A stretch of 64,000 bases of DNA, from assembly GCF_024464185.1 (NCBI RefSeq), contig NZ_JANHAU010000001.1, positions 124,001 to 188,000 of the forward strand. The letters run 5' to 3'. The position numbers were made by a program, and so were the translations under genes. Of this stretch, positions 1-64,000 are shown one piece after another (position 1 is the first letter of the stretch; each line of letters begins with the position of its first letter). A model generated the notes under the pieces. The model had not been told where the DNA came from. It made no database searches and saw only the letters and a program-made list of their open reading frames with translations. This DNA comes from Haloarchaeobius salinus (lineage in GTDB: Archaea; Halobacteriota; Halobacteria; Halobacteriales; Natrialbaceae).

Positions 1-295
1 CGCCGGCGCGCTCCTGATGTGGGACAGCGCGTGGGCGGCGAGCATCAACCTCGGTGCGGAGGTGCTGCTGCCCGCGTTCGTCGTCGTCATCGTCGGTGGC
101 CTCGGCACGTTCCGGGGCACCGTCGTCGCCGGCGTGCTGGTCGGCTTCGTGGACGCGTTCACCACCGAGCTGTTCACCAGCGACATCGTCGGCTTCTCCG
201 CGCTGCCGGAGCTGTTCATCTTCCTCATCCTCGTGGGGACGCTCATCCTGCGCCCCCAGGGGCTGTTCGGCGTCGAGGAGGTGGGTGGCCATTAG
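1..295 (+). CDS. livH: Branched-chain amino-acid ABC transporter permease LivH, C-terminal part
   Basis: This is the 3' end of a LivH-type permease; the gene enters from outside the window and the first full codon is at base 2. About 97 residues remain. They contain two hydrophobic membrane segments, the family-typical GGLGTFRG loop and the closing LRPQGLFG motif seen at the end of LivH and LivM permeases. The product would form half of the membrane channel of an ABC importer for leucine, isoleucine and valine or related substrates. Its TAG stop (293-295) overlaps the GTG start of livM, so the two are translationally coupled. The binding protein and ATPases are not in the window. Confidence 0.88.
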   Translation, partial: AGALLMWDSAWAASINLGAEVLLPAFVVVIVGGLGTFRGTVVAGVLVGFVDAFTTELFTSDIVGFSALPELFIFLILVGTLILRPQGLFGVEEVGGH

Positions 296-1691
296 CGACC
301 CCACCGACGTGCCCGACGACGGCGCGACCGAGACCGACGGCGGCGCGACCGGCACGGCAGACTCCACCGACGTGGCGAGCGAGACGGCCACCGACGACCA
401 CTACCTCGTCGAGTACCTCCGCGAACACGTCGCCCACGCGTTCGTGGTCGCCTTCTTCGGGCTCTACCCGTTCGTCCACGCCTTCGCCATCGGCTCGCCG
501 CTCGGCGCTGAGATGGAGATGTTCCTGCCGCGCGTGCAGACGATGATCACGGTGTTCTACTTCGGCCTGTTCGCGATGAGCTTCGACTTCATCAGCGGCT
601 ACACCGGGTACCTCTCCTTCGGCCACTCGGCGTTCTACGGCCTCGGCGCGTACTTCGTCATCCTCGTGGCGAACGGGAAGGTACCGCTGCTGGGCAACGG
701 CACGCCGTTCATGATGCTGTTGCTCCTCGCGGGACTGCTCGCCGTGGTCATGGCGCTGCTGATGGGTGCCGTCGCGTTCCGTCTCACCGGCGTCTACTTC
801 GCGATGATCACGCTCGGGTTCGCCCAGATCCTCTACGTGTTCTTCTCCAACTGGGACTACGTCGGCTCGAACCCGCGTGACGGCATCGCCGTCCTCGGCA
901 GACAGGACGGGTTCTCGATCGGCGTTCCGTACGTCGACTCGCTGAACATGAGCATCGGCCAGCTCCAGGGCGACACGTTCACCTGGGGGATGGACTTCGC
1001 GGCGATGACCGGCATCGATGCGCTCTCACCCATCAGCCACACCATCGTCTTCGGCCCGGGCGAGGTGTCGTACTACATGATCGGTCTGGTCGTGCTGGTC
1101 TGTTACCTCGCGATGCAGCGCATCATCCACTCGCCGTTCGGGCGGGCGATGATCGCCATCCGCGAGAACGAGGAGCGCGCCCGTGCCGTGGGCTACGACA
1201 CGTTCCGCGTGAAGATGGGCGCGTTCGCCATCTCGGGCTTCTTCGGGGCGGTCGCCGGCGGCCTGTTCACGGGCTACCGGACCTCCGTCGCACCCGAGAA
1301 CTCCTTCTACTTCCTCACCGCCGGGGACGCCCTGCTGGCCTCCATCATCGGAGGCTTCGGCACCGTGGCCGGACCGCTGTTCGGCCGGCTGTTCCACGAG
1401 GGGCTGCACGAGTTCCTCACGAAGGAGGGCGGCGGCCTGCTGCCGTACCTTCGCCAGCAGCTCGGCGAGGGGACGCTGAACACCGTCATCCTCGACGGCT
1501 TCACCGTCGCCGAGGGCATCGAGGTGTTCCTCAACGGCCGCGCCGGCCTCTACATCGGCCTGCTGTTCGTCCTGTTCGTGCTGTACGTGCCCAACGGGCT
1601 GCTCGGGACGCTCCGGGCGTACCTCGGCGGGACCGTCGCCGGACAGGTCGCGGCGGCCGTCGAGCGTCGCGTCCGGGGGTGGAAGCTGTGA
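285..1691 (+). CDS. livM: Branched-chain amino-acid ABC transporter permease LivM
   Basis: This is the second permease subunit of the transporter, 468 residues from the GTG at 285, which overlaps the livH stop. An acidic hydrophilic N-terminus of about 45 residues is followed by roughly ten hydrophobic segments. The conserved LivM cytoplasmic loop IRENEERARAVGYD and the loop GGFGTVAGPLFG are present, as is the terminal YVPNGLLGTL motif. The open frame continues upstream of 285, but those codons overlap livH in another frame and encode a Ser/Arg-rich shadow, so 285 is preferred. The TGA stop overlaps the next start as GTGA. Confidence 0.9.
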   Translation: MAISDPTDVPDDGATETDGGATGTADSTDVASETATDDHYLVEYLREHVAHAFVVAFFGLYPFVHAFAIGSPLGAEMEMFLPRVQTMITVFYFGLFAMSFDFISGYTGYLSFGHSAFYGLGAYFVILVANGKVPLLGNGTPFMMLLLLAGLLAVVMALLMGAVAFRLTGVYFAMITLGFAQILYVFFSNWDYVGSNPRDGIAVLGRQDGFSIGVPYVDSLNMSIGQLQGDTFTWGMDFAAMTGIDALSPISHTIVFGPGEVSYYMIGLVVLVCYLAMQRIIHSPFGRAMIAIRENEERARAVGYDTFRVKMGAFAISGFFGAVAGGLFTGYRTSVAPENSFYFLTAGDALLASIIGGFGTVAGPLFGRLFHEGLHEFLTKEGGGLLPYLRQQLGEGTLNTVILDGFTVAEGIEVFLNGRAGLYIGLLFVLFVLYVPNGLLGTLRAYLGGTVAGQVAAAVERRVRGWKL

Positions 1692-2722
1692 GCGGTCCGG
1701 CGGGTGCGACGGTCGCACTCACCGGCTACGGCACCTACGTCCCCGACGGGACAGTTTCGGGCGAGGAGATCGCCGAGGAGAGCGGCATCCCCGAGGACGT
1801 CGTCGTCGAGAAGATGGGCCTGCGCGAGAAGCACGTCTGTCCGCCCGACGACGACCACGCGACCGACATGGCCGTCGAGGCGGGCCGCGAGGCGCTCGCC
1901 GACGCCGGCCTCGCCGCCGACGACCTCGACCTCGTGCTGTACCACGGCAGCGAGTACAAGGACCACGTCGTCTGGTCCGCCGCGGCCGCCATCGCCGAGG
2001 AGCTGGGGGCGGAGAACGCCTACGCGAACGAGTCGTACGCGCTGTGTGCCGGCGCGCCCCTCGCGATTCGGCAGACGAAGGCGCAGCTGCTCGCCGACCA
2101 CGTCGACCGCGCGCTGCTCGTCACGGCGAGCCGCGAGGAGGACCTCGTCGACTACGGCAACGAGCGCTCGTCGTTCATGTTCAACTTCGGCTCCGGCGCG
2201 AGCGCGATGGTGCTCGAATCGGACCCCGACGAGGAGTGGGTTCGCGCGACCGTCGGCGAGAGCGCGGCCGTCACCGACGGCTCGTTCGCCGACGACGTGG
2301 TGATGCCCGCCGGGGGGTCGAAGCGCCCGCCGAGCCACGACACCGTCGAGTCGGGGCTGCACACGCTCGACGTGCCGAACCAGGAGTCGATGAAGGAACG
2401 GCTCGCCGAGGTGAGCCTGCCGAACTTCCGCGAGGTCGCCGAGACCGCCATGGAGCGCTCCGGCGTCGGGTCGGTCGACTTCCTCGCGGTGACCCACATG
2501 AAGCGCTCGTTCCACGAGTACCTCTGCGACGACCTCGGCTGCGACCCCGCATCGGACGCCTACTACCTCGACGACTACGGCCACGTCCAGTCCGCCGACC
2601 AGATTCTCGCGCTGGACGAGGGACTGTCTCGGGGGCGGGTCGAACCCGGCGACGACGTGCTGTTCCTCGCCGCCGGCACGGGCTACACCTGGGCCGCGAC
2701 CTGTCTGCGCTGGCGGGGGTAG
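1688..2722 (+). CDS. 3-oxoacyl-ACP synthase III (FabH/KAS III)-like thiolase-fold protein
   Basis: A 344-residue thiolase-superfamily protein beginning at GTG 1688, which overlaps the livM TGA; an in-frame GTG at 1679 is an alternative. The KAS III architecture is visible: an N-terminal YGTYVPDG strand, the nucleophile Cys120 in YALCAGAPLAI, and a His in FLAVTHMKRS. In FabH an Asn in a YGNTS motif completes the triad; here the matching stretch reads DDYGHVQSADQ, with His instead. C-terminal AAGTGYTWAA resembles the FabH glycine loop. The coupling to livHM suggests it handles acyl-CoA from branched-chain amino-acid breakdown, but that is inference. Substrate and chain length cannot be read from the sequence. 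Confidence 0.72.
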   Translation: MSGPAGATVALTGYGTYVPDGTVSGEEIAEESGIPEDVVVEKMGLREKHVCPPDDDHATDMAVEAGREALADAGLAADDLDLVLYHGSEYKDHVVWSAAAAIAEELGAENAYANESYALCAGAPLAIRQTKAQLLADHVDRALLVTASREEDLVDYGNERSSFMFNFGSGASAMVLESDPDEEWVRATVGESAAVTDGSFADDVVMPAGGSKRPPSHDTVESGLHTLDVPNQESMKERLAEVSLPNFREVAETAMERSGVGSVDFLAVTHMKRSFHEYLCDDLGCDPASDAYYLDDYGHVQSADQILALDEGLSRGRVEPGDDVLFLAAGTGYTWAATCLRWRG

Positions 2723-2796
2723 CGGTCCGGGAGCCGCCCGAGGACGGGCACAAGCGAAGCTTTTTGCGCGCGCCACCGCCACCTACCGATATCAGA

Positions 2797-4416
2797 ATGA
2801 CGCGCGATACGGACACCTTGCCCGACGAGCTGTTGCCGGACGGCGGCGACACCGTCGCGGAGGGAGCCGACGACGTGGCGCTGGACCCGTGGGGCTCCTC
2901 GACGGTCGCGGACTACCGGAAGCTGTTCGAGGAGTTCGGCATCGAGGAGTTCGACGAGCTGCTGCCCGAGATCCCCAGGCCGCACTACCTGATGCGACGC
3001 GGGGTCATCTTCGGCCACCGCGACTACCGCCCGGTGGCGGCCGCGATGCGGGACGACGAGCCGTTCGCCGTCCTGTCGGGGTTCATGCCGACGGGCGACC
3101 CGCACATCGGCCACAAGCTGGTGTTCGACGAGATAATCTGGCACCAGGAGCGCGGCGGCGACGCATACGGGCTCATCGCCGACCTCGAGGCGCACAGCGC
3201 CCGCGGGCTGACGTGGGACGAGATCGACGAGCACGCCCGGGACTACCTCCTGAGCCTGCTCGCGCTCGGTTTCGACCCCGAGGCGGGCGAGCTCTACCGG
3301 CAGTCCGACAACCGCGAGCTGCAGGACCTCGCGTTCGAGCTCGGCATCGAGGCGAACTACTCCGAGCTGCAGGCCATCTACGGCTTCGACGGCGAGACGG
3401 ACGTGAGCCACATGCAGTCGGTCGTCACCCAGATGGCGGACATCCTCTATCCCCAACTGGACGAGCCCAAGCCCACGGTCATCCCGGTCGGCCCGGACCA
3501 GGACCCACACATCCGCCTCGCACGGGACCTCGCGACCCGGATGCGCTTCTTCAAGGTGACCGAGGCGTACGCGAGCTTCGAGGCCGACGACGCCGAGCGC
3601 GAACTGCTTCGGGGGGCGTGGGACAGGCTCCCCGAACTCGCCGCCGACCACGACGACGAGACGACGGTCCGTTGCGTCCACGCCGCCCAGTACCTCGCTC
3701 ACGGCGAGGCGGCGGTCGACTTCGAGTCCGACCGCCCGGGCGTCGAGGTGCCCGAACTCGAGGAGTCGGCGCGGGCGAGCGTCGTGCAGAAGCTCCAGTC
3801 CGCCGGCATGGAGCCGTTCCGCCCCCGCACCCGCTTCTTCGACCGGCAGGCGACGGACGAGGCGTTCGAGGCCCTCATCGACGCCGTCGAGGGCGAGAAG
3901 CGCGTCTACGAGGGTCACGTCGACTCGTTCGAGCTCGCACCGGAGGAAGCCGAGGAGCTCGCCCGGCAGGTCGAGGTCGACCACGACGGCTACGGCTTCA
4001 TCCCGCCCTCCTCGATCTACCACCGGTTCATGACCGGGCTCACCGGCGGGAAGATGTCCTCCTCGGTGCCGGCGAGCCACATCAGCCTCCTCGACGACCC
4101 GGAGGACGGCTACGACAAGGTGAAGTCGGCGACGACCGGCGGCCGCGAGACCGCCGAGGAGCAGCGCGAACTCGGTGGCGAGGCCGACGACTGCCCCGTC
4201 TACGAGCTGTACGCCTATCTGCTGGCGAACGACGACGACGACCTCGCGACGGAGGTGTACGAGGAGTGCGTCGGGGGCGAGCGGCTCTGTGGCGGCTGCA
4301 AGGAGCAGGCCGCCGAACTGATGCGCGAGTTCCTCGAGGACCACCAGGAGAAACGCGAGGAGGCGAAGGAGCTGCTCGCGGAGCTGGACATCGACCTCGA
4401 CAGCGGCCGCGCCTGA
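2797..4416 (+). CDS. trpS: Tryptophanyl-tRNA synthetase
   Basis: Class I aminoacyl-tRNA synthetase of 539 residues, charging tRNA-Trp in the cytoplasm. The HIGH signature is at residues 103-106 (GDPHIGH) and the KMSKS loop is at 419-423 as KMSSS. Between them lie the Rossmann-fold motif IPVGPDQDPHIRL and other archaeal TrpRS features; CVGGERLCGGCKEQ near the C-terminus is a Cys-rich patch typical of archaeal and eukaryotic TrpRS/TyrRS relatives. The ATG at 2797 is chosen because coding-like acidic sequence begins there; the open frame upstream is Arg-rich and overlaps the KAS III gene. An acidic N-terminal extension of about 35 residues is normal for haloarchaea. Confidence 0.93.
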   Translation: MTRDTDTLPDELLPDGGDTVAEGADDVALDPWGSSTVADYRKLFEEFGIEEFDELLPEIPRPHYLMRRGVIFGHRDYRPVAAAMRDDEPFAVLSGFMPTGDPHIGHKLVFDEIIWHQERGGDAYGLIADLEAHSARGLTWDEIDEHARDYLLSLLALGFDPEAGELYRQSDNRELQDLAFELGIEANYSELQAIYGFDGETDVSHMQSVVTQMADILYPQLDEPKPTVIPVGPDQDPHIRLARDLATRMRFFKVTEAYASFEADDAERELLRGAWDRLPELAADHDDETTVRCVHAAQYLAHGEAAVDFESDRPGVEVPELEESARASVVQKLQSAGMEPFRPRTRFFDRQATDEAFEALIDAVEGEKRVYEGHVDSFELAPEEAEELARQVEVDHDGYGFIPPSSIYHRFMTGLTGGKMSSSVPASHISLLDDPEDGYDKVKSATTGGRETAEEQRELGGEADDCPVYELYAYLLANDDDDLATEVYEECVGGERLCGGCKEQAAELMREFLEDHQEKREEAKELLAELDIDLDSGRA

Positions 4417-4426
4417 CCGAGACGAC

Positions 4427-4438
4427 CTGTTTTCTTCA
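4427..4438 (+). terminator. Possible T-rich transcription terminator after trpS
   Basis: The run CTGTTTTCTTC follows the trpS stop by about 10 nt, and archaeal termination commonly occurs at such T-rich tracts without a hairpin. This rests on composition and position only. Confidence 0.35.
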
Positions 4439-4449
4439 ATAGCTAGCAA

Positions 4450-4460
4450 GAAATATTTAA
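4450..4460 (+). promoter_or_regulatory. TATA box of the hyperacidic gene at 4486
   Basis: GAAATATTTAA is a near-ideal haloarchaeal TATA element in GC-rich surroundings. Its centre lies about 30 nt before the ATG at 4486, which supports a leaderless transcript and decides that start over the in-frame GTG at 4465. Confidence 0.7.
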
Positions 4461-4485
4461 CCGCGTGCTCGGCCAACTCGGGACG

Positions 4486-6246
4486 ATGACCTCCCGGTCT
4501 CGACGCGAGGACGAGCACGACGCGGTCGTCTGTGCCGACGTGCTCGGCTCGTTCGGCGTCTCGGTCGCGGACGTACGCGCCCGGACGGACGTGCCGGACG
4601 CGTCGCTCGAGACCGCCCTCGCGAGCGCGCTCGAGACGGCCGGCCACCCGACGGAGTTCCTGCGCGACGTCGTCGTGGCGTCGGCCCGCGGCGTCGACGC
4701 GCCCGCGCGCTACTGGAGCCACGCGCCGGCCACCCAGCTCGCCGACGTCTTCGACGCCATCGACTGGTCGTTCTCGATGCGGGACGCCCGCGGACAGCCG
4801 GTCTCCGCCGACGGCGAGTCGCCCGGTCCCTACACCCTCTCGGTGACCGACGCGAACGGCATCACCCGCGAGGCACCGTTCGAGTACCCCGACACCGCAC
4901 TCGACGACTACAACCTCCCCGCGCTGGTCGACGCGGTGAACGTCCGGCTGCTGTACGGGCTCGGCTGTGAGTTCGTCCAGCTCTCCGACGGCACCGACCG
5001 CTGGCGGTTCGCCCTCGTCGAGACCGACGAGCGTGCACGCCTCGACGAGTCCTACGGTCCCCGGATCGTGGTGTTCGACCGACCGCTGCTCGCGAAGTAC
5101 CAGCCCGGCGCGTACGTCCCCGACGACGGCGACGACGTCCCCCTTCCGGACTGGGTCACCGAGACCGACGACCCCTCGCTCGCGGCCCGTGCCCCCGACC
5201 GGGCGACCGGCGTCGCCGACCTCGACGGGCCCGTCGAAGCTGACCCGGACGCCGTGTTGGACGCCGAGGGCGGGCTCGTGGACGACGACGCGGAGCCGGC
5301 CGTCGACGAGTCCAGCGACACCGCCGACCTCATCGACTTCGTCGGCGACGCTGGTGAGCGGACTGCCGACGGGACCGACGACGAACCCGAGGTGGACGAC
5401 TCCGACGAGACGACACCGTTCTGGGATGACGACGACTGGGTGCTCGACCCCGACGGCGACAGCGCGAGTGATGGCGGTGACGGCGAGGACGACGGCGGCG
5501 AAGTCGACGTGAGCGTCGCCGACGACGGCTGGACCGACGGCTTCGTGACGGACGTCGGAGCGGACGACGGCGACGGTTGGACCGGTGACGAGGCTGTTGC
5601 AGACGTCGAGTCAGCAGCAGCCGCGGTCGACAGCGGGGCCGAGCAGCGTCGAGGGTCCAGCGCAACGGTCGACATCGGCGACGACACCGGTATCGAGGAT
5701 GACAACACCGCCAGCACCGCCGACTCGTCCACAGGCGGACCGAGCGACACCGGCACCGGTCGCTCGAGCACCGACGGATTCGAGCTCCGTGGCGGCGGCC
5801 CCGCCGTCTCGCGGGCGGCCGACGACGCGCTCGGGGAGGTGTTCGACGAACTGGAGGCGGCGGCGGCGACCGAGTCCGTCGGCGACCCGGCCGACGAGGG
5901 CGCTGCAGACGACAGCTTCGACGTGGCCGACCTCGCGGGCGGGGGAGCGAACCGCACGGAGGCCCGCATCACCGACGACGACTTCGGCGTCGACGTCGAG
6001 TCCAGCGAGGACGACCGGCTCGCGGCCTACGGCGCGGCCATCCACGTCGGCGGCGGCATCTCCGTGGAGGGACTGCTGGACGACGACGACTTCGTCCCGG
6101 AGTTCCCCGCAGCCGAGCGCGACGAGGTCCGCATCGAGTTCGAGGAGTCCTTCGATCCGTCGACGCCCTCGCCGGCGGAGCGCCGCGAGACGGACGATGG
6201 CTTCGTCTGGGTCAACGAGGGGGAACTGGCCGAGAACCGGTTCTGA
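4486..6246 (+). CDS. Hyperacidic haloarchaeal protein, unknown function
   Basis: A 586-residue protein I do not recognise. Residues 1 to about 215 look folded: alternating helices and strands, the segment VFDAIDWSFSMRDARG, and a strand pair near LYGLGCEFVQLSDG. After that comes about 250 residues of Asp/Glu/Gly/Ser/Thr-rich low complexity, with a central FWDDDDW motif, and then a short ordered C-terminus ending VWVNEGELAEN. There is no signal peptide or membrane segment, so a cytoplasmic location is likely. A similar FWDDD motif occurs in the acidic protein at 7038, on the other side of a methyltransferase gene. A strong TATA box supports the ATG at 4486. Confidence 0.75.
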   Translation: MTSRSRREDEHDAVVCADVLGSFGVSVADVRARTDVPDASLETALASALETAGHPTEFLRDVVVASARGVDAPARYWSHAPATQLADVFDAIDWSFSMRDARGQPVSADGESPGPYTLSVTDANGITREAPFEYPDTALDDYNLPALVDAVNVRLLYGLGCEFVQLSDGTDRWRFALVETDERARLDESYGPRIVVFDRPLLAKYQPGAYVPDDGDDVPLPDWVTETDDPSLAARAPDRATGVADLDGPVEADPDAVLDAEGGLVDDDAEPAVDESSDTADLIDFVGDAGERTADGTDDEPEVDDSDETTPFWDDDDWVLDPDGDSASDGGDGEDDGGEVDVSVADDGWTDGFVTDVGADDGDGWTGDEAVADVESAAAAVDSGAEQRRGSSATVDIGDDTGIEDDNTASTADSSTGGPSDTGTGRSSTDGFELRGGGPAVSRAADDALGEVFDELEAAAATESVGDPADEGAADDSFDVADLAGGGANRTEARITDDDFGVDVESSEDDRLAAYGAAIHVGGGISVEGLLDDDDFVPEFPAAERDEVRIEFEESFDPSTPSPAERRETDDGFVWVNEGELAENRF

Positions 6247-6249
6247 GGG

Positions 6250-6897
6250 CTACGCTGGTTTGTGGACGTACACCGCGGGACTCGACCGGCGGGCGTAGTC
6301 CGCATCGCTCGCGCCGACCGCCGACCAGTAGCTCAGTGGGGTGCGGTCGAGCAGTTCACCGATGCGCTCGTAGGACAGCAGATTCTCGCCGCGACCGACG
6401 AGTTCGAACGCCTCCCGCCGCTGGTCCTCGGTGTCCTCGTTCACCCACGCCTTCGTGTATCGGTTCGGGTAGTTGCAGACCAGCGTTCCCCCGGGGGCGA
6501 CCATCCCGTAGAGTTCGGTGACGGCGCGCTCTGCATCCGCGACGAAGTACAGCGTCGCCATGCAGTAGACGAGGTCGAACTGTCTGTCGACGCCGAGGTA
6601 AGGGAGCCCCGCCACCGAGAAGTGGAGGTTGTCGAGGTCCTCATCGGCCGCCCGTTCGCGGTTCGCCTCGACGACCGACGGTGCCACGTCGTAGCAGTGG
6701 AACTCGGTGTCCGGGTGCCCGGGCGCGAGCTCGAACGGAACCAGCGCGGGGCCACAGCCCACGTCCGCGACCGATTCGGGGACACCGACGCGCTCGAAGA
6801 ACGTCTCCAGGTGGCCGGGCATCGCCTCGCCGCCGAGGTACGCACCGCGGTCCCAGTCCGTGGCCGCGTAGAAGTCCCGCTCCCAGTCGAACGACAT
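6250..6897 (-). CDS. Class I SAM-dependent methyltransferase
   Basis: A 215-residue Rossmann-fold methyltransferase. Motif I (SAM-binding glycine loop) is VADVGCGPALVPF near residue 45, followed by the acidic post-I residue in FHCYDVAP and by FDLVYCMATLYFV as motif IV. The region around APGGTLVCNYPN is the usual post-IV strand-turn. Substrate is unknown: the SAM-binding core is clear but the C-terminal half has no diagnostic motif. It lies convergent to the acidic gene ending at 6246, with only 3 nt between their stop codons. Confidence 0.8.
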   Translation of the reverse strand: MSFDWERDFYAATDWDRGAYLGGEAMPGHLETFFERVGVPESVADVGCGPALVPFELAPGHPDTEFHCYDVAPSVVEANRERAADEDLDNLHFSVAGLPYLGVDRQFDLVYCMATLYFVADAERAVTELYGMVAPGGTLVCNYPNRYTKAWVNEDTEDQRREAFELVGRGENLLSYERIGELLDRTPLSYWSAVGASDADYARRSSPAVYVHKPA

Positions 6898-7037
6898 ACC
6901 CGCGAGTGGCCGCCGTCGGCGGAAGTGCGTTCCGGTCGCACCCGTCCAGCGGCCGTGACACGAGTTGACGATTCGACAGGTTTCTGTTCGTGCCAGGTTG
7001 GGAAAGAATTAACTGGAGCTGTTCCAGTATGAGGTGT

Positions 7038-7787
7038 ATGACCGTGGGCAGGTCCGATGGGCAGTCGACCGGCATCGGCGTCGTCAGTGCCGGACTCTCC
7101 GCCGTCTACGACGCACTCGGGGTCGGAGGCGACGACAGCGAGGAGGGGTCGACCGACGACGACCACGCCTCCTACATCGACGAATCCATCACCGACACCG
7201 GTGACGAACAGACCGACGACTCGGCCGCCGACCCCTTCGGGGACATCGACCCTGACGAGCTCTCGCTGCCGGCCGAGACGGACGCCGACCCGTCCGAGGA
7301 CGCTGTCGCTGACGACGGCGACGGCATCTTCTGGGACGACGACGAGGGGCTGGCGTGGTCCGGGGACGATGACGACGACTGGGGGTTCGACGAGGACGGC
7401 GAGGAGACGTTCACGTTCGAGGGCCAGAGCGAACCCGAGACCGTCCGCGTCGACAACGACTCCTTCGGGCTCGACGACGTGCGCTGTGACGACCCGACCG
7501 AGCACTACGAGACCGCCCACGACGAGTTCAAGGCCGTCGCCGAGGAGCTTTCGTTCTCCGGCACCGTCGACGACCTCGAACTCGACGCGCTCACCCTCGG
7601 CGACGCCACGGACCTGCCGGAGCTCGACGACGACGACATGGAGACGGTCGATCTCGACGACCTCACCCGCGAGGAGCCCGACGAACCCGCGACCGACGAC
7701 CCCGACTGGGACCCCGGATTCGACGGCGACGGTCCCGACATGGAGGGGTTCAACTTCGGCGTCGAGGAGTCCGACGGCTGGAACTGA
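7038..7787 (+). CDS. Hyperacidic haloarchaeal protein with FWDDD motif
   Basis: A 249-residue extremely acidic protein of unknown function. It begins with a short hydrophobic-basic stretch (GVVSAGLSAVYDALGV) and then becomes Asp/Glu-rich, with IFWDDDEGLAW near the middle. A predicted helical part follows (HYETAHDEFKAVAEEL) and the C-terminus repeats DLDDL/ELDDDD units. The start at 7038 is favoured by the TATA-like GAATTAAC about 28 nt upstream; an ATG at 7029 in the same frame is the alternative. The FWDDD motif is shared with the larger acidic protein at 4486. Confidence 0.7.
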   Translation: MTVGRSDGQSTGIGVVSAGLSAVYDALGVGGDDSEEGSTDDDHASYIDESITDTGDEQTDDSAADPFGDIDPDELSLPAETDADPSEDAVADDGDGIFWDDDEGLAWSGDDDDDWGFDEDGEETFTFEGQSEPETVRVDNDSFGLDDVRCDDPTEHYETAHDEFKAVAEELSFSGTVDDLELDALTLGDATDLPELDDDDMETVDLDDLTREEPDEPATDDPDWDPGFDGDGPDMEGFNFGVEESDGWN

Positions 7788-7805
7788 GGTCTTCTTCCGT
7801 CTCCG

Positions 7806-10175
7806 TTACCCCTGTGTCGACCAGAACCGGTCCAGCCCCAGGTCCAGCATGTCCGGGCTGACCGGCTGGAACTCCGCGCGCTCGGTCTCGGGGAAGTACT
7901 CTCGGACTGAGTCCCAGGAGTCCCGGGCGTAGCGCGCGTCGACGAACACCCGGACGCCGACCTCCTCCGGGCCGCGGATGACCCGCCCGATGGCCTGTCT
8001 GGCCTTCCGGACCGCCGGCACCGTCAGCGCGTACTCGAAGCCGTCCCCGAACGTCTCGTCGTAGGCGCGCTTCAGCGCACGTGTTCGGGGCGAGGCGGTG
8101 TTGATGAGGGGGACACCGCAGACCACCGCCGCCGAGAGCCGGTCGCCGCGGTAGTCCACCCCCTCGGTGAGCGTGCCCCGCAGACTCGTCACGAGCACCT
8201 TCCCGTCGCCGGAGAAGAACTCGTCCTTCAGCGACTCCGTGGTGCTGTCGGCGCTCGATTCGTCCAGCAGGACGGGCTTGTCCAGTCGGTCGTCGCAGAC
8301 GCCGGCGATCCACTCGGCCTCCCGGTAGTTCGGCATCCCGACGAGCACGTTGCCCGGTCGGCTCGCGACGGCACAGACCGCGTCGGCGTGCATCCGTCGC
8401 GTCCGGTTGTCGTCGCCGGGGTCGCCGCGGTTGTCGTAGGTGAACTTCGGCGCGTCGACCGCGAAGGATTCGCGGTTCGCCTCGGGGAAGTGCAACCCGT
8501 ACGTTCGCGTCTCGACCGGCCTACCCTCGTTCTGGAGGTGTTTCAGGCCCGTGACCTCCGCGAAGGCGTCGAGCGGCTCGAGCGTCGCGCTCATCAGCAC
8601 GCCGCCGCCGAACTCGCCGAGGTGCTCCCCGATGACGCCGGAGGGCACGCAGTTCTGGATGGCGAGCCGGGCGTTGTACGCGCGCCGCCAGGAGTCCGCG
8701 GGCTCGGTGTCGTCCCACGTCCGTTCCAGCTCGATCTCGCGGAAGTACTCGGTGTGGCCGCGGTGGTACCACGAGGCGAGCGTGCGGGCAGCCCCTTCGA
8801 CGGCGCGGGACTTCTCCTCGTCCTCGGCGTCGTTGAGGACTCGGGCGACCACGGCCGCGACGCTCGGGAGGTTCGTCCAGTCCTTCGGACCGTAGCCCGC
8901 CCGTTCGGCCCACCCGGTCAGCTCGTCGGGCTGTGGCGTGTCGGGGTCCCGGAGCGGGATCTCGTCGTCGTGCAGTTCGGTCAGGTCCGCGCGCCAGGAG
9001 CGATGCTCGCGGTCGAGGTGTTCGGTGACGCGACGGTCCAGTTCGTCGCGGACGTCGGTGACGAACGAGCGCGCGGCCTTCAGCTCGTCGAGGCCGACCT
9101 CGGCGTCGGAGAGTTCGGCCCGCACGAGCTCGGCGTCGGCGGTGGTGTGCCGGCTCGCCTCACCGCCCCCCTCGTCGAACTCGACCGGCTGGATGACCCG
9201 GGTGAGTTCGGCCTCGGCGTCGCGCAGCGTCGCGTCGGCCACGCGGTCGCTGACGAGGTCCCGAACCCGGGGCTCGAGCATGTGCGCCTCGTCGCAGACG
9301 ACGAACGTCGAGTCGTCGAGGAGCGCCCCGGTGAACGAGCTCGTCGTCCGCGGGTCGAACGCGTGGTAGTAGTTGCCGACGACGACCTCGGCGTGGCCGA
9401 GCAGCACGCCCATCAACGAGTGCGGGCAGGAGCCGTACTCCATCCCCTTCGCGACGAGGTCGTCGGGGCGCAGGAGGCCGGTCTCGGTCAGGTCGAACGG
9501 GACGGCCTCGACCGGGTCGCCATCGTCGGGCAGGTCGGCGAGGAACCGCGCGTAGAACGGGCAGAACTCCACGTCCGCGCCGCCGGTGTCGTACTCGGGC
9601 ATCGTCGGCGGATAGGGCGACATCTCGCCCGCGCTCTCGAGGTAGGAGGCCGCGGCTCCGCCAGCGCCCGAGCCCGCGAGGTCTATCTGCTGGCTCCTCG
9701 CTTCGGCGGCAAGTGCCTCCGCGGTCGTCGCGCCACCCTCACCCGCGAGGTCGCGGGTCCGTTCCCGCAGGGAATCGCAGCGGTCGTAGACGTTCTCGTC
9801 GTCGATGCCGCCCTTGTTCTCGCGGTTGTACGGACACACGTCGGACTTGCCGACGAGCGTCAGCGCCGAGACTGGGTCCCAGTCGTCCGGCAGGTTCCCG
9901 TTGATCGTCTCGAGGTCCTGTTCGAACTGGCGGAGCTGCTGCTTCACGCTCGTGAGCACGAGGACGCGCTCGTAGTCGCTGTCGGGGTCGCGGACGAGGT
10001 GGATGCCCGCGGTCAGCGCGAGCATCGTCTTGCCAGTCCCGCAGGCCCCCTCGACGACCGTGAACCCGCCGTCCCGGGCGGTGTCGATGGCCGTCTCGAT
10101 GCCGTCGACCTGCTCGTCGTACGGCGTCTCGTGTCCGAACACGTCCCGCCAGTCGTCCATCTGGATTGCGCTCAT
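7806..10175 (-). CDS. Rad3/XPD-family ATP-dependent DNA helicase with Fe-S cluster
   Basis: A superfamily-2 helicase of 789 residues. Walker A is EGACGTGKT ending at residue 50 and the DEAH box is at 295-298. Four cysteines between them (114, 133, 205, 250) match the [4Fe-4S] ligands of XPD/Rad3/DinG helicases, so the cluster domain is probably intact. C-terminal helicase motifs include VLVTSLRGTLTEGVDYRGD and QAIGRVIRGPEEVG (motif VI). The family unwinds DNA 5' to 3' and acts in repair. The ATG at 10175 is preferred; the 38 upstream in-frame codons are Arg- and Pro-rich and not acidic. It is divergent from the DUF1684 gene. Confidence 0.9.
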   Translation of the reverse strand: MSAIQMDDWRDVFGHETPYDEQVDGIETAIDTARDGGFTVVEGACGTGKTMLALTAGIHLVRDPDSDYERVLVLTSVKQQLRQFEQDLETINGNLPDDWDPVSALTLVGKSDVCPYNRENKGGIDDENVYDRCDSLRERTRDLAGEGGATTAEALAAEARSQQIDLAGSGAGGAAASYLESAGEMSPYPPTMPEYDTGGADVEFCPFYARFLADLPDDGDPVEAVPFDLTETGLLRPDDLVAKGMEYGSCPHSLMGVLLGHAEVVVGNYYHAFDPRTTSSFTGALLDDSTFVVCDEAHMLEPRVRDLVSDRVADATLRDAEAELTRVIQPVEFDEGGGEASRHTTADAELVRAELSDAEVGLDELKAARSFVTDVRDELDRRVTEHLDREHRSWRADLTELHDDEIPLRDPDTPQPDELTGWAERAGYGPKDWTNLPSVAAVVARVLNDAEDEEKSRAVEGAARTLASWYHRGHTEYFREIELERTWDDTEPADSWRRAYNARLAIQNCVPSGVIGEHLGEFGGGVLMSATLEPLDAFAEVTGLKHLQNEGRPVETRTYGLHFPEANRESFAVDAPKFTYDNRGDPGDDNRTRRMHADAVCAVASRPGNVLVGMPNYREAEWIAGVCDDRLDKPVLLDESSADSTTESLKDEFFSGDGKVLVTSLRGTLTEGVDYRGDRLSAAVVCGVPLINTASPRTRALKRAYDETFGDGFEYALTVPAVRKARQAIGRVIRGPEEVGVRVFVDARYARDSWDSVREYFPETERAEFQPVSPDMLDLGLDRFWSTQG

Positions 10176-10302
10176 CGTCCCCCGTGCATAGGCTTGTCGG
10201 AGGGTGGGTCGGCATCGTTCAAGAAGGGTGAGATTCGGGGGCGGGTTCGTACGCCCATCCCGGAGCGCAACATCTACCCACCTCCACACGAAATCAAGGG
10301 GT

Positions 10303-10920
10303 ATGACCGACAGCGACGGCGACGAGACGGGGGACGATGCCGGGACGGCTGCCGACTTCGACGTCGACGCCTGGCGCGAGGAGCTGACGGCGAAGCGGGC
10401 GGAGAAGGACGAGTTCTTCGCGAGCCACCCGCACTCGCCGGTGCCCGAGGACGAACGCGACGCGTTCGACGGACTCTCCTACTTCGACCCGGACCCCGAC
10501 TACCGCGTGGCGGCGACGCTCCACGTCGTCGACGACGACGACGACGAGATCGCCCGGATGGAGACGACGACCGGCGGCGAGCAGCGCTACCGGAAGGTCG
10601 GCGAGCTGACGTTCGAACTCGGCGGCGAGACGCACGCGCTGGCTGCGTACCGGCCGACCGGCGAGGACCGCGAGACGCTGTTCGTCCCGTTCCGCGACAA
10701 GACGACCGGGCAGCAGACGTACGGTGCGGGCCGCTACATGGACCTCGAAGCCGAACAGGAACTGGTCGACGGCGAGACGGTCGTCGTCGACTTCAACCTC
10801 GCGTACACGCCGTTCTGTGGCTTCAGCGACGCCTACGCCTGCCCGCTGCCGCCCGAGGAGAACTGGCTGGAGACCGTCGTCGAGGCCGGCGAGCAGAAGC
10901 CCGGGTTCGGCGAGGACTGA
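10303..10920 (+). CDS. DUF1684 family protein
   Basis: A 205-residue soluble protein of the DUF1684 family. Features seen: a WREELTAKRAEKDEFFASHPHSPV opening helix region (typical of the family), the strand-rich middle, FVPFRDKTTGQQTYGAGRYMDL and the C-terminal VDFNLAYTPFCGFSDAYACPLPP, which is the most conserved family signature. The role is unknown; members are widespread in haloarchaea and actinobacteria. The ATG at 10303 is where the acidic coding character begins; the upstream open frame is basic. Confidence 0.85.
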   Translation: MTDSDGDETGDDAGTAADFDVDAWREELTAKRAEKDEFFASHPHSPVPEDERDAFDGLSYFDPDPDYRVAATLHVVDDDDDEIARMETTTGGEQRYRKVGELTFELGGETHALAAYRPTGEDRETLFVPFRDKTTGQQTYGAGRYMDLEAEQELVDGETVVVDFNLAYTPFCGFSDAYACPLPPEENWLETVVEAGEQKPGFGED

Positions 10921-10944
10921 CGGGGCACTGTTCTCGAGACCGCG

Positions 10945-11625
10945 TTACGGCGCGACGCCGACCGTCAGCAGCGTCCCGTAGGTGCGGTAGCGCTCGACCA
11001 TGTCCTGGCGCGTCTCCCAGTCGTCGGTCGGGAACGCGTCGGCCCCGGGGATGTCGATGTCCTGGTCGGGGATGTTGTCCTGCTCCGCCACGTGGAGGCC
11101 GGCGTCGCGGAACTTCTCGCGGTACTCCGGGGCGCTCCAGCGGGTCATCTCGACCTCGATGAACTCCTGCCACCCGTGGGAGTGGACGTTCTCCTCGTAG
11201 TAGTTCACGGCGCAGTAGAAGGTGCCACCGGGGCGGAGGATGCGGGCGACCTCCTCGAGCGTGTGTGCGGGGTCGGCGGCGTAGTAGAACGCCTCCATCG
11301 ACCAGACGTGGTCGACCGAGTCGGTCGCGAACGGGAGGGCGTCGAAGTCGCCGACGAGGTAGTCCACCGCGTCGTCGTCGGTGTACGACCGGGCGTTGTG
11401 GGCCATCTCCGGCGAGCCGTCGAGCCCCCAGACCCGGCCCGCGTCCTTCGTGTCCCGGAGTGCGCGGCCGGCGTAGCCCGAGCCACAGCCGAGGTCGACA
11501 ATCGTGTCGCCGGCCTCGACGGGCATCCGCGCCAGCGCGTGCTTCGCGGTGTGCCAGTGGCGCTCCTCCATGCCGCGGTCGCGGCCGTCCTTCGCCCAGG
11601 CGTCGAACTCTGCTCTGACGCTCAT
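10945..11625 (-). CDS. Class I SAM-dependent methyltransferase
   Basis: A 226-residue methyltransferase of the Methyltransf_11/25 type. Motif I TIVDLGCGSGYAGR is at about 41-54, the ribose-binding Asp lies in VWGLDGSPEM, and motif IV reads DSVDHVWSMEAFYYA. The post-IV EEVARILRPGGTFYCAVNYYEEN segment is typical of small-molecule methyltransferases. The product ends just past the convergent DUF1684 gene. The ATG at 11625 is preferred over an in-frame GTG-type start nine codons upstream. The substrate cannot be told from the sequence. Confidence 0.82.
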   Translation of the reverse strand: MSVRAEFDAWAKDGRDRGMEERHWHTAKHALARMPVEAGDTIVDLGCGSGYAGRALRDTKDAGRVWGLDGSPEMAHNARSYTDDDAVDYLVGDFDALPFATDSVDHVWSMEAFYYAADPAHTLEEVARILRPGGTFYCAVNYYEENVHSHGWQEFIEVEMTRWSAPEYREKFRDAGLHVAEQDNIPDQDIDIPGADAFPTDDWETRQDMVERYRTYGTLLTVGVAP

Positions 11626-11700
11626 GGCTCCCGGTTCGGTCGCCCCGACCAAAACGGGTTCGACACGGGCCGAGGGGGAGGTGCTTCGGGTCCGAACGCA

Positions 11701-11711
11701 ACCATTTAACC
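11701..11711 (+). promoter_or_regulatory. TATA box of the DUF2391-like gene
   Basis: ACCATTTAACC is centred about 28 nt before the ATG at 11735, the spacing of a leaderless haloarchaeal promoter. Confidence 0.6.
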
Positions 11712-11734
11712 GTCACCCCGAGTCAGACGCGGGT

Positions 11735-12178
11735 ATGGTCGGCTCACGACGGCGCTTCCAGCTCGCCGACAGCGCCCAGCAGATCGTCGGCGGCTTCCTG
11801 CTCGCGGGGCCGTTCGTCGTCACCGAGGAGGTGTGGGTGCTCGCGGCGAGCATGAGCACCGCCCACGCCGTCGTCGTCGTCGCCATCGTCTTCGCCATCG
11901 GCTACGGCGCGCTGTACAAGGCCGACGACGACCGCAACCCCGAACGCGAGGCAGAATTCGGCGGTGTCCCGCTCCGCTTCGTCTCGCTGATGGTCGTCTC
12001 GTTCGGCTCCGTCGTCATCCTCGCGCTGGCGTTCGACGCGCCGAATACGTTCCTCGTCGACAACGAGATACTCACCGATCCGACGACCATGGACGTGGCC
12101 GAGACGACGCTCAAGGCCACCGCCGTCGGGGCAATCTTCAGCGTCGTCGGCGCGGCGACAGCCGACTCCCTGCTGTAG
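11735..12178 (+). CDS. DUF2391-like integral membrane protein
   Basis: A 147-residue protein with four hydrophobic segments: one around QQIVGGFLLAGPFVV, one in the STAHAVVVVAIVFAIGY stretch, one at SLMVVSFGSVVILALAF, and one near the C-terminus (ATAVGAIFSVVGAATAD). Length, segment pattern and the ADSAQQIVGG opening resemble the DUF2391 (TIGR02587-like) membrane family. No catalytic motif is visible and function is unknown. The TATA box at 11701-11711 fixes the start. Confidence 0.7.
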   Translation: MVGSRRRFQLADSAQQIVGGFLLAGPFVVTEEVWVLAASMSTAHAVVVVAIVFAIGYGALYKADDDRNPEREAEFGGVPLRFVSLMVVSFGSVVILALAFDAPNTFLVDNEILTDPTTMDVAETTLKATAVGAIFSVVGAATADSLL

Positions 12179-12268
12179 TGCGTCGGTCCGTTCCTGCTGT
12201 CCGGGGACGACTCCACCAGGACTCAGCCGAGTGGCCCCCGCTACCGTACCGCAATCGGCCACCCGCAC

Positions 12269-12277
12269 GCTTAAGTT
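12269..12277 (+). promoter_or_regulatory. TATA-like box of the gene at 12300
   Basis: CTTAAGTTC stands out from GC-rich sequence and is centred about 27 nt before the ATG at 12300, consistent with a leaderless transcript. Confidence 0.55.
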
Positions 12278-12299
12278 CACGCCACCGGTTCCCGCGTGT

Positions 12300-12878
12300 A
12301 TGGACTACACGCTCGGTATCGATGGGAGCGACCGGACCGTCGCGGGTGGAACGAGCATCCTGCTGGTCCATCCCTCAACAGGGGAGACCGATCGCATCGA
12401 CACCAACTTCCTGCGCGACGACACCGACCACTTCCTCGTCATCTCGACACGGACCACGGCCCGCGAGGTGCGCCAGAAGCTCGACTACTACGACGTCGAC
12501 GACTCCAGAGCGGTCATCCTCGACACGCTGAGCGTCGAACGGGGCTACTCGCGCCGCTCGAGCGACAGCGTCCACTACGTCTCCGCCCCCGACGACGTCG
12601 CCGGCATCGTCGAGCAGGCCGAACGCTTCTTCGACGAGTACGACGGCAAACTCCGGGTCAGCTTCGACTCCATCACCGAACTCGCCTACTACGCCGGCGA
12701 GGACGAGGCCCGCGAGGCCGTCGAACGGCTCGTCGACCTCATCGAGGAACACGACGCCGTCGCGCTGTTCCACCTCTCCGACGAGGTCCACGACGAGGAC
12801 ACCGAGACCGGCTACCGCGACCTGTTCGACGTGGTGGTCGACCTCGACGTCGACGGCAACGTCGAGATACGGGACTGA
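12300..12878 (+). CDS. KaiC/RecA-like protein lacking a P-loop (DUF7504-type)
   Basis: A 192-residue protein resembling the haloarchaeal KaiC/GvpD-like set often named HTR-like or DUF7504. Where RecA-fold ATPases have GxxxxGK[ST], this protein reads LLVHPSTGETD, without the lysine, so ATP binding is doubtful. A Walker-B-like segment RVSFDSITELAYY is kept, as is VERLVDLIEEHDAVALFHL. Two longer relatives occur at 56305 and 57106 with the same F-D-S-[IL]-T-E-L motif. It is followed after 12 nt by a MazG-like gene and probably shares its transcript. Function is unknown; a regulatory or scaffolding role is inference. Confidence 0.7.
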   Translation: MDYTLGIDGSDRTVAGGTSILLVHPSTGETDRIDTNFLRDDTDHFLVISTRTTAREVRQKLDYYDVDDSRAVILDTLSVERGYSRRSSDSVHYVSAPDDVAGIVEQAERFFDEYDGKLRVSFDSITELAYYAGEDEAREAVERLVDLIEEHDAVALFHLSDEVHDEDTETGYRDLFDVVVDLDVDGNVEIRD

Positions 12879-12890
12879 CCGCGGACCGAG

Positions 12891-13202
12891 ATGCGAGAGT
12901 ACGACAAGCTCGTCCGCGACCGCATCCCCGAGGTGATCCGAGAGAACGACGAGACCCCCGTCACGCACACCGTCGAGGGCGAGGCGTACCGGGAGCGTCT
13001 GCGCGAGAAGCTCGTCGAGGAGGCCACGGAGTTCCGGGCCGACCCGAGCGCCGCCGAGCTCGGCGACGTGCTCGACGTGGTCGCGGCGATACGTGAGGCC
13101 GAGACTATCGACGAGGGGAAGATCCAGCGGAAACGACGGGCGAAGCTGGATGAACACGGCGGGTTCGAAGACGGCGTCGTGCTCGACCGGGTCGAGGAGT
13201 AG
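12891..13202 (+). CDS. MazG-like nucleotide pyrophosphohydrolase
   Basis: A 103-residue all-alpha NTP pyrophosphatase-like protein. The N-terminus EYDKLVRDRIPEVI is the signature of the phosphoribosyl-ATP pyrophosphohydrolase-like MazG branch. The metal-binding carboxylates are present as EEATEF near residue 43 and ELGDVLD near residue 57. Such enzymes cleave nucleoside triphosphates to monophosphate and pyrophosphate, usually for house-cleaning of damaged nucleotides. The length matches single-domain members. It follows the KaiC-like gene by 12 nt, so the two are likely co-transcribed. Confidence 0.85.
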   Translation: MREYDKLVRDRIPEVIRENDETPVTHTVEGEAYRERLREKLVEEATEFRADPSAAELGDVLDVVAAIREAETIDEGKIQRKRRAKLDEHGGFEDGVVLDRVEE

Positions 13203-13226
13203 GCGGCGGCCGGGCGGCCGAACGGG

Positions 13227-14012
13227 TCAGTTCCCGTCGAGTTTCTCGAACGTCTTCTCCGCCCAGCGTACCGCGTACGGTGCGCCGCGGTCGCGGTAGG
13301 CATCGGCGTCCAGCGCGCCGAACGGTGCCGGGAGTTCGAGCGCGTGCTTGATCGCGCTGCAGGCGAGTTCGGTGGCGTCGGCGAAGTCGGTCTCGCCGAG
13401 CGCGACCTCGCGCGAGAGGCCGTCGAGTCGGCCCTCGAGCCGGTTCCCGGCGTCCTGCCACGCGTCGCCGAGCGCGGGTTCCGTCTCGAGCCAGCCGGCG
13501 AAGACGTCCCGGGTGTGCAGGCCGAGCCAGCCGTCGTACAGCGCGGCGGCTATCTGGTAGGTGGCGTTCGGGCCGAGCGGGACGACGGCGGCGAGCTCGC
13601 GGTAGTGCTCCTCGAAGAAGCCGAGAAAGTGCTCGGGGACGTCGAGGCCGGTCTCGACCAGTGCCTCCGCGACGAGGAAGTCGACGAACTCCGTCGGCGA
13701 GCCCTGCACGCGCGCTTTGACGATGACGACCGGTGGGTCGGTCTGGTGTGTCCACGCGACGCTGCCGTCGCCCGGCGCGCCGATGGTGAACGTGGAGCCG
13801 GCGAGCCGGTCGAGCACCGCCGGGGCGTCCCCGGGGAGCCACTCCCGCGGGTACGTCTTCGGGTCGAGTGAGTCCACGAGCAGCCCGAGGTCCTCCGCCT
13901 GCGCCGGTGGGAGCGTCTCGAAATCGTTCGCGGCGTCGAGGACGAGCGCGTCCGGAGCGTGTCGCTCGCGGACGGCGGCGACCTGCGGAGAAAGCTCCCG
14001 TTCCGTGAACAT
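13227..14012 (-). CDS. Conserved haloarchaeal protein, unknown function
   Basis: A 261-residue soluble, acidic protein; I believe it belongs to a haloarchaea-restricted DUF family (possibly DUF7089) but cannot confirm this. It opens ELSPQVAAVRERHAPDALVLDAA and is mostly alpha-helical. Noticeable features are the strand TFTIGAPGDGSVAWTHQTDPP and the helical stretch ATYQIAAALYDGWLGLHTR. No catalytic motif or membrane segment is seen. Its ATG shares one base with the TGA stop of the 29-residue membrane-peptide gene upstream (TGATG), so the two are translationally coupled. Confidence 0.72.
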   Translation of the reverse strand: MFTERELSPQVAAVRERHAPDALVLDAANDFETLPPAQAEDLGLLVDSLDPKTYPREWLPGDAPAVLDRLAGSTFTIGAPGDGSVAWTHQTDPPVVIVKARVQGSPTEFVDFLVAEALVETGLDVPEHFLGFFEEHYRELAAVVPLGPNATYQIAAALYDGWLGLHTRDVFAGWLETEPALGDAWQDAGNRLEGRLDGLSREVALGETDFADATELACSAIKHALELPAPFGALDADAYRDRGAPYAVRWAEKTFEKLDGN

Positions 14013-14101
14013 CAGATACCGAGGCTGACGGCGACCAGCGCGACCGACAGTGCTCCGGCGATTCCGACCGTCGCGAGTACGATCTTCGTGGCTTCGCTCA
14101 T
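14012..14101 (-). CDS. 29-residue single-span membrane peptide
   Basis: A very short gene: MSEATK followed by one hydrophobic span (IVLATVGIAGALSVALVAV) and a SLGI tail. Three observations support it: a TATA-like box about 26 nt before the ATG, an ATG that matches the expected leaderless start, and a stop that shares a base with the start of the next gene. The product would be a one-pass membrane microprotein. Its partner is probably the protein encoded at 13227-14012. No family is recognised. Confidence 0.6.
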   Translation of the reverse strand: MSEATKIVLATVGIAGALSVALVAVSLGI

Positions 14102-14124
14102 GTTCGTGACGAACGGGTGGGAGT

Positions 14125-14133
14125 GCTTAAAAC
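14125..14133 (-). promoter_or_regulatory. TATA box of the membrane-peptide operon
   Basis: On the minus strand GTTTTAAGC lies about 26 nt before the ATG at 14101. It also lies within 30 bp of an ORB-like element. Confidence 0.6.
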
Positions 14134-14154
14134 TATCAGTTCCGGCGGGCGCGG

Positions 14155-14177
14155 GCATCCCCTGTTTCAATTGGACG
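14155..14177 (-). repeat. ORB-like element, outer origin flank (minus orientation)
   Basis: Read on the minus strand it contains CCAATTGAAACAGGGGA, matching the haloarchaeal ORB core CCAGTTGAAACGAAGGGG with one base missing between GAAAC and the G-run. It pairs with the oppositely oriented element at 14221. Confidence 0.6.
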
Positions 14178-14220
14178 CCAATCATCTCCCTCAGAGATGT
14201 ATATGTCCTACTGTGAGGGT

Positions 14221-14243
14221 TTCGGAGTGGAAACAGAGGGGTG
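14221..14243 (+). repeat. ORB element, outer origin flank (plus orientation)
   Basis: It contains GTGGAAACAGAGGGGTG, a close match to the ORB half-site and G-run found in the main origin. It lies 66 bp from the minus-oriented copy at 14155, with both G-runs pointing outward, between the membrane-peptide gene and the end of oapC. Confidence 0.72.
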
Positions 14244-14340
14244 TGGAGTCGGTCGTCGGCGTCGACGGAGCGCTGGCGGCCACCCCAGCCAGCGCCGAGA
14301 ACGAAGGTGTGGGACTGGACTCGGTCGTCTGTGAGTCGGG

Positions 14341-15351
14341 TCAGTCGTCGCCGCGCCAGGAGTCCGGCACGTCGATGACGTACCGACCGTCCTCGCGCAG
14401 TGAGATGATGTACTCCTCGCGGTCGTACAGCTCCATCAGGTTCAGCTCGTACTGCCCGGGGTTGAGGATCTTGATGCTCTCGAACTGCTGGTTGAGCTCC
14501 TCGCGCAGCTCGTCGAGGTCCGGCCGGTCCTCGATCTGCGTGTCGGCCGGGTCCGCGACCTCGTGGCGGTCGTCTGCGGTATCGGGCGACGTCCCGGGGA
14601 CGTCGGGTGCACCCGGGCGCTCCGTCGCACTCCCCCGACCGCCGGCTGCCGCCTCCGGTTCGGGTGCGCTCCCGGAGTCGCTCGCGGGAGCGTCGGTCGT
14701 CCCCGGTTCGTCCGCCGGCGGTGTGGCGGTCCCCTCCGGAAGTTCGTCCGGCGAGACGACGTCCGACCGGGCGCTCGCCTGCGCGTTGTCCTCGTCGCCC
14801 GCGGTCCGGGCCTGGATGGTCCCATCGTCGCTGGCCGGGTCGGTGTGCGTCGTGGACGCCGCCTCCGACTGGGCGTCGGCGGTCGACGAGGCGGTGGTCG
14901 AGGCATCGCCGGTGGCGTCGGCAGTCGAAGCGTCCGCAGTGGCGTCGACTGTCGCCGACGTGTCGCCGCTCGCCCCGGCTTCGTCGTCGCCTCGGGCGGC
15001 CGCCTTCTCGGCGGGCGTGTCGTAGTCCTCGGTGGCGGACTTCGGCCACTCCCCCGACGGCCGGTCACTGGTCGGCCGGTCACCGGACGGCCGCTCGCGG
15101 TCCGACGGCCGGTCGGCGTCGTCGCTGCCGCCGCCGACCCAGTCGCGGACCGTGGTGGCCGCCTTGCTCACCGCGCCTGCCGAGGAGCTGCGGCTCGGGG
15201 GCTCACCCGGCGAGTTCGCCTCGACGGACTCGTCGACGGCGTCGGCCGGGATGAACTGGAACTTGTTGCCGCCACAGTCCGGACAGCCCGACAGCATCTC
15301 CTTCGAGCCGTCCTCGAACGTCCGCCCACAGTCGGTACACTGGTGGGGCAT
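14341..15351 (-). CDS. oapC: Origin-associated protein OapC, zinc-ribbon
   Basis: A 336-residue protein. The N-terminus holds a zinc ribbon: CTDCGRTF at about 5-12 and CPDCGGNKFQF at about 23-33. A long Ser/Thr/Asp/Ala-rich linker of some 200 residues follows, with tandem SDRPSGDRPTSDR-like repeats. A conserved C-terminal domain of about 70 residues carries IKILNPGQYELNLMELYDREEYIISL. The zinc ribbon plus this C-terminal domain match OapC, whose gene sits in oapABC beside oriC and orc1/cdc6 in Halobacterium and other haloarchaea. Its ATG shares one base with the oapB stop (TAATG). Its role in origin function is established only by association and gene order. Confidence 0.85.
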   Translation of the reverse strand: MPHQCTDCGRTFEDGSKEMLSGCPDCGGNKFQFIPADAVDESVEANSPGEPPSRSSSAGAVSKAATTVRDWVGGGSDDADRPSDRERPSGDRPTSDRPSGEWPKSATEDYDTPAEKAAARGDDEAGASGDTSATVDATADASTADATGDASTTASSTADAQSEAASTTHTDPASDDGTIQARTAGDEDNAQASARSDVVSPDELPEGTATPPADEPGTTDAPASDSGSAPEPEAAAGGRGSATERPGAPDVPGTSPDTADDRHEVADPADTQIEDRPDLDELREELNQQFESIKILNPGQYELNLMELYDREEYIISLREDGRYVIDVPDSWRGDD

Positions 15352-15737
15352 TATTTCCGGGAGACGAGGGCGCTGATGAGCGTTTCGTCCTTGTGCAGCG
15401 TCTCGATCTGGTTCGCCGGACCGATGACGGTGAGCTTCGCCGTCTCCTCTTTCCCCATGATGCGGTCGAGGATGGAGGCGTCGTTGGTCTGGGAGCGTGG
15501 ATAGGTCTCGATCTCGATGCCGTTGAACTCGTCCGGGCTGATCTCCGTCATCGTCACCTCGATGAGCTTCGACTCCTCGTCGGGCGAGAGGCCCTCCTCG
15601 AGGATGACGATGTTCCCGTCACGAACCCCGTCGAGGATGATGCGGATCTTCTCCATGCTCGCGAGGTTCTCCATGCGCTGCCCACTGATGAGGTCGATCT
15701 GGACCCCGCCGTCGTCTGAGGTTTTTGCTTCCGGCAT
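15351..15737 (-). CDS. oapB: Origin-associated protein OapB (DUF2073)
   Basis: A 128-residue DUF2073 protein with VQIDLISGQRMENLASMEKIR and VRDGNIVILEEGLSPDEE, the two best-conserved family segments. It is soluble and of mixed alpha/beta type. ATG 15737 is used here; a GTG at 15746 that overlaps the oapA stop (GTGA) is an equally possible start adding three residues. It is the middle gene of the oapA-oapB-oapC operon. It is thought to act with the GTPase OapA at the origin, but its biochemical role is unknown. Confidence 0.88.
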   Translation of the reverse strand: MPEAKTSDDGGVQIDLISGQRMENLASMEKIRIILDGVRDGNIVILEEGLSPDEESKLIEVTMTEISPDEFNGIEIETYPRSQTNDASILDRIMGKEETAKLTVIGPANQIETLHKDETLISALVSRK

Positions 15738-15742
15738 CTGTC

Positions 15743-16387
15743 TCACCCAAAGTACTCCGCTATCTTGTCGTACACTTCGTCCATGTTCTCGCCCTCGAGC
15801 GCCGAGAGCGGCACCGTCTCGTGCTGGGGGAACGCGTCCTCGATGCGCTTGATGCTCGAATCGTCGAGGTCGATCTTGTTCGCGAAGATGAGCACGGGGA
15901 GATCACGCGACTCGATGATGCCGATGAGCATCGTGTTCACCTGCGTGAAGGGGTCCGTCGTGCTGTCGAGCACGTAGATGACGCCGTCGACGTCCTCGCG
16001 AAGCCAGTGCATGGCCTCGGCGACACCCTCCGTCGCCTCGCGAGACCGGCGGACGGCCTCGTCCTGGTCGAACTCCTCGTAGTCGAGGAACTCCTCGTAG
16101 TCGACCTTCGTCGTCACACCGGGCGTGTCGACGATGTCGATGTTGACCGAGCTGCCGTTGCGCTCGATCTCGACGTTCTCCTTCCGGCGAGCCCGTCGTG
16201 TCTCGTGTGGCACGTGACTTTCGGGGCCGACGGCGTCGCCGGTCCAGTCACGGGCGATCCGGTTCGCCAGTGTGGTCTTCCCCGCGTTGGGTGGCCCGTA
16301 GATGCCGATCCGCTTCTGTTCTTCCTCCGTGAACAAGCTCTCTCGTACCTGCTGCAGACTGCTTTTGAGTCCTGAAATGAGTCCCAT
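15743..16387 (-). CDS. oapA: Origin-associated GTPase OapA (Era/Obg-like)
   Basis: A 214-residue small GTPase, first gene of oapABC. G1 is GIYGPPNAGKTT, G3 is DIVDTPGV and G4 is FANKIDLDD; the C-terminal PLSALEGENMDEVYDKI contains the G5-like SAL. An N-terminal amphipathic stretch MGLISGLKSSLQQVRESLF precedes the G domain. The start at 16387 is chosen because GGAGG lies about 10 nt upstream on the coding strand; the longer frame to 16462 adds a Cys/Arg-rich stretch unlike haloarchaeal protein. The 5' side opens directly into the replication origin, so transcription leads away from it. Confidence 0.88.
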   Translation of the reverse strand: MGLISGLKSSLQQVRESLFTEEEQKRIGIYGPPNAGKTTLANRIARDWTGDAVGPESHVPHETRRARRKENVEIERNGSSVNIDIVDTPGVTTKVDYEEFLDYEEFDQDEAVRRSREATEGVAEAMHWLREDVDGVIYVLDSTTDPFTQVNTMLIGIIESRDLPVLIFANKIDLDDSSIKRIEDAFPQHETVPLSALEGENMDEVYDKIAEYFG

Positions 16388-16510
16388 CCTATTCTGTCCT
16401 CCCACACGCGTCTCGGGGGGCCGATTGGCGTGCGTCTGGCAGTAGTACCGCACTCGATTCACTTAAGCGTACGTCAGACATGGGGTTTCGGGCCCCTCGC
16501 TGTGACCGTC

Positions 16511-16532
16511 TTCCAGTCGAAATGCGGGGGTG
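16511..16532 (+). repeat. ORB element 1 of oriC
   Basis: Contains TTCCAGTCGAAATGCGGGGG. The first half matches the ORB core; GAAAT replaces GAAAC, so this is the weakest of the four main boxes. Confidence 0.65.
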
Positions 16533-17094
16533 TGGTCAGGATGGTCTACCCGCGCTATTGTAGATTCCGGCCGTCGAGAGCCCCCGTCCATTCACTGTGA
16601 CGTGACTGTCGAACCGTTTCACGTGGAGGTGGCTGGCGGGGGAGAATCGCCGGCACGGTGACGGGAACCGCGGTGAACGACCCCCCCACGGCGGACCGGA
16701 TGACGGGGACCACTCGGTTCGGTGACCGAGAGCCGAGTCGAAGGGAAGCCAACAGGAGAGACGGTGCGTCGAGATCCGAGACTCGGGGGTGCTCCGAGAC
16801 AGGGCGAGTGGTCGGACAGTGGCTCGGAGGTACGTGGGAGTCCAAAGGTGCAAGACGTGTGGGGCAGTCAAACGTCCGCCCCGTCGGTATGTAGAACGTA
16901 CATCCCGTACGAGTGTGGAGCTGACGGACCAGATGGGGACGTCGATAGGGACACTTCGGTCGGTCCACTGCTGCTCGCCCGACTGACCGTGACTGGACTC
17001 GAACTCTTCTCGGTCCCTCGCATCGCGTGTCGGCTGTTCCGACCGTCGCGTTCGTGTTCCATGCTAGCACGATATCCCGGTGGCCGGAGCCCCC

Positions 17095-17117
17095 CACCCC
17101 TTCGTTTCAACTGGAAC
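17095..17117 (-). repeat. ORB element 2 of oriC (minus orientation)
   Basis: Read on the minus strand it contains TTCCAGTTGAAACGAAGGGG, the most complete copy in the window and used here as the reference. It lies left of the AT-rich stretch with its G-run pointing outward. Confidence 0.85.
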
Positions 17118-17189
17118 GGGCGGTGATAGTGGGTGGGTCGGTGGACGAACTGATGGTTTCGTTCTAGAAGGCGGACAGGAATGGACGAA

Positions 17190-17280
17190 CATCTAGTGTA
17201 CAATATAGCTAGTAACTAGTAGAAGTTGGTTTTTCTCTGGTTCGCGGATACTGTTTCAGTAGTAGTGTATTAAAGATTCC
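17190..17280. other. AT-rich candidate DNA-unwinding element of oriC
   Basis: About 90 bp of clearly lower GC than the surroundings, with segments such as TACAATATAGCTAGTAACTA and TGTATTAAAG, placed between the two oppositely facing ORBs at 17095 and 17321. Position and composition suit a duplex-unwinding element. Confidence 0.6.
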
Positions 17281-17320
17281 CCTCGCTAGACGACCCCCTC
17301 CCCCCACCCCACCGTCAGCC

Positions 17321-17343
17321 GTTCCACCCGAAACAAAGGGGTG
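17321..17343 (+). repeat. ORB element 3 of oriC
   Basis: Contains TTCCACCCGAAACAAAGGGG and runs into a seven-G tract. It lies right of the AT-rich stretch, opposite in orientation to the box at 17095. Confidence 0.82.
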
Positions 17344-18155
17344 GGGGGGTCTGCACCTTCGTGTTAACACACGTCAATACCTTCCTCGAATCCAGTCGTC
17401 GGCTCCCGTGTCCCTCCCTATCAGGACCCATCCACGACCTCTCCCTCGGAACCCCCCTCCCGTTCAGGTCGAGCACGAACTCCGCAACGTCTCACCCCGT
17501 CGCCGTCTTCCACTTCCTGTCGCCGTCCGTCGCCCGCCCGCCCCCACCGTTTCCGGTCGACCCGGTCGTGGATCGGGGTTGATGTCTGTCCGAACCCTGC
17601 CATCGACGGGTCCCCGCGAAGCTGAGCCAGCTCGCGACCGGGGGACGTCCCGAGAACCCGTCGTTTTCGCCCCAACAGAGAATGGTCGTGAACGAACGCC
17701 TGCGTCGGCGACGCGCACGTTGGACAGAGTCCGCTAGGTCAGAGCGTCCGCTTGACCAGAGCACGTGTGTCCGAGGTGGAACCCGTACGCTGGAGACGGT
17801 ACGGCCGTCCTCGACAGCTGTCCCGAAGATGGGTGTCGAACTGCTCCGGTGTCGGGGTGTCGTCGACGGCGTACCGGACTCGTGTCGGATCGAGGGTATC
17901 GAGGTGAAACGACCCTGTTCCACTCGTCTCGCCCGCGGATCTCCGTTCGAGAGGCGGGAGGAACTCCACGGAACGGTCGTCTCCCACTACCACGCGCGAT
18001 GTAGTACTATTGACTCCTATTGCTGAAGGGCAACTATTATTACCCTCCTGTTCATCTGCTTCGTTTGCATCAACTGGACGGCGTATCGCTGGGTCGTTCG
18101 TCTCACGTCCGACGTACGGCGGGTACACGTCCGCTTTCACGGGACCTCGTCTCGA

Positions 18156-18178
18156 GTTCCAATCGAAACGAGGGGGTG
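18156..18178 (+). repeat. ORB element 4, at the orc1 start
   Basis: Contains TTCCAATCGAAACGAGGGGG and ends 10 bp before the orc1 ATG. This position would let Orc1 bind over its own promoter and start site, suggesting autoregulation; that is inference. Confidence 0.82.
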
Positions 18179-18188
18179 AACCATAGGG

Positions 18189-19715
18189 ATGACAGACAAC
18201 GACGACGACGCGGATACGGACGTAACTGGGGGCACGGAGCAGACGCCTCCGAACACCTCGCGGGACTTCGAGGTCGACCTCGACGACGTCGTACTCGACG
18301 AATCGGACGAGGAGGGTGCATCACAGGGACTGTTCGACGACCTCCTGAGCGGGGAGCCGATCTTCGAGAACAAGGAAGTCCTGCGACCGTCCTACACGCC
18401 GCACGAACTGCCGCATCGGAAGGAACAGATCAACAAGATGGCGACCATCCTGGTCGCCGCGTTACGCGGTGAGACGCCGTCGAACATCCTCATCTACGGG
18501 AAGACGGGGACCGGCAAGACCGCGAGCGCGAAGTTCGTCTCGAACGAGCTCGAGAGCACCTCGAAGAAGTACGAGGTGCCATGCTCCGTCGAGTACATCA
18601 ACTGCGAGGTGACGGACACCCAGTACCGCGTGCTCGCCCAGCTCGCGAACAAGTTCATCGACGAGAACGAGGCGTACATCGAGGACCGCGTCGCCGAACT
18701 CGAGGGTCTCCTCGACGAGGTCGACGCGGCCGACGCACCCGAAACCGACCCCCTCGCGGACACCGAGTTCGACTCGCGTGCGGCGGTCCACGAGCGAATC
18801 GACGAGCTCGAGGCCGACGCCGAGGAGTTCGAGGACGTACCGATGACCGGCTGGCCGACCGACCGGGTCTACAGCGTCTTCTTCGACGCGGTCGACTACG
18901 AGGAACGGGTCGTCGTCATCATGCTCGACGAGATCGACAAGCTCGTCGAGAAGTCGGGCGACGACACCCTGTACAACCTCTCGCGGATGAACTCCGAACT
19001 GGAGAACTCCCGCGTGAGCATCATGGGCATCTCGAACGACCTGAAGTTCACCGACTTCCTCGACCCCCGCGTCAAGTCCAGTCTCGGCGAGGAGGAGATC
19101 GTCTTCCCGCCGTACGACGCGAACCAGCTCCGGGACATCCTCCAGCACCGCTCCGACGTCGCGTTCGAGCCCGGGGCGCTCACCGAGGACGTCATCCCGC
19201 TGTGTGCAGCCTTCGCGGCCCAGGAGCACGGCGACGCCCGGCGTGCGCTCGACTTGCTCCGAACTGCGGGCGAACTCGCGGAGCGTTCGCAGTCCGAGGT
19301 CGTCGACGAGGAGCACGTCCGCAAGGCCCAGGACAAGATCGAACTCGACCGCGTCGTCGAGGTCGTCCGCACGCTCCCGACCCAGAGCAAACTCGTCCTG
19401 TTCGCCATCATCCTGCTGGAGAAGAACGGCGTGCACAACATCAACACCGGCGAGGTGTTCAACATCTACAAGCGTCTCTGCGAGGAGATCGACGCCGACG
19501 TGCTCACCCAGCGTCGCGTCACCGACCTCATCTCCGAGCTCGACATGCTCGGCATCGTCAACGCGGTCGTCGTCTCGAAGGGCCGCTACGGCCGGACGAA
19601 GGAAATCTCGCTGTCGGTCCCCATCGAGGAGACCGAGGCCGTCCTCCTCAGCGACTCCAGGCTCGGCGACATCGAGGAGGTCCAGCCGTTCGTGCAGGCC
19701 CGGTTCAACAACTGA
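18189..19715 (+). CDS. orc1: Orc1/Cdc6 origin-recognition initiator protein
   Basis: A 508-residue AAA+ initiator that binds ORBs and loads MCM. An acidic N-terminal tail of about 55 residues precedes the AAA+ module. Walker A is GKTGTGKT at 104-111 and Walker B is IMLDEID with Asp247-Glu248. Sensor-1 region MGISNDLKFTDFLDPR and the sensor-2 arginines in HGDARRALDLL are present. An acidic insertion of about 50 residues before Walker B is common in haloarchaeal origin-linked Orc1. The C-terminal part from about 395 is the winged helix that contacts the ORB. Its position beside oriC and oapABC marks it as the initiator of this origin. An ORB overlaps its upstream region. Confidence 0.95.
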   Translation: MTDNDDDADTDVTGGTEQTPPNTSRDFEVDLDDVVLDESDEEGASQGLFDDLLSGEPIFENKEVLRPSYTPHELPHRKEQINKMATILVAALRGETPSNILIYGKTGTGKTASAKFVSNELESTSKKYEVPCSVEYINCEVTDTQYRVLAQLANKFIDENEAYIEDRVAELEGLLDEVDAADAPETDPLADTEFDSRAAVHERIDELEADAEEFEDVPMTGWPTDRVYSVFFDAVDYEERVVVIMLDEIDKLVEKSGDDTLYNLSRMNSELENSRVSIMGISNDLKFTDFLDPRVKSSLGEEEIVFPPYDANQLRDILQHRSDVAFEPGALTEDVIPLCAAFAAQEHGDARRALDLLRTAGELAERSQSEVVDEEHVRKAQDKIELDRVVEVVRTLPTQSKLVLFAIILLEKNGVHNINTGEVFNIYKRLCEEIDADVLTQRRVTDLISELDMLGIVNAVVVSKGRYGRTKEISLSVPIEETEAVLLSDSRLGDIEEVQPFVQARFNN

Positions 19716-19781
19716 ACCCGGCGCTGCAGCTCACCTGTTCGTTCTACGAACGTCGACTCGCTTTCGACGTGAAACGACGGC

Positions 19782-20966
19782 CTACAGCACGCCACGCCGG
19801 CGCGCGACGACCGTTCCCACGCCGGCGCACACGACGCCGAGCTGCAGTCGGAGCATCCCGAGTGCGGTGGGGCCGGTCCCGCCGAACGCGGTCGCGAGCT
19901 GTGCGAACTGGAGCCGAATCCAGCCGAGCAGGGGGATCCGGACCTTCGCCTTCCCGCGGACCCACTCGGACCGAACCGTCGAACTCTGGCCGCCGATCTG
20001 GTCGTACACCGCGTTGTCGTCTCCCTTCGTGACGAAGCCGCTGTAGTCGGCGGGACAGGCGGTGATGTCCTCGCAGTCGAAGGACCGATCCGCCGATTCG
20101 TCCCGGCTGAGGTGCTGCGGATCCGCCTTTCCGGTGCCACCTTCCGCCTCGCTGTCGACCCAGTTCTCGCCCTCGTCGACCCAGAAGCGGGCGCGATGGA
20201 TGATCGGGGTCCGTCTGTCGCTCCCGTCGGGCTGGTAGACGATGACGTTGCCGTAGTCGCCGAAGCTCCAGTAGCCGTCGTTCTGCTGGGCTGCCCGGTG
20301 TGTCACGACGCCGGTGCCGGGCTGGGCGCTGTCGCCGGCGAACCGGCCCTCCTCGACGATGAACACGAGGTCGTTCCGGTGCATGTGCGGCTCCATGCTG
20401 CCGCTCTCGACGGCGACGAGCGGCGGCCAGATGCCGCTGACCCCGAAGAGCACGATCCCGATGAACGCGACGGTGAGGAGGCTGCTGCTGACGTCACGCA
20501 CCGTCATGACGAACGAATCGTCGGTGTGGAGGAACCAGTCGACGGGGCCGTCGAACTCCTCCCGTCTCTCGTCCTCGCCGGGGATCGGCGGCCTATCGCG
20601 CTCGCTGGTCGGGTCCCTGTCGCGTTCGGAACCCGGTTCCGGTCGTCTCGTCGTGTCTTCCGGTGGCTCTCTCGTGTCTTCCGGTGGCCCCCCCGCTTCG
20701 ACTGGACCGTCCCCGTCGCTGTCCGGATCGCCGGGAGGAGACGGGTCGGTGTCGCCAGCCGCCTCTCGACCCGAACTGGTGTCCACCCACTCCCAGGTCT
20801 CCCTGTCGACCGTCTCGTCGACAGTATCGTCGCCGGTAGCGGGGTCACCGTCGTCACGGTCGGGTGCGTCATCGGCACCGGCCCGGTCGCGGTCGGTGTC
20901 GTGACGGGGGTCGGGCCCCTCGTCCCGGTGGGCGTCGGACTCGTCGTCGCTGCCGGGTCCGGTCAT
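19782..20966 (-). CDS. Signal peptidase I with long acidic N-terminal extension
   Basis: A 394-residue archaeal-type signal peptidase I (Ser/His type). The catalytic Ser190 lies in VESGSMEPHMH just after the first membrane span (SSLLTVAFIGIVLFGVSGI). The partner His is in TPIIHRARFWV, and the C-terminal DNAVYDQ box is the usual GDNN-like motif. One or two hydrophobic spans close the protein. Residues 1 to about 145 are a hydrophilic Asp/Arg/Pro-rich extension with EDTREPPEDT repeats, not needed for catalysis. It cleaves signal peptides at the outer membrane face. It is convergent with orc1 and divergent from the PolD small subunit. Confidence 0.87.
   Translation of the reverse strand: MTGPGSDDESDAHRDEGPDPRHDTDRDRAGADDAPDRDDGDPATGDDTVDETVDRETWEWVDTSSGREAAGDTDPSPPGDPDSDGDGPVEAGGPPEDTREPPEDTTRRPEPGSERDRDPTSERDRPPIPGEDERREEFDGPVDWFLHTDDSFVMTVRDVSSSLLTVAFIGIVLFGVSGIWPPLVAVESGSMEPHMHRNDLVFIVEEGRFAGDSAQPGTGVVTHRAAQQNDGYWSFGDYGNVIVYQPDGSDRRTPIIHRARFWVDEGENWVDSEAEGGTGKADPQHLSRDESADRSFDCEDITACPADYSGFVTKGDDNAVYDQIGGQSSTVRSEWVRGKAKVRIPLLGWIRLQFAQLATAFGGTGPTALGMLRLQLGVVCAGVGTVVARRRGVL
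20686..20708 (-). repeat. Weak ORB-like element inside the signal peptidase linker
   Basis: Read on the minus strand it contains TCCAGTCGAAGCGGGGGG, about 16 of 23 positions of the reference ORB. It lies in the Pro/Asp-rich linker codons and could be chance in C-rich sequence. Confidence 0.35.
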
Positions 20967-21075
20967 CTGGGCGTCGGTTGGACGGCCCCACCAATCAACT
21001 TTCTGATGCCGGGGGCGGACCCGACGGGTCGACGCAGTCCGCCGGTTCCGGCCCGGAATCGTCGGTCGTTTCGGC

Positions 21076-21084
21076 ACCCTTTTG
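21076..21084 (+). promoter_or_regulatory. TATA-like box of the PolD small-subunit gene
   Basis: ACCCTTTTG is centred about 29 nt before the GTG at 21109, which supports a leaderless transcript and a GTG start. Confidence 0.5.
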
Positions 21085-21108
21085 CCCTGTCGAGTGCTGT
21101 GGAGTGAT

Positions 21109-22953
21109 GTGCCACAGGAGGCGACCGCACGCATCGTCGGCGAACTCGCGAGGCGTGGCTACAACGCCGAGCGGGAGGCGGTGACGCTCATCGCCGGTGC
21201 CGAGGACCCGGACGCGACGCTCGCGGCGGTCGTCGACGCGACCGCGGCTGACGCGCTGAAGGTGACCGCCGCCGACGTGCGTGCGGTGCAGGACGAGACC
21301 GCTCCGCGCGGGGCGTCGGCTCTCCGGAACGGGGACGACGAGCAACCTCCCTCGTCGGCCGACGCTCGCTCGAGGACGGACGGAGTCGAATCGCAGGAGG
21401 GTGCGCCGAACTCACCCGACCAACACCCCTCTGTTTCCGGTGGAAACCGGGATTCCCAGACGACTACGACTGGTCCGGATTCCGGCGGCGAATCTCCAGC
21501 TGAAACGGAGGGGTCTGACTCGGCGGGGGGCGACGCCGTCGGCGACTCTCCGGCCGATACCGGACCCTCCGACCCTGCCGACGGCGACACCGGGACCGTT
21601 GCTGGAACAGGCACCGGAACCGATGCCGGGGGTGAGCCCGCTGCCGGAAGTGAGCCCGCTACCGGAACCGACACCGGAGCTGACGCTGGCACCGACACCG
21701 GGACGGTGCAGCGCTCCCGTGACCGGGCTGCGGACCGGTCGACCGACCAGCGCTCGGTGAGCGTCGAGAACGACATGACCGGCCGGAGCACGGGGACCGG
21801 CGAGTACAGCGACTTCGTCTCGGTGTTCCGCGACCGCTACGACAAGCTCGCCTCGAAGCTCCGGGGTCGCGTGAACCACCGGCCGACCGACGCCATCGAG
21901 TCGATGGCCGGGGGGAGCGAGGTCGCGCTGGTCGGCATGGTCAACGACATCCGCTCGACCGCCTCGGGGCACTGGCTCGTCGAGCTGGAGGACACGAAGG
22001 GGACGTTCCCCTGTCTGGTGATGAAGGACCGGAACATCGCCGAGCTCGTCGACGAGCTGCTGTACGACGAGGTCATCGCCATCGAGGGGACGCTCGCCGA
22101 CGACGCGGGGATCGTCTTCGTCGACTCGATGCACTTCCCCGACGTGCCCCGGACCCACCAGCCGAGCTACGCGGACCGCCACGTGCAGGCGGCGCTCATC
22201 TCCGACGTCCACGTCGGCAGCCAGGAGTTCATGCACGACGAGTGGGACGCGTTCGCGGACTGGCTCTACACCGAGGAGGCCGAGCACATCGAGTACCTGC
22301 TCATCGCGGGCGACATGGTCGAGGGCGTCGGCGTCTACCCCAACCAGGACGAGGAGCTCGACGTGGTCGACATCTACGACCAGTACGAGACGTTCAACGA
22401 GAAGCTCAAGCAGATTCCGGGCGACATCGACGTGACCATGATCCCGGGCAACCACGACGCGGTCCGGCTCGCCGAGCCACAGCCGGGCTTCGACGAGGAG
22501 CTCCGGAACATCATGACGGCGCACGACCCTCGCATCGTGAGCAACCCCTCGACGGTGACCGTCGAGGGGGTCTCGGTGCTGATGTACCACGGCGTCTCGC
22601 TCGACGAGGTCATCGCGGAGACGCCCGAGCACACCGCGAGCTACGACGAGCCGCACAAGGCGATGTACCAGCTGCTGAAGAAGCGCCACGTCGCCCCGCA
22701 GTACGGCGGCCACACCCGGCTCGCACCCGAGGAGAAGGACTACCTCGTCATCGAGGACGTGCCGGACATCTTCCACACGGGCCACGTCCACAAGCTCGGC
22801 TTCGGGAAGTACCACAACGTACTCGCCATCAACTCGGGCTGCTGGCAGCGCCAGACCGACTTCCAGAAGTCCGTGAACATCCAGCCCGACGCGGGCTACG
22901 CGCCCGTCGTCGACCTCGACACGCTCGACGTGACGGTCAGAAAGTTCTCCTGA
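21109..22953 (+). CDS. polB: DNA polymerase D small subunit DP1 (3'-5' exonuclease)
   Basis: A 614-residue DP1 subunit of archaeal replicative polymerase D; here polB means the PolD small subunit, not family-B polymerase. Residues 1-70 form the N-terminal helical domain (IVGELARRGYNAEREAV). A linker from about 75 to 225 is rich in Gly, Thr, Ser and Pro. An OB-fold region follows around 255-335. The calcineurin-like exonuclease domain has all metal motifs: SDVH (Asp366, His368), GDM (Asp402), GNHD (448-450) and GHVH (559-561). The GTG at 21109 is preferred for its TATA spacing. Two ORB elements lie within the linker codons at 21424 and 21493. Confidence 0.92.
   Translation: MPQEATARIVGELARRGYNAEREAVTLIAGAEDPDATLAAVVDATAADALKVTAADVRAVQDETAPRGASALRNGDDEQPPSSADARSRTDGVESQEGAPNSPDQHPSVSGGNRDSQTTTTGPDSGGESPAETEGSDSAGGDAVGDSPADTGPSDPADGDTGTVAGTGTGTDAGGEPAAGSEPATGTDTGADAGTDTGTVQRSRDRAADRSTDQRSVSVENDMTGRSTGTGEYSDFVSVFRDRYDKLASKLRGRVNHRPTDAIESMAGGSEVALVGMVNDIRSTASGHWLVELEDTKGTFPCLVMKDRNIAELVDELLYDEVIAIEGTLADDAGIVFVDSMHFPDVPRTHQPSYADRHVQAALISDVHVGSQEFMHDEWDAFADWLYTEEAEHIEYLLIAGDMVEGVGVYPNQDEELDVVDIYDQYETFNEKLKQIPGDIDVTMIPGNHDAVRLAEPQPGFDEELRNIMTAHDPRIVSNPSTVTVEGVSVLMYHGVSLDEVIAETPEHTASYDEPHKAMYQLLKKRHVAPQYGGHTRLAPEEKDYLVIEDVPDIFHTGHVHKLGFGKYHNVLAINSGCWQRQTDFQKSVNIQPDAGYAPVVDLDTLDVTVRKFS
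21424..21446 (-). repeat. ORB element inside the DP1 linker (minus orientation)
   Basis: Read on the minus strand it contains CCACCGGAAACAGAGGGGTG. It falls in codons for about residues 106-113 of the low-complexity DP1 linker. Confidence 0.72.
21493..21515 (+). repeat. ORB element inside the DP1 linker (plus orientation)
   Basis: Contains CTCCAGCTGAAACGGAGGGG, differing from the reference ORB at about five of 23 positions. It pairs with the minus-oriented copy 69 bp away, both G-runs pointing outward. Confidence 0.72.
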
Positions 22954-22984
22954 GACGACGCCGCGGTCGCCGCGACAGCGCGGC

Positions 22985-23422
22985 TCAGTCGCTCGTCGCG
23001 TAGCGGTACCGGACCGTCCGCTGGCGGTCGAACCGCGGCCCGGGGCCGGTCTGCTCGAAGCCGACGCGTTCGGCGGCCACACCCGCCGGCTCGCCGGGGT
23101 CGGTGACGAGCAGTTCCACGTCCATCGACTCGCTGCGGGCGAAGCGCAGCGGCTCGGCGAGCAGGCGCTCGCAGGCGTCGGGCGTGCCGTCGAGCTGTGT
23201 TACGTACACCACGTCCGTCGCGGCGTCGAAGCTGACGAACCCGAGCAGCTCGGGCGTCTCGGGCTCCTCGACGTCGACGTTCGGGTCGTTGGTCCGGGCG
23301 GCCTCGGCCTCGGCGACACGGACCGTCCGGTCGTGGACGAGGTTGCGCATCACGTCGACCGGCCCGTCGGCGATGGCGGCCATCGCGTCGGCGTCGGCCT
23401 CGACCGCCTCACGCACGTGCAT
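22985..23422 (-). CDS. GNAT-family N-acetyltransferase
   Basis: A 145-residue GNAT-like protein starting MHVREAVEADADAMAAIADG, the usual first strand and helix of the fold. The core strand LLGFVSFDAATDVVYVTQLDG and the C-terminal V-G-F-E-Q-T-G turn (AAERVGFEQTG) match GNAT motifs A and B, although the acetyl-CoA pyrophosphate loop is poorly conserved. The substrate is unknown. The TATA box at 23446-23454 fixes the start at 23422. It is convergent with the DP1 gene. Confidence 0.72.
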   Translation of the reverse strand: MHVREAVEADADAMAAIADGPVDVMRNLVHDRTVRVAEAEAARTNDPNVDVEEPETPELLGFVSFDAATDVVYVTQLDGTPDACERLLAEPLRFARSESMDVELLVTDPGEPAGVAAERVGFEQTGPGPRFDRQRTVRYRYATSD

Positions 23423-23445
23423 CGGGCCATCATTGGCTCTCCGTA

Positions 23446-23454
23446 GGTATAAAT
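23446..23454 (-). promoter_or_regulatory. TATA box of the GNAT gene
   Basis: On the minus strand ATTTATACC lies about 28 nt before the ATG at 23422, a strong leaderless-type promoter. Confidence 0.65.
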
Positions 23455-23565
23455 CCAGCCCGCAGGCGGACACAGCGGTCGGTGTCCGTCGTCACAGGTG
23501 TCGGGTCGCCGTCGTTCGTGCCGTGCCACCGACCCCGAAGCCCGGCAGGTATTTCCACTGGGGGA

Positions 23566-23575
23566 CATAGTTATG
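23566..23575 (+). promoter_or_regulatory. TATA box upstream of the aspartate kinase leader ORF
   Basis: CATAGTTATG is centred about 29 nt before the ATG at 23600, so the transcript probably begins at the leader ORF and not at the aspartate kinase ATG 56 nt further on. Confidence 0.6.
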
Positions 23576-23599
23576 GCCCCGAGTCGGCTACGAGGGTGT

Positions 23600-23665
23600 A
23601 TGAGTGACGTCAGTATCGACGCGACGAGCGCGCACGGGACCGACGCGGTGGTAGGATGCGCGTAG
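23600..23665 (+). CDS. Short upstream ORF (21 residues) overlapping the aspartate kinase start
   Basis: A 21-codon ORF starting MSDVSIDATS, whose ATG sits at the expected leaderless start site of the promoter at 23566. Its TAG ends inside the kinase gene: the kinase ATG at 23656 lies within the last four codons, in a different frame. Ribosomes that start on this leaderless message would meet the small ORF first. It could couple or attenuate kinase translation. Two of its codons are Thr and one is Ile, too few to claim a classical attenuator. It may equally be an incidental ORF. Confidence 0.4.
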   Translation: MSDVSIDATSAHGTDAVVGCA

Positions 23666-24834
23666 TCGCCAAGTTCGGGGGGACCAGCCTCGGCAGCGGC
23701 GACCGCATCAACCGGGCCGCCGACTCGGTCGCGAGCGCGGTACGCGAGGGCCACGAGATAGCCGTCGTGGCGAGTGCGATGGGGAACACGACCGACGAAC
23801 TGCTCGACGACATCACCTTCGAAGCGGACGACTCCGACCGGGCCGAGATCGTCAGCATGGGCGAGCGAACGTCGGTGCGGATGCTGAAGGCCGCACTGAC
23901 AGCCCGGGGAATCGACGCGGTGTTCCTCGAGCCCGGTCACCCCGACTGGCCGGTCGTCACGGACGAACACGGGGAGGTCGACGTCGAGGAGACGACGAAG
24001 CGCGCGGCCAAGCTGGCAGACCAGCTCGACGGTGTCGTCCCGGTCATCACGGGCTTCCTGGCCGAGACACCCGACGGCTCCATCGCGACGCTCGGCCGCG
24101 GCGGCAGCGACACGACCGCGGTGATGCTCGGCAAGTACCTGGACGCCGACGAGGTCGTCATCGTCACCGACGTCGAGGGCGTCATGACCGGCGACCCGCA
24201 CGTCGTCGAAGGTGCCCGGAACGTCGGCCAGATCTCGGTCGACGAGCTCCGCAACCTCTCCTTCCGTGGGGCCGAAGTCGTCGCGCCCTCCGCCCTGTCG
24301 TACAAGGACGACGAGCTGGCGGTCCGCGTCGTCCACTACCAGCACGGCGACCTGCTCTCGGGCGGGACGAGCATCACCGGCGAGTTCAGACATCTGGTCG
24401 ACCTCCGCGAGGAGCCGCTGGCCTGTGTCACCGTCGCCGGCCGGGCAATCCGCAACCAGTCCGGCGTGTTCCACCAGCTCGCGTCGTCGCTGGCGGAGTC
24501 GGGCATCAACGTCGACGCCGTCGCCAGCGGGATGGACACCGTCACGTTCTACGTCGACGAGAGGGAGTCCGAACGCGCCGAGAACATCCTCCACCGCGAG
24601 GTCATCGACGACGAGATGCTCTCCTCGGTCACCGTCGAGGACGGCCTCGCCGTGGTGCGTATCACCGGCGGCGAGCTCCCGAACGAGCCCGGCGTCATCA
24701 ACACCATCGTCTCGCCGATGGCCGAGGCGGGTATCAACATCCACGAGCTCATCACCTCCGCGACGAGCGTCGCCGTCGTCGTCGCCTGGGACGACCGCGA
24801 GGAGACACTGGAGATACTGCAGGAGCTGTACTGA
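23656..24834 (+). CDS. lysC: Aspartate kinase
   Basis: A 392-residue aspartate kinase, first enzyme of the aspartate family pathway (Thr, Met, Ile and in some species Lys), forming aspartyl phosphate. The KFGGTS signature is at 6-11; the substrate-loop TLGRGGSDTTA and VVIVTDVEGVMTGDP segments are present. Two C-terminal ACT domains from about 250 onward (VTVAGRAIRNQSGVFHQLASS and VRITGGELPNEPGVINTIV) suggest feedback control by an amino acid. Threonine synthase, which acts later in the same pathway, is encoded at 53056. The ATG at 23656 fits the family N-terminus exactly. Confidence 0.93.
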   Translation: MRVVAKFGGTSLGSGDRINRAADSVASAVREGHEIAVVASAMGNTTDELLDDITFEADDSDRAEIVSMGERTSVRMLKAALTARGIDAVFLEPGHPDWPVVTDEHGEVDVEETTKRAAKLADQLDGVVPVITGFLAETPDGSIATLGRGGSDTTAVMLGKYLDADEVVIVTDVEGVMTGDPHVVEGARNVGQISVDELRNLSFRGAEVVAPSALSYKDDELAVRVVHYQHGDLLSGGTSITGEFRHLVDLREEPLACVTVAGRAIRNQSGVFHQLASSLAESGINVDAVASGMDTVTFYVDERESERAENILHREVIDDEMLSSVTVEDGLAVVRITGGELPNEPGVINTIVSPMAEAGINIHELITSATSVAVVVAWDDREETLEILQELY

Positions 24835-24978
24835 CTGCTCCCGAACCCGCCACGAACCGGCGCGGTACGACAGTTCTGTCTCACGGTCACCGCATCCGTA
24901 CACTCGCCCGGCGTTCTGTCCGACGACTCGCAGACAGCGCCACCTAGGACTTTCACGCTCTCGCCCCTTCCTGTACGT

Positions 24979-26319
24979 ATGACGACGTACAAGTCGAAGA
25001 TGGTGGAGCGCATCCACCTGCCGGCACGCGAGGAGCGAGCGGCCAACCTGGAGGACGCGGGCTACAACCTGTTCAACCTGGACGCCGACGACGTGTTCGT
25101 CGACCTGCTCACCGACTCCGGCACCGGGACGATGACCGACGAGCAGTGGGCGGCGATGTTCCGCGGCGACGAGTCCTACGCCGGGAGCTCGAGCTTCCGG
25201 AAGCTCGAGGACGCCGTCGCCGACGTGATGGGCTTCGAGCACGTCGTCCCCGCCCACCAGGGTCGCGGCGCGGAGAACGTGCTCTACGGCACCATCCTCG
25301 AGGAGGGCGACGTGGTGCTGAACAACACCCACTTCGACACGACCCGGGCGCACGTCGCCAACCAGGGAGCCGACGCCGTCGACTGTCCCGTCCCCGAGGC
25401 CAGCGAGTTCGACAGCGGGGGCGACTTCAAGGGCAACTTCTCGGTGGACGAGGCCCGGCGCGTCGTCGAGGAGGTCGGCGCGGAGAACGTCCCGGCGATC
25501 ATCCTGACCATCACGAACAACTCCGCCGCCGGCCAGCCGGTCTCCGTCGCGAACACCCGCGAGGTGCGCGAGTTCTGCGACGAGATCGACGCGACGTTCG
25601 TCGTCGACGCCTGCCGGTTCGCCGAGAACGCCTACTTCGTCACCCAGCGCGAGCCCGAGTTCGCGGACGCGACCGTCGCCGAGGTCGCCCGCGAGCAGCT
25701 CTCCTACGCCGACGCAGCCGTCATGTCCGGCAAGAAGGACGGCCTCGTCAACATCGGCGGCTTCGTGGCCTGCAACGACGAGACGCTGTTCGAGCACGCC
25801 AAGCAGCGCGGCATCCTCTACGAGGGCTTCTCCACCTACGGCGGCATGTCCGGCCGCGACATCGAGGCGATGGCGGTCGGCCTGCGCGAGGCCGTCGAGG
25901 AGGCGTACATCGCCGACCGCGTCGAGCAGGTCCGCTTCCTGGGCGAGCGCATCGCCGAGCACGGCGTCCCCGTCTTCCAGCCCGTCGGTGGCCACGCGGT
26001 CTACCTCGACGCCGGGGAGTTCCTGCCCCAGATTCCGGCGGAGGAGTTCCCCGGACAGGCCCTCGCCGTCGAGATCTACCGTGAGGGTGGCGTCCGCTGT
26101 GTCGAACTCGGGAGCTTCGCGTTCCCCGACAGCGACCGCCCCGAACTCGTCCGGATGGCGGTCCCGCGCCGGATGTACCACAAGGAGCACATCGAGCACG
26201 TCGTCGACACCGTCGCCGCGGTCTGGGACCGCCGCGAGGAGATCTCCGGCTACGAGGTCGTCCACGAGCCGCCGATGAAGGAGATCCGGCACTTCTCGGC
26301 CGAGCTGGCACCCCTGTAG
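24979..26319 (+). CDS. tnaA: Tryptophanase (PLP-dependent beta-lyase)
   Basis: A 446-residue fold-type I PLP enzyme of the tryptophanase / tyrosine phenol-lyase family, which splits tryptophan (or tyrosine) to indole (or phenol), pyruvate and ammonia. The PLP lysine lies in MSGKKDGLVNIGG (Lys252/Lys253). Other family segments are DSGTGTMTDEQWAAM, HQGRGAENVL, TNNSAAGQPVS and FVVDACRFAENAYF. Overall similarity looks closest to tryptophanases, but tyrosine phenol-lyase cannot be excluded by eye. It stands alone, without a neighbouring indole or tryptophan transporter. Confidence 0.87.
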   Translation: MTTYKSKMVERIHLPAREERAANLEDAGYNLFNLDADDVFVDLLTDSGTGTMTDEQWAAMFRGDESYAGSSSFRKLEDAVADVMGFEHVVPAHQGRGAENVLYGTILEEGDVVLNNTHFDTTRAHVANQGADAVDCPVPEASEFDSGGDFKGNFSVDEARRVVEEVGAENVPAIILTITNNSAAGQPVSVANTREVREFCDEIDATFVVDACRFAENAYFVTQREPEFADATVAEVAREQLSYADAAVMSGKKDGLVNIGGFVACNDETLFEHAKQRGILYEGFSTYGGMSGRDIEAMAVGLREAVEEAYIADRVEQVRFLGERIAEHGVPVFQPVGGHAVYLDAGEFLPQIPAEEFPGQALAVEIYREGGVRCVELGSFAFPDSDRPELVRMAVPRRMYHKEHIEHVVDTVAAVWDRREEISGYEVVHEPPMKEIRHFSAELAPL

Positions 26320-26354
26320 GCCGGGATCGGACACCACCCACGGTCCTCGGGCGA

Positions 26355-26402
26355 GCCGGTGTTGGTTAACTTTACGGGTCGATAGCCGGCTGTGTTGGTT
26401 AA
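26355..26402 (+). repeat. Two direct copies of a GCCGG-TGTTGGTTAA motif
   Basis: GCCGGTGTTGGTTAA at 26355-26369 recurs as GCCGGCTGTGTTGGTTAA at 26385-26402. The pair lies between the convergent ends of the tryptophanase and phosphoesterase genes. No gene on the plus strand follows that would need a promoter here. Confidence 0.45.
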
Positions 26403-26441
26403 GATGACGTGGTGCCCGCCCCGACGCTGCGGAACGCGGCG

Positions 26442-27101
26442 TTACCGACCGTCCGCCAGCCGACTCCCGATGCGTTCCGGGAGACCCGCCTCCCGCACCT
26501 GCTCCTGTACCCGCTCGATGTCGTACTCGACCCGTCGCTCCTCGACAGTGCCGTCGTCCATGTCGAGCACGGCGTAGGCGGCGCGGGGGTCGCTGTCCCG
26601 CGGCTGGCCGACGCTCCCGGGGTTCATCACGATACCCTCGTCGTGGCGCTCGTGGTGCTGGACGTGCGTGTGGCCCATGACGAGGACGGCCTCGCCGCGG
26701 AGCAGGTCGGGGGAGAACTCGTGGGGCCGGGTGTAGTGGTCCGGGTCGTCGGGGTGGCCGTGGACGAGCTTGACGTAGCCGTCGTGCTCCCGGCGCTCGG
26801 TCGGGAGGTCGGCGAGCCAGGAAAGCTGGGCGTCGGTGAGCTGCTCGCGGGCGTACTCAACCCCGGCACGGGCCATGTCGTTGAAGCGGAACGCGGTGTC
26901 GGTGACGACCGCACGGTCGTGGTTGCCCGACACGCACGCCACGTCACGGCCGGCGAGCTCGTCGACGCACTCGCCCGGGGAGGGGCCGTAGCCGACGACG
27001 TCCCCGGCACAGAGCAGGCCGTCGACGCGGGGCATGTCGTCGAGGACGGCGCGCAGGGCGACCGCGTTGGCGTGCACGTCGGAGATGACGCCGAAGCGCA
27101 T
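26442..27101 (-). CDS. Calcineurin-like metallophosphoesterase (YfcE/MJ0936 type)
   Basis: A 219-residue phosphodiesterase. Metal ligands are visible in ISDVHAN (Asp8, His10), CAGDVVGYGPSPGEC, VSGNHD, VHGHPDD and MGHTHVQ. The NPGSVGQPRD segment near the C-terminus is characteristic of the YfcE/MJ0936 subfamily. These enzymes hydrolyse phosphodiesters with Mn2+ or similar metals; the natural substrate is unclear. Length and motif order match the family completely. It is encoded directly behind the purO gene on the same strand, 68 nt apart. Confidence 0.88.
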   Translation of the reverse strand: MRFGVISDVHANAVALRAVLDDMPRVDGLLCAGDVVGYGPSPGECVDELAGRDVACVSGNHDRAVVTDTAFRFNDMARAGVEYAREQLTDAQLSWLADLPTERREHDGYVKLVHGHPDDPDHYTRPHEFSPDLLRGEAVLVMGHTHVQHHERHDEGIVMNPGSVGQPRDSDPRAAYAVLDMDDGTVEERRVEYDIERVQEQVREAGLPERIGSRLADGR

Positions 27102-27169
27102 GTCACGAGGGGAGTACCTCGTGGCCGTTCAATCCTGCGGTGGTGTGAGAAGCGTGGTGGAGACGGCGC

Positions 27170-27745
27170 TCAGGCGTCCAGACTCGCCAGCGAGAACCCG
27201 TCGCCGTCGCGGACCACGCCGGCGGCACAGACCGCGTGCTCGAACTCGGCCTCGAGCACCTCGCGGGCGGCCGCCTCGGCGTCGGTCGCGTCGAAGTCGT
27301 ACGCCTCGGGGGTGTCCTTCTCGTACGTCGCGACGAGCGTCGGCTCGGTGACCTCGTGGACGAGGAGGGCGTCGCGGCGCACGATGCCGACGAACGCGGA
27401 GTCCCCTCCGATGACCCCGGCGATGCGGGGCGTGTCGTAGTCGTCCTTCTCGTAGTCCAGCGAGAGCAGCGCGGTCGCGAGGGCGTCGCGGGCCGGGTAG
27501 CCCATCGCCAGCTTCTCCGCGACGGGGTCGACGTGCGAGCCGTTGCCCAGCACCGCGCCGGCGTCGGTGACGCGGACGCAGTTGTACGCCACGTACGGGT
27601 TGTCCGTCTCCGGAGCGTCCGCCGTGGGACCGACGGTCAGCGTGTCGTCGTCGCGCCGCGAGACCGTCCGGTTCGGGAACGAGCGCGAGGAGACGCGGTA
27701 CGCGCCGACGTCGGGACCGACCACCAGGAATCGTCCGATGTACAT
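27170..27745 (-). CDS. purO: Archaeal IMP cyclohydrolase PurO
   Basis: A 191-residue archaea-specific IMP cyclohydrolase, closing the second ring of the purine by converting FAICAR to IMP, the last step of de novo IMP synthesis. Family segments: [10 protein letters not shown] at the start, [23 protein letters not shown] and [18 protein letters not shown]. This fold replaces the cyclohydrolase domain of bacterial PurH. The start is unambiguous since YIGRFL is the family N-terminus. No other purine genes are adjacent. Confidence 0.9.
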
Positions 27746-27927
27746 ACACGGACGTGTGTAATTCGCCGGTAAGAAGGCGTCGATATATGCACGAACCGTG
27801 CTATCCCACGCCGCGAAGGGGACCGCGTGCCGACTAAGCCGGTCTTACCTGACACGTCTGTTCGAAGCTGTCACGTAACGTCCGAGTACTATTCTCGCGC
27901 GTTGTCGATGCCACGACCGCTCCACCT

Positions 27928-28743
27928 ATGCCCACCCCGTCCTCCCACGACGACGATTCCGACGCTGCCGGACTCTCCCGTCGCCGACTGCTCCAGCTCT
28001 CGAGCGGGGCGGTCGCCGTGACGGGCGTCGGCACCGCGACCACCGCCGCCGCCACTCCAGCGACCGACACCCGTGACACGGTCCGCTGTCCCCACGCCAC
28101 GTACCGACCGAAGATGGTCCACTACGACGACTCGCTCCACCGGACCTGCGGCGACTCCGAGGCGACGCGGCTGTTCCAGCGCGACGTCCGCCGGTCGTTC
28201 GAGCGGAACCTCCCGACGGTCGGGACGCTCCTCGACGCCGGCTTCATCCCGTACTTCGACTTCTTCGCCGACGACGGGACGTCCCACTGGATAAACCCTC
28301 GGTGGATCGGCAACGGTGGCATCATGGACGCCAGCCGCCCCGAGTCCGTCATCGTCGACCACGAGTACTGGCGTCCCATCGGCGCGATGTTCATCGCGGC
28401 GCGGAACGGCGACCGCATCGACCCGCCGCCGTCGGTGTACGACGACGACGGCAGGGAGTGCCGCCCGTGGCACACCCACGTCGGCTTTCCCGGTCGCTAC
28501 GCCTGGTGGAAGTACCGGCTCGTCTACGACGACTACATCCGGTTCCCGTGTGACACGCCGTGGATGATGCACGTCTGGCGCTACGGCGACCCCGCCCGGG
28601 CCTACGACCACGCCCCGCCCGCCGACGGTGGCCCGCCAGCCGAGCCCGCCGGCTTCGACACCGACGCCGACCCGCGCGAGGAGACGCTCGCCCCCGAGCA
28701 CCTGCCAGACGCGCTCCGGGAGCAGGTCGAGCGACTCTGGTGA
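27928..28743 (+). CDS. Tat-exported protein, unknown function
   Basis: A 271-residue protein with a twin-arginine signal: LSRRRLLQLSSGAVAVTGVG followed by an Ala/Thr-rich cleavage region near residue 50. The mature part is not a known enzyme to me. It has several Trp/His clusters, for example RPWHTHVGFPGRYAWW and DTPWMMHVWRYGD, and Cys in TVRCPHATY, HRTCGD, RECRPW and FPCDT, which could form disulfides. The C-terminal 45 residues are Pro/Asp-rich. It is probably folded in the cytoplasm and released or anchored outside. Confidence 0.75.
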   Translation: MPTPSSHDDDSDAAGLSRRRLLQLSSGAVAVTGVGTATTAAATPATDTRDTVRCPHATYRPKMVHYDDSLHRTCGDSEATRLFQRDVRRSFERNLPTVGTLLDAGFIPYFDFFADDGTSHWINPRWIGNGGIMDASRPESVIVDHEYWRPIGAMFIAARNGDRIDPPPSVYDDDGRECRPWHTHVGFPGRYAWWKYRLVYDDYIRFPCDTPWMMHVWRYGDPARAYDHAPPADGGPPAEPAGFDTDADPREETLAPEHLPDALREQVERLW

Positions 28744-28776
28744 CCGGCACCCCCTGGGATCAACTGGTCTCGTCGG

Positions 28777-29664
28777 TTACTCCTCCGGTTCGCCCTCGAC
28801 GACCTCGGTGCGGACCACCTCGAGGTCGCCGTCGAGCGACACCAGACAGGTGTCGCCGTCGGCGTGGAATCGCACCCTGACGCGCCACGGGTCGCGGGAA
28901 ACGTACTCGACGTGTTCGTCGGTGACGTACTGGTTCACCTCCCAGTAGGGCCGGTCGCGGAGCGAGGCGTCGCGGTCCCGGTGGAACCGTTCGACCGCCG
29001 GATGGCGGTACGCCAGCGCACCGAAGGAGGTCGTCGTCCGGCGACCGCAGACCGTGCAGTCGAAGACGGCGAGGGCGTCGTACCGGATGGAGCCGGGCGC
29101 CTCGTCGGTGACCGACGGTTCGACGACGCCCCCGCAGTCCGCACAGAGTCCCTGGGCCGCCTGCTCGGTGCCGAGGCGTGACCAGCGGTCGAAGGCGTCG
29201 ACGACCTGCTCGGGGTCGCGCCCCCGGACGACCGTCGGCGGGACCCGAACCGCGAGCACGGTCGCGTCGCAGTCGCCGCAGGTGACGGTGAACCGTTCGT
29301 CCTCGTAGGCCGCCGACAGCACCTCGGCACCGCAGTCGATGCACTCGCCGTCGATGTCGAACGGCTCGAGGCGCTGTTCGTCGGTGTAGGTCCCGGCGGT
29401 GACCGCGCGGGCGAGCCGTCGGCCCGCCGCGGTGAGCTCGTACCCGTCGTCACCCTTCGCGACGAACCGCGGCCGGAGCTGCTTGAGGTGGTAGTTGAAC
29501 TTCGCGCTGTCGCGCACGTCGACCCGTCGGTGCAGCTCGGCGAACGCGAGCGGCGTCCCGCGTGCCTCGTGGAGCGCATCGAGGATCGCCAGTCGGCTCG
29601 CGTCGCCGAGCAGCGAGAACGCTGCGGCGGCGTCTCGTGTGTCGTCCAGGTCGTCAGCTGCCAT
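28777..29664 (-). CDS. ArsR-type winged-helix regulator with two zinc ribbons
   Basis: A 295-residue transcription factor. Residues 10-90 are an ArsR-like winged helix (AFSLLGDASRLAILDALHEA then FNYHLKQLRPRFVAKGDDGYELTAAGRRLA). The C-terminal part holds two zinc-ribbon-like Cys sets: CIDCGAE paired with CGDCDA, and CADCGG paired with CTVCGRR. This domain order is common in haloarchaeal regulators. The ligand and targets are unknown. The TATA element at 29688 supports the ATG at 29664. It is divergent from no gene and convergent with the Tat-exported protein. Confidence 0.8.
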   Translation of the reverse strand: MAADDLDDTRDAAAAFSLLGDASRLAILDALHEARGTPLAFAELHRRVDVRDSAKFNYHLKQLRPRFVAKGDDGYELTAAGRRLARAVTAGTYTDEQRLEPFDIDGECIDCGAEVLSAAYEDERFTVTCGDCDATVLAVRVPPTVVRGRDPEQVVDAFDRWSRLGTEQAAQGLCADCGGVVEPSVTDEAPGSIRYDALAVFDCTVCGRRTTTSFGALAYRHPAVERFHRDRDASLRDRPYWEVNQYVTDEHVEYVSRDPWRVRVRFHADGDTCLVSLDGDLEVVRTEVVEGEPEE

Positions 29665-29687
29665 CGTTCGAGATAGTCGTGGCGTCC

Positions 29688-29697
29688 ACAAAAAACT
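29688..29697 (-). promoter_or_regulatory. A/T-rich promoter element of the ArsR-type gene
   Basis: On the minus strand GTTTTTTGTG is centred about 28 nt before the ATG at 29664. Confidence 0.5.
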
Positions 29698-29743
29698 GGG
29701 CCAGCGCCGCCTGCGTCGGGGGACGTCGTCTTGTCCGGGGCCG

Positions 29744-31894
29744 CTACAGCCCGGCCGTCTCGCGCTCGCCGATGGCCTCGACGACGAGCTCGGCCACGTC
29801 GACGATCTCGATGTCGTCCTCGAAGCCGCCGGTCTTCCGGCCGTCCTCGTACATCGTCATGCACATCGGGCAGGCGACGACGAACTTCTCGATCTCCGAG
29901 CCCGCAGCGGTGTCCTCGAGCGCCTCGCGGAGTCGCTCCTCGCTGGGCTTCTCCTCCTCCTCCAGTTCCATCCAGAGACCACCGCCGCCGCCACCGCAGC
30001 AGAACGAGTCGGCGCGGTTGCGCGGCATCTCGTGGAGCTCGCAGCCGGTGGCCTTCACGAGTTCGCGCGGGGCCTCGTACTCGTCGTTGTACCGGCCGAG
30101 GTGACACGGGTCGTGGTAGGTGACGGTGTAGTCGAGCTCGTCCCCGGAGAGCCCGAGCCGGGGGACGAGTTCCTCGACGACCTGCGTCCAGTGGTAGACG
30201 TCGATCTCGCCGTCCGCGTTCCACGTGCCCTCGTAGTCGAACGGCATCACGGGGTCGTCGGCGAACTCCTCGAAGTCGACCTCGGGGTACTCGTTCTTGA
30301 TGGTGTTGTAGGAGTGCGGGTCCGTGCAGACGATCTTCTCGAACTCGCAGTCCTCGAAGGACTCGACGTGGTGGCCCGCCAGCTCGATGTAGAGGAACTC
30401 CTCGCCGACGCGGCGGATGTCGTTGCCGTCGTACTTCTCGTCGTCGAACAGGATACCGAAGCTCACGTCGGCCGCGTCGAGGATGGTCGCCAGCGAGCGG
30501 GCGACCTTCTTGTTTCGGTCGTCGAAGCTCGGGTAGTCGCCGACGTACCAGAGGTACTCGACCTCCTGCTCGCGGGCGTCGGCCACGTCGACGTCGACGT
30601 CGTCGGCCCAGTCGCCGCGCTTCCGGTTGGGGTCGCCGAAGGTGTTGCCCTTCTGCATCACGTTCTGGAACACCTCCTGCATCGAGGGCTGTATCTCCCC
30701 GGCGTCGGTCAGTTCGCGGTTCATCCGGGTGAAGCTCTTCAGGTGCTCGATCTCGACGGGGCAGGCGTCCATGCAGGCCATGCAGGACATGCAGGACTCC
30801 ATCGTGTCGGCGTCGATGACCGACGTGCCGCCGTCGGCGACGATGGCCTTCTCGTCACCGCCGGCCTCGAGGTTCTCGCGGTACTGCTTCAGGTCGAGGA
30901 TGACGTCGCGCGGGTCGAGCGGGCGACCGGAGGCCTTCGCCGGACAGACCGAGGAACAGCGGCCGCACTTCGTGCAGGCGTCCTGGTCGAGGATCTCCTT
31001 CCAGCTGAAGTGGTCGATGCTCGCGGCACCCGTCTCGGCGTCGAGGTCGGCCGGGACCGAGGGGAGCCGCTTGCCCGCCTTCTCGTCGCGGGTGACGACG
31101 TTCGCGAACGAGGAGAGCATGTGGAACGGCTTCGCGAACGGGATGAGCGCGATGAACCCGAACGCGAGCAGGGCGTGGCTCCACCACACCGCGACGTAGA
31201 CGTCGGCGGCGAGAGTCGGCGTGACGCCGACAGCCTGGAACGACCGGGCGGTGAACCAGCCGACGAAGCTGACGATCTCGTACTCCGGCATCGAGGTGCT
31301 GCCCGCACCCTCGCCGAGGATGCGCAGGCCCTCGACGACGTAGCCGCCGACCCCGAGCAGGAACAGCGTCCAGACGAACAGGGTGTCCTCGGTGCTGGTG
31401 TGCTTGCCCCAGAGGCGCTCGTTGCGCACCCAGTAGCGCCGGTAGATGGCCATGCCGACGCCGACGACGAACAGCAGCCCCATCGCGTCCATCACGAGCG
31501 AGTAGGAGAGGTAGAACGCGCCCTGCAGGAACGGCTCGTTGCCCAGCGCCTTCTGCCAGAGGTCGATGTCGATGCCGATGATGACGGTCCCGATGAACAG
31601 CGTGAGAAAGCCCCACATGATGAACGTGTGCATCAGGCCCCCGTACAGGTCGCGGTTGAACTGCTTCTCGTTGGTGGCGACGATCTTCGTCGCCTCGACG
31701 ACACGCGAGACGATGTCGTCGGTCCGGTCGAACCAGTCATCCGCGCCGCGCGTGTACCGCATGAACCGCCGGTAGACGCCCCAGCCGAACGTCAGCAGCG
31801 CCATCGCAGCGAAGAAGTAGAACACGATCTCCTGGACGTGGCCTATCTGCCAGAACGTCTCCCGTCCGGGGGTCTGTAACGGCGGAACTGTCAT
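29744..31894 (-). CDS. Membrane-bound heterodisulfide reductase-like Fe-S oxidoreductase
   Basis: A 716-residue fusion. The N-terminal 270 residues carry about six membrane spans of the nitrate-reductase gamma / HdrE-like cytochrome b type, with His residues inside spans. Next come two [4Fe-4S] ferredoxin motifs: CTKCGRCSSVCP and CMSCMACMDACP. The C-terminal third holds two CCG domains (YHDPCHLGRY with SFCCGGGGGG, and VVACPMCMTMY), as in HdrD/GlpC. In haloarchaea such proteins probably pass electrons between flavoproteins and membrane quinones; they are linked to fatty-acid oxidation in related fusions. Partner is not encoded nearby. Confidence 0.85.
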   Translation of the reverse strand: MTVPPLQTPGRETFWQIGHVQEIVFYFFAAMALLTFGWGVYRRFMRYTRGADDWFDRTDDIVSRVVEATKIVATNEKQFNRDLYGGLMHTFIMWGFLTLFIGTVIIGIDIDLWQKALGNEPFLQGAFYLSYSLVMDAMGLLFVVGVGMAIYRRYWVRNERLWGKHTSTEDTLFVWTLFLLGVGGYVVEGLRILGEGAGSTSMPEYEIVSFVGWFTARSFQAVGVTPTLAADVYVAVWWSHALLAFGFIALIPFAKPFHMLSSFANVVTRDEKAGKRLPSVPADLDAETGAASIDHFSWKEILDQDACTKCGRCSSVCPAKASGRPLDPRDVILDLKQYRENLEAGGDEKAIVADGGTSVIDADTMESCMSCMACMDACPVEIEHLKSFTRMNRELTDAGEIQPSMQEVFQNVMQKGNTFGDPNRKRGDWADDVDVDVADAREQEVEYLWYVGDYPSFDDRNKKVARSLATILDAADVSFGILFDDEKYDGNDIRRVGEEFLYIELAGHHVESFEDCEFEKIVCTDPHSYNTIKNEYPEVDFEEFADDPVMPFDYEGTWNADGEIDVYHWTQVVEELVPRLGLSGDELDYTVTYHDPCHLGRYNDEYEAPRELVKATGCELHEMPRNRADSFCCGGGGGGLWMELEEEEKPSEERLREALEDTAAGSEIEKFVVACPMCMTMYEDGRKTGGFEDDIEIVDVAELVVEAIGERETAGL

Positions 31895-31918
31895 AGTCTA
31901 CCACCCGGACGACGGCGG

Positions 31919-31928
31919 CTTAAATCTT
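31919..31928 (-). promoter_or_regulatory. TATA box of the Fe-S oxidoreductase gene
   Basis: On the minus strand AAGATTTAAG is centred about 29 nt before the ATG at 31894, indicating a leaderless message. Confidence 0.65.
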
Positions 31929-32070
31929 GCCACACCTCTCGGACGGGACCCCGGCTACGTCTTGCGGGAATCTCGAACCGGTTTCCAGTTTACCGCGGGC
32001 TGGTTCCCCTCCGGCGATTCCGGACGAGCAACGTGCCGACCGGTGGAAGCCCAACCAGTTCACCGCAGTC

Positions 32071-32078
32071 TTTTATAC
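32071..32078 (+). promoter_or_regulatory. TATA box of the CMI4-like gene
   Basis: TTTTATAC is centred about 30 nt before the ATG at 32105, a strong leaderless-type promoter that sets the start. Confidence 0.7.
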
Positions 32079-32104
32079 CTCGTCCGCGTTATCGTCCTGT
32101 CACG

Positions 32105-32701
32105 ATGGACAGAAAGACGGAGGAACTGCGCGACATCTTCATGTCCGTGGCCGAAGAGGAGACGGTCACGGAGACACAGGAGGAGTCGCGCGGCTCGCTC
32201 GCCGACAGGGGTGACGTCGGCCAGCGCCTGTCCGACGTCGTCGAGCGGATGCGCGAGCGGTACGCGTTCCGGACCGACCTCGACGACGACGAGCTGTGTG
32301 CGCTGGTCCGCGGCTTCTACGACGGCGAGACCGACGCCGACCTCGCGCGCGAGCTCGACGTCTCCCGACACACCGTGTTCAGGGCGCGGATGGACCTGCA
32401 CCTGCTCCGCGAGAGCGACCTCGACGCACCGTTCGACCTCGACGTCCTGCGCGACTGGCTCGACGACGAGGACCCGCTGACGGACGTCGCCGACGACCTC
32501 GACGTGAGCGCGTCGACCGTGCGTCGCTACCGCGACGCGCTCGCCGCCCGCAACGAGTCCCGCGCCGCGAACGACCGCTACCGCGACGAGTTCGACAGCA
32601 TCCTCGCCGACAGCGACCTGACCGGCGGGCTCACGGACGACGTGAAGGACGACGGGCTGGAGGACGCGACGGAGGACGCGGAAGTCGACGTCTCGTTTTA
32701 A
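32105..32701 (+). CDS. Conditioned-medium-induced protein 4 (CMI4)-like DNA-binding protein
   Basis: A 198-residue acidic protein that resembles the haloarchaeal family named conditioned medium-induced protein 4; the opening MDRKTEELRDIFM and ETQEESRGSL match what I remember of it. Two helix-turn-helix-like units are visible: DADLARELDVSRHTVFRARMDL and TDVADDLDVSASTVRRYRDAL. It is therefore probably a DNA-binding regulator. The TATA box at 32071 decides the start. The Cas4-like gene follows after 25 nt, with a likely common transcript. Confidence 0.75.
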   Translation: MDRKTEELRDIFMSVAEEETVTETQEESRGSLADRGDVGQRLSDVVERMRERYAFRTDLDDDELCALVRGFYDGETDADLARELDVSRHTVFRARMDLHLLRESDLDAPFDLDVLRDWLDDEDPLTDVADDLDVSASTVRRYRDALAARNESRAANDRYRDEFDSILADSDLTGGLTDDVKDDGLEDATEDAEVDVSF

Positions 32702-32726
32702 GTAGGAAGCCGGGGCCAGAGGGGGC

Positions 32727-33380
32727 GTGCTCGCGTTCAGCGACCTCCGCGAGGCGACCTACTGCCCGCGCAAGTTGTACTACGTCCGCCGCGCCGACCG
32801 GTCGGTCCCCGACGAGGTCGAGGCGGTCCGTGAGCTGGCCCACCGGTACGACGCCATCCTCGCCGGCGGCTGCGACGAGGAGCTCGCGGAGCTGGCAGCA
32901 GTCCCACCCCCGGCGTACCGCGAGCAGCTCCGCCACACCGTCGAGCGTTGTCCCCGGTTCGACGCCCTCCGTGAGCCCGCCGCACGGGACGTGCTGGTGA
33001 CCGGACGCGACTGCCGCGGTATCGCGGGGAAGGTGCTCGCGGACCCGCCCGCCCCGTCGCTCGTCTCGCCCGGGAGGCCGCCCGAGAACGGCGTCTGGGA
33101 GCCACACTCGGTGTGGGCCGTCGCGGCCGCGAAGGCGCTCGCGTGGGAGAACGGGACGTCGGTCGAGCGGGCGTTCGTCGAGTACCCCGCATACGGGACG
33201 GTCCGCACCGTCGAGGTCACAGCACGACGGACGGCGGCCTACCGGCGGGCGATGCGCACCGTCGAGGGGATCGACGGGCCGCCGCCGCGGCTCAGGAACA
33301 GCGCGAAGTGCGAGTCCTGCGAGTTCGCCGACACCTGCGGGGTGAAGACGCGGACGCTGCGCTCGCTGCTCGGGCTGTAG
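32727..33380 (+). CDS. Cas4-like protein with degenerate nuclease core, no CRISPR array nearby
   Basis: A 217-residue protein related to Cas4/RecB-family nucleases. The Fe-S cysteine set is kept: one Cys in EATYCPRKLYY near residue 13 and three in KCESCEFADTC at the C-terminus. The nuclease core looks damaged by eye: the usual GVPD Asp position reads GIAGKV, and the E-x-K motif position has the loop SPGRPPENG with no matching Glu or Lys. A QxxxY-like helix is represented only by TARRTAAYRRA. Start is GTG 32727. It may be a structural Fe-S protein or a nuclease with altered ligands. It sits behind the CMI4-like gene. Confidence 0.72.
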   Translation: MLAFSDLREATYCPRKLYYVRRADRSVPDEVEAVRELAHRYDAILAGGCDEELAELAAVPPPAYREQLRHTVERCPRFDALREPAARDVLVTGRDCRGIAGKVLADPPAPSLVSPGRPPENGVWEPHSVWAVAAAKALAWENGTSVERAFVEYPAYGTVRTVEVTARRTAAYRRAMRTVEGIDGPPPRLRNSAKCESCEFADTCGVKTRTLRSLLGL

Positions 33381-33402
33381 CCCTCGCCACGATACCGGTC
33401 GC

Positions 33403-33867
33403 TCAGTCGGCGACCGGGACGTACACGTCCAGCGTCGCATCGCCGTCGCGGGGGTCGAAGTCGGGACCGTAGTACTCGAACTCGGGGTCGTCGGTGCGCT
33501 CGAACTCCACCGACGGGAACCACTCGTCGTACACGTAGTCCATCAGCGTCTCGACCTCGTCGAGCCCGACGGTGAACACCGCGTAGTTCCCGCCGGGTAC
33601 CTCGACCCGGTCGAGCGTCGGCGGGATCTCCGTCCCGTTCGACGGTTCGACGCCGACGAGGTACGTGAAGGAGCCGGTCCCGTCGTCGAAGTCGAACAGG
33701 ACGCCGAACGCCTCGTCGGAGTCGATGCGGTCGGTGTAGGAACTGTGGCGGCTGTCGAACTCGCTCCAGTGTGCGCCGAGGTCGGTCTGGTCGGTCGCGC
33801 GTGTCGAGAGCCCGACGACGGTGAACCCGTCACGGTGGACCATTCGCGGGTCGTCGATGCTGGTCAT
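33403..33867 (-). CDS. GyrI/AraC effector-binding-domain-like protein
   Basis: A 154-residue single-domain protein of the GyrI-like small-molecule-binding (SRPBCC-unrelated, AraC_E_bind) type. Recognisable segments are FTVVGLSTRAT, LGAHWSEFDSR, FTYLVGVEPSNGTEIPP and VPGGNYAVFTVGLDEV, followed by EFERTDDPEFEYYGPDFD. Family members bind small cationic or hydrophobic molecules; some hydrolyse cyclopropanones. There is no DNA-binding domain. It is the last gene of a minus-strand run. Confidence 0.8.
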   Translation of the reverse strand: MTSIDDPRMVHRDGFTVVGLSTRATDQTDLGAHWSEFDSRHSSYTDRIDSDEAFGVLFDFDDGTGSFTYLVGVEPSNGTEIPPTLDRVEVPGGNYAVFTVGLDEVETLMDYVYDEWFPSVEFERTDDPEFEYYGPDFDPRDGDATLDVYVPVAD

Positions 33868-33935
33868 GCGGTGGCTACGAGTTCAGTCGCCTTGACGGTT
33901 GCTGGCCTCGCCCGGTCATCGCCGGTGGCTCGCCG

Positions 33936-34520
33936 TCACTCCTCGGCCAGCCAGTCCTCGATGCGGTCGGCGAGCGCGCCGCGGCGGTGGATCTCGCCGG
34001 TCTCGACGTCGACGACGGTGCTCTCGGTGCCGTCGGTCGGGCCGTCGTCGACGACGTGGTCCACCCGCTCCAGGAACTCCTCGTCGAGGTCTGCGGGGTC
34101 GGTGACGCTCGGTCGCCCGCTCAGGTTCGCGCTCGTCGCCGTGACCGGCGTCCCGGCGGCCCGGTACAGCGCCAGCGCCGTCGCGTGGTCCGGCACACGG
34201 ACGCCGACCTGCTCGCGACCGGCGGTCAGCACGTCCGGGACGTGTTCGCGGCGCTGGCAGAGCACCGTCACCGGGCCGGGCAGGAACTCGTCCATGAACG
34301 ACTCCTCGCGCCCGGTCGCCAGCACGTGCTCCGTCGCGGTCTCGACGTCGGGGACGCCGAGGGAGACGGGCTTGTCGCGGGCCCGTCCCTTCGCCTCGAA
34401 CACGCGCTCGACGGCGTCGGGGTCGAGCGCGTCGGCACCGAGTCCGTACACCGTCTCGGTCGGGTAGACGACGAGGCCGCCCTCGCGGACCACCTCGCCG
34501 GCGTGTGCCACGTCGGTCAT
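33936..34520 (-). CDS. Sua5/YrdC threonylcarbamoyl-AMP synthase
   Basis: A 194-residue Sua5/YrdC-family enzyme that makes threonylcarbamoyl-AMP for the t6A modification at position 37 of ANN-decoding tRNAs. Motifs seen: VYPTETVYGLGADAL, KGRARDKPVSLGV, LPGPVTVL, VGVRVPDHATAL and TATSANLSGRP. The ATG at 34520 is chosen because the family N-terminus is short; the open frame upstream is Arg-rich. There is no C-terminal Sua5 extension, so it is the short YrdC-like form. Confidence 0.87.
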   Translation of the reverse strand: MTDVAHAGEVVREGGLVVYPTETVYGLGADALDPDAVERVFEAKGRARDKPVSLGVPDVETATEHVLATGREESFMDEFLPGPVTVLCQRREHVPDVLTAGREQVGVRVPDHATALALYRAAGTPVTATSANLSGRPSVTDPADLDEEFLERVDHVVDDGPTDGTESTVVDVETGEIHRRGALADRIEDWLAEE

Positions 34521-34573
34521 GGCGGGAGCTACTCCGGGGGAGCCTAAAAGCGTGTCAGAATCCCCGAACCGGC

Positions 34574-35089
34574 CTACAGCTCGTCGAGCGCGGTCTCGAC
34601 CGCGTCGTAGTCGGGGAAGTCGGGCCACTCGCGGGCGACCCAGGCGTACTGGACCGTGCGGTCCCCGTCGACGAGGAAGACCGCGGGCCGGAACTCCGCG
34701 ACGCCGGCCATCCCGTCGAGGTCGTTCTCGATGCCGTACTCGGCGGCGACGCCGGCGGCGGGGTCCGAGAACAGGGCGTGGTCGATGCCGCGCTCCTCGA
34801 TGAGCCGCTTGTGAGCGTACGGGTCCGAGACCGAGATGCCGACGACCTGCGCGTCGAAGCGCTCGCCCCACTCGCGGTCGCGGATCTCGTTCCAGACGTA
34901 CGTCGCCGGGAACGCCCCGTCCATCGAGTGGGCGACGAGCAGCACCGGCCCCTCGTCGGTCAGGTCCGAGAGCGAGACGTCCTCCCAGTACTCCTCGTTC
35001 ACCAGCGGACGGGTGAAGTCGGGTGCCGTCTCGTCGACCGCGACGTGCTCCGTCTCGGGCAGGTCGACCACGTCGAACTCGAGCTCCAT
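34574..35089 (-). CDS. Peroxiredoxin-like (redoxin) protein without cysteine
   Basis: A 171-residue thioredoxin-fold protein of the AhpC/TSA/redoxin type. Family segments are VAVDETAPDFTRPLV, VVGISVSDPYAHKRL, ALFSDPAAGVAAEYGI and RPAVFLVDGDRTVQYAWV. The peroxidatic motif (P-x-x-x-T/S-x-x-C) is replaced by AHSMDGAFPATY and the whole protein has no Cys, so it cannot be a classical peroxidase. The upstream gene, overlapping its start by one base (TGATG), encodes a CPFC glutaredoxin-like protein. The two may form a pair where one provides the redox thiols. This is inference. Confidence 0.78.
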   Translation of the reverse strand: MELEFDVVDLPETEHVAVDETAPDFTRPLVNEEYWEDVSLSDLTDEGPVLLVAHSMDGAFPATYVWNEIRDREWGERFDAQVVGISVSDPYAHKRLIEERGIDHALFSDPAAGVAAEYGIENDLDGMAGVAEFRPAVFLVDGDRTVQYAWVAREWPDFPDYDAVETALDEL

Positions 35090-35349
35090 CAGGCCTCACC
35101 CCCGTAGGTCGCGTGGAGGTAGTCGACGATGTTCGCGCTCTCGGACATCGTGACGCCGGTGTTCTCGTCGACGATGGCCGGCACGGTTCGCTTGCCGGAG
35201 ACGCGCTTGACGACGTTCCGTCGGGAGTGCAACGGCTCGACGAATCGCGAGCGGTAGTCGAGGTCGTACTCGTCGAGTACGCGGACGACACGCTCGCAGA
35301 ACGGGCACGCCTGGAGCCGGTAGAGTGTGATGGGTGGTGCCTCGGACAT
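35089..35349 (-). CDS. Glutaredoxin / GST N-terminal-domain protein
   Basis: An 86-residue thioredoxin-fold protein with a CPFC active site near the N-terminus (YRLQACPFCERVVRVL), the cis-Pro in RTVPAIVDENTGVTM and the binding motif SESANIVDYL, which matches the GST N-terminal / glutaredoxin-like family. It reduces disulfides or glutathione-like adducts; haloarchaea use gamma-glutamylcysteine and not glutathione, so the true partner is uncertain. Its stop shares one base with the redoxin start. The ATG at 35349 is chosen since upstream in-frame codons are unlike the family. Confidence 0.83.
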   Translation of the reverse strand: MSEAPPITLYRLQACPFCERVVRVLDEYDLDYRSRFVEPLHSRRNVVKRVSGKRTVPAIVDENTGVTMSESANIVDYLHATYGGEA

Positions 35350-35471
35350 ACACACAGGTAGGCGCGTCGGCTCCGAAAGGGCTTCGCTCGCGGCAGCGGC
35401 CTCGATTCCGTCGAACCGGTCAGGAAACAAGAAAAGAGTTAATCCCGGGGGCTACCAAGCCTCAGTGTCGA

Positions 35472-36878
35472 ATGGGTTCATTGCCTAGTCTCGCGTCCGT
35501 GGAGCCCCCCGCACTGTACGAGGTTCCGATAATCGGCGTCAATCTCTCGGAGCCCGTCATCACGGTGCTCGGTGTCGTGACCATCGGGATTCTCATCGGT
35601 CTCTCGGCGTTCTTCTCCTCGTCGGAGATCGCGATGTTCTCGCTCGCGAAGCACCGGATCGAGTCGATGCGCGAGGAGGGGAAGCCGGGCTCGGCGACCG
35701 TCGCCGAGCTGAAGGACGACCCGCACCGCCTGCTGGTCACCATCCTCGTCGGGAACAACCTCGTCAACATCGCGATGTCGTCCATCGCGACGGGGCTGTT
35801 CGCCATCTACCTCGACCAGGGGCCGGCGGTCGCGGTCGCGACGCTCACCATCACCGCCCTCGTCCTGTTGTTCGGCGAGAGCGCACCCAAGAGCTACGCG
35901 GTCGAGAACACCGAGTCGTGGGCGCTGCGCATCGCCCGCCCGCTGAAGTGGTCCGAGTACGTCCTGCTCCCGCTCATCCTCATCTTCGACTACCTCACCC
36001 GCATCGTCAACAAGGTCACCGGCGGCCGGTCGGCCATCGAGAGCTCCTACGTGACCCGCGACGAGATTCAGAACATGATCGAGACCGGCGAGCGCGAGGG
36101 CGTCATCGAGGAGGAGGAGCGCGAGATGCTCCAGCGCATCTTCCGGTTCAACAACACCATCGCCAAGGAGGTGATGACGCCGCGGCTGGACATGACCGGC
36201 GTCCCGAAGGACGCCGCCATCGACGAGGCCATCGAGACGGCCATCCACTCCGGCCACGCCCGCGTCCCGGTGTACGAGGGCAGCCTCGACAACGTCATCG
36301 GGGTCGTCCACATCCGCGACCTCGTCCGCGACAACAACTACGGCGAGACCGAGCCCGACGACATCGAGCTCGAGGACCTCATCCAGCCGACGCTGCACGT
36401 CCCCGAGTCGAAGAACGTCGACGAGCTGATGGCCGAGATGCGCGAGAACCGCATGCACATGGTCATCGTCATCGACGAGTTCGGCACCACCGAGGGCCTC
36501 GTGACGATGGAGGACATGATAGAGGAGATCGTCGGCGAGATCCTCGAAGGCGAGGAGGAGGAGCCCATCGAGGAGGTCGACGACGACACGTTCATCGTCA
36601 AGGGCGAGCTCAACATCGAGGACGTCAACGAGGCGATGGGCATCGACCTCCCCGAGGGCGAGGAGTTCGAGACCATCGCCGGCTTCATCTTCAACCGTGC
36701 GGGCCGGCTCGTCGAGGAGGGCGAGCAGATCACCTACGACGGGATCGAGATCACCGTCGAGCAGGTCGAGAACACCCGCATCATGAAGGCGCTCCTCACC
36801 CGCATCGACGACGGCGGCGGGGAGTCCGGCGACGGCGACGACGTCGACGCCGAGCCGGACGAGCTCCAGCCGGAGTAG
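35472..36878 (+). CDS. CNNM/CorC-type membrane protein (DUF21, CBS pair, CorC_HlyC)
   Basis: A 468-residue membrane protein. The DUF21 part has about four spans (VLGVVTIGILIGLSAFFSSSEIAMF is the family signature), then two CBS domains at about 225-340 (MTPRLDMTGVPKDAAIDEA and DLIQPTLHVPESKNVDEL), and a C-terminal transporter-associated CorC domain (DTFIVKGELNIEDVNEAMG). It is related to Mg2+/Co2+ exporters CNNM/CorC, and CBS domains probably sense adenosyl nucleotides. The TATA-like GAGTTAATC about 32 nt upstream supports ATG 35472. Confidence 0.88.
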   Translation: MGSLPSLASVEPPALYEVPIIGVNLSEPVITVLGVVTIGILIGLSAFFSSSEIAMFSLAKHRIESMREEGKPGSATVAELKDDPHRLLVTILVGNNLVNIAMSSIATGLFAIYLDQGPAVAVATLTITALVLLFGESAPKSYAVENTESWALRIARPLKWSEYVLLPLILIFDYLTRIVNKVTGGRSAIESSYVTRDEIQNMIETGEREGVIEEEEREMLQRIFRFNNTIAKEVMTPRLDMTGVPKDAAIDEAIETAIHSGHARVPVYEGSLDNVIGVVHIRDLVRDNNYGETEPDDIELEDLIQPTLHVPESKNVDELMAEMRENRMHMVIVIDEFGTTEGLVTMEDMIEEIVGEILEGEEEEPIEEVDDDTFIVKGELNIEDVNEAMGIDLPEGEEFETIAGFIFNRAGRLVEEGEQITYDGIEITVEQVENTRIMKALLTRIDDGGGESGDGDDVDAEPDELQPE

Positions 36879-36908
36879 TCGACTCGACGTTCTTCGTGTC
36901 CCCGTCGC

Positions 36909-38093
36909 TCAGAGCAACAGCGCATCGACGGCGAGGAAGCCGACGTAGGCGACGACGAACGACAGCACGAGCGAGCCGACCCACGCGAGCACCGTATTCA
37001 CCATCTTCTCCCGGCTCACGCCGCCCCCGCCGGCCGCGTAGCCGCTGCCGATGATGGCGCTGACGATGATCTCGTTGAACGAGACGGGGATGCCGAAGAA
37101 GATGGCGACCTGTGCGATGGCGAAGCTCGGGATGAGCGCGGCGATGGAGCGACGCGGCCCGAGCGAGGAGTAGTCCTGCGAGAGCGCCTTGATCATCCGC
37201 GGCGCACCCGTCCACGAGCCGACGAGCAGGCCGACCCCGCCGCCGACGAGCACCGCCACGAGCGGCACGTCGAACTCCGACAGCAGCGGCGCGAGCGGGC
37301 CGACCGCGAGCCCGACCTGGCTCCCGCCCGCGGAGAAGGCGACGAGCCCGCCGAGCACGAGGAGGAAGCGCCGCTGTGCACCCGCCTGGTCCCGGGCCAC
37401 GTCGCGGGCGAGGACCAGCGCGACGGCCAGCGCGATGCCGAGGGTGACCAGCACTGTCGCGGCGAGGCCGGGCAGCGGGAGGACGGGCGCGAGCGTCGCC
37501 GCGATGGACGCGCTCCCGTCGGGCGGGCCGAGCAGGGCGAACTCCACGTTCGCGAGGATAGCACCGACGAGCCCGGCGAGCCCGGGCACGAGCCAGCCCT
37601 CGTTCAGCGCGTTGCCCCGCAACGCCCGCGCGGTGGCGTACGCCGTTCCCCCGCCGAGAAACGGCGTCAGCACCCATAGCGTCGTTATCTCGACGTACTT
37701 GGCGAACTGCGGGGTACCGCCCATCGCGAGGCCGACGCCGACGACCGCGCCGGTGACGGTGAACGCGGTGGCGATGGGGTAGCCCGCGAAGATGCCGATG
37801 GCGACCAGTACCGCGGCGACGAGCAGTCCCACGGTGGCGGCCTCGGCCGACAGCGTCACGCCGCCGACGAGTTCCTTGCCCACCGCCTCCGTGACGCCCT
37901 GGCCCTGCAGTACGGCCCCGGCGAACCCGAGGATACCGACGAAGAAGCCCGCCCGCATCACCGAGATGGCGTTCGCCCCGACCGCCGGCGCGAACGGCGT
38001 CGACCCGGAGGAGCCCGCGCCGATGGACCACGCCATGAACAGACTCGCCAGTCCCGCGACGACGAACGTCGCGACCGTCGCGGCACCTACCAT
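36909..38093 (-). CDS. PiT-family inorganic phosphate transporter
   Basis: A 394-residue PiT-family carrier with about ten hydrophobic spans. The duplicated PiT signature is visible: [22 protein letters not shown] in the first half and [21 protein letters not shown] in the second. It imports phosphate (or sulfate-like anions) with a cation. A second PiT-family gene is encoded at 49192-50427. No phosphate regulator (DUF47/PhoU) is adjacent. The product is convergent with the CBS-domain gene. Confidence 0.87.
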
Positions 38094-38213
38094 TGCTCGG
38101 AGCCTCGGCTGGCGGCTATAAGTGGGTGTCGCCTCCAGGGTGTCGGTGCTGGTTCGAGTGATGCGGTCGGACGGCGCGAACTCGCCGTGAAGATAGGGGT
38201 ATCGACGCTCCGT

Positions 38214-38906
38214 TCAGTTCGTCGAGGGTTTCGACCGGTCCTCGGACGGTGGCGGCTCGACGCCCTCGGCGGCCTCGACGTGTGTGGTGTCCTTCTCGAC
38301 GTCGACGTGCCACCGGTCGACGGTGTCCTCGTACTCGTAGAGGCGGTCGCCGACCTCGCCCTTGAGGTCCTCGTCGTTGACGTTCACCTCGAAGATGAAC
38401 TCGTCGTCCTCGCCGGCGGACTGCTGGAGGTTCGCGCTGACGAGCTCGTTGTCGAAGTAGTAGGGCGCGAGCTGGGTCATCACGCGCTGGTAGACGGTGT
38501 CCTCGACCTTGCGGAGGGCCTTCCGGCCGGCCGAGTCGGCGGCGCGCGCGACGTACCCGATGGACTCGTTCCACTTGTCCACCGCCGAGTCGGCGTCGCC
38601 GTCCTCGAGCTTCTCGTAGGACTGCGAGAGCTTCTCGCCGGCGGTCTGGACGTCCTCGTTGGGTTGCTTGCCTGCTTTCTCTCCCTGCCCCTCGCCGACG
38701 CTGGCCTGCTCTGCGGTCTTCTCGCTGACGTCCTCGTCGATGTCCTCGGTGGCCTTCGGTCGCCACTCGTTCCACTCGGCGAACGCGTCGGCGTGCTCGC
38801 CGTCGTTCACGTCGAGGTCGCGCAGGGCGCGGGTGATGCGCTCGCCGTGTTCGACGACCTCGGGCCAGGTTCCGCGGATCTTGAACCCGGAGATGCTCTC
38901 TTCCAT
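38214..38906 (-). CDS. Haloarchaeal soluble protein, possibly DUF5828
   Basis: A 230-residue acidic protein I place tentatively in DUF5828. It starts with [24 protein letters not shown] and is largely helical: [42 protein letters not shown] and [24 protein letters not shown]-terminal strand pair ([18 protein letters not shown]) follows and then an acidic tail. No membrane span, Cys or catalytic motif is seen. Its function is unknown. Confidence 0.68.
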
Positions 38907-38982
38907 CGGCTTGCACCGGCATATGGCCCCGTTCGTGATAAACTTTCCAGGGAGTCACGGAGTAGCAGGGCGCGAATCGAAC

Positions 38983-38990
38983 GATTTTAC
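38983..38990 (+). promoter_or_regulatory. TATA box of upp
   Basis: GATTTTAC is centred about 28 nt before the ATG at 39015 and supports this start over the long upstream frame. Confidence 0.6.
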
Positions 38991-39014
38991 AGGTTCGCCC
39001 GCGCTGTTGGGTGT

Positions 39015-39692
39015 ATGACTATCGAAGACCGCGGCGACGCGTACCTCGTCACCCACGCACTGGCGACGGACACGCTCACGAAGCTCCGCAGCGTCGAGAC
39101 GGAACAGGTCGCGTTCCGGAAGGGCCTGGTCAAGCTCGGCCGCATCTGTGGCTACGAGATCATCGACGGTCGGATGGAGACACAGTACGTCGAGGTGCAG
39201 ACGCCGCTCGAGAAGACGATGGGCGAGCGCGTGAAGGGACTCGACGACGTGGTCATCATCAACGTCCTGCGTGCCGCGACGCCGTTCGTCGAGGGGCTGT
39301 TGAAGGCGTTCCCGCGCGCCCGACAGGGCGTCATCTCGGCCTCGCGCGACGAGGAGGCGGGCCGCAACGAGGCGGGCGAGTTCCCCATCACCATCGACTA
39401 CGTGAAGCTGCCCGAGATCAACGAGGAGGACACCGTCATCGTCGCCGACCCGATGCTCGCGACGGGCTCGACGATGAACGCGGTCCTCGACCACGTCACC
39501 GAGCAGGCACCGGACCCGGAGCACCTCATCGTGCTCTCGGCTGTGAGCGCGCCCGACGGACTCATCCGCGTCGGCGAGCAGTTCCCCGAGGCCGACCTGC
39601 TCACCGTCGCCATCGACGACCACCTCGACGACAACGGCTTCATCGTCCCCGGGCTGGGCGACGCGGGCGACCGCGCGTTCCGCACGACGTGA
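39015..39692 (+). CDS. upp: Uracil phosphoribosyltransferase
   Basis: A 225-residue UPRT that salvages uracil to UMP with PRPP. The PRPP-binding loop [10 protein letters not shown] is at 145-154, and family segments [20 protein letters not shown] and [13 protein letters not shown] (uracil-binding GDAGDR) are present. Length and ends match UPRTs exactly. The frame is open far upstream, but the TATA box at 38983 and the family N-terminus fix ATG 39015. Confidence 0.93.
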
Positions 39693-39703
39693 GGACCTGA
39701 ACG

Positions 39704-39711
39704 CCTTTAAC
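39704..39711 (+). promoter_or_regulatory. TATA box of the small zinc-finger gene
   Basis: CCTTTAAC is centred about 27 nt before the ATG at 39734, only 12 nt after the upp stop. Confidence 0.6.
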
Positions 39712-39733
39712 CGCCGAGTGTGACGACCAGAGC

Positions 39734-39943
39734 ATGACCGAGGACCCGTGTGACGACTGCGGCGAGCCAGTCAGCGACGCGCTCTCGCGGACCGTCCAGC
39801 TGGCGGTCGACCGTACGCAGATCGACGCACAGCGACTCTGCCCCGACTGCTTCGCGGACTGGATCGACCGCTACCAGCACGAGATGGGGACCGACGACGG
39901 TTCGTCGGTCGACATCGACGACGACGACATCATCGTCGACTAG
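39734..39943 (+). CDS. Small zinc-finger protein (DUF7569-like)
   Basis: A 69-residue protein with two CxxC pairs: CDDCGE near residue 6 and CPDC near residue 36, which form one treble-clef or ribbon zinc site. Between them is a short helix with VQLAVDRTQIDAQRL; the C-terminus is an Asp-rich tail. Such haloarchaeal micro-zinc proteins (around 60-75 residues) are often needed for biofilm or motility control, but no role is assigned to this one. It has its own TATA box despite lying close behind upp. Confidence 0.75.
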   Translation: MTEDPCDDCGEPVSDALSRTVQLAVDRTQIDAQRLCPDCFADWIDRYQHEMGTDDGSSVDIDDDDIIVD

Positions 39944-39966
39944 AACCCCCTCGCTTCGCCTCGAAC
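39944..39966 (-). repeat. ORB-like element
   Basis: Minus strand contains GAGGCGAAGCGAGGGGGTT, roughly 17 of 23 positions of the reference ORB. Confidence 0.4.
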
Positions 39967-40087
39967 CCGCACGCAGGCGACGGCAACGCCGTGGAGATGC
40001 TCCGGACGAAACGACCCGACCGAGGGCTCCGGAGACGACCGGACCGCTCCGGAGCAGTCGTGGACCGTGCGTGCGACCGCCGAGCCG

Positions 40088-40110
40088 AACCCCTTCGTTT
40101 CGGCTCCGAA
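40088..40110 (-). repeat. ORB-like element with perfect core
   Basis: Minus strand contains CCGAAACGAAGGGGTT: the GAAACGAAGGGGT half is identical to the best oriC box, while the left half is poor. Confidence 0.55.
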
Positions 40111-40142
40111 CCGCACGACTGGGGCCGGGTAGCGCGGCTGAT

Positions 40143-40165
40143 TCTCCGGTCGAAACGTACCTCTG
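40143..40165 (+). repeat. Weak ORB-like element
   Basis: TCTCCGGTCGAAACG matches the left half of the ORB, but the G-run is missing. Orientation is opposite to the box at 40088. Confidence 0.3.
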
Positions 40166-40303
40166 TTCGGCGACGGTACGCGGGGTGCTTCCCGGCCGGT
40201 CGATCCCGCAGCCAGGGGGGGACGATGGCACCTGAGCGCCGGGGCCGGCGGGTACCTCTTTACACTAGCCGCCCCCAGATACGGCACGGAACCACTGGTC
40301 CAC

Positions 40304-42778
40304 ATGACAGGTACAGGCGAGACCATCGACGTCCTCCACGTCGACGACGACCCGGCGTTCGCCGAACTCGTCGCGACGTTCCTCCGTAGCGAGGACGAGC
40401 GGATGACCGTCAGGACGGCCGCGAGCGCCGCGGAGGGACTGGCGCTGCTCGAGGACGCCGACGTGGACTGCGTCGTCTCGGACTACGACATGCCCGGGCA
40501 GAACGGCATCGAGTTCCTCGAAACCGTCCGCGAGCACCATCCGGAGCTCCCGTTCATCCTCTACACCGGCAAGGGTTCGGAGGAGGTCGCCAGCGAGGCC
40601 ATCTCGGCCGGCGTCACCGACTACCTCCAGAAGGGGACCGGCAGCGACCAGTACGCCATCCTCGCGAACCGCATCGGGAACGCCGTGGCGGCCCGCCGGT
40701 CGGCCAGCGAGGCCGAGCGACGGCGGCGACGGCTCGAGGAGACCACCGCTCGGCTCGAGGTGCTGTTCGAGGACTCCCCCGACATGGTCAACGTCCACGA
40801 CGCCTCGGGCTCCATCATCGACCCGAACGCGAAGCTGTGCGAGGCGACGGGCTACGAGCACGACGAGCTCACCGAGATGAAGGTCTGGGAGCTCGACCGG
40901 GCACTTTCGCCCGCGGAGGCCGCCGATCTCTGGGACGGGATGGCCGTCGGCGACAGCCGCCGACTGGACGGCGTCTACGAGCGGCGCGACGGCTCGACGT
41001 TCCCGGTCGAGGTCCACGTGAAGCGGCTCGACCTCGAGGGGGCGGACCGGTTCGTCGCCATCAGCCGCGACGTCTCGGAGCGCGTCGAACGCGAGCGGAA
41101 GCTGGAGCAGCTCCGCGAGCGCACCCAGGAGCTGATGTACACCGAGACGATCGAGGAGAGCACCTGCCACGCGGTCGCGGCCGCCGACGAGATAATCGGT
41201 GCCCCGCTGAGCGGCGTGCACCTGGTGAACGACGACGGGAGCGCGCTCGAGCCGAGCGCGGTCGCGGAGTCCATCCCCGACGTGTTCGAGGACCTGCCGC
41301 GGTTCGAGCGGGACGGCGTCCCCGGTTCGCGGGAGGCACTCGCCTGGGACGTCTACCACAGCGGCGAGCCGGTGTACATCGGGTCGCTCTCGGCCTCGGA
41401 CCGGGTGACCGAGGAGAGTCCCGCCGAGAGCGTCGCCATCCACCCGCTCGGCGAGCACGGCGTGTTCATCATCTCCTCGCGGGAGCGCGATGCGTTCACC
41501 GACACGGACCGCCTGCTCGCCGAGATCCTGGCGAACAACCTCGAGGCGACGCTCGACCGTGTCGCCCGCGAGCAGACGCTCCGGACCCGGCAGAACCGCC
41601 TCAGACTGCTCCACGAGGCCACGCGCGACCTGATCCGTGCCGACTCGACCCGGGAGGTAACAGAGCGCATCGCCGAGGCCGCCGAGGAGATACTCGGCTT
41701 CTCGCTCACCGTCGTGCGGCTGTACGACCCCGACGAGGGGGGGCTGGTGCCGGTCGCGCAGACGGAGGCGGTCGGGGACATCTTCCCGGAGCGGGAGGTG
41801 TTCACGCCGGCGGACGGGAGCCTCAACTGGGAGGTCTACGAGTCCGGCGCGGTACGGATCATCGACGACATCGAGTCGCTCGACGACTCGGTGGACCGTG
41901 GCACGGGGCTGCGCAGTCTCATGCTGCTCCCGATGGGCGAGTTCGGCACCATCTCCGTCGGCGAGACCGTCCCGCGGGCGCTCGGCGACACGGACGAGTT
42001 CCTGGCACGCATCCTGGCCACGGCGGGGGAGACGGCACTCCAGTCCCAGGAGCAGCGGGCCGACCTCGAGGCACGCCAGACCGAACTCGAGCGCCAGAAC
42101 GAACGGCTGGAGGAGTTCGCGAGCGTCATCAGCCACGACCTCCGCAACCCGCTGAACGTGGCGAGCCTGAACCTCGCACTGGTCGCCGAGGAGTGCGACA
42201 GCGAGTACCTCGACGGGGTCGAGCGCGCCCACGACCGGATGGAGGCGCTCATCGAGGACCTCCTCACGCTCGCACGCGAGGGCGAGACGCCGACTGACCT
42301 CACGGCGGTCGACCTCGACGCGCTGGTCGAGAGCTGTTGGCAGACCGTCGACACCCGGGACGGACGGCTCGTCGTCGAGACCGAAGCGACGGTCCGCGCC
42401 GACGAAGGACGCCTCCGGCAGCTGTTCGAGAACCTGTTCCGGAACTGTGTGGAACACGCCTCGACGACTGGCCGACGGGAGTCGGCCGACGGTGCCACGA
42501 ACGGCGGGACGGAGCCGAGCGACGGGGGCGGCGTGACGGTGACCGTCGGCGACGTCGAGGGCGGCTTCTACGTCGCCGACGACGGATCGGGTATCCCACC
42601 CGACGACCGCGAACAGGTGTTCGAGGCGGGCTACACCACCAGGGAGGACGGCACGGGCTTCGGCCTCCGCATCGTCCAGCAGGTCGCGGAGTCACACGGC
42701 TGGTCGGTCCAGGCGACCGAGAGCGAGGACGGCGGTGCACGGTTCGAGGTCACCGGTGTCGACTTCGCGGGCGAGTAG
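40304..42778 (+). CDS. Hybrid sensor histidine kinase (REC-PAS-GAF-GAF-HisKA-HATPase)
   Basis: An 824-residue cytoplasmic signalling kinase without membrane spans. An N-terminal receiver domain (about 8-120) has the phosphoacceptor Asp60 in VVSDYDMP. A PAS domain lies at about 150-262, two GAF domains at about 285-420 and 440-585. The HisKA box FASVISHDLRNPL gives His611 and is followed by the N box FENLFRNCVEHA, DDGSGIPPDDRE and GTGFGLRIVQ. Haloarchaeal REC-PAS kinases of this type often act alone; no partner regulator is adjacent. The signal is unknown; GAF domains suggest a small ligand or redox/light cue. ORB-like sites lie in its upstream region. Confidence 0.88.
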   Translation: MTGTGETIDVLHVDDDPAFAELVATFLRSEDERMTVRTAASAAEGLALLEDADVDCVVSDYDMPGQNGIEFLETVREHHPELPFILYTGKGSEEVASEAISAGVTDYLQKGTGSDQYAILANRIGNAVAARRSASEAERRRRRLEETTARLEVLFEDSPDMVNVHDASGSIIDPNAKLCEATGYEHDELTEMKVWELDRALSPAEAADLWDGMAVGDSRRLDGVYERRDGSTFPVEVHVKRLDLEGADRFVAISRDVSERVERERKLEQLRERTQELMYTETIEESTCHAVAAADEIIGAPLSGVHLVNDDGSALEPSAVAESIPDVFEDLPRFERDGVPGSREALAWDVYHSGEPVYIGSLSASDRVTEESPAESVAIHPLGEHGVFIISSRERDAFTDTDRLLAEILANNLEATLDRVAREQTLRTRQNRLRLLHEATRDLIRADSTREVTERIAEAAEEILGFSLTVVRLYDPDEGGLVPVAQTEAVGDIFPEREVFTPADGSLNWEVYESGAVRIIDDIESLDDSVDRGTGLRSLMLLPMGEFGTISVGETVPRALGDTDEFLARILATAGETALQSQEQRADLEARQTELERQNERLEEFASVISHDLRNPLNVASLNLALVAEECDSEYLDGVERAHDRMEALIEDLLTLAREGETPTDLTAVDLDALVESCWQTVDTRDGRLVVETEATVRADEGRLRQLFENLFRNCVEHASTTGRRESADGATNGGTEPSDGGGVTVTVGDVEGGFYVADDGSGIPPDDREQVFEAGYTTREDGTGFGLRIVQQVAESHGWSVQATESEDGGARFEVTGVDFAGE

Positions 42779-42832
42779 CCACGCTGGCGCGAGCGTCGAC
42801 GTCGGCCGGCCGGCGGTACGGTCGCCGGGGAC

Positions 42833-43102
42833 TCACCCGTGTCCTGCCTCCCCGCCGACCATCGCCTTCGCCTTCATCTCCGTCTCGTCGGTCCCCGAGT
42901 CGTCGTCGGACGCTGGTCGCTCCTTCGACCGTGCATTCTTCCCCATCGCGACCGCCATGACGAGGGCGGCGAGGCCGAAGAGGCCGGCGGAGAGGGACGC
43001 CGGCGCACCGAGGACGAGGCTGCCGACGCTGCCGAGGACACACGCGACGGCGAGCTTGCCGTACGCGTTGAGGCGGGGACGCTCGGAATCAGGGTCCGTC
43101 AT
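42833..43102 (-). CDS. Small two-span membrane protein
   Basis: An 89-residue protein with two adjacent hydrophobic spans (LAVACVLGSVGSLVLGAPASL and SAGLFGLAALVMAVAMG) flanked by charged ends. The N-terminus is MTDPDSERPRLNAYGK and the C-terminal tail of about 35 residues is charged. No family is recognised. The ATG at 43102 is favoured over upstream in-frame codons that look non-coding. Confidence 0.65.
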   Translation of the reverse strand: MTDPDSERPRLNAYGKLAVACVLGSVGSLVLGAPASLSAGLFGLAALVMAVAMGKNARSKERPASDDDSGTDETEMKAKAMVGGEAGHG

Positions 43103-43188
43103 ACGTCGACGTACGGTGGAGGGGCGGGAAAGTGGGTGGCCTGACATCGAAAGCGCCCCGCGCACTCGTGGTGGGGTCCGCGCGGACC

Positions 43189-45285
43189 TCAGGCGTCCCC
43201 GTCGCCGTCGGCGTCACCCGCCGACAGCCCCGCACCGGGTTCGCGCTCCAGCGCCGGGGGGACATCGCGGTGGTCGCTGTAGCCGTCGAACCAGCGGCGG
43301 ATGCGCTCGATGCGGTCGACGACGTGGCCGGGCTCGCCGGAGCGGGAGAGCTCGTGGCCCTCGCGCGGGTAGCGCACGAACCGGGCGTCGGTGTCGGTCT
43401 TCCTGAGCGCACGGAAGAGGAACTCCGCGCCGTCGACGGGCACCCGGAAGTCGTTCTCCGAGTGGAGCACGAGCGTCGGCGCGTCGATGTCGTCGGCGTG
43501 GGCGACCGGCGAGTGCTCCCAGAGGAACGCGGGGTCGTCCCACGGGTCGGTACCGAAGTCGCCCTCGACGAGGTGGTACGCGACGTCGGTCGAGCCGTAG
43601 AACCCGAGCAGGTCGTAGACGCCGCGCTGGGCGACCGTCGCGTCGAACCGGTCGCTGGTCGCGGCGAGCCACGCGGAGAGGTAGCCGCCGAAGGAGCCGC
43701 CGGTGAGGAAGACGTTCCCGCCGTCGACATCGTCGCGCCCGGTCACGTGCTCGACGCCGGCGAGCACGTCCGCGCCGGTCACGTCGCCCCAGTCGCGCTC
43801 GATGGCCTGCATGAACGCCTCGCCGTAGCCCGCCGACCCGCGGGGGTTGCAGAAGAAGACGGCGTAGCCCGCCGACGCGAGGGACTGGAACTCGTGCCAC
43901 ATCGTCCCCGACTCCGACCACATGATGTGCGGGCCGCCGTGGACGTTCACGACGAGCGGGCTCTCGCCGTCGGCGTCGGGCGGCGTCAGCAGCCAGCCCT
44001 GTATCTCGTCGCCCTCGCCGTTCCCGAACCGCAACTCCTCTGGCTGTGGCACCGCCACGCCGTCCAGCACGTCGGCGTTGACCCGGGTGAGCCGCGCTCC
44101 CTCGCCGCCGCCCGGCGTGGAGACGAACACGTCGCCGGGGTGGTCCCACTCGCTGGCCGTGTAGGCGAGCACGTCCCGGCCGACGTGGGCCGCGTCGACG
44201 TCCATCCCCTCGCCCGCGACGACGGTCGACGGGTCCGGCGCGTCGTCACCGTCGTCGGCATCCCAGGGGAGCCGCCGGAGCACCACCGACCCCTCGTCGG
44301 GCGTGGTGACGTACAGCCGCTCCTCGTCGGCCCCCCACTCCAGCACCGCGTGGTAGGCCATCGTCCGGTCCATGCCCGCGGTCGGCGTGTGCGTCTCGTC
44401 GCTCGCCGGGTCGTACACGCGGACCTCGGTCTGCTGCAGGGTGGAGCGCTCCTCGGGCGACTGGAAGTACGCCACCCGCCCGTCGCTCGCCGCCCGGACG
44501 AGCCCGCCCCAGCCCTCGTCGCGCGTGAGCAGATCGTCGCCGTCCGGCTCGTCAGGGTCGCACGTCCGGAGCTCGAGCCGGATGGCGTCGTCGGCGTCCG
44601 TCTCGCCCTCGCGGGGAACCCGCCGACCGAAGTACAGTGTCTCGTCGTCGACCCACGTCGGCGAGAAGTGGTCCGCGTCGGCGTCGGTGAGTCGCGTGAT
44701 GGCGTCGCCCGCGCTCTCGCCGTCGCTCCCGACGTCGTCCACCGCGTCCACGTCCACGACGTACACCTGCGGCCGCTTCCCGTCGAAGTAGCGTCCGTCG
44801 GCCCGGTACACCGTCCGGTCGATGACGCGGGGGTCCGGCTCCCCGGGCTCGTACTCCCCGTCGACCCACCGGTCCCGGTCCGCCTCGCGATCCTCCGGCG
44901 ACACCTGCTGGACGAACGCGACCCGGCTCCCGTCCGGGCTCCAGGTCGGCGACGCGACCCCGCCCGCGACCGACGTGACCTGCCGCGCCTCGCCGCCGTC
45001 CGTCGGCACGACCCAGAGCTGGCTCCGGTCGTCCTCGCCACGGGTGCTCGTGAACGCCAGCCGGTCACCCGACGGCGACCAGCGCGGCGCGGCGTCGACG
45101 CCCTCGCTGACGGTGAACCGTCGCGGCTCGTCGCCCCCGACCGGTGCGACGTACACCGTCGCCTCGTACTCCTCGTCGTCCCTGGGGACGTTGCGGACGT
45201 ACGCCACCCGCTCGCCCCCCGGCGCGACCCGCGGCTCGGAGACGCTCGCGAGCCCGTGGAAGTCGCTCGCATCGATTGAATCCAT
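43189..45285 (-). CDS. S9-family prolyl oligopeptidase/acylaminoacyl peptidase
   Basis: A 698-residue S9-type serine peptidase. The N-terminal 430 residues form a beta-propeller (repeated WSPDGSRVAF-like WD/TolB blades). The C-terminal alpha/beta hydrolase domain has the triad Ser531 (GGSFGGY), Asp612 (SENDFRVP) and His644 (REGHELSR), and the oxyanion helix HGGPHIMW. No signal peptide is seen, so it is cytoplasmic and probably trims oligopeptides. Length and order match the acylaminoacyl-peptidase branch (S9C). The acidic tail is haloarchaeal. Confidence 0.9.
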   Translation of the reverse strand: MDSIDASDFHGLASVSEPRVAPGGERVAYVRNVPRDDEEYEATVYVAPVGGDEPRRFTVSEGVDAAPRWSPSGDRLAFTSTRGEDDRSQLWVVPTDGGEARQVTSVAGGVASPTWSPDGSRVAFVQQVSPEDREADRDRWVDGEYEPGEPDPRVIDRTVYRADGRYFDGKRPQVYVVDVDAVDDVGSDGESAGDAITRLTDADADHFSPTWVDDETLYFGRRVPREGETDADDAIRLELRTCDPDEPDGDDLLTRDEGWGGLVRAASDGRVAYFQSPEERSTLQQTEVRVYDPASDETHTPTAGMDRTMAYHAVLEWGADEERLYVTTPDEGSVVLRRLPWDADDGDDAPDPSTVVAGEGMDVDAAHVGRDVLAYTASEWDHPGDVFVSTPGGGEGARLTRVNADVLDGVAVPQPEELRFGNGEGDEIQGWLLTPPDADGESPLVVNVHGGPHIMWSESGTMWHEFQSLASAGYAVFFCNPRGSAGYGEAFMQAIERDWGDVTGADVLAGVEHVTGRDDVDGGNVFLTGGSFGGYLSAWLAATSDRFDATVAQRGVYDLLGFYGSTDVAYHLVEGDFGTDPWDDPAFLWEHSPVAHADDIDAPTLVLHSENDFRVPVDGAEFLFRALRKTDTDARFVRYPREGHELSRSGEPGHVVDRIERIRRWFDGYSDHRDVPPALEREPGAGLSAGDADGDGDA

Positions 45286-45341
45286 GGGCGCGACTTTGGC
45301 TGGGGGTGGGTTAGGCGTTCGGTTCGGAGAAACACGTCGGC

Positions 45342-45941
45342 CTACGACAGCTCCACGCGCCCGCTCGTCGCGCTGCGGAGTCGGTCACGGAGCGCCGCGG
45401 CCTCGGCGACGGGCACCCGCACGTCGAAGCTGACGCGTTCGGCGTATTCGGCGTCGAACTCGCAGTCGGCGCTCTCGAGGATGCCCCGCACGGTGCCGGA
45501 GTCGTCGTACTCGACGGTGACAGCGACGGCCTCGTGGGGGCGCTCCTCGACGACGCCCGCGGCGTCGAGCGCGTCCTTCACCGACTGGCCGTAGGCGCTG
45601 ACGAGGCCGCCGACGCCGAGGTTCGTCCCGCCGTAGTAGCGCGTGACGACGACGACCACGTTCTCGACGTCCTGCCCCTGGAGCACGTTGAGCGCCGGTT
45701 TCCCCGCGCTGCCGGAGGGCTCGCCGTCGTCGCTCGACCACTCGCGGAACGGGTCGGTGCGGACGCGGTAGGCCGGGACGTTGTGCGTCGCGTCGGCGTA
45801 CTCCGTGCGGATGTCGTCGATGAACTCCTCCGCGGCGGCGACGCTCTCGACGGGACTGACGTGGCCGATGAACTCCGAGCCCTGGACGGTGAAGGAGGTG
45901 CGGGCGGGTTCGGCGACGGTCAGGTAGGTGTCCCCGGTCAC
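45342..45941 (-). CDS. IMPACT/YigZ-family protein
   Basis: A 199-residue YigZ/IMPACT-family protein. The family signature is present: THNVPAYRVR, WSSDDGEPSGSAGKPALNVL and VTRYYGGTNLGVGGLVSAYG. The C-terminal DUF1949-like part holds EYDDSGTVRGILES. YigZ-like proteins bind ribosome-related or RNA partners and eukaryotic IMPACT binds GCN1; the archaeal role is unclear. Its ATG overlaps the upstream membrane-protein stop by four bases (ATGA). Confidence 0.88.
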   Translation of the reverse strand: MTGDTYLTVAEPARTSFTVQGSEFIGHVSPVESVAAAEEFIDDIRTEYADATHNVPAYRVRTDPFREWSSDDGEPSGSAGKPALNVLQGQDVENVVVVVTRYYGGTNLGVGGLVSAYGQSVKDALDAAGVVEERPHEAVAVTVEYDDSGTVRGILESADCEFDAEYAERVSFDVRVPVAEAAALRDRLRSATSGRVELS

Positions 45942-46462
45942 GGGGCCGCCTCCGCGTCGGCGTCGCGGGCGTCGTCGTCGGTCGCGCCGTCGGCCGCGTC
46001 GTCGCCGAAGCGTTCGTGGTACAGCAGCACCGAGAGGATGCCGAGCAGCAGGGCCTCGATGGTCTTGGTCGTCACGAGCCGCCAGTCGCCGAGCAGGTGC
46101 TCGACGAGCGTGGTGAGGGGTGTACCGTGGCTGTGCCCGGTGGACTCCCAGGCGTAGGCGATGACCTCGTTGCCCTCGGCGTGGCCGCCGAGCAGCAGCC
46201 AGCCGACGAGATACGAGAGCGCGAGGACGATGCCCAGACCGTAGACGTAGTCCCGGCGGAGGCCGTAGGCGGCCAGCCCGATACCGACGAGCACCGCGAG
46301 CGAGGAGAGCACGAACAGCGTCTGTCGCGGGTCGGTGAACGGCGTCCCGGCCTGCAGGTAGAGGTACTGCCGGGGGAGGCCGATCCAGAGGTGGATACCC
46401 GCGGTCGCGGCCGCGAGCTGCGCCGCGGTGAAGCGCAGGGCGACCTCGACGTTCTCGTCCAT
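45938..46462 (-). CDS. Multi-span membrane protein, unknown function
   Basis: A 174-residue protein with about five hydrophobic segments: ALRFTAAQLAAATAGIHLWIG, TLFVLSSLAVLVGIGLAAYGL, VYGLGIVLALSYLVGWLLL, and a last one at TIEALLLGILSVLLYHERF. A His/Gly loop (STGHSHGTPLTTL) and a charged Asp/Ala tail are noticeable. It lies in a run hisB, ACT gene, this gene, yigZ, S9 peptidase on the same strand, with gaps of 44-56 nt, so co-transcription is plausible. No family is recognised with confidence. Confidence 0.68.
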   Translation of the reverse strand: MDENVEVALRFTAAQLAAATAGIHLWIGLPRQYLYLQAGTPFTDPRQTLFVLSSLAVLVGIGLAAYGLRRDYVYGLGIVLALSYLVGWLLLGGHAEGNEVIAYAWESTGHSHGTPLTTLVEHLLGDWRLVTTKTIEALLLGILSVLLYHERFGDDAADGATDDDARDADAEAAP

Positions 46463-46506
46463 ACCGGCACTCCGGTCGCCGAGCCCAATAGCGCGTCGGT
46501 TCGGCG

Positions 46507-47010
46507 CTACTGGAGCTCTATCTTCCGGACGAACGGGAGCGCGCGGATCTCGTTGATGAGGTCGCCCGGGAGGGGTTCGTCGGTGACGAGGTGGAGCTTC
46601 GGGTCGTCGGTGAACTCGGGGTCCTCGCTGATGGTCTGTCGGATGGAGATGTCGTGTTCGGCGAGCAGGCCGGTCACCTGCGAGACGATGCCCTTCTGCT
46701 CGGCGTCGGACACCTCGACGGTGAGGACGGTCAGGTCGAGCACGGGCGCGAGGTCCATCAGACTGGGCACCTGCGAGATGTTCTGGAAGATGCGCCGCAG
46801 CTCCTCGTCGTCGAGGATGGCGTCCGTCGTGGAGTCGACGACGCGCCGGTCGACGCCGATCTCGCGGGCGATGCCCGTGTTGGGGATCTCGATGCCGCCG
46901 GAGACCACCCGCCCCTCGTCGTTCACGGAGAAGCCGCGCTCGAGCAGCAGTCGGATGACCGCCTGCTGGCTCGGGGAGCCCTCGAACTTCTCCATGATCT
47001 CGTCGAACAT
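46507..47010 (-). CDS. ACT-domain regulator with winged helix
   Basis: A 167-residue protein that pairs an N-terminal helix-turn-helix (GSPSQQAVIRLLLERGFSV then GIAREIGVDRRVVDSTTDAIL) with a C-terminal ACT domain (LTVEVSDAEQKGIVSQVTGLLAEHDISIRQ). This fits haloarchaeal regulators of amino-acid metabolism, in which the ACT domain binds an amino acid. Lying 48 nt behind hisB, it may control histidine or a related pathway; this is inference. Confidence 0.8.
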   Translation of the reverse strand: MFDEIMEKFEGSPSQQAVIRLLLERGFSVNDEGRVVSGGIEIPNTGIAREIGVDRRVVDSTTDAILDDEELRRIFQNISQVPSLMDLAPVLDLTVLTVEVSDAEQKGIVSQVTGLLAEHDISIRQTISEDPEFTDDPKLHLVTDEPLPGDLINEIRALPFVRKIELQ

Positions 47011-47058
47011 ACCTGTCCGGACCGACGACAGGCGACGCGAAAGAACTGTCGACTCGGC

Positions 47059-47646
47059 CTACAGCTCGCCCTTCGTGCTCGGCGTGTCGCTCCGGCGCTC
47101 GTCCACCCGCGTCGCGTCGTCCAGCGAGCGCGCCAGCGCCTTGAACAGCGCCTCGACCTCGTGGTGGGCGTTGTCGCCGTCGACCTCGCAGTGCAGCGTC
47201 AGGTCGGCGTTCATCGCCAGCGACATCGCGAAGTGCTCGGCCATGTGGCTGGTGAACTCGCCGACGCGCTCCTGCGAGAACTCGCCGTCGAACGCGAAGT
47301 AGGGGCGGCCCGAGACGTCGACGACGACGCCCGCGACCGCCTCGTCGAGCGGGACTTTCCGGTCTGCGTAGCGGACGATGCCGCGCTTGTCGCCCAGCGC
47401 CTCCGCGAACGCCTCGCCGAGGACGATGGCGACGTCCTCGACGGTGTGGTGGTCGTCGATCTCCGTGTCGCCGTCGCAGTGGACGGTCAGGTCGAACAGC
47501 CCGTGCTTGGCGAACGACGCGAGCATGTGGTCGAAGAAGCCGACGCCGGTGTCGACCTCGCTGTCGCCGTCGCCGTCGACGACGAGGGTCAGGTCGATCT
47601 CCGTCTCGGCAGTCTCCCGCGAGACGGCCGCGCTTCGGTCGCTCAT
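47059..47646 (-). CDS. hisB: Imidazoleglycerol-phosphate dehydratase
   Basis: A 195-residue HisB (dehydratase only, as in archaea), step seven of histidine synthesis: imidazole-glycerol phosphate to imidazole-acetol phosphate. The Mn-binding His motifs are complete: [38 protein letters not shown] and [17 protein letters not shown]. The ATG at 47646 is chosen by the family N-terminus ([22 protein letters not shown]). hisA lies 700 bp away on the same strand beyond a small plus-strand gene. Confidence 0.93.
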
Positions 47647-47980
47647 ACCGCAACCCAACCGTCGGGTGGCCAAAGCAGTTGCGCTCGCCGCAGGCCGACC
47701 TCCGCCCGTCGCTCGACGACGCCCGCGACGGTTGGTTGTGCGTACCACCCCGGATGGCCCGCCCTGCTGACGCTTCGAACGCCCGTGGACCCGGGGAACC
47801 GAGGAGGGATTCACGACCTCGAGTTACGACCTCAGGAGCGGTTGTAAAACGTCAAAACGCCTCTCGACGCTTCGAAAAACGTCGCCAGTCGCGATGAAAC
47901 GGGTCGAAATAGCCGAAAGGCTCGGCCCGTTATATGGTGGTCCCGGTTGTAGGAGTGGATGCGAACCAGGTGTCCCCGAT
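47647..47980. other. Intergenic region between hisB and a plus-strand membrane gene
   Basis: 334 bp. The right part is A-rich with a recurring AAAACGTC-type core (at 47846, 47873 and nearby), then the TATA-like GTTATATG at 47930-47937. That TATA sits about 28 nt before 47960, giving a short leader of roughly 20 nt before the ATG at 47981. The left 200 bp shows no recognisable element besides upstream hisB sequence. Confidence 0.45.
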
Positions 47981-48238
47981 ATGGCCCCCGCAACTCCAAA
48001 CCAACTCCCTTCGATTCCGAGCCCCGTCAGCGAGCGACTGAGCGTGAGCGCGTTCGTTGCGCAGCTCCGGATGGCGTGCTTCTGGCTCGCCGTCGTGCTG
48101 CCCTTCGCGCACCTCTCGCTGCTCGTGTCGGGTATCAGTTCGCCCGCGGAGACGCAGGCGTTCCTCGTACTGCTCGGGCTGAACCTCGGGACGCTCGTCG
48201 TCGGTCACGGTCACCGCAGCGACCGGAGCGACGACTGA
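47981..48238 (+). CDS. Small two-span membrane protein
   Basis: An 85-residue protein with two hydrophobic spans (ACFWLAVVLPFAHLSLLVSGI and AFLVLLGLNLGTLVVG) between charged ends. It sits between hisB and hisA but on the opposite strand. No family or motif is recognised. The TATA box at 47930 suggests a leader of about 20 nt. Confidence 0.6.
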   Translation: MAPATPNQLPSIPSPVSERLSVSAFVAQLRMACFWLAVVLPFAHLSLLVSGISSPAETQAFLVLLGLNLGTLVVGHGHRSDRSDD

Positions 48239-48306
48239 CCGCGCATCCGTCCCGGGGCCGCCCTGAACCAACCGCCCTCCTCCCACACCAACACCACACC
48301 ACGTTT

Positions 48307-48326
48307 CCACCGCCCGACAGCGGTGG
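48307..48326. terminator. Possible hairpin between convergent genes
   Basis: CCACCG and CGGTGG form a perfect 6-bp stem around an 8-nt loop, between the convergent ends of the small membrane gene and hisA. No T-run follows on either strand, so a terminator role is uncertain. Confidence 0.3.
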
Positions 48327-48348
48327 TTCCCCGACTCCTGCGGTTCGA

Positions 48349-49077
48349 CTACGACGACTCGACCGCGGCCATCGCCTCGCGCAACGTGAACCGGCCCTCG
48401 TACAGCGCGCTGCCGACGACGACGGCCGCCGCACCAGCGTCACGTAGCGCGCGCACGTCGCCGAGCGTGGCGACGCCGCCGCTGGCGACGACCGGGATGT
48501 CGACCGCGTCGACCAGCCGACGGACGGGTTCGGTCTGGACGCCGTCGAGTCGCCCCTCGACGTCGACGTCGGTGAACAGGATGCCGGCCGCGCCCAGCTC
48601 CTCGTACCGGCCGACGGCCTCGGCGGGGTCGAGCCCGGTGCCCTCGGTCCAGCCGGAGACGACGACCTCCCCGCCCTTCGCGTCGAGGCTCACGAGCACG
48701 CCGTCGGGGTACTGCTCGCTGATCTCGGCGACGATGTCGGGGTTCTCGACGGCCGCCGTGCCGAGGATGACCCGGTCGACGCCGCGCTCGAGCAGGGCGA
48801 CTGCGTCCGCGGCGGTGCGGATGCCGCCGCCGAGCTGGACGGTCACGTCGACCGCGTCGAGGATGGCGTCGATGGCCGGCGCGTTCGCGCGCTCGCCCTC
48901 GAACGCGCCGTCGAGGTCGACCAGGTGGAGGGTGGCCGCCCCCTGGTCGACCCACCGCTCGGCCGCCTCGACGGGGTCACCGTAGGTCTTCTCGGTGCCG
49001 CGCTCGCCCTGGACCAGCTGGACCACCTCGCCGTCCTGTACGTCGACTGCGGGGACGACCTCGAACTCCGGGAACAT
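48349..49077 (-). CDS. hisA: ProFAR isomerase HisA
   Basis: A 242-residue TIM-barrel isomerase, step four of histidine synthesis (ProFAR to PRFAR). The catalytic Asp is in VVPAVDVQDG near residue 12, and a second Asp in ILFTDVDVEGRLDG. Phosphate-binding loops VQLGGGIRTAAD and VVASGGVATLGDV are present in the duplicated half-barrel pattern. The start at 49077 matches the family (MFPEFEVVPAVD). It is divergent from the PiT-type transporter gene at 49192. Confidence 0.93.
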   Translation of the reverse strand: MFPEFEVVPAVDVQDGEVVQLVQGERGTEKTYGDPVEAAERWVDQGAATLHLVDLDGAFEGERANAPAIDAILDAVDVTVQLGGGIRTAADAVALLERGVDRVILGTAAVENPDIVAEISEQYPDGVLVSLDAKGGEVVVSGWTEGTGLDPAEAVGRYEELGAAGILFTDVDVEGRLDGVQTEPVRRLVDAVDIPVVASGGVATLGDVRALRDAGAAAVVVGSALYEGRFTLREAMAAVESS

Positions 49078-49161
49078 ACCTCGGACTGGGCGACCCCGGG
49101 AGGTAAGTACCGCGGTTGGCGCTCCGTCACAGCGGTTCGGGCGTCGGTCCCGAAGGAATCC

Positions 49162-49169
49162 GTTAAGTG
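49162..49169 (+). promoter_or_regulatory. TATA-like box of the second PiT gene
   Basis: CGTTAAGT is centred about 27 nt before the GTG at 49192 and supports a leaderless GTG start. Confidence 0.55.
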
Positions 49170-49191
49170 GCATCGAGCCTCACAACCCTCT

Positions 49192-50427
49192 GTGGTCGAA
49201 ACACTCCTCCTCGTTGGTCTCGTCGTCGCGGCGTTCGTCGGGTTCAACATCGGTGGCTCCTCGACCGGCGTCGCCTTCGGCCCGGCGGTCGGTAGCGGCG
49301 TCGTCTCGAAGGCCGGTGCCGCCGGCCTGATGACGGCGTTCGCCCTGCTCGGCGGGCTCACGGTCGGGCGGAACGTCGTCGACACGATGGGCGGTCGCAT
49401 CGTCCCGTCGTCGGCGTTCACGCTGGAGGCGAGCATCGCCGTCCTCTTCTTCATCGGCTTCGCCCTGTTCCTCTCGAACCTCGTCGGCGTGCCGGCGTCG
49501 ACGTCGATGACCGGGGTGGGAGCCATCGCCGGCCTCGGGCTGGCACAGGGCAACCTCGACTGGGACGTGATGGTGACCATCGTGGGCTACTGGGTGGTCG
49601 CCCCGGTCGCCGCGTTCTGGGTCAGCGCGGTCGTCGGTCGCTACCTCTACCCCAGTCTCGTCAAACGGTTCGCCGTCGGCCAGACCGAGGGGGCGCTCGT
49701 CGGACTCGACCGCTCGGGGTCGATCCCCCGGCCGGTCATGGGGCCCGGCACGACCCGCCGGGAGCTCGTCGGGACCCTCCTCGTCATCGTCATCGGCTGT
49801 TACATGGCGTTCTCCGCGGGCGCGTCGAACGTCGCCAACGCCATCGCGCCGCTGGTCGGGAGCGGCTACCTCGGCATGACGCCCGGTATCCTGCTCGCGG
49901 GGGCCGCCATCGGCGTCGGCGCGTTCACCATCGCCCGTCGCACCCTCGACACGATGGGCAGCGACCTCACCGACCTCCCGCTGCTGGCGGCGCTGATCGT
50001 CGAGGTCGTGAGCGCGAGCATCATCACGGCCCTGTCGGTCATCGGCATCCCCGCGAGCTTCGTCGTCGTCGCGACGATGAGCATCGTCGGTCTCGGCTGG
50101 GGCAGGGCGACACGGACCGTCCGTCTCGCGGACACCGTCGAGGGGAAGCGGCCCAAGCGGCCCCAGCGACCCAGCGTCGGCGCGCTCGCCGCCGAGGCGG
50201 AGGACGAGACCGTCCCGACGGTCTCCAACCCGCACCCGAAGGGCGTCGAGGAGGGCAAGACCGCCGACATCCCGGCGATCGGCGACGAGGATCCGGACGA
50301 CCTGCCGGCCACGAGCGACCTGTTCGAGCCCCGCGAGACCGCCCGCGTCATCGCCATGCAGAACCTCGTCCCGGTGCTGGCGACCGTCGCCGCGTTCCTG
50401 CTGTTCCGGTTCGTCCCGTCGCTCTGA
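49192..50427 (+). CDS. PiT-family inorganic phosphate transporter
   Basis: A 411-residue PiT carrier with about ten hydrophobic spans. The duplicated signature is VGFNIGGSSTGVAFGPAVGSG in the first half and AFSAGASNVANAIAPLVGSG in the second. A hydrophilic insert of about 80 residues with PKRPQRP lies before the final span. It differs in sequence from the PiT gene at 36909 and is likely the more canonical phosphate importer. The GTG start is set by the TATA-like box at 49162. The upstream frame overlaps hisA in antisense. Confidence 0.88.
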   Translation: MVETLLLVGLVVAAFVGFNIGGSSTGVAFGPAVGSGVVSKAGAAGLMTAFALLGGLTVGRNVVDTMGGRIVPSSAFTLEASIAVLFFIGFALFLSNLVGVPASTSMTGVGAIAGLGLAQGNLDWDVMVTIVGYWVVAPVAAFWVSAVVGRYLYPSLVKRFAVGQTEGALVGLDRSGSIPRPVMGPGTTRRELVGTLLVIVIGCYMAFSAGASNVANAIAPLVGSGYLGMTPGILLAGAAIGVGAFTIARRTLDTMGSDLTDLPLLAALIVEVVSASIITALSVIGIPASFVVVATMSIVGLGWGRATRTVRLADTVEGKRPKRPQRPSVGALAAEAEDETVPTVSNPHPKGVEEGKTADIPAIGDEDPDDLPATSDLFEPRETARVIAMQNLVPVLATVAAFLLFRFVPSL

Positions 50428-50540
50428 GCCACGGGACGCTGTCGGTGTCCGCCACGCCGTACCCGGTGTGTTCCATCGTCGACCCACCGACGCCGGACTG
50501 TCAGGATTATTCTACACCGTCGGAGAAACCCAGAACAGCA

Positions 50541-50549
50541 AGTTCTTAG
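50541..50549 (+). promoter_or_regulatory. TATA-like box of the ferredoxin gene
   Basis: AGTTCTTAG is centred about 30 nt before the ATG at 50575; the A-rich stretch upstream adds support. Confidence 0.5.
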
Positions 50550-50574
50550 GGTAGGGGGAACCAACCCTCGGGTG

Positions 50575-50964
50575 ATGCCCACGGTAGAATACCTCAACTA
50601 CGAAGTGCTGGACGACAACGGCTGGGACATGGACGACGACGACCTCTTCGAGAAGGCGGCCGACGCCGGCCTCGGCGACGAGGACTACGGCTCCCTCGAG
50701 GTCAACCAGGGCGAGTACATCCTCGAGGCCGCAGAGGCCCAGGGCTACGACTGGCCCTTCTCCTGCCGCGCTGGCGCGTGTGCGAACTGCGCCGCCATCG
50801 TCATGGAGGGCGACATCGAGATGGACATGCAGCAGATCCTCTCCGACGAGGAGGTCGAGGAGAAGAACGTCCGCCTGACATGCATCGGTTCCCCGACCGC
50901 CGACGAGGTCAAGATCGTCTACAACGCGAAGCACCTCGACTACCTCCAGAACCGCGTCATCTGA
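50575..50964 (+). CDS. fdx: Haloarchaeal [2Fe-2S] plant-type ferredoxin
   Basis: A 129-residue plant-type ferredoxin with the halophile insertion of about 25 acidic residues ([20 protein letters not shown]) near the N-terminus. The cluster ligands are Cys64, Cys69, Cys72 and Cys103 ([12 protein letters not shown] and LTCIGSP). It is an electron carrier, for example for 2-oxoacid:ferredoxin oxidoreductases. The sequence matches haloarchaeal ferredoxins along its full length. The ATG at 50575 is preferred over the GTG at 50572. Confidence 0.95.
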
Positions 50965-51127
50965 GGTCGAAACCGACGTTCGACCGTCGATTCGTTCTCG
51001 AGCGTCGTCCCGGCCGCTTCTCTCTCCTCGACTGCTCGAACCCCGGCCCGTCACGGGACGGACCGCGTTAGACCGTTCGAACCCCCGAGCGGTAGCTATA
51101 CGGTCCGTGCCGCTCGACCACAGCGCA

Positions 51128-51832
51128 ATGAGTGCCGAACCGGAGCCGCTCCGGGTGACGCTGTCGGTCTGGCACCCGGACTGCTGGACCATCGAGACGA
51201 CGGAACGGACCGACGTCGGCGTCCTCGGGCGCGTCGTCGCGACGACGACCGGTGACCGGACCACGTCGCTCGTCACGCTCTACGCCGACCGCCGGCGCGA
51301 GCTCGACGACGGCGAGGAGACGATACGGTCGTTCCCCCAGGTCGACAGCGTGCTGCCGGTCCCCGCCACGACGCTCGGGTCGGCGGCACGGACCGCGGAG
51401 CCGGGGAACGCGACCCGCGACCTGCTCATCGACCACGACGCGAGCGCCCAGATCAGCGGTGCGTTCCTCTCCCGGGAGTTCGTCACCGCGCGCCCGGTCG
51501 ACACGCACGACGGTCGGGAGCGCTGGACGCTCCTGACGACGCGGGACCGCGAGGCGGTCCACGACGCGCTGGCGCGCATCGCCGACGAACAGGACGCCGA
51601 CATCAGCGTCGAGGGGCTCACGCGCACGAGCGACGCGGCGGGCGAGGCACCGTTCTCGCTCACGTCGCTCTCGGCCCGCCAGCGGGAGGTGTTCGAGCTC
51701 GCCCGCGCCAGGGGCTACTACGAGTGGCCGAAGGCGGTCACCGGCACGGAACTCGCCGAGGAGCTCGGGATCGCGACCGCGACGCTCCACGAGCACCTCC
51801 ACAAGGCCGAGGCGAAGCTACTGGGACGCTGA
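51128..51832 (+). CDS. Bat-type HTH-10 transcription regulator
   Basis: A 234-residue regulator of the bacterio-opsin activator (Bat) HTH-10 family, without the upstream PAS/GAF sensor domains of Bat itself. The N-terminal part LRVTLSVWHPDCWTIETTERTDVGVL is typical of the single-domain group. The C-terminal HTH_10 is complete: LSARQREVFELARARGYYEWPKAVTGTELAEELGIATATLHEHLHKAEAKLL. The TATA-like CTATACGG about 30 nt upstream fits ATG 51128. Its end overlaps the convergent M20 peptidase by 15 bp. Targets are unknown. Confidence 0.85.
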   Translation: MSAEPEPLRVTLSVWHPDCWTIETTERTDVGVLGRVVATTTGDRTTSLVTLYADRRRELDDGEETIRSFPQVDSVLPVPATTLGSAARTAEPGNATRDLLIDHDASAQISGAFLSREFVTARPVDTHDGRERWTLLTTRDREAVHDALARIADEQDADISVEGLTRTSDAAGEAPFSLTSLSARQREVFELARARGYYEWPKAVTGTELAEELGIATATLHEHLHKAEAKLLGR

Positions 51833-53059
51833 GTCGCCGTCGCCGTGGCCGACTGTCAGAAGCTCGCGCGCCGCCCGTTCGAGCACCGCCAGTCCCGTCT
51901 CGGCCTCCTCGAGGTCGATGTACTCGTCGACGCTGTGGGCCTGGTCCAGGCTCCCGGGACCCCAGGTGATGGCCGGCACGTCGAACCGTTCGACGAACTC
52001 GCGGACGTCCGTCGAGGCGCGGATACCCCACGGCTCAGTCGGAGCGTCGGCGAGCGCGGCGGTGTGGTCGCGCACTACCTCCGCCAGCTCGTGGTCGACG
52101 GGAATCTCGGCGGAGGCGTACGTCTCGTGGCGTTCCCACGTCGCCTCGATGCCGTGGTCGCGTTCGAGTTCGGCGACCAGCGCGTCGACCTCTCCATCGA
52201 CGTCCTCGATTTGCTCGTCGGGGAGGATGCGGCGGTCGAGCGTCACGAACGCGCGCTCGGGCAGCACCGCCTTGTTCGAGTCTGCCCCCGAGACGACCTG
52301 TGTGACGGTGCCGTACGCCCGGCCACAGAGGGGGTCGGTCCGTCCGCGGAGTTCGGCGTCGTAGTCGGCCAGCGCGGCGAGCACCGTCGGAACGTGTTCG
52401 TTCGGGTTCACCCCGTTGTCGGGACGGCTCGCGTGCGTGGGCTCGCCCGGCCAGGAGAGTTCGTACCAGGCCATCCCCTTCTCGCTCGTCGCGACGCGCA
52501 GTTCGGTCGGTTCGAGGACGATGCCGTAGTCGCCGGTGAAGCCGGCTTCGAGGAGGGCACGAGTGCCGGGCTCGGCGGTCTCCTCGCCCATCGCGGCGTG
52601 GACGACGACCGCGCCGTCGAGTGTCCCGTCCACGATGTCGGGTCGCAGCCGGAGCGCGGTGAGCATCGCGACGGCGACGCCCGTCTTCATGTCGACGCTG
52701 CCGCGACCGTAGAGCCGGCCGTCCTCGACGGTGCCCTCGTAGGGTGGGTGCGTCCACTCGTCGTGGTCGCCGGCGGGGACGACGTCGAGGTGGCCGTTCA
52801 GCACGAGGGTGGGGCCGCTGCCGTCGTCACTGTCGTCACTGCCGCCGCCACCGACGCGAGCACCGACCTGTGGACGCTCCGGGTCCGGTTCGTCGAGGAG
52901 CGTCGCGTCGATATCGTGGTGGGCGAACCAGTCGTGGACGTACTCGGCGCAGGCCCGTTCGTTCCCCGGCGGGTTCTCGGACTCGATGCCGACCAGCACG
53001 GCCGCGAGCTCGGCGAGCTCGGTCGGGTACTGGTCTGAGCCGTCCTCGAAGGGACTCAT
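51818..53059 (-). CDS. M20-family metallopeptidase (ArgE/DapE type)
   Basis: A 413-residue Zn-dependent M20 hydrolase. Metal-site motifs are seen: LNGHLDVVPAGD, GRGSVDMKTGVAV, MGEETAEPGTRA and EPTELRVATSEKG; the dimer domain carries PGEPTHASRPDNGVN. ArgE, DapE, AcyI and carboxypeptidase members cannot be told apart by eye. Its ATG overlaps the stop of threonine synthase (ATGA), so the two are translated together. The substrate is unknown. Confidence 0.87.
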   Translation of the reverse strand: MSPFEDGSDQYPTELAELAAVLVGIESENPPGNERACAEYVHDWFAHHDIDATLLDEPDPERPQVGARVGGGGSDDSDDGSGPTLVLNGHLDVVPAGDHDEWTHPPYEGTVEDGRLYGRGSVDMKTGVAVAMLTALRLRPDIVDGTLDGAVVVHAAMGEETAEPGTRALLEAGFTGDYGIVLEPTELRVATSEKGMAWYELSWPGEPTHASRPDNGVNPNEHVPTVLAALADYDAELRGRTDPLCGRAYGTVTQVVSGADSNKAVLPERAFVTLDRRILPDEQIEDVDGEVDALVAELERDHGIEATWERHETYASAEIPVDHELAEVVRDHTAALADAPTEPWGIRASTDVREFVERFDVPAITWGPGSLDQAHSVDEYIDLEEAETGLAVLERAARELLTVGHGDGDSASQ

Positions 53060-54333
53060 GCGCCCCGCCCCGTGAGCGAGGACTCGTCTCCGTCACCGTC
53101 GTCGCTCGCGCCGTAGAGCGCGGCCACGTCGTCCAGCGACGGCGCGACCTCGGTCACGTCGCCGATGGCCTGCTTCGCGCCCTGGGTGTCCTTCAGCCCG
53201 AAGCCGGTGACGACCGCGACGACCGACTCGTCGGGTTCGATGATGCCCTGTTCGCGCGCCTTCCGGATGCCGGCGACGGGGGCCGCGCCCGACGGCTCGG
53301 CGTAGATGCCCTCGGTCCGGCCGAGCAGCGTCTCGGCGTCGAGGATGGCATCGTCGGTGACGGTGACGGCGGTGCCGCCGCTCTCCTCGAGCGCGCGGCA
53401 GGCCTTCACCGTGTTCCGGGGCCGTCCCACGGCGACCGCGTCGGCGAGCGTCTCCGCGACCATCTCGTGGTCCTCCGCGCCGTGGAACGCGTCGTGGATC
53501 GCGCTCGCGCCCTCGGGCTGCACCCCGAGCATCTTCGGCGTGTCGTCCACGTAGCCCAGCTCGGCGAACTCGCGGAGGCCCTTCCAGCAGCCCGCGATGG
53601 TGCAGCCGTCTCCCATCGAGAACACGACCCAGTCCGGGATCTCGTCGCGGGTCTGCTCGGCGAGCTCGTGGCCGACGGTGCGCTTGCCCTCGATCTGGAA
53701 CGGGTTGATGGCGGCGTTCCGGTTGTACCAGCCGTAGGCGTCGGTCACCTCCAGGCTCAGGTCGTACGCCTCGTCGTAGCTGCCGTCGACGGCGAGCACG
53801 TCCGCGCCGTACACCCGGGGCTGGACGAGTTTGCCCTCCGGAGCAGCGGCCGGCACGAAGATGCGGCAGTCCAGGCCGGCACGCGCCGCGTAGCCCGCGA
53901 GCGAGGCCGCCGCGTTGCCCGTCGACGCGCAGGTGACGACGTCCTGTCCCGCGAACCGTGCCTTCGTCGCGGCGATGCTCGTCGCGCGGTCCTTGAAGCA
54001 GCCGGTCGGGTTCAGCCCGTCGTTCTTCACCCGGAGGTCGACGCCGAGTTCGTCGCCGAGGCGCGGGGCGTCGAGCAGGTCGGTGCCGCCCTCGTCGAGC
54101 GTTACCGCCTCGGCGTCCGTGTCGACCGGCAGGAACGCGCGGTACTTCCACTGGTTCGGGATGTGTCCGTCGAGGTCGGCGTCGAACCGCTCCTCGATGA
54201 CGTCGTAGTCGTAGACGACCTCAAGGATGCCCGCCACTCCCTCGTGGTTCGGGCAGGTGTAGACGACCTGTTCGGGGTCGTACGTCGCGCCGCAGAGCGT
54301 GCATTCGAGCGTCTCGACGTGGTCGAGGGTCAT
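53056..54333 (-). CDS. thrC: Threonine synthase
   Basis: A 425-residue PLP enzyme, last step of threonine synthesis (O-phosphohomoserine to threonine). An N-terminal zinc ribbon is present (Cys11, Cys14, CPNH near 27-30). The PLP lysine is Lys114 in NPTGCFKDRA, and the phosphate loop is CASTGNAAASLAGY. The C-terminal EPSGAAPVAGIRKARE is typical. Aspartate kinase at 23656 provides an earlier step. Cysteate or cystathionine synthases are possible alternatives but the zinc ribbon and overall fit favour ThrC. It is the first gene of a two-gene operon with the M20 peptidase. Confidence 0.9.
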   Translation of the reverse strand: MTLDHVETLECTLCGATYDPEQVVYTCPNHEGVAGILEVVYDYDVIEERFDADLDGHIPNQWKYRAFLPVDTDAEAVTLDEGGTDLLDAPRLGDELGVDLRVKNDGLNPTGCFKDRATSIAATKARFAGQDVVTCASTGNAAASLAGYAARAGLDCRIFVPAAAPEGKLVQPRVYGADVLAVDGSYDEAYDLSLEVTDAYGWYNRNAAINPFQIEGKRTVGHELAEQTRDEIPDWVVFSMGDGCTIAGCWKGLREFAELGYVDDTPKMLGVQPEGASAIHDAFHGAEDHEMVAETLADAVAVGRPRNTVKACRALEESGGTAVTVTDDAILDAETLLGRTEGIYAEPSGAAPVAGIRKAREQGIIEPDESVVAVVTGFGLKDTQGAKQAIGDVTEVAPSLDDVAALYGASDDGDGDESSLTGRGA

Positions 54334-54439
54334 GCTTCGACGGTGGACGTGCTGGGTCAAGGTGGTGCCCCCGGCTATTGTCGGGGGTGGGCGCAAATCG
54401 GCCTCGAAAGTTCACCATATCTGTAAACCTCCGGCGACG

Positions 54440-54715
54440 ACGAGAGCAACTCAGCCGGGTGGCGCGCGGCTGGCGAGACCGCGGCCGAAGGGAGCGTGTC
54501 GAGCCATCCGCGCGAGGGACGAGAAGCGCAGGGAGCTTGCGACCGAGCATCGCAGGAGGCTGGGGAGGTGTGAGGTGCGGTGCGGTTGCGGGCGGGGATG
54601 AAAGGGGCGAGTCGCTGGAGGAAGGCGGCCGACGCAAGGACCGCAGGAACGAGGACCGCAGCGAGGCCCCCGACACCAGCGACTCGGGGCTTTCTGGCCG
54701 TTCGTAGCCCCTCTA
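54440..54715 (+). ncRNA. Candidate structured RNA or dispersed intergenic element
   Basis: The stretch contains GGGGAGGTGTGAGGTGCGGT, then GATGAAAGGGGC, and repeated AGGACCGCAG units. A perfect 11-bp inverted repeat CGAGTCGCTGG (54608-54618) and CCAGCGACTCG (54676-54686) encloses them. Next to it GGGGCT...AGCCCC (54687-54711) forms a hairpin followed by TCTATC. A TATA-like box precedes it. I recall similar intergenic sequences in other haloarchaea, but cannot confirm. It may be a small RNA or a repetitive element. Confidence 0.35.
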
Positions 54716-54763
54716 TCGTCTACCAAGACGCGTTGGTTACCCCGCGCCGCTTTCCTCACCGGA

Positions 54764-54773
54764 ACCTCTAATT
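54764..54773 (+). promoter_or_regulatory. TATA-like box of the prepilin peptidase gene
   Basis: ACCTCTAATT is centred about 29 nt before the GTG at 54797 and supports a leaderless GTG start. Confidence 0.5.
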
Positions 54774-54796
54774 GCCTCGGCGCGGGGTAGCAATCT

Positions 54797-55903
54797 GTGG
54801 TAGACGTTGGCCCCATCTCCGGGACGCTGCCCGACCTGTTGCGACTGGCGACGGTGCCCGTCTTCGGCGTCCTCGCGTATCGGGACATCCGGACGCGACG
54901 TATCGACAGCATCACCTGGGTCCCGTTGACCCTGCTCGGCGTGCTCCTGCTCGGCGTCGAGTGGCAGCGCGCGGCCGCCGCCGGGGGCACGGACCTCCGC
55001 GTGTTCGTCCTCACCACCGCCATCAGCGTGGGCTTCGTCGTGTCGCTGGCGTACGTGTTCCACTTCCTCGGGGCGTTCGGCGGGGCGGACGCCCGGGCGC
55101 TGATGACCATCGCGGTGCTGTACCCGAGCTATCCGGGCTACGTGGGCGGCGAGGTGCTGTCGGTCGCGGGCGTGACCATCCCCGTCGGCGACCCCGCGCC
55201 GGTCGCGGTGCTCTCCTTCACCATCCTGACCAACGCGGTCGCCTGGGGCATCGCGTACCCGCTGTTGCTGGCGGCGCGCAACGGGGCGATGGGCCACGTC
55301 TCGAAGCGGATGTTCGTCGGGGTTCCGGTGCGCTGGGATGCGGTGCCGGAGACCCACGGCAAGCTCCTCGACTCGGGGAGCAGGGGCATCGGCGAGCGGC
55401 TCCGGGCGCTCGTCTATCCGCGCGGGACGGGACTCGACCTCGACGCGGTCAGGATGTACCTGCGCTGGCGGGGGGCGACGCTCGCCGAACTCCGGGACGA
55501 CCCCGATCGGTTCCGGGACCCCGACTCGCTCCCGGACGAACCGAACGACCCGACCGACGGCGCGGTCGACCTCGACGTGGCGACCGACGGCGGGGAGCCG
55601 GTGGACGACGTGGACGGTGTCGAGGAGGCGGTCGCCGCCGAGCCTGCAGCCGCCGATACCGACCACGACGAGTCCGACATCGACCCCTGGGGTGCGGCGG
55701 CGTTCCTCGACGACATCGAGGGTGACGCCTACGGCACGTCGCCGGCACGCCTCCGGGAGGGGCTGGACCGGCTGACGACCGAAGAATGGCTGTGGGTCAC
55801 GCCGGGCATCCCGTTCCTCGTGCCGGTGTTCCTCGGACTGGTCGCCGCGTTCGTCTACGGCGACCTGCTCGTCGGGCTGCTCCGGGTGCTCGGGCTGGTC
55901 TAG
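54797..55903 (+). CDS. Prepilin peptidase PibD-like (A24 family)
   Basis: A 368-residue GxGD-type aspartyl peptidase that cleaves class III signal peptides of archaeal pilins and archaellins. The first catalytic Asp is Asp30 in LAYRDIRTRRI and the second is Asp98 in FGGADARAL. Around six membrane spans are seen in the first 180 residues and two more near the C-terminus, separated by an acidic cytoplasmic part of about 150 residues (residues 190-340), longer than in short PibD forms. Whether it processes archaellins, pilins or both is unknown. Its TAG stop shares CTAG with the convergent small gene's stop. Confidence 0.87.
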   Translation: MVDVGPISGTLPDLLRLATVPVFGVLAYRDIRTRRIDSITWVPLTLLGVLLLGVEWQRAAAAGGTDLRVFVLTTAISVGFVVSLAYVFHFLGAFGGADARALMTIAVLYPSYPGYVGGEVLSVAGVTIPVGDPAPVAVLSFTILTNAVAWGIAYPLLLAARNGAMGHVSKRMFVGVPVRWDAVPETHGKLLDSGSRGIGERLRALVYPRGTGLDLDAVRMYLRWRGATLAELRDDPDRFRDPDSLPDEPNDPTDGAVDLDVATDGGEPVDDVDGVEEAVAAEPAAADTDHDESDIDPWGAAAFLDDIEGDAYGTSPARLREGLDRLTTEEWLWVTPGIPFLVPVFLGLVAAFVYGDLLVGLLRVLGLV

Positions 55904-56124
55904 GCGATGAACTCGTCGTAGAGCGGGTAGCAGACGTTCCAGAGGACGGTGACGGCGACGCCGACGGCGATGACGGCGAGCCACAGCGGTCGCGTCCCGT
56001 CGGTGTAGCCGAGCGCGAGCAGCGCCATCGTCCCGAAGAAGAGGCCGACGCAGGCGACGAGGCTGCCGAGCGAGAGCGAGACGAGGACGGGGGCCGCCCT
56101 GAACTGGTCGGCGAGACTGGCCAT
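55900..56124 (-). CDS. Small two-span membrane protein
   Basis: A 74-residue protein beginning MASLADQFRAAPVLVSLSLG, with two hydrophobic spans (LGSLVACVGLFFGTMALLAL and WLAVIAVGVAVTVLWNV) and ending YPLYDEFIA. No family is recognised. The TATA box at 56146 fixes the start. Its stop and that of the prepilin peptidase overlap in the palindrome CTAG. Confidence 0.68.
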   Translation of the reverse strand: MASLADQFRAAPVLVSLSLGSLVACVGLFFGTMALLALGYTDGTRPLWLAVIAVGVAVTVLWNVCYPLYDEFIA

Positions 56125-56145
56125 GTGCGGTGGTCCGTCGCCGCC

Positions 56146-56154
56146 GATATAACC
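56146..56154 (-). promoter_or_regulatory. TATA box of the small membrane gene
   Basis: On the minus strand GGTTATATC lies about 26 nt before the ATG at 56124. Confidence 0.65.
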
Positions 56155-56304
56155 GTGTCGCCGGTGACTGGGCCGCCGACACCGCCCGCTAAATCGCCCG
56201 CGGGCCACAACGTTCATCACTAACCTTTCAATCGGCCGAAACTACCTTTAGTCGACGAGTCATTCCACCAACAACGACAGGGGGTGGGGCCTCTGTGACC
56301 GACC

Positions 56305-57039
56305 ATGACCGACCGAGACACCATCGGGGACACCGGGAACGTCCTCGTGACCACCGCGGCGACGGACCACGGCCACTGCAGCGACCTGCTGGAGACGGGC
56401 GACCCGAACACACGAGCCGAACTGACCGTCTCGCTGCCGGAGGCACAGTCCGAACAGACCGGATTCGGGAGCGCCTCGAGCACGCAGCCGGCGCGCAAGG
56501 GGCTCATCTCGGTCGGCGACGTGCTCCGGTCGGCGGCGGAAGGTGGGCCGGACTTCGGTGCACCGGTCGTGATGGACGCCGTAGAGGAACCCACCGACCT
56601 CCAGGGCATCGGCACCGCCATCAGCCGCTACTGCCAGCGCTGGGACGAAGAGGACTACGACATCGTCGTCTGCTTCGACTCGCTGACCGAGCTGCTCGAC
56701 CACGCCAGCCCGGAGGTCGTCTTCCAGTTCTGCCACGTCCTCACGAGCCGCCTCTCCTCCGTCGACGCGCTCGCACACTTCCACCTCGACCCCGAGGCGC
56801 ACAGCGACGAGACGGTCGCCACCTTCCAGTCCATCTTCGACGAGACCGTCGGCGAGACGACCGAGGCCGACGCCATCGAGGCGTTCGCGGAGGCGACCGA
56901 CGACGACATCGCGGCGCTCACCGAGAGCTGGAGCGCCGAGGCGAACTACTCCATCGTCGGCGACGACGACTACGCCCGCCCCGACGAGGTCAGCGAGGCC
57001 TCCGACGACGACATCGCCGACTCCCTGCCGGTTGAGTAA
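56305..57039 (+). CDS. KaiC/RecA-like protein lacking a P-loop (DUF7504-type), copy A
   Basis: A 244-residue member of the same haloarchaeal set as 12300 and 57106. The N-terminal strand where the P-loop should be reads NVLVTTAATDHGHCSDLL, without GK[ST]. The KaiC-like core is retained: VVCFDSLTELLDHASPEVVFQFCHVLTSRL and VDALAHFHLDPEAHSDETVATFQSIFDETV. The C-terminus ends with DDDIADSLPVE, near-identical to the end of copy B, which suggests a short conserved docking tail. It has a leader with a TATA-like CTACCTTTAG around 56243-56252. Function unknown; tandem duplication with 57106 is evident. Confidence 0.78.
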   Translation: MTDRDTIGDTGNVLVTTAATDHGHCSDLLETGDPNTRAELTVSLPEAQSEQTGFGSASSTQPARKGLISVGDVLRSAAEGGPDFGAPVVMDAVEEPTDLQGIGTAISRYCQRWDEEDYDIVVCFDSLTELLDHASPEVVFQFCHVLTSRLSSVDALAHFHLDPEAHSDETVATFQSIFDETVGETTEADAIEAFAEATDDDIAALTESWSAEANYSIVGDDDYARPDEVSEASDDDIADSLPVE

Positions 57040-57105
57040 CCCGAAGTGATTTACGTGGTGGTCCGATAACATGTTCACGATTCCGGGGGTTTGGGGTGGA
57101 TTCGC

Positions 57106-57870
57106 ATGAGTGAACACGGCACGGACGGCAACCCGAGAACAGTCCTCCTCCTCGACGAGATGGCCGAGGACGAGGTCGGCGAGCACTGCGACGGCCTGAT
57201 GGGGGGACCGCCCGCGGACCGGCGCGCCGAACTCGTCGTCTCGTTCCCGGAGGACGTCACCGACAGGCTCGACTTCGGCTCGCTCTCCGGCGGGCGACAG
57301 CCGACGAAACGGGGTATCGTCACCGTCGGCGAGACGATGCAGGCCGCCGGTGCCGGACGACCGGACTTCAGCGAGCCCATCGTCGAACAGACCGTCGCGG
57401 ACCCGACCGACCTCCAGCGACTCGGCGAGGTAATCAGCCAGTTCTGTGGCGTCTGGGACGACGCCGGCTACGACATCGTCGTCTGCTTCGACTCGCTGAC
57501 CGAGCTGCTCGACGCGAACGACCCCGAGGTCGTCTTCCAGTTCTGTCACGTGCTCTCGGGCCGGCTCGAATCGGTCGGCGCGGTCGCGCACTTCCACCTC
57601 GACCCGAACGCACACAGCCAGCAGCTCCAGCTCACCTTCGAGCAGATACTCGACGAGACGCTCGTCGAGGAGATCGATGTCGAACACCTCGTCCCCGGCG
57701 GGAGCAGCCGGGCCAGCGACGCCGACGTCGCCCGCGAGACCGAGACCGTCGACCTCGACGACCCGAACGAGGTCGCGGCCGCGAACGAGTCGCCGTCCGA
57801 GTCGTCCGTGCCCGCCGGCCGCTCCGGCGAAGCGTCCGACGACGATATCGCCGACGCACTGCCGGACTGA
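57106..57870 (+). CDS. KaiC/RecA-like protein lacking a P-loop (DUF7504-type), copy B
   Basis: A 254-residue paralogue of the preceding gene. Shared blocks: VSFPEDVTDRLDFGS, TKRGIVTVGETMQAAGAG, VVCFDSLTELLDANDPEVVFQFCHVLSGRL and VAHFHLDPNAHSQQLQLTF. Again there is no GK[ST] at the expected P-loop (TVLLLDEMAEDEVGEHCD). A Pro/Ser/Glu-rich linker leads to the C-terminal ASDDDIADALPD. The start is ATG 57106. The pair seems to come from tandem duplication. Regulatory or sensor partner roles, as in HTR-like proteins, are only inference. Confidence 0.78.
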   Translation: MSEHGTDGNPRTVLLLDEMAEDEVGEHCDGLMGGPPADRRAELVVSFPEDVTDRLDFGSLSGGRQPTKRGIVTVGETMQAAGAGRPDFSEPIVEQTVADPTDLQRLGEVISQFCGVWDDAGYDIVVCFDSLTELLDANDPEVVFQFCHVLSGRLESVGAVAHFHLDPNAHSQQLQLTFEQILDETLVEEIDVEHLVPGGSSRASDADVARETETVDLDDPNEVAAANESPSESSVPAGRSGEASDDDIADALPD

Positions 57871-57910
57871 GACGGCACCTCCACCGCCGGGGTGCTGTCC
57901 GCAGTCCGTA

Positions 57911-57918
57911 GCCTTTTC
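57911..57918 (+). promoter_or_regulatory. T-rich promoter element of the SLC13/TrkA-C gene
   Basis: GCCTTTTC is centred about 29 nt before the GTG at 57944, consistent with a leaderless GTG start. Confidence 0.45.
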
Positions 57919-57943
57919 TTCCGGGCTGCCGTCTTGCGACGCT

Positions 57944-59836
57944 GTGGCCGCGCTCACACCCGAGATACTGCTGGTCTTCGCGCTCGTCACCGTCGTGCTC
58001 GTCCTGTTCGCGACGGAGCCGGTGCCCGTCGACATCACCGCACTCGGCCTGATGGTCGCGCTCATGGTCGGCGGACCGCTCTCCCAGCAGCTCGCGGCGG
58101 CCGGGCTCATCGGCGGACCGGTGGAACTCCTGCCGGACTATCCGTCCGACGGGCTCGCGGGCTTCGCGTCGACGGCGACCATCACCGTGCTGGCGATGTT
58201 CATCCTCTCCGACGGCGTCCAGCGCACGGGCATCGTCCAGATACTCGGCCGGAAGCTCGCCGCGCTCACCGGCGACTCGGAGACGCGGCAGCTCGGGGCG
58301 ACGATGGGGGTCGTCGCCCCGCTCTCGGGCTTCATCAACAACACCGCGGCCGTCGCCATCCTGCTGCCGATGGTCACCGACATCGCCCACGAGGGCAACA
58401 CCTCGCCATCGAAGCTGCTCATCCCGCTGTCGTACGCCTCGATGTTCGGCGGGACGCTCACGCTCATCGGCACGTCGACGAACATCCTCGCGAGCGAGGT
58501 CGCCGCCGACATCGCCAGCGACGTGGCCGACCCCAGCCCGGCCGTCGTCGAGTTGCAGGACGGCTTCTCGATGTTCGAGTTCACCGCGCTCGGTGCCATC
58601 GTCACGGTCGTCGGCTTCGCGTACTTCCTGGTCGTCGGGCGTTACCTGCTGCCGTCCCGCATCGAACCCGAGGACGACCTCGCCGCCGAGTTCCGTCTTT
58701 CGGAGTACCTCACCGAGGTCGTCGTCCGCGAGGACTCGCCGCTCGTCGGCCAGACCGTCCGCGACGCCCTCGTCGAGACCGAGTTCGACGTCGACCTCGT
58801 CCAGCTGCACCGCGGCGACCGGGTGTTCCTCGAACCGCTCGGCCCCAAGACGATCCAGGCCGGCGACCTGTTCACCGTCCGCACCGACCGCGAGACGCTC
58901 GTCTCCCTGCTCGACGCGGAGGGGCTGGAGGTCGTCCCCGGGATGCAGGTGTCCGACGAGGAACTCGAACGGGCCGAGGCCGTCGAGAACCTCGTCGAGG
59001 TCGTCGTCGCCCCCGGCTCGCACGTCGTCGGCGAGTCGCTCTCCTCCGTGAACTTCCGGCAGCGCTACGACGCGACCGTGCTCGCGCTCCGACGCGGCGG
59101 CGAACTCATCAGAAAACGCATGGACGACATCCGTCTCCGCGTCGGGGACACCCTGCTCGTCCAGGCGACCGCCGACAGCATCCAGCGCCTCGATACCAAC
59201 CGCGACTTCATCGTCGCCCAGGAGATCGAGCGCCACGACTACCGCGAGGAGCGGATCCCCGTCGCCATCGGCATCATCCTCGCCGTCGTCGGCCTCGCCG
59301 CCGTCGACCTCCTCCCCATCGTCGTCTCCGCACTCGGCGGGGCCGTCGCCATGGTCCTCACGGGCTGTCTCAAACCCGGCGAGGTGTACGACGCCGTCCA
59401 GTGGGACGTCATCATCCTCCTCGCGGGCGTCATCCCCCTCGGCACCGCGATGCAGCACACCGGCGCGGCGCTCTACCTCGCCGACCTGCTCGTCCAGACC
59501 GAAACGTACCTGCCGGTCGTCGCCGTCCTCGGGCTGTTCTACGTGCTGACGGCGGCACTGACGAACGTCGTCTCCAACAACGCCAGCGTCGTGCTCATGA
59601 TCCCCGTCGCGTTCGACACCGCCGCACGGCTCGGCGCATCGCCGTACGCGTTCGTCCTCGCGGTCACCTTCGCCGCCTCGACCGCGTTCATGACCCCCGT
59701 CGGCTACCAGACCAACCTGTTCGTCTACGGCCCCGGCGGCTACAAGTTCACGGACTACGCCGTGGTGGGGACGCCGCTCCAGCTCATCTTCGCCGTGGTG
59801 ACGACGCTCGGTATCGCGATGCTGTGGCCACTGTGA
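57944..59836 (+). CDS. SLC13/DASS-type anion transporter with two TrkA-C domains
   Basis: A 630-residue Na+/anion (sulfate or dicarboxylate)-type transporter. The N-terminal part has about five spans with the DASS motif FINNTAAVAILLP and TLIGTSTNI. Two RCK_C (TrkA-C) domains lie at about 250-330 (SPLVGQTVRDALVETEFDVDL) and 335-425 (GSHVVGESLSSVNFRQRYDATV). The C-terminal membrane half carries TNVVSNNASVVLMIPVAF and the end GYKFTDYAVVGTPLQL. The RCK_C domains suggest ligand or nucleotide gating. Substrate is not decidable. GTG 57944 is chosen by the TATA-like box; upstream codons overlap copy B in another frame. Confidence 0.87.
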   Translation: MAALTPEILLVFALVTVVLVLFATEPVPVDITALGLMVALMVGGPLSQQLAAAGLIGGPVELLPDYPSDGLAGFASTATITVLAMFILSDGVQRTGIVQILGRKLAALTGDSETRQLGATMGVVAPLSGFINNTAAVAILLPMVTDIAHEGNTSPSKLLIPLSYASMFGGTLTLIGTSTNILASEVAADIASDVADPSPAVVELQDGFSMFEFTALGAIVTVVGFAYFLVVGRYLLPSRIEPEDDLAAEFRLSEYLTEVVVREDSPLVGQTVRDALVETEFDVDLVQLHRGDRVFLEPLGPKTIQAGDLFTVRTDRETLVSLLDAEGLEVVPGMQVSDEELERAEAVENLVEVVVAPGSHVVGESLSSVNFRQRYDATVLALRRGGELIRKRMDDIRLRVGDTLLVQATADSIQRLDTNRDFIVAQEIERHDYREERIPVAIGIILAVVGLAAVDLLPIVVSALGGAVAMVLTGCLKPGEVYDAVQWDVIILLAGVIPLGTAMQHTGAALYLADLLVQTETYLPVVAVLGLFYVLTAALTNVVSNNASVVLMIPVAFDTAARLGASPYAFVLAVTFAASTAFMTPVGYQTNLFVYGPGGYKFTDYAVVGTPLQLIFAVVTTLGIAMLWPL

Positions 59837-59891
59837 ATCGGGCGGGGTGGAACGAAACGTTTTACCCGTAATGGGACTGATTTATATGCGC

Positions 59892-59964
59892 GGGCCGGTG
59901 GGGTAGCTTGGTAACCTTCAGCGTTTGGGACGCTGTACCCCCGGTTCAAATCCGGGCCGGCCCA
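59892..59964 (+). tRNA. tRNA-Pro (anticodon TGG)
   Basis: A 73-nt tRNA with a complete cloverleaf. The acceptor stem pairs GGGCCGG with CCGGCCC, followed by discriminator A. The anticodon stem CAGCG/CGCTG closes the loop TTTGGGA, giving anticodon TGG. The T arm is CCCGGTTCAAATCCGGG. No intron is present. A CCA end is not encoded. A TATA-like GTTTTACCC at 59859-59867 lies about 29 nt upstream. It is followed by the duplicated PD-(D/E)XK gene. Confidence 0.96.
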
Positions 59965-60075
59965 TATCCTTCGCGTTCGAAAGCCAGAGCCTCTTCTGAG
60001 TTCGTGACTCCCTTCCCCGGACCCAGTCTCACCGCTGTCGCCCACGCCGTGAGGACTCTCGGCGGGGATGTCGGC

Positions 60076-60083
60076 ATCTAAAC
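60076..60083 (+). promoter_or_regulatory. TATA-like box of the PD-(D/E)XK gene
   Basis: ATCTAAAC is centred about 28 nt before the ATG at 60107 and favours it over the in-frame ATG at 60068. Confidence 0.5.
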
Positions 60084-60106
60084 CGCATCGGGAACCAGAG
60101 AAGGTG

Positions 60107-60904
60107 ATGGAGCCACATCGGAAGGGTGACCTGACGGAAGCGGTCGTTCTGGCAGCGCTGCAACGACGAGGAATCGCGGTCTGCCGGCCGTTCGGTGACA
60201 ACGAGCGATACGACCTCGTCGCGGAACGCCGGGACGGTTCGCTCGTCACGGTTCAGGTCAAGACGGGATGGGTCGCGGACGGTCGTATCCAGTTCAGCAC
60301 CCAGTCCACCCACACGAACTCGAAGGGAAACGTTCGGAAGCGCTACGATGGCGACGTCGACGTGTTCGTCGTCTACTGCTACGAGACGGAGACGATGTAC
60401 CTCGTCGGCGAGCAGGAGTTCGACAGGAGCATCTCACTGCGAGTCGAGGAACCCGAAATCCGCCACACGAACATCAACTGGGCCGACGAGTTCGAATTCG
60501 ATGAGCGCTGGCCACTCGATACTGACACCGACGAACACTCGCTCGGGACGACCGACCCAACTACGGTCGCGTGTGTCGATGCACTCGAAGCAGTCGGCCT
60601 GCCGGTGTGGCGGCCGGTTCGGGGCCAGAGCGAGCGAAACGTCGTCGCCGAGATAGAGGGGAGGCTGTACCGTGTCCGGGTCGAAACCGGGTTTCTCCGG
60701 AACGGACGGATAAAGGTCAATCCAGACGAGACGGAGACCGACTGCTATCTCGTCTACTGTGACGACCTCGACACCGTCTATGCAGTCGATGCAAACGGGG
60801 TCGCAGACTCGTTCTCTCTCAGAGTGAGCGACCCGGAACGAGTACGGCCGAACACGAAATTCGCAACCGACTACGAGATAGAGCGCAACTGGCCACCGGT
60901 CTGA
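60107..60904 (+). CDS. Duplicated PD-(D/E)XK nuclease-like protein (I-Ssp6803I type), second copy inactive
   Basis: A 265-residue protein made of two similar units. Unit 1 (1 to about 125) resembles the group-I-intron endonuclease I-Ssp6803I family: Glu11 (HRKGDLTEAVVL), Asp36 (NERYDLVAE) and the QxK core VQVKTGW at 50-52. Unit 2 (about 150-265) repeats the pattern with ACVDALEAVGLPVWRPV, NVVAEIEG and RVRVETGF, where Asp and Lys are replaced by Asn and Glu. Both units end with similar NINWADEFEF / TKFATDYEIE strands. Codons use more A/T at third positions than neighbours. It sits next to tRNA-Pro and may be acquired DNA. Confidence 0.78.
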   Translation: MEPHRKGDLTEAVVLAALQRRGIAVCRPFGDNERYDLVAERRDGSLVTVQVKTGWVADGRIQFSTQSTHTNSKGNVRKRYDGDVDVFVVYCYETETMYLVGEQEFDRSISLRVEEPEIRHTNINWADEFEFDERWPLDTDTDEHSLGTTDPTTVACVDALEAVGLPVWRPVRGQSERNVVAEIEGRLYRVRVETGFLRNGRIKVNPDETETDCYLVYCDDLDTVYAVDANGVADSFSLRVSDPERVRPNTKFATDYEIERNWPPV

Positions 60905-61725
60905 TTCGCACACCCCACCGACTCGCCCTCGGTACAGAGCCACTCCACCAGCGCCGCGACCACCCGTTCGTGCGCGGTCGCCGTCGAGATGGTCGCCTCG
61001 TCGTCGCCGTCCTGTGCTCCGTAGTCCCCGAACTGGGCGTGGTTCATGCCCTCGACCGAGACGAACGTCGCGTCCGCGGGGAGGAACCGGCGGTTGGACT
61101 CGAAGCGGTCGCGGTTCAGCACGCCGTCGCGGGTGCCGGTGATGGCGACGGTCGCCAGTCCCGACCCGCTGACGTCCACGTCGCAGTACGACGCCGCCAG
61201 CACCAGCCCGTCGACCCGTCCGGCGTTTCCGTTCGCGTACCGGCAGGCCATCGCGCCGCCCAGCGAGTGGCCGCCGACGTACCACGAGTCGATACCGTCC
61301 TCGTTCGAGATGACGGGACTGGCGGCGTCGTTGTCCAGTACGGCGAGGTTGAGCGGGACGCCGGGGACGACGACGGTGACGCCGCGTTCGGCCAGTGGCG
61401 CGAGCGTGTGGACGTACGCGCCGGGCTCGACGCGGCCGCCGGGGTAGAACACGAGACCGACGCGCCCGGCGACCGCCGGCTGGTCGTCGGGGCGGACGAC
61501 GTAGCCGCCGTAGCCCGACTCGACGGTCACGTCGTACTCGGATTCCACGGCAGCGGGTGACTCGTTCGGCCCGTAGGCGAGGTAGTCGAAGTACACCCAC
61601 GCGCCCACGCCGACCAGGAGGACCACGAGGACGACCAGCCCGACGGCGTAGGGGGTGAGTCGGCGGGCCCAGTCCCGGTATCGTTCGTCGTCGGCCGGCG
61701 TGAGCCAGCGCAGGCGGTCGCGCAT
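60871..61725 (-). CDS. Membrane-anchored alpha/beta hydrolase
   Basis: A 284-residue alpha/beta hydrolase with an N-terminal membrane span (YAVGLVVLVVLLVGVGAWVYF) and a large outward-facing domain. The nucleophile is Ser154 in VGGHSLGGAMA, and His lies in EGMNHAQFGDY; the oxyanion strand is GLVFYPGGRVEPGAYVH. The Asp of the triad is probably in TGTRDGV. The last residues (CANQTGGQLRSIS) overlap 34 bp of the convergent nuclease-like gene, which may have replaced its original end. Substrate unknown. Confidence 0.84.
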   Translation of the reverse strand: MRDRLRWLTPADDERYRDWARRLTPYAVGLVVLVVLLVGVGAWVYFDYLAYGPNESPAAVESEYDVTVESGYGGYVVRPDDQPAVAGRVGLVFYPGGRVEPGAYVHTLAPLAERGVTVVVPGVPLNLAVLDNDAASPVISNEDGIDSWYVGGHSLGGAMACRYANGNAGRVDGLVLAASYCDVDVSGSGLATVAITGTRDGVLNRDRFESNRRFLPADATFVSVEGMNHAQFGDYGAQDGDDEATISTATAHERVVAALVEWLCTEGESVGCANQTGGQLRSIS

Positions 61726-61809
61726 ACCGACACCTCCGGCGGGGGGCGAGTAACACTTTCGCCTCGCTTTGCCAAGCTACTTACCCGATGGTGGCCTTAG
61801 TCCGTGCCG

Positions 61810-64000
61810 ATGGACGCAGGGGACAACGCCGAGCTCGTCGACGCCTTTCTGGAGTTCTACAGGAACTACTACCGCGACGAGATCGGGAGGCTCGCACAGG
61901 AGTACCCCAGCGAACGCAAGTCGCTGTACGTCGACTGGGACGACCTGTTCACGTTCGACCGCGACCTGGCCGACGACTACCGCAACCAGCCCGAACAGCT
62001 CCAGGAGTACGCCGAGGAGGCGCTCCGCCTGTACGACCTGCCCGTCGACGTCAGCCTCGGGCAGGCCCACGTCCGCATCGAGCCGCTCCCCGATGCGACC
62101 GAGATCCGGGCGATCCGCTCCCGACACGTCAACACGCTCGTCACCGTGCGGGGCATCGTCCGCAAGGCGACCGACGTCAAGTCGAAGATGCAGGTCGCCG
62201 CCTTCGAGTGCCAGCGCTGTGGCACGCTCACGCGCATCCCGCAGTCGACCGGCACCTTCCAGGAGCCCCACGAGTGCCAGGGCTGTGAGCGACAGGGTCC
62301 CTTCGTGCTGAACCACGACCAGAGCGAGTTCGTCGACGCCCAGAAGATCCGCGTGCAGGAGTCGCCCGAGGGGCTTCGCGGCGGCGAGACGCCACAGGCC
62401 ATCGACATCCACATCGAGGACGACATCACCGGCGAGGTGACCCCGGGCGACCACGTCGCCGCCACCGGCATCCTCCGGCTCGAACAGCAGGGCAACCAGC
62501 AGGAGAAGTCGCCGCTGTTCGACCACTACCTCGAGGGCGTCTCGGTGCGCATCGACCAGGAGCAGTTCGAGGACATGGAGATCTCCGAGGCCGACAAGGA
62601 GGAGATCGTCGCGCTCTCGAACGAGCCCGACATCTACGAGCAGATGGTCGGCTCCATCGCGCCCTCCATCTTCGGCTACGACCAGGAGAAGCTCGCGATG
62701 ATCCTCCAGCTGTTCTCCGGCGTCACGAAGTTCCTCCCCGACGAGTCACGGATCCGTGGCGACCTGCACATGCTGCTGATCGGGGACCCGGGTACGGGTA
62801 AGTGCGTAAGAGGAGACACCAGAGTCACGCTGGGCGACGGCACGGAAGTGGAGATTCGCGAACTCGTCGAGTCGAATCTTGGCGACCCGAAAGAGATCGA
62901 CGACGGCTGGTGGGACGAGGTCAGTATCGGGGTTCCCTCCCTGCAACCCGACGGGAAGATAGGGACGGAGCAGGCGACGAAGGTTTGGAAGCGCGAAGCC
63001 CCCGAGACGATGTACCGGATTCGGACGGATACCGGGAAGGAAATCGAGGTGACACCGTCGCACCCGCTGTTCGTTCCCGCTGGCGCAGGGTTCCGTGCGG
63101 TCGAGTCACGGGAGCTGAGCGAGGGTGATTTCGTCGGGGCTCCGTCCAGTCTCGACCACGACTACGACGACACGCTCGCTGTCGACCACCGCCGAGCAAT
63201 CTCACACAACGCGATTCCGCTCGACCTTCCCGAGGAGTGGACGCCGTCGCTGGCCCGATTGGTCGGTTACATCGTCGCCGAGGGATACGTCGAGCAGCGT
63301 TCGGACAACACCGGGTTCGTCAGCATCACGAACGACGACCGCGAGATTCTAGAAGATAGCATCGACGCGCTGGAGGCACTCGGGCTGAACTGGACCGAGC
63401 GGGGAGCACACGAGGGGAAATCTGCACGCGAAATCATGTGCTCCGCCGGTGAGTTCGTTAGCTTCCTCGAATCCCTTGAACCGGCGATGCTCGGACGGTC
63501 GGCCGAGCAGCGCGTCCCTGAACCGATATTCCGTAGCTCGCCGGAGATTCAGCGTGCGTTCCTGAAGGCGTACATCGACGGGGAATGCCACATCTCCACA
63601 TCGCAGCGCGAAATCTCGGTTGCCTCGATGAGCCGCGAGTTGCTCGACGGTGTTCGAAGTCTGCTGCTCTCGTTCGGTATCACGGCACAACTCCGGGAGA
63701 AGGCTGGCGGGAGCTACAGACTCAGAATCAGCGGTGATGCCTTCGCGAGCTACGTCGAGCGGATTGGATTCGTGACCGGGCGGAAAGCAGCGTCGGCAGC
63801 AAAACACGAGGGAGTGAACTCCAACACCAACACGGATGTTGTCCCTGCTGTCGGCGACTCGCTGCGTCGGATTCGTGAGTCTCTCGGGCTGACGCAGTCC
63901 GACTGTGGTCTTCCCCGGTCGACGTACCAACACTACGAACGAGGTGACCGTAACCCGAGTCGGGAGAGCCTCGATGCGGTCGTGCGGACGTTCGAGGACA
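61810..64000 (+). CDS. mcm: Replicative DNA helicase MCM, intein-split, incomplete at window end
   Basis: The MCM helicase gene, first 730 codons in the window, no stop reached. The extein begins at ATG 61810: an N-terminal helical domain, a Zn finger (Cys134, Cys137, Cys156, Cys159), the OB-fold with beta-hairpins, and the AAA+ start LHMLLIGDPGTGK with Walker A Lys331. Directly after Lys331 the reading frame continues into an intein (Cys332 onward), which runs past the window end. After splicing the catalytic AAA+ part would resume. MCM is loaded by Orc1/Cdc6 at ORBs. A TATA-like CTACTTACC near 61777 supports the start. Confidence 0.93.
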   Translation, partial: MDAGDNAELVDAFLEFYRNYYRDEIGRLAQEYPSERKSLYVDWDDLFTFDRDLADDYRNQPEQLQEYAEEALRLYDLPVDVSLGQAHVRIEPLPDATEIRAIRSRHVNTLVTVRGIVRKATDVKSKMQVAAFECQRCGTLTRIPQSTGTFQEPHECQGCERQGPFVLNHDQSEFVDAQKIRVQESPEGLRGGETPQAIDIHIEDDITGEVTPGDHVAATGILRLEQQGNQQEKSPLFDHYLEGVSVRIDQEQFEDMEISEADKEEIVALSNEPDIYEQMVGSIAPSIFGYDQEKLAMILQLFSGVTKFLPDESRIRGDLHMLLIGDPGTGKCVRGDTRVTLGDGTEVEIRELVESNLGDPKEIDDGWWDEVSIGVPSLQPDGKIGTEQATKVWKREAPETMYRIRTDTGKEIEVTPSHPLFVPAGAGFRAVESRELSEGDFVGAPSSLDHDYDDTLAVDHRRAISHNAIPLDLPEEWTPSLARLVGYIVAEGYVEQRSDNTGFVSITNDDREILEDSIDALEALGLNWTERGAHEGKSAREIMCSAGEFVSFLESLEPAMLGRSAEQRVPEPIFRSSPEIQRAFLKAYIDGECHISTSQREISVASMSRELLDGVRSLLLSFGITAQLREKAGGSYRLRISGDAFASYVERIGFVTGRKAASAAKHEGVNSNTNTDVVPAVGDSLRRIRESLGLTQSDCGLPRSTYQHYERGDRNPSRESLDAVVRTFED
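62803..64000 (+). mobile_element. MCM intein with LAGLIDADG endonuclease and HTH domain (partial)
   Basis: An in-frame insertion directly after the Walker A Lys (GDPGTGK|C). Intein block A is CVRGDTRVTLGDGTEVEI; block B is TPSHPLFVPAG. Two LAGLIDADG-like helices, LARLVGYIVAEGYV (63250-63291) and RAFLKAYIDGECHI (63553-63594), mark a homing endonuclease. From about 63853 a Cro/C1-type helix-turn-helix (RIRESLGLTQSDC) is added. Codons have more T and A at third positions than the extein, as expected for a mobile element. Block G (His-Asn and the downstream Ser/Cys/Thr) lies beyond the window. Confidence 0.92.

Follow-up and report, generated by a model that had tools for sequence, protein, structure and literature searches.

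Conserved inverted ORB pairs behind oapC and within the DP1 gene as candidate accessory Orc1 sites near a haloarchaeal oriC1

An inverted pair of ORB-derived sites is located past the stop codon of oapC, between this gene and the gene for a 29-aa microprotein, in the 64-kb stretch of Haloarchaeobius salinus DNA that was analysed as a whole (the window). Conservation extends to both half-sites of the pair and to its geometry, and the oapC pair is one of a few such sites, the others being a second pair within the DP1 gene and single sites at orc1 and oapA. Judged from the sequence, the oapC pair and its spacer (together, the module) may serve as an accessory site at which Orc1 is sequestered or regulated, in the manner of oriC2D or datA, a reading that we favour while giving it slightly less than an even chance. 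The genes of the region are arranged in the order DUF7089 gene, microprotein gene, oapC, oapB, oapA, origin, orc1 and DP1. The features referred to below are as follows (window positions, strand, description):

14012–14101, minus: 29-aa microprotein gene, near PF24004 (Archaeal microprotein), just under the cut-off
14155–14177, minus: left arm of the accessory ORB pair, CGTCCAATTGAAACAGGGGATGC; family consensus GTTCCAGTCGAAACGGTGGTGTG
14178–14220, no strand: AT-rich spacer of 43 bp, fixed in length and free in sequence
14221–14243, plus: right arm of the accessory ORB pair, TTCGGAGTGGAAACAGAGGGGTG; family consensus TTTGCAGTCGAAACAGAGGGGTG; 11.0 bits
14341–15351, minus: oapC (PF09845)
15351–15746, minus: oapB (PF09846)
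15743–16387, minus: oapA/arvA, small GTPase (Pfam; PMC10927574)
16510–16532, plus: ORB-like site upstream of oapA, CTTCCAGTCGAAATGCGGGGGTG; 14.2 bits
17095–17117, minus: main oriC1 ORB, left, with extended G-string; 42.4 bits
17321–17343, plus: main oriC1 ORB, right, with extended G-string; 37.9 bits
18156–18178, plus: ORB whose end lies about 10 bp ahead of the orc1 start codon; 29.3 bits
18189–19715, plus: orc1 (Cdc6 lid, winged helix)
21082–22953, plus: DP1, small subunit of DNA polymerase D (PF04042)
21424–21446, minus: left arm of the DP1 pair, inside the coding sequence; 30.0 bits; conserved order-wide
21493–21515, plus: right arm of the DP1 pair, inside the coding sequence; 28.0 bits; conserved order-wide

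The two arms of the oapC pair face outward, with a distance of 66 bp from start to start and of 62 bp between the GAAAC cores. Between the pair and orc1, about 4 kb away, lie the oap operon and the main origin. A preliminary description of this DNA had given the coordinates of the arms, their opposite orientation, the 66-bp distance and their place between the microprotein gene and oapC exactly. It had also described G-runs pointing outward, which is correct for the orientation of the arms and too generous for the G-run of the left arm, which is weak. The core TTCCANNNGAAAC is matched by the module consensus, and the arms in the window carry GTCCA (left) and TCGGA (right) where the core has TTCCA. 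A G-string (GGGG three bases after GAAAC) is present in the right arm; at this place, the left arm reads GAAACAGGGG in the window and GGTGG in the consensus. Since the left arm has GAAAC-A-GGGG in place of the GAAAC-NNN-GGGG of the main ORBs, its G-run lies two bases out of the main-ORB register. The spacer was rightly called AT-rich, with an AT content of 56% compared to 31% for the whole window.

The ORB matrix used for scoring was derived solely from relatives (79 main-origin ORBs) and included no site of the window. The comparison with shuffled sequence that the preliminary description had proposed came out in favour of the right arm, whose 11.0 bits compare to a mean of -0.5 and a maximum of 13.2 for the top score of the shuffled 64-kb window (50 shuffles), and not of the left arm alone, which was a poor ORB when taken by itself and fell outside the 30 best matrix sites of the window. 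Scored in the conserved register, the left arm ranked in the top 0.04% of positions. As a pair, the arms exceeded all 200 dinucleotide shuffles of the intergenic region in which they lie (p 0.005, the lowest value that this test can give), and their score was reached by none of 613 control windows.

Rather than being absent from close relatives, the outward pair was found at exactly the same spacing in all five congeners. Past oapC, pair spacings of 30–159 bp were tested, and a clear peak was obtained at 66 bp in the first set of loci (z 6.3). Because this spacing had been found on the first set's own data, 60 further, held-out genomes of the family were tested, in which 66 bp led again (z 8.1) and 33 of the 60 scored above 18. 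A score of 18 was reached by the oapC-downstream windows of 21 out of 46 family genomes, as against no control window (0/613) above 15; the genomes are related, so that these counts represent non-independent events. A second spacing peak at 61 bp was discarded as mostly a register shadow of the 66-bp peak. Genomes with both arms positive belong to at least 12 of the family's 29 genera and, beyond the family, to Halostella and Haloplanus. Several species of Haloferax keep the right arm only, about 25–50 bp past oapC, and neither arm was seen past oapC in the Haloarcula loci; any role of the module is therefore not universal. In about half of the family genomes, a recognisable module is missing, and the arms are degenerate in many, so that their affinity may be low. 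The main argument for the module is its fixed spacing set against an unconserved spacer sequence, whose column information is near 0.

ORBs on both sides of the oap operon, which the preliminary description had pointed out, are indeed present, in the form of the main ORBs and the ORB-like site upstream of oapA; this bracketing is not what matters most, because an equivalent and better conserved pair sits in DP1, on the other side of the origin. The main origin is also nearby as claimed, with the nearest main ORB 2.85 kb away instead of 2 kb. The outward DP1 pair was detected in 120 of 126 haloarchaeal loci, some species being represented by more than one named locus. Its cores lie 53 bp apart in 106 of the 126 and otherwise 65 bp (the value in the window's genus), 50 or 71 bp, all in frame. 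The codons of the pair are under constraint at the DNA level. Among GTT, ACT, GGA, CCA and GAA, G or C at the third position was found in none or almost none of the cases (expected, 0.70–0.89), and at some positions the amino acid changes yet the motif bases stay. In a pattern scan of the 3.85-Mb genome, exact oriC1-type ORBs (TCCANNNGAAACNNNGGGGT) were found five times, all within 4.4 kb, namely as the two main ORBs, the one just before orc1 and the outward DP1 pair. Among the matches listed, the ORB-pair pattern occupied essentially one place per genome in at least 78 of 125 family genomes; this place was DP1 where checked, and one genome also showed the oapC module among the matches listed. 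A reversed control pattern gave no match. The extended G-string was found in 1 of 61 DP1 ORBs. The DP1 pair is arguably the stronger finding of the two.

If the pairs depended on linkage to the origin, they would be expected to disappear when unlinked. This dependence was rejected: the DP1 pair is kept in several genomes in which DP1 lies 8–58 kb from orc1 (194 kb in G117), and the oapC pair is kept in the unlinked genomes G110 (about 188 kb), G113 (on another contig) and G120 (about 135 kb), the right arm being weak in the last of these. Linkage is thus not required for the oapC pair, though it was lost in G111, G112, G114, G117 and G020, and its retention where oapC is 135–190 kb from orc1 implies that the module needs no adjoining origin. 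Altogether, the rearrangements fit an action in trans or a local action better than a shaping of the origin in cis.

In the favoured reading as an accessory Orc1 site, two Orc1 monomers would bind the arms and form one defined complex. Lacking the extended G-string, the accessory sites would not fire; the bound Orc1 would be held or inactivated, and initiation at oriC1 would thereby be limited or timed. The defined complex might perhaps also change the state of Orc1, as datA does for DnaA, and what the fixed spacing points to is an active complex more than a passive sink. Persistence of the pairs away from the origin is what a trans-acting sink can do. Two observations count against a sink: simple titration needs no fixed spacing, nor does titration account for the conserved AT-rich spacer. 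In E. coli, datA and DARS are initiator-binding sites off the origin that have a defined spacing, act in trans and control initiator availability. The module is similar to them in the location of its putative initiator-binding sites away from the origin and in their defined spacing, its activity being proposed, and differs in the initiator, which is DnaA in E. coli and, by prediction, Orc1 here.

In Haloarcula hispanica, the oriC2D region downstream of cdc6E contains 11 ORBs, has no origin activity and negatively controls oriC2, which it restrains probably by titrating Cdc6E; two ORBs gave an intermediate effect (PMC3936714). Like the module, oriC2D consists of ORBs outside the origin proper that are thought to titrate an initiator. 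Its ORBs are densely clustered in a single intergenic region of oriC2/cdc6E, whereas the module is a single inverted pair of rigid spacing, located behind oapC at oriC1/orc1 and complemented by the DP1 pair. By sequence, the oapC pair thus provides initiator sites outside the origin; in place of a dense ORB cluster, just this pair and the DP1 pair, 7 kb off in the window, were found. OapA corresponds to the vesicle GTPase ArvA, and the oap/arv operon is the operon that the module lies behind (Pfam; PMC10927574); the passages of PMC10927574 consulted on this operon make no mention of an ORB pair behind oapC. Neither the oapC nor the DP1 pair was found reported in the open-access articles searched, as distinct from paywalled work and from supplements such as the 2012 compilation of ORB predictions.

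A wider proposal, which is doubtful though worth stating, is a haloarchaeal initiator-control system at oriC1, in which second-class Orc1 sites without the extended G-string, set in inverted pairs of fixed geometry (oapC and DP1), would switch off or store the initiator in trans, as an archaeal counterpart of datA/DARS. One of these pairs lies behind the vesicle operon, and the other is written into the DP1 coding sequence. Archaeal safeguards against Orc1 re-firing an origin are poorly understood, and a conserved pair with fixed spacing and no extended G-string separates predicted initiator binding from firing. Synonymous changes alone suffice to destroy the DP1 pair, and initiator control at the oldest haloarchaeal origin is thereby open to direct tests in tractable species.

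Among the other explanations, a local transcriptional element is unlikely but has specific points in its favour. Orc1 bound past oapC would block or tune read-through between the oap operon and the microprotein and DUF7089 genes, or would regulate their promoter. The right arm lies 97 bp past the oapC stop codon in the window and often 4–40 bp past it in relatives of many genera, and in genus g24 the module was lost in four genomes with a broken oapC–DUF7089 junction and kept in two congeners with an intact one. Moreover, the ORB just before orc1 suggests autoregulation of orc1 and an action of Orc1 on transcription as well. On the other hand, the module lies anywhere between about 50 and 400 bp from the microprotein promoter, depending on the genome; in several genomes (f7) whose microprotein gene is some 2 kb off, the module or its right arm stays near oapC; and the twin pair sits inside a coding sequence. 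The variable distance and the retention with oapC past intervening genes also weaken the module as a candidate promoter element of the microprotein gene.

It is rather improbable that the module represents a dormant or auxiliary mini-origin, at which the inverted ORBs would load two facing MCM hexamers across the AT-rich 43-bp spacer. Outward inverted ORBs with the same core motif around an AT-rich spacer are the layout of archaeal origins, including haloarchaeal oriC1 (PMC3936714), and the spacer of the module is richer in AT than the remaining intergenic sequence (0.51 compared to 0.375; 25 of 27 genomes; Wilcoxon p 2e-7). However, the extended halophile G-string is absent from the accessory arms (0–1 of 23 modules, compared to 76 of 80 origin-proximal ORBs), and its mutation at oriC1 of Haloarcula hispanica abolishes plasmid replication (PMC3936714); since this element is essential there, the module is not read as an origin. 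Unlike oriC1, the module also does not adjoin orc1 and is kept when unlinked, and its spacer is much shorter than the approximately 203 bp of the main origin in the window. No conserved AT-rich sequence element was seen, and the spacer of the DP1 twin is not AT-rich (0.36). The initial impression of the main origin's architecture in miniature is not supported, given the arms without an extended G-string and the retention of the module 135–190 kb from orc1.

An architectural function in cis, with Orc1 on the oapC and DP1 pairs contacting the main ORBs and thereby looping or handcuffing the origin region, would suit the rigid geometry and the position of the pairs, which flank the origin within 4.4 kb in most genomes; it is improbable in view of the retention of both pairs at tens to hundreds of kilobases from orc1. 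Only a slight chance is given to a site for a different DNA-binding protein, either an Orc paralogue or an unrelated factor, with a motif that resembles an ORB. The module consensus departs from the main ORBs by TTGCA (right arm) and GGTGGTG (left arm), and many Orc paralogue matches were obtained in the genome, so that another paralogue could bind, Orc1 being one of many; nevertheless, a matrix derived from oriC1 ORBs alone still detects the module, and the cores of the DP1 twin match the oriC1 type perfectly. Because the arms are inverted repeats near the oapC stop codon, an RNA hairpin at the 3' end of this gene was considered; it is very improbable and was rejected, because the arms do not co-vary (identity at free positions of 0.30 within genomes compared to 0.34 between genomes), which argues against RNA pairing as the constraint on them, and no Rfam family matched.

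Several further ORBs were recorded. Sites on the plus strand upstream of oapA, similar to the one in the window, occur in congeners and in other families (L139, L140, L142, L148 and L150), and the ORB preceding orc1 has counterparts in many relatives. A single plus-strand ORB inside the orc1 coding sequence is present in many genera of the family (L069, 6305; L096, 6652; L104, 6206; and others) and was not seen in the window's genus. In the stretches examined from genus g24 (L343–L354), no main ORB pair with an extended G-string was present near orc1; such a pair is located about 1.35 Mb from orc1 in G117, and oriC1 seems to have been dismantled in this genus. Finally, the window contains an isolated ORB-like site on the minus strand at 40088–40110 (12.8 bits), about 23 kb from the origin.

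Follow-up and report, generated by a model that had tools for sequence, protein, structure and literature searches.

CTAG clustering around a conserved bipartite element in the oriC1 core of Haloarchaeobius salinus and other haloarchaea

The oriC1 locus and its CTAG cluster

The window analysed here, a 64-kb stretch of the Haloarchaeobius salinus genome, contains the haloarchaeal origin oriC1, which is recognized by an adjoining conserved orc1 gene (95–96% identical to those of two other Haloarchaeobius genomes) and by inverted, G-string-containing ORBs on both sides of AT-rich DNA. The ORB profile was trained on 80 homologous loci and the window, and the lowest-GC 150 bp of the whole window were found inside the core bounded by the two inner ORBs. 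The features of the locus are listed below.

17064–17067, no strand: CTAG outside ORB−; no CTAG counterpart in congeners L007 and L008
17092–17117, minus strand: inner ORB−, left core border; ORB profile score 39.9
17118–17320, no strand: oriC1 core between the inner ORBs; 203 bp, GC 0.51
17164–17167, no strand: CTAG array site 1; kept in congeners L007 and L008 (alignment)
17193–17196, no strand: CTAG array site 2; kept in L007 and L008 (alignment)
17209–17212, no strand: CTAG array site 3; kept in L007 and L008 (alignment)
17216–17219, no strand: CTAG array site 4 (CTAGTAG); kept in L007 and L008 (alignment)
17237–17240, no strand: R2 slot at the left edge of the bipartite element; CTGG in the window, CTAG in L007 and L008
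17243–17256, plus strand: G-block of the bipartite element, CGCGGATACTGTTT; profile hit G000:C1:141244-141280
17270–17280, plus strand: bipartite element, A-block: TTAAAGATTCC; lies 27 bp from the start of the G-block
17286–17289, no strand: CTAG site R1 at the right edge of the element (+43)
17321–17346, plus strand: inner ORB+, right core border; ORB profile score 40.0
18189–19715, plus strand: orc1 gene of oriC1; NCBIfam ORC1-type DNA replication protein, above cut-off

An earlier, sequence-only reading had placed six CTAG tetranucleotides at 17064, 17164, 17193, 17209, 17216 and 17286, and all of these coordinates were verified, as was the membership of the cluster in the origin core. Its statement that the cluster fills the interval between the inner ORBs holds for five of the six copies and fails for that at 17064, which lies to the left of ORB− and is probably a chance copy. 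The same reading was right that CTAG is avoided: the window contains 14 copies, compared with an order-1 expectation of 83 and a shuffle mean of 83.6. When 14 sites were placed at random, none of 20,000 trials gave six within 226 bp, where 1.28 (order-1) or 0.85 (order-0) copies are expected. CTAG is also the commonest of the 16 palindromic tetramers within these 226 bp, and TATA, TTAA and GTAC showed no enrichment in that count. Six copies against 1.28 is not the number expected from local composition, one of two outcomes that had been named as fatal to the idea of a marked cluster; a simple effect of AT-rich DNA is therefore an insufficient explanation, since the count exceeds local composition and the enrichment is specific to CTAG.

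Elsewhere in the same genome, 46 CTAG were counted in 240 kb (0.19 per kb in 12 other 20-kb stretches). CTAG density increases with low GC in windows of this genome, and 10 copies were present in 49 low-GC windows (150 bp, half-overlapping, GC rounding to at most 0.50) taken from the 12 stretches and from the window outside the origin. In a whole-genome pattern scan, CTAG triplets with no gap above 30 bp occurred only at oriC1 and on contig C9. This 49-kb, low-GC contig, which is probably a plasmid or provirus, carries two such triplets (G000:C9:2393-2432 and 17092-17111).

CTAG sites and the m4C-TAG methyltransferase across haloarchaeal origins

The H. salinus genome encodes one full-length beta-type methyltransferase (PF01555 above cut-off, with an SPPY motif), which is a putative orthologue of the orphan m4C-TAG methyltransferase whose activity in Haloferax has been published (Ouellette 2018, PMC5867850); the identity of this CTAG-enzyme family is based on a single 64–67% match per Haloferax genome and on that publication. 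Given this resident orthologue, the earlier suggestion that the cluster marks sites protected from methylation is unlikely, and the CTAG sites are more probably targets of the enzyme; the broader thought that methylation is possibly involved was judged correct.

The use of CTAG was compared in 81 loci (the 80 homologous loci and the window), in 78 of which a core between inverted inner ORBs was delimited (all except L033, L034 and L085); L013 and L045, where the gene search was not possible, stand outside the division into genomes with and without the methyltransferase gene. The 59 cores of bearing genomes contain 179 CTAG versus 57.9 expected, and CTAG has the highest observed/expected ratio among the 256 tetramers in these cores. 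The 17 non-bearing cores contain 6 copies versus 9.7 expected, and none of them has two or more. Homologous oriC1 cores are thus enriched, contrary to the second outcome named as fatal by the sequence-only reading. CTAG frequencies in the flanks were 0.197 per kb in bearers and 0.131 per kb in non-bearers, implying that avoidance elsewhere persists without the enzyme, and the 2.2 kb upstream, apart from the core, had 0.72 CTAG per kb in bearers.

A second sample comprised one genome per genus and the window (62 cores, one genus being represented twice). Its 57 bearing cores contain 221 CTAG versus an order-1 expectation of 73.7 (family rows summed), and its five non-bearing cores contain 1 versus 3.0 expected. 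A core could not be delimited in 5 of the 67 stretches (G128, the second G214 copy, G121, G123 and G099); of the 68 sample genomes, two were left out, G316 because it duplicates L009 and G195 because of a contig end, and the window took the place of G311. Core density reaches 21 CTAG per kb in the Natrialbaceae-type family (f1). Among bearers, Halorussus, Halogranum rubrum and the four searched Halorubrum have 0–1 core CTAG, and Haloferax has 1–2.

These comparisons bear on the possibility that CTAG is favoured because strand opening would be eased by the TA step at its centre and its weak stacking. The location of the cluster in the most AT-rich stretch fits such a role; however, other palindromes of the kind (TATA, TTAA and GTAC) are not enriched along with CTAG, and genomes without the gene have cores that are more AT-rich (GC 0.464 versus 0.507 in bearers) and contain few CTAG. 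This explanation is therefore considered unlikely.

The association with the enzyme has its own phylogenetic structure. A methyltransferase orthologue was found in 249 of the 292 genomes of the class, and among the 20 listed of the 43 class genomes without it, all belong to family f4; thus, the correlation between methyltransferase and cluster rests on few independent events and is confounded by phylogeny. The Orc1 tree offered 5 to 7 independent pairs for a sign test, which was not significant. Moreover, five genomes outside the class with homologues of 49–55% identity have 0–3 CTAG and no cluster in the 2.7–3.7 kb upstream of orc1 covered by the comparison. The methyltransferase as the sole cause of clustering is therefore unsupported, both outside the class and on independent pairs.

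Conservation of the sites and the bipartite element

In directed comparisons between congeners, CTAG was retained in 226 of 296 cases, compared with 7076 of 22079 for other tetramers, and the corresponding numbers for four Natronorubrum were 54 of 60 and 855 of 3420. An opposite trend was observed in Halorussus, where CTAG was retained in 0 of 20 cases. In 14 f1 genera, six sites lie at −90, −59, −49, −27, −7 and +42 from the G-block described below, with an exact CTAG in 12, 13, 14, 13, 12 and 10 genera, respectively. The major-base frequency in these genera is 0.914 in CTAG columns versus 0.612 in other columns, and the non-CTAG columns are 46% pairwise identical. Such conservation of core CTAG, far exceeding that of the surroundings, is new, and we are confident that the CTAG array is a selected part of oriC1. 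By the same tests, it is very unlikely that the sites have no function, with a mere loosening of genome-wide avoidance in non-coding, AT-rich DNA and a semblance of conservation owed to common descent. The higher CTAG density in low-GC windows and the 0.72 copies per kb upstream in bearers agree with such relaxation, but the f1 cores are far denser (21 per kb), CTAG columns outlast their diverged neighbours, and the conservation tests contradict it.

The layout of the sites suggests a further possibility, namely that CTAG is part of a protein site (for an initiator partner or a nucleoid protein) and that methylation is incidental. In f1, the spacings of 31, 10, 22 and 20 bp are near the helical repeat, with a period peak at 10.2 that none of 1000 nulls reached, and the repeat is oriented and longer than the methyltransferase target (CTAGTAA, 36 forward versus 2 reverse in 16 genera). 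In addition, the sites flank the bipartite element, and the crenarchaeal origin motif ucm has a protein reader, UBP (PMC12141716). However, neither orientation (CTAGTAA, 1 versus 0) nor a helical period (833 of 1000 nulls equal the observed power) was found outside f1, and the f1 layout is inherited once, so that its periodicity represents a single event. Such a protein site is possible but on balance doubtful. As general rules, oriented CTAGTAA and helical phasing were both rejected as f1 features, the latter not being seen in the 19 non-f1 genera that have three or more sites.

By aligning the cores from the right ORB, two conserved blocks were revealed, which form a bipartite element, YRCGGRTAYKGTTT-N13-ATAAA, located at 17243-17280 in the window. 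Separately trained profiles for the blocks (YRCGGRTAYKGTTT and ATAAANCYWYC) scored in 123 and 120 of 139 cores, a set that includes some species twice and counts L013 and L045 as bearers, and the distance between the blocks was 27 bp in all 113 cores scoring for both. A promoter was considered as an identity of the element, with a TATA-like A-block on the minus strand and a start site near the G-block. A literature search, confined largely to the main text of open-access papers, found no prior description of the element. In one oriC1 copy (G109:C2:239748-239784, L185), the element and the adjacent orc1 are on different strands, unlike in the others.

The element is bracketed by CTAG: R2 stands 4 to 9 bp to its left, and R1 follows its start at a distance of about 42 to 44 bp; DNA 3' of R1 is C-rich in the window. 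R1 occurs in 53 of 102 cores from bearers versus 2 of 18 others, and R2 (−8 to −5) in 39 of 107 versus 0 of 16, both being phylogenetically non-independent counts. With one genome per genus, R1 was found in 12 of 40 non-f1 genera versus 3.7 expected. R2 measured from ORB+ was not enriched outside f1 (4 of 40 versus 3.2 expected), and when anchored on the G-block it occurred at −8 to −5 in 3 of 28, while at least four further f3 genera carry it at −4, which indicates that at oriC1 R2 belongs chiefly to f1; its remaining support comes from the 15 copies away from oriC1 described below. The placement of CTAG around an element of fixed spacing is new.

The distribution of the element was also examined by a blind search of 59 class genomes with a profile built from the sequence of the 38-bp element alone, excluding the CTAG flanks. 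Hits at E ≤0.05 were obtained in 42 of the 59 genomes (51 hits listed). Fifteen hits in 13 genomes lie away from oriC1, and all 15 adjoin an orc/cdc6 paralogue of 29–37% identity, so the element, like ucm, is common to origins with different initiators. The other hits mostly had orc1 in reach or oriC1-type ORBs or layout; in a few, orc1 lay outside the fetched flank, and one (G121:C1:1043886) had no orc gene within about 4 kb. CTAG abuts the element (−9 to −4, a range picked after data inspection) in 5 of the 15 copies away from oriC1, a number reached by 3 of 20,000 permutations, and R1 is present in 2 of the 15, a weak signal reached by 520 of 20,000. The recurrence of the element at 15 paralogous origins, five of them with CTAG directly at its left edge, is new.

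The H. salinus genome itself has a second copy at C7:157131-157168, which scores 27.8, compared with a maximum of 7.65 on both strands of the twelve 20-kb stretches and an oriC1 median of 30.4. As judged by eye, this copy is situated between inverted repeats of different sequence, and CTAG occurs at −84, −48, −9 and +53. No bipartite element was found at the orc genes C7:21800, C4:25940 and C1:8914 of this genome, which have 1–3 CTAG within about 400 bp upstream, and the remaining orc genes (on C5 and a second one on C7) have no CTAG within about 400 bp upstream.

Several individual copies also deserve mention. The element also occurs at L164:3131-3168. The G121 hit (G121:C1:1043886-1043923, L324), about 4 kb from orc1, has no CTAG; in this genome, the region upstream of orc1 showed no inverted pair of inner ORBs, and the origin may have moved. 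In the Halorubrum-type genome G105 (L314), in which no methyltransferase orthologue was found, a copy away from oriC1 has CTAG at −53, −48, −19 and −4; this origin is perhaps on a recently acquired plasmid.

Possible roles of the CTAG array

In the oriC of E. coli, GATC, the palindromic target of the orphan methyltransferase Dam, is clustered in a system that includes SeqA. The haloarchaeal origin is similar in that a palindromic target of a putative orphan methyltransferase is clustered beyond composition, with the cognate gene present in the genome. On the other hand, the modified base here would be m4C, the enzyme is of the beta class, CTAG is avoided elsewhere, the initiator is an archaeal Orc1, and no analogue of SeqA was identified.

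Blow et al. (2016, PMC4752239) had reported that CTAG is enriched in front of haloarchaeal orc genes and had correlated this with an orphan m4C-TAG methyltransferase. They described clusters ahead of several orc genes in a single genome and already proposed a regulatory idea; the text of that report has m4CATG, and the legend of its Fig 6D has CTAG. Its motif, place (Fig 6D legend) and methyltransferase family are the same as those described here. Density and correlation are given in that report, whereas the placement relative to the ORBs, site conservation, the bipartite element and R1/R2 come from the present analysis.

The enrichment, conservation, placement, recurrence at paralogous origins and the methyltransferase gene form the basis for reading the sites as an array. 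On such genomic grounds, the CTAGs could be selected working parts of oriC1 that constitute a methyltransferase target array in the unwinding region around the element, a proposal for and against which we find the balance even. They would most likely represent methylation marks on the unwinding region, and the chances that methylation is the very purpose of the array appear about equal either way. Before firing, the array would be methylated on both strands; firing would render all sites hemimethylated at once, which could alter the access of factors to the element or the ease of melting, and restoration of the mark by the methyltransferase would provide the origin with a memory of having fired. 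We infer that the sites are methylated in this species, that their methylation state matters, and that it has a once-per-cycle role. N4-methylcytosine may affect melting, a point on which a literature search gave no usable paper, and we know of no reader of hemimethylated CTAG.

Previous studies of CTAG methylation provide additional context. The role of this modification was left open by Fullmer (2019), and deletion of the methyltransferase in Hfx. volcanii caused no growth defect (PMC5867850); because the Haloferax oriC1 core has only 1–2 sites, this deletion leaves the question unsettled. A 2024 Haloferax study (PMC11001535) linked CTAG to promoter-upstream regions and found unmethylated CTAG to be commoner in low-GC DNA, which calls for caution about full methylation in the AT-rich core.

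The bipartite element may be compared with other non-ORB origin elements. The crenarchaeal ucm is an essential motif of this type, and the gene of its binding protein, ubp, was acquired recently in Sulfolobales and Desulfurococcales (PMC12141716). Both ucm and the element are short motifs in the unwinding region, common to origins with different initiators; unlike ucm, the element has two blocks at a fixed 27-bp spacing. It is possibly an analogue of ucm, which it resembles in role and placement, and it bears on the question, raised in the ucm paper, of whether comparable origin factors exist in further archaeal lineages. In Haloarcula hispanica oriC1, of which a minimal version exists, a G-rich inverted repeat enhancer has been described inside the inner ORBs (PMC3936714). 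Its position within the inner ORBs of the same origin and the C-rich DNA after R1 in the window are points in common, yet it is a separate element, and the enhancer section of that paper mentions neither CTAG nor the bipartite element.

Taken further, a core module might exist across Orc/Cdc6 families, in which a ucm-like element with a hypothetical reader is bracketed by m4C-TAG sites that license or block its use; we put this forward tentatively, as an idea more apt to fail than to hold. The block on double origin firing in archaea is poorly understood, and an array whose sites keep fixed positions about a conserved non-ORB element offers named bases to mutate. If true, such a core module would be an archaeal counterpart of Dam/SeqA with a different base, enzyme and reader.
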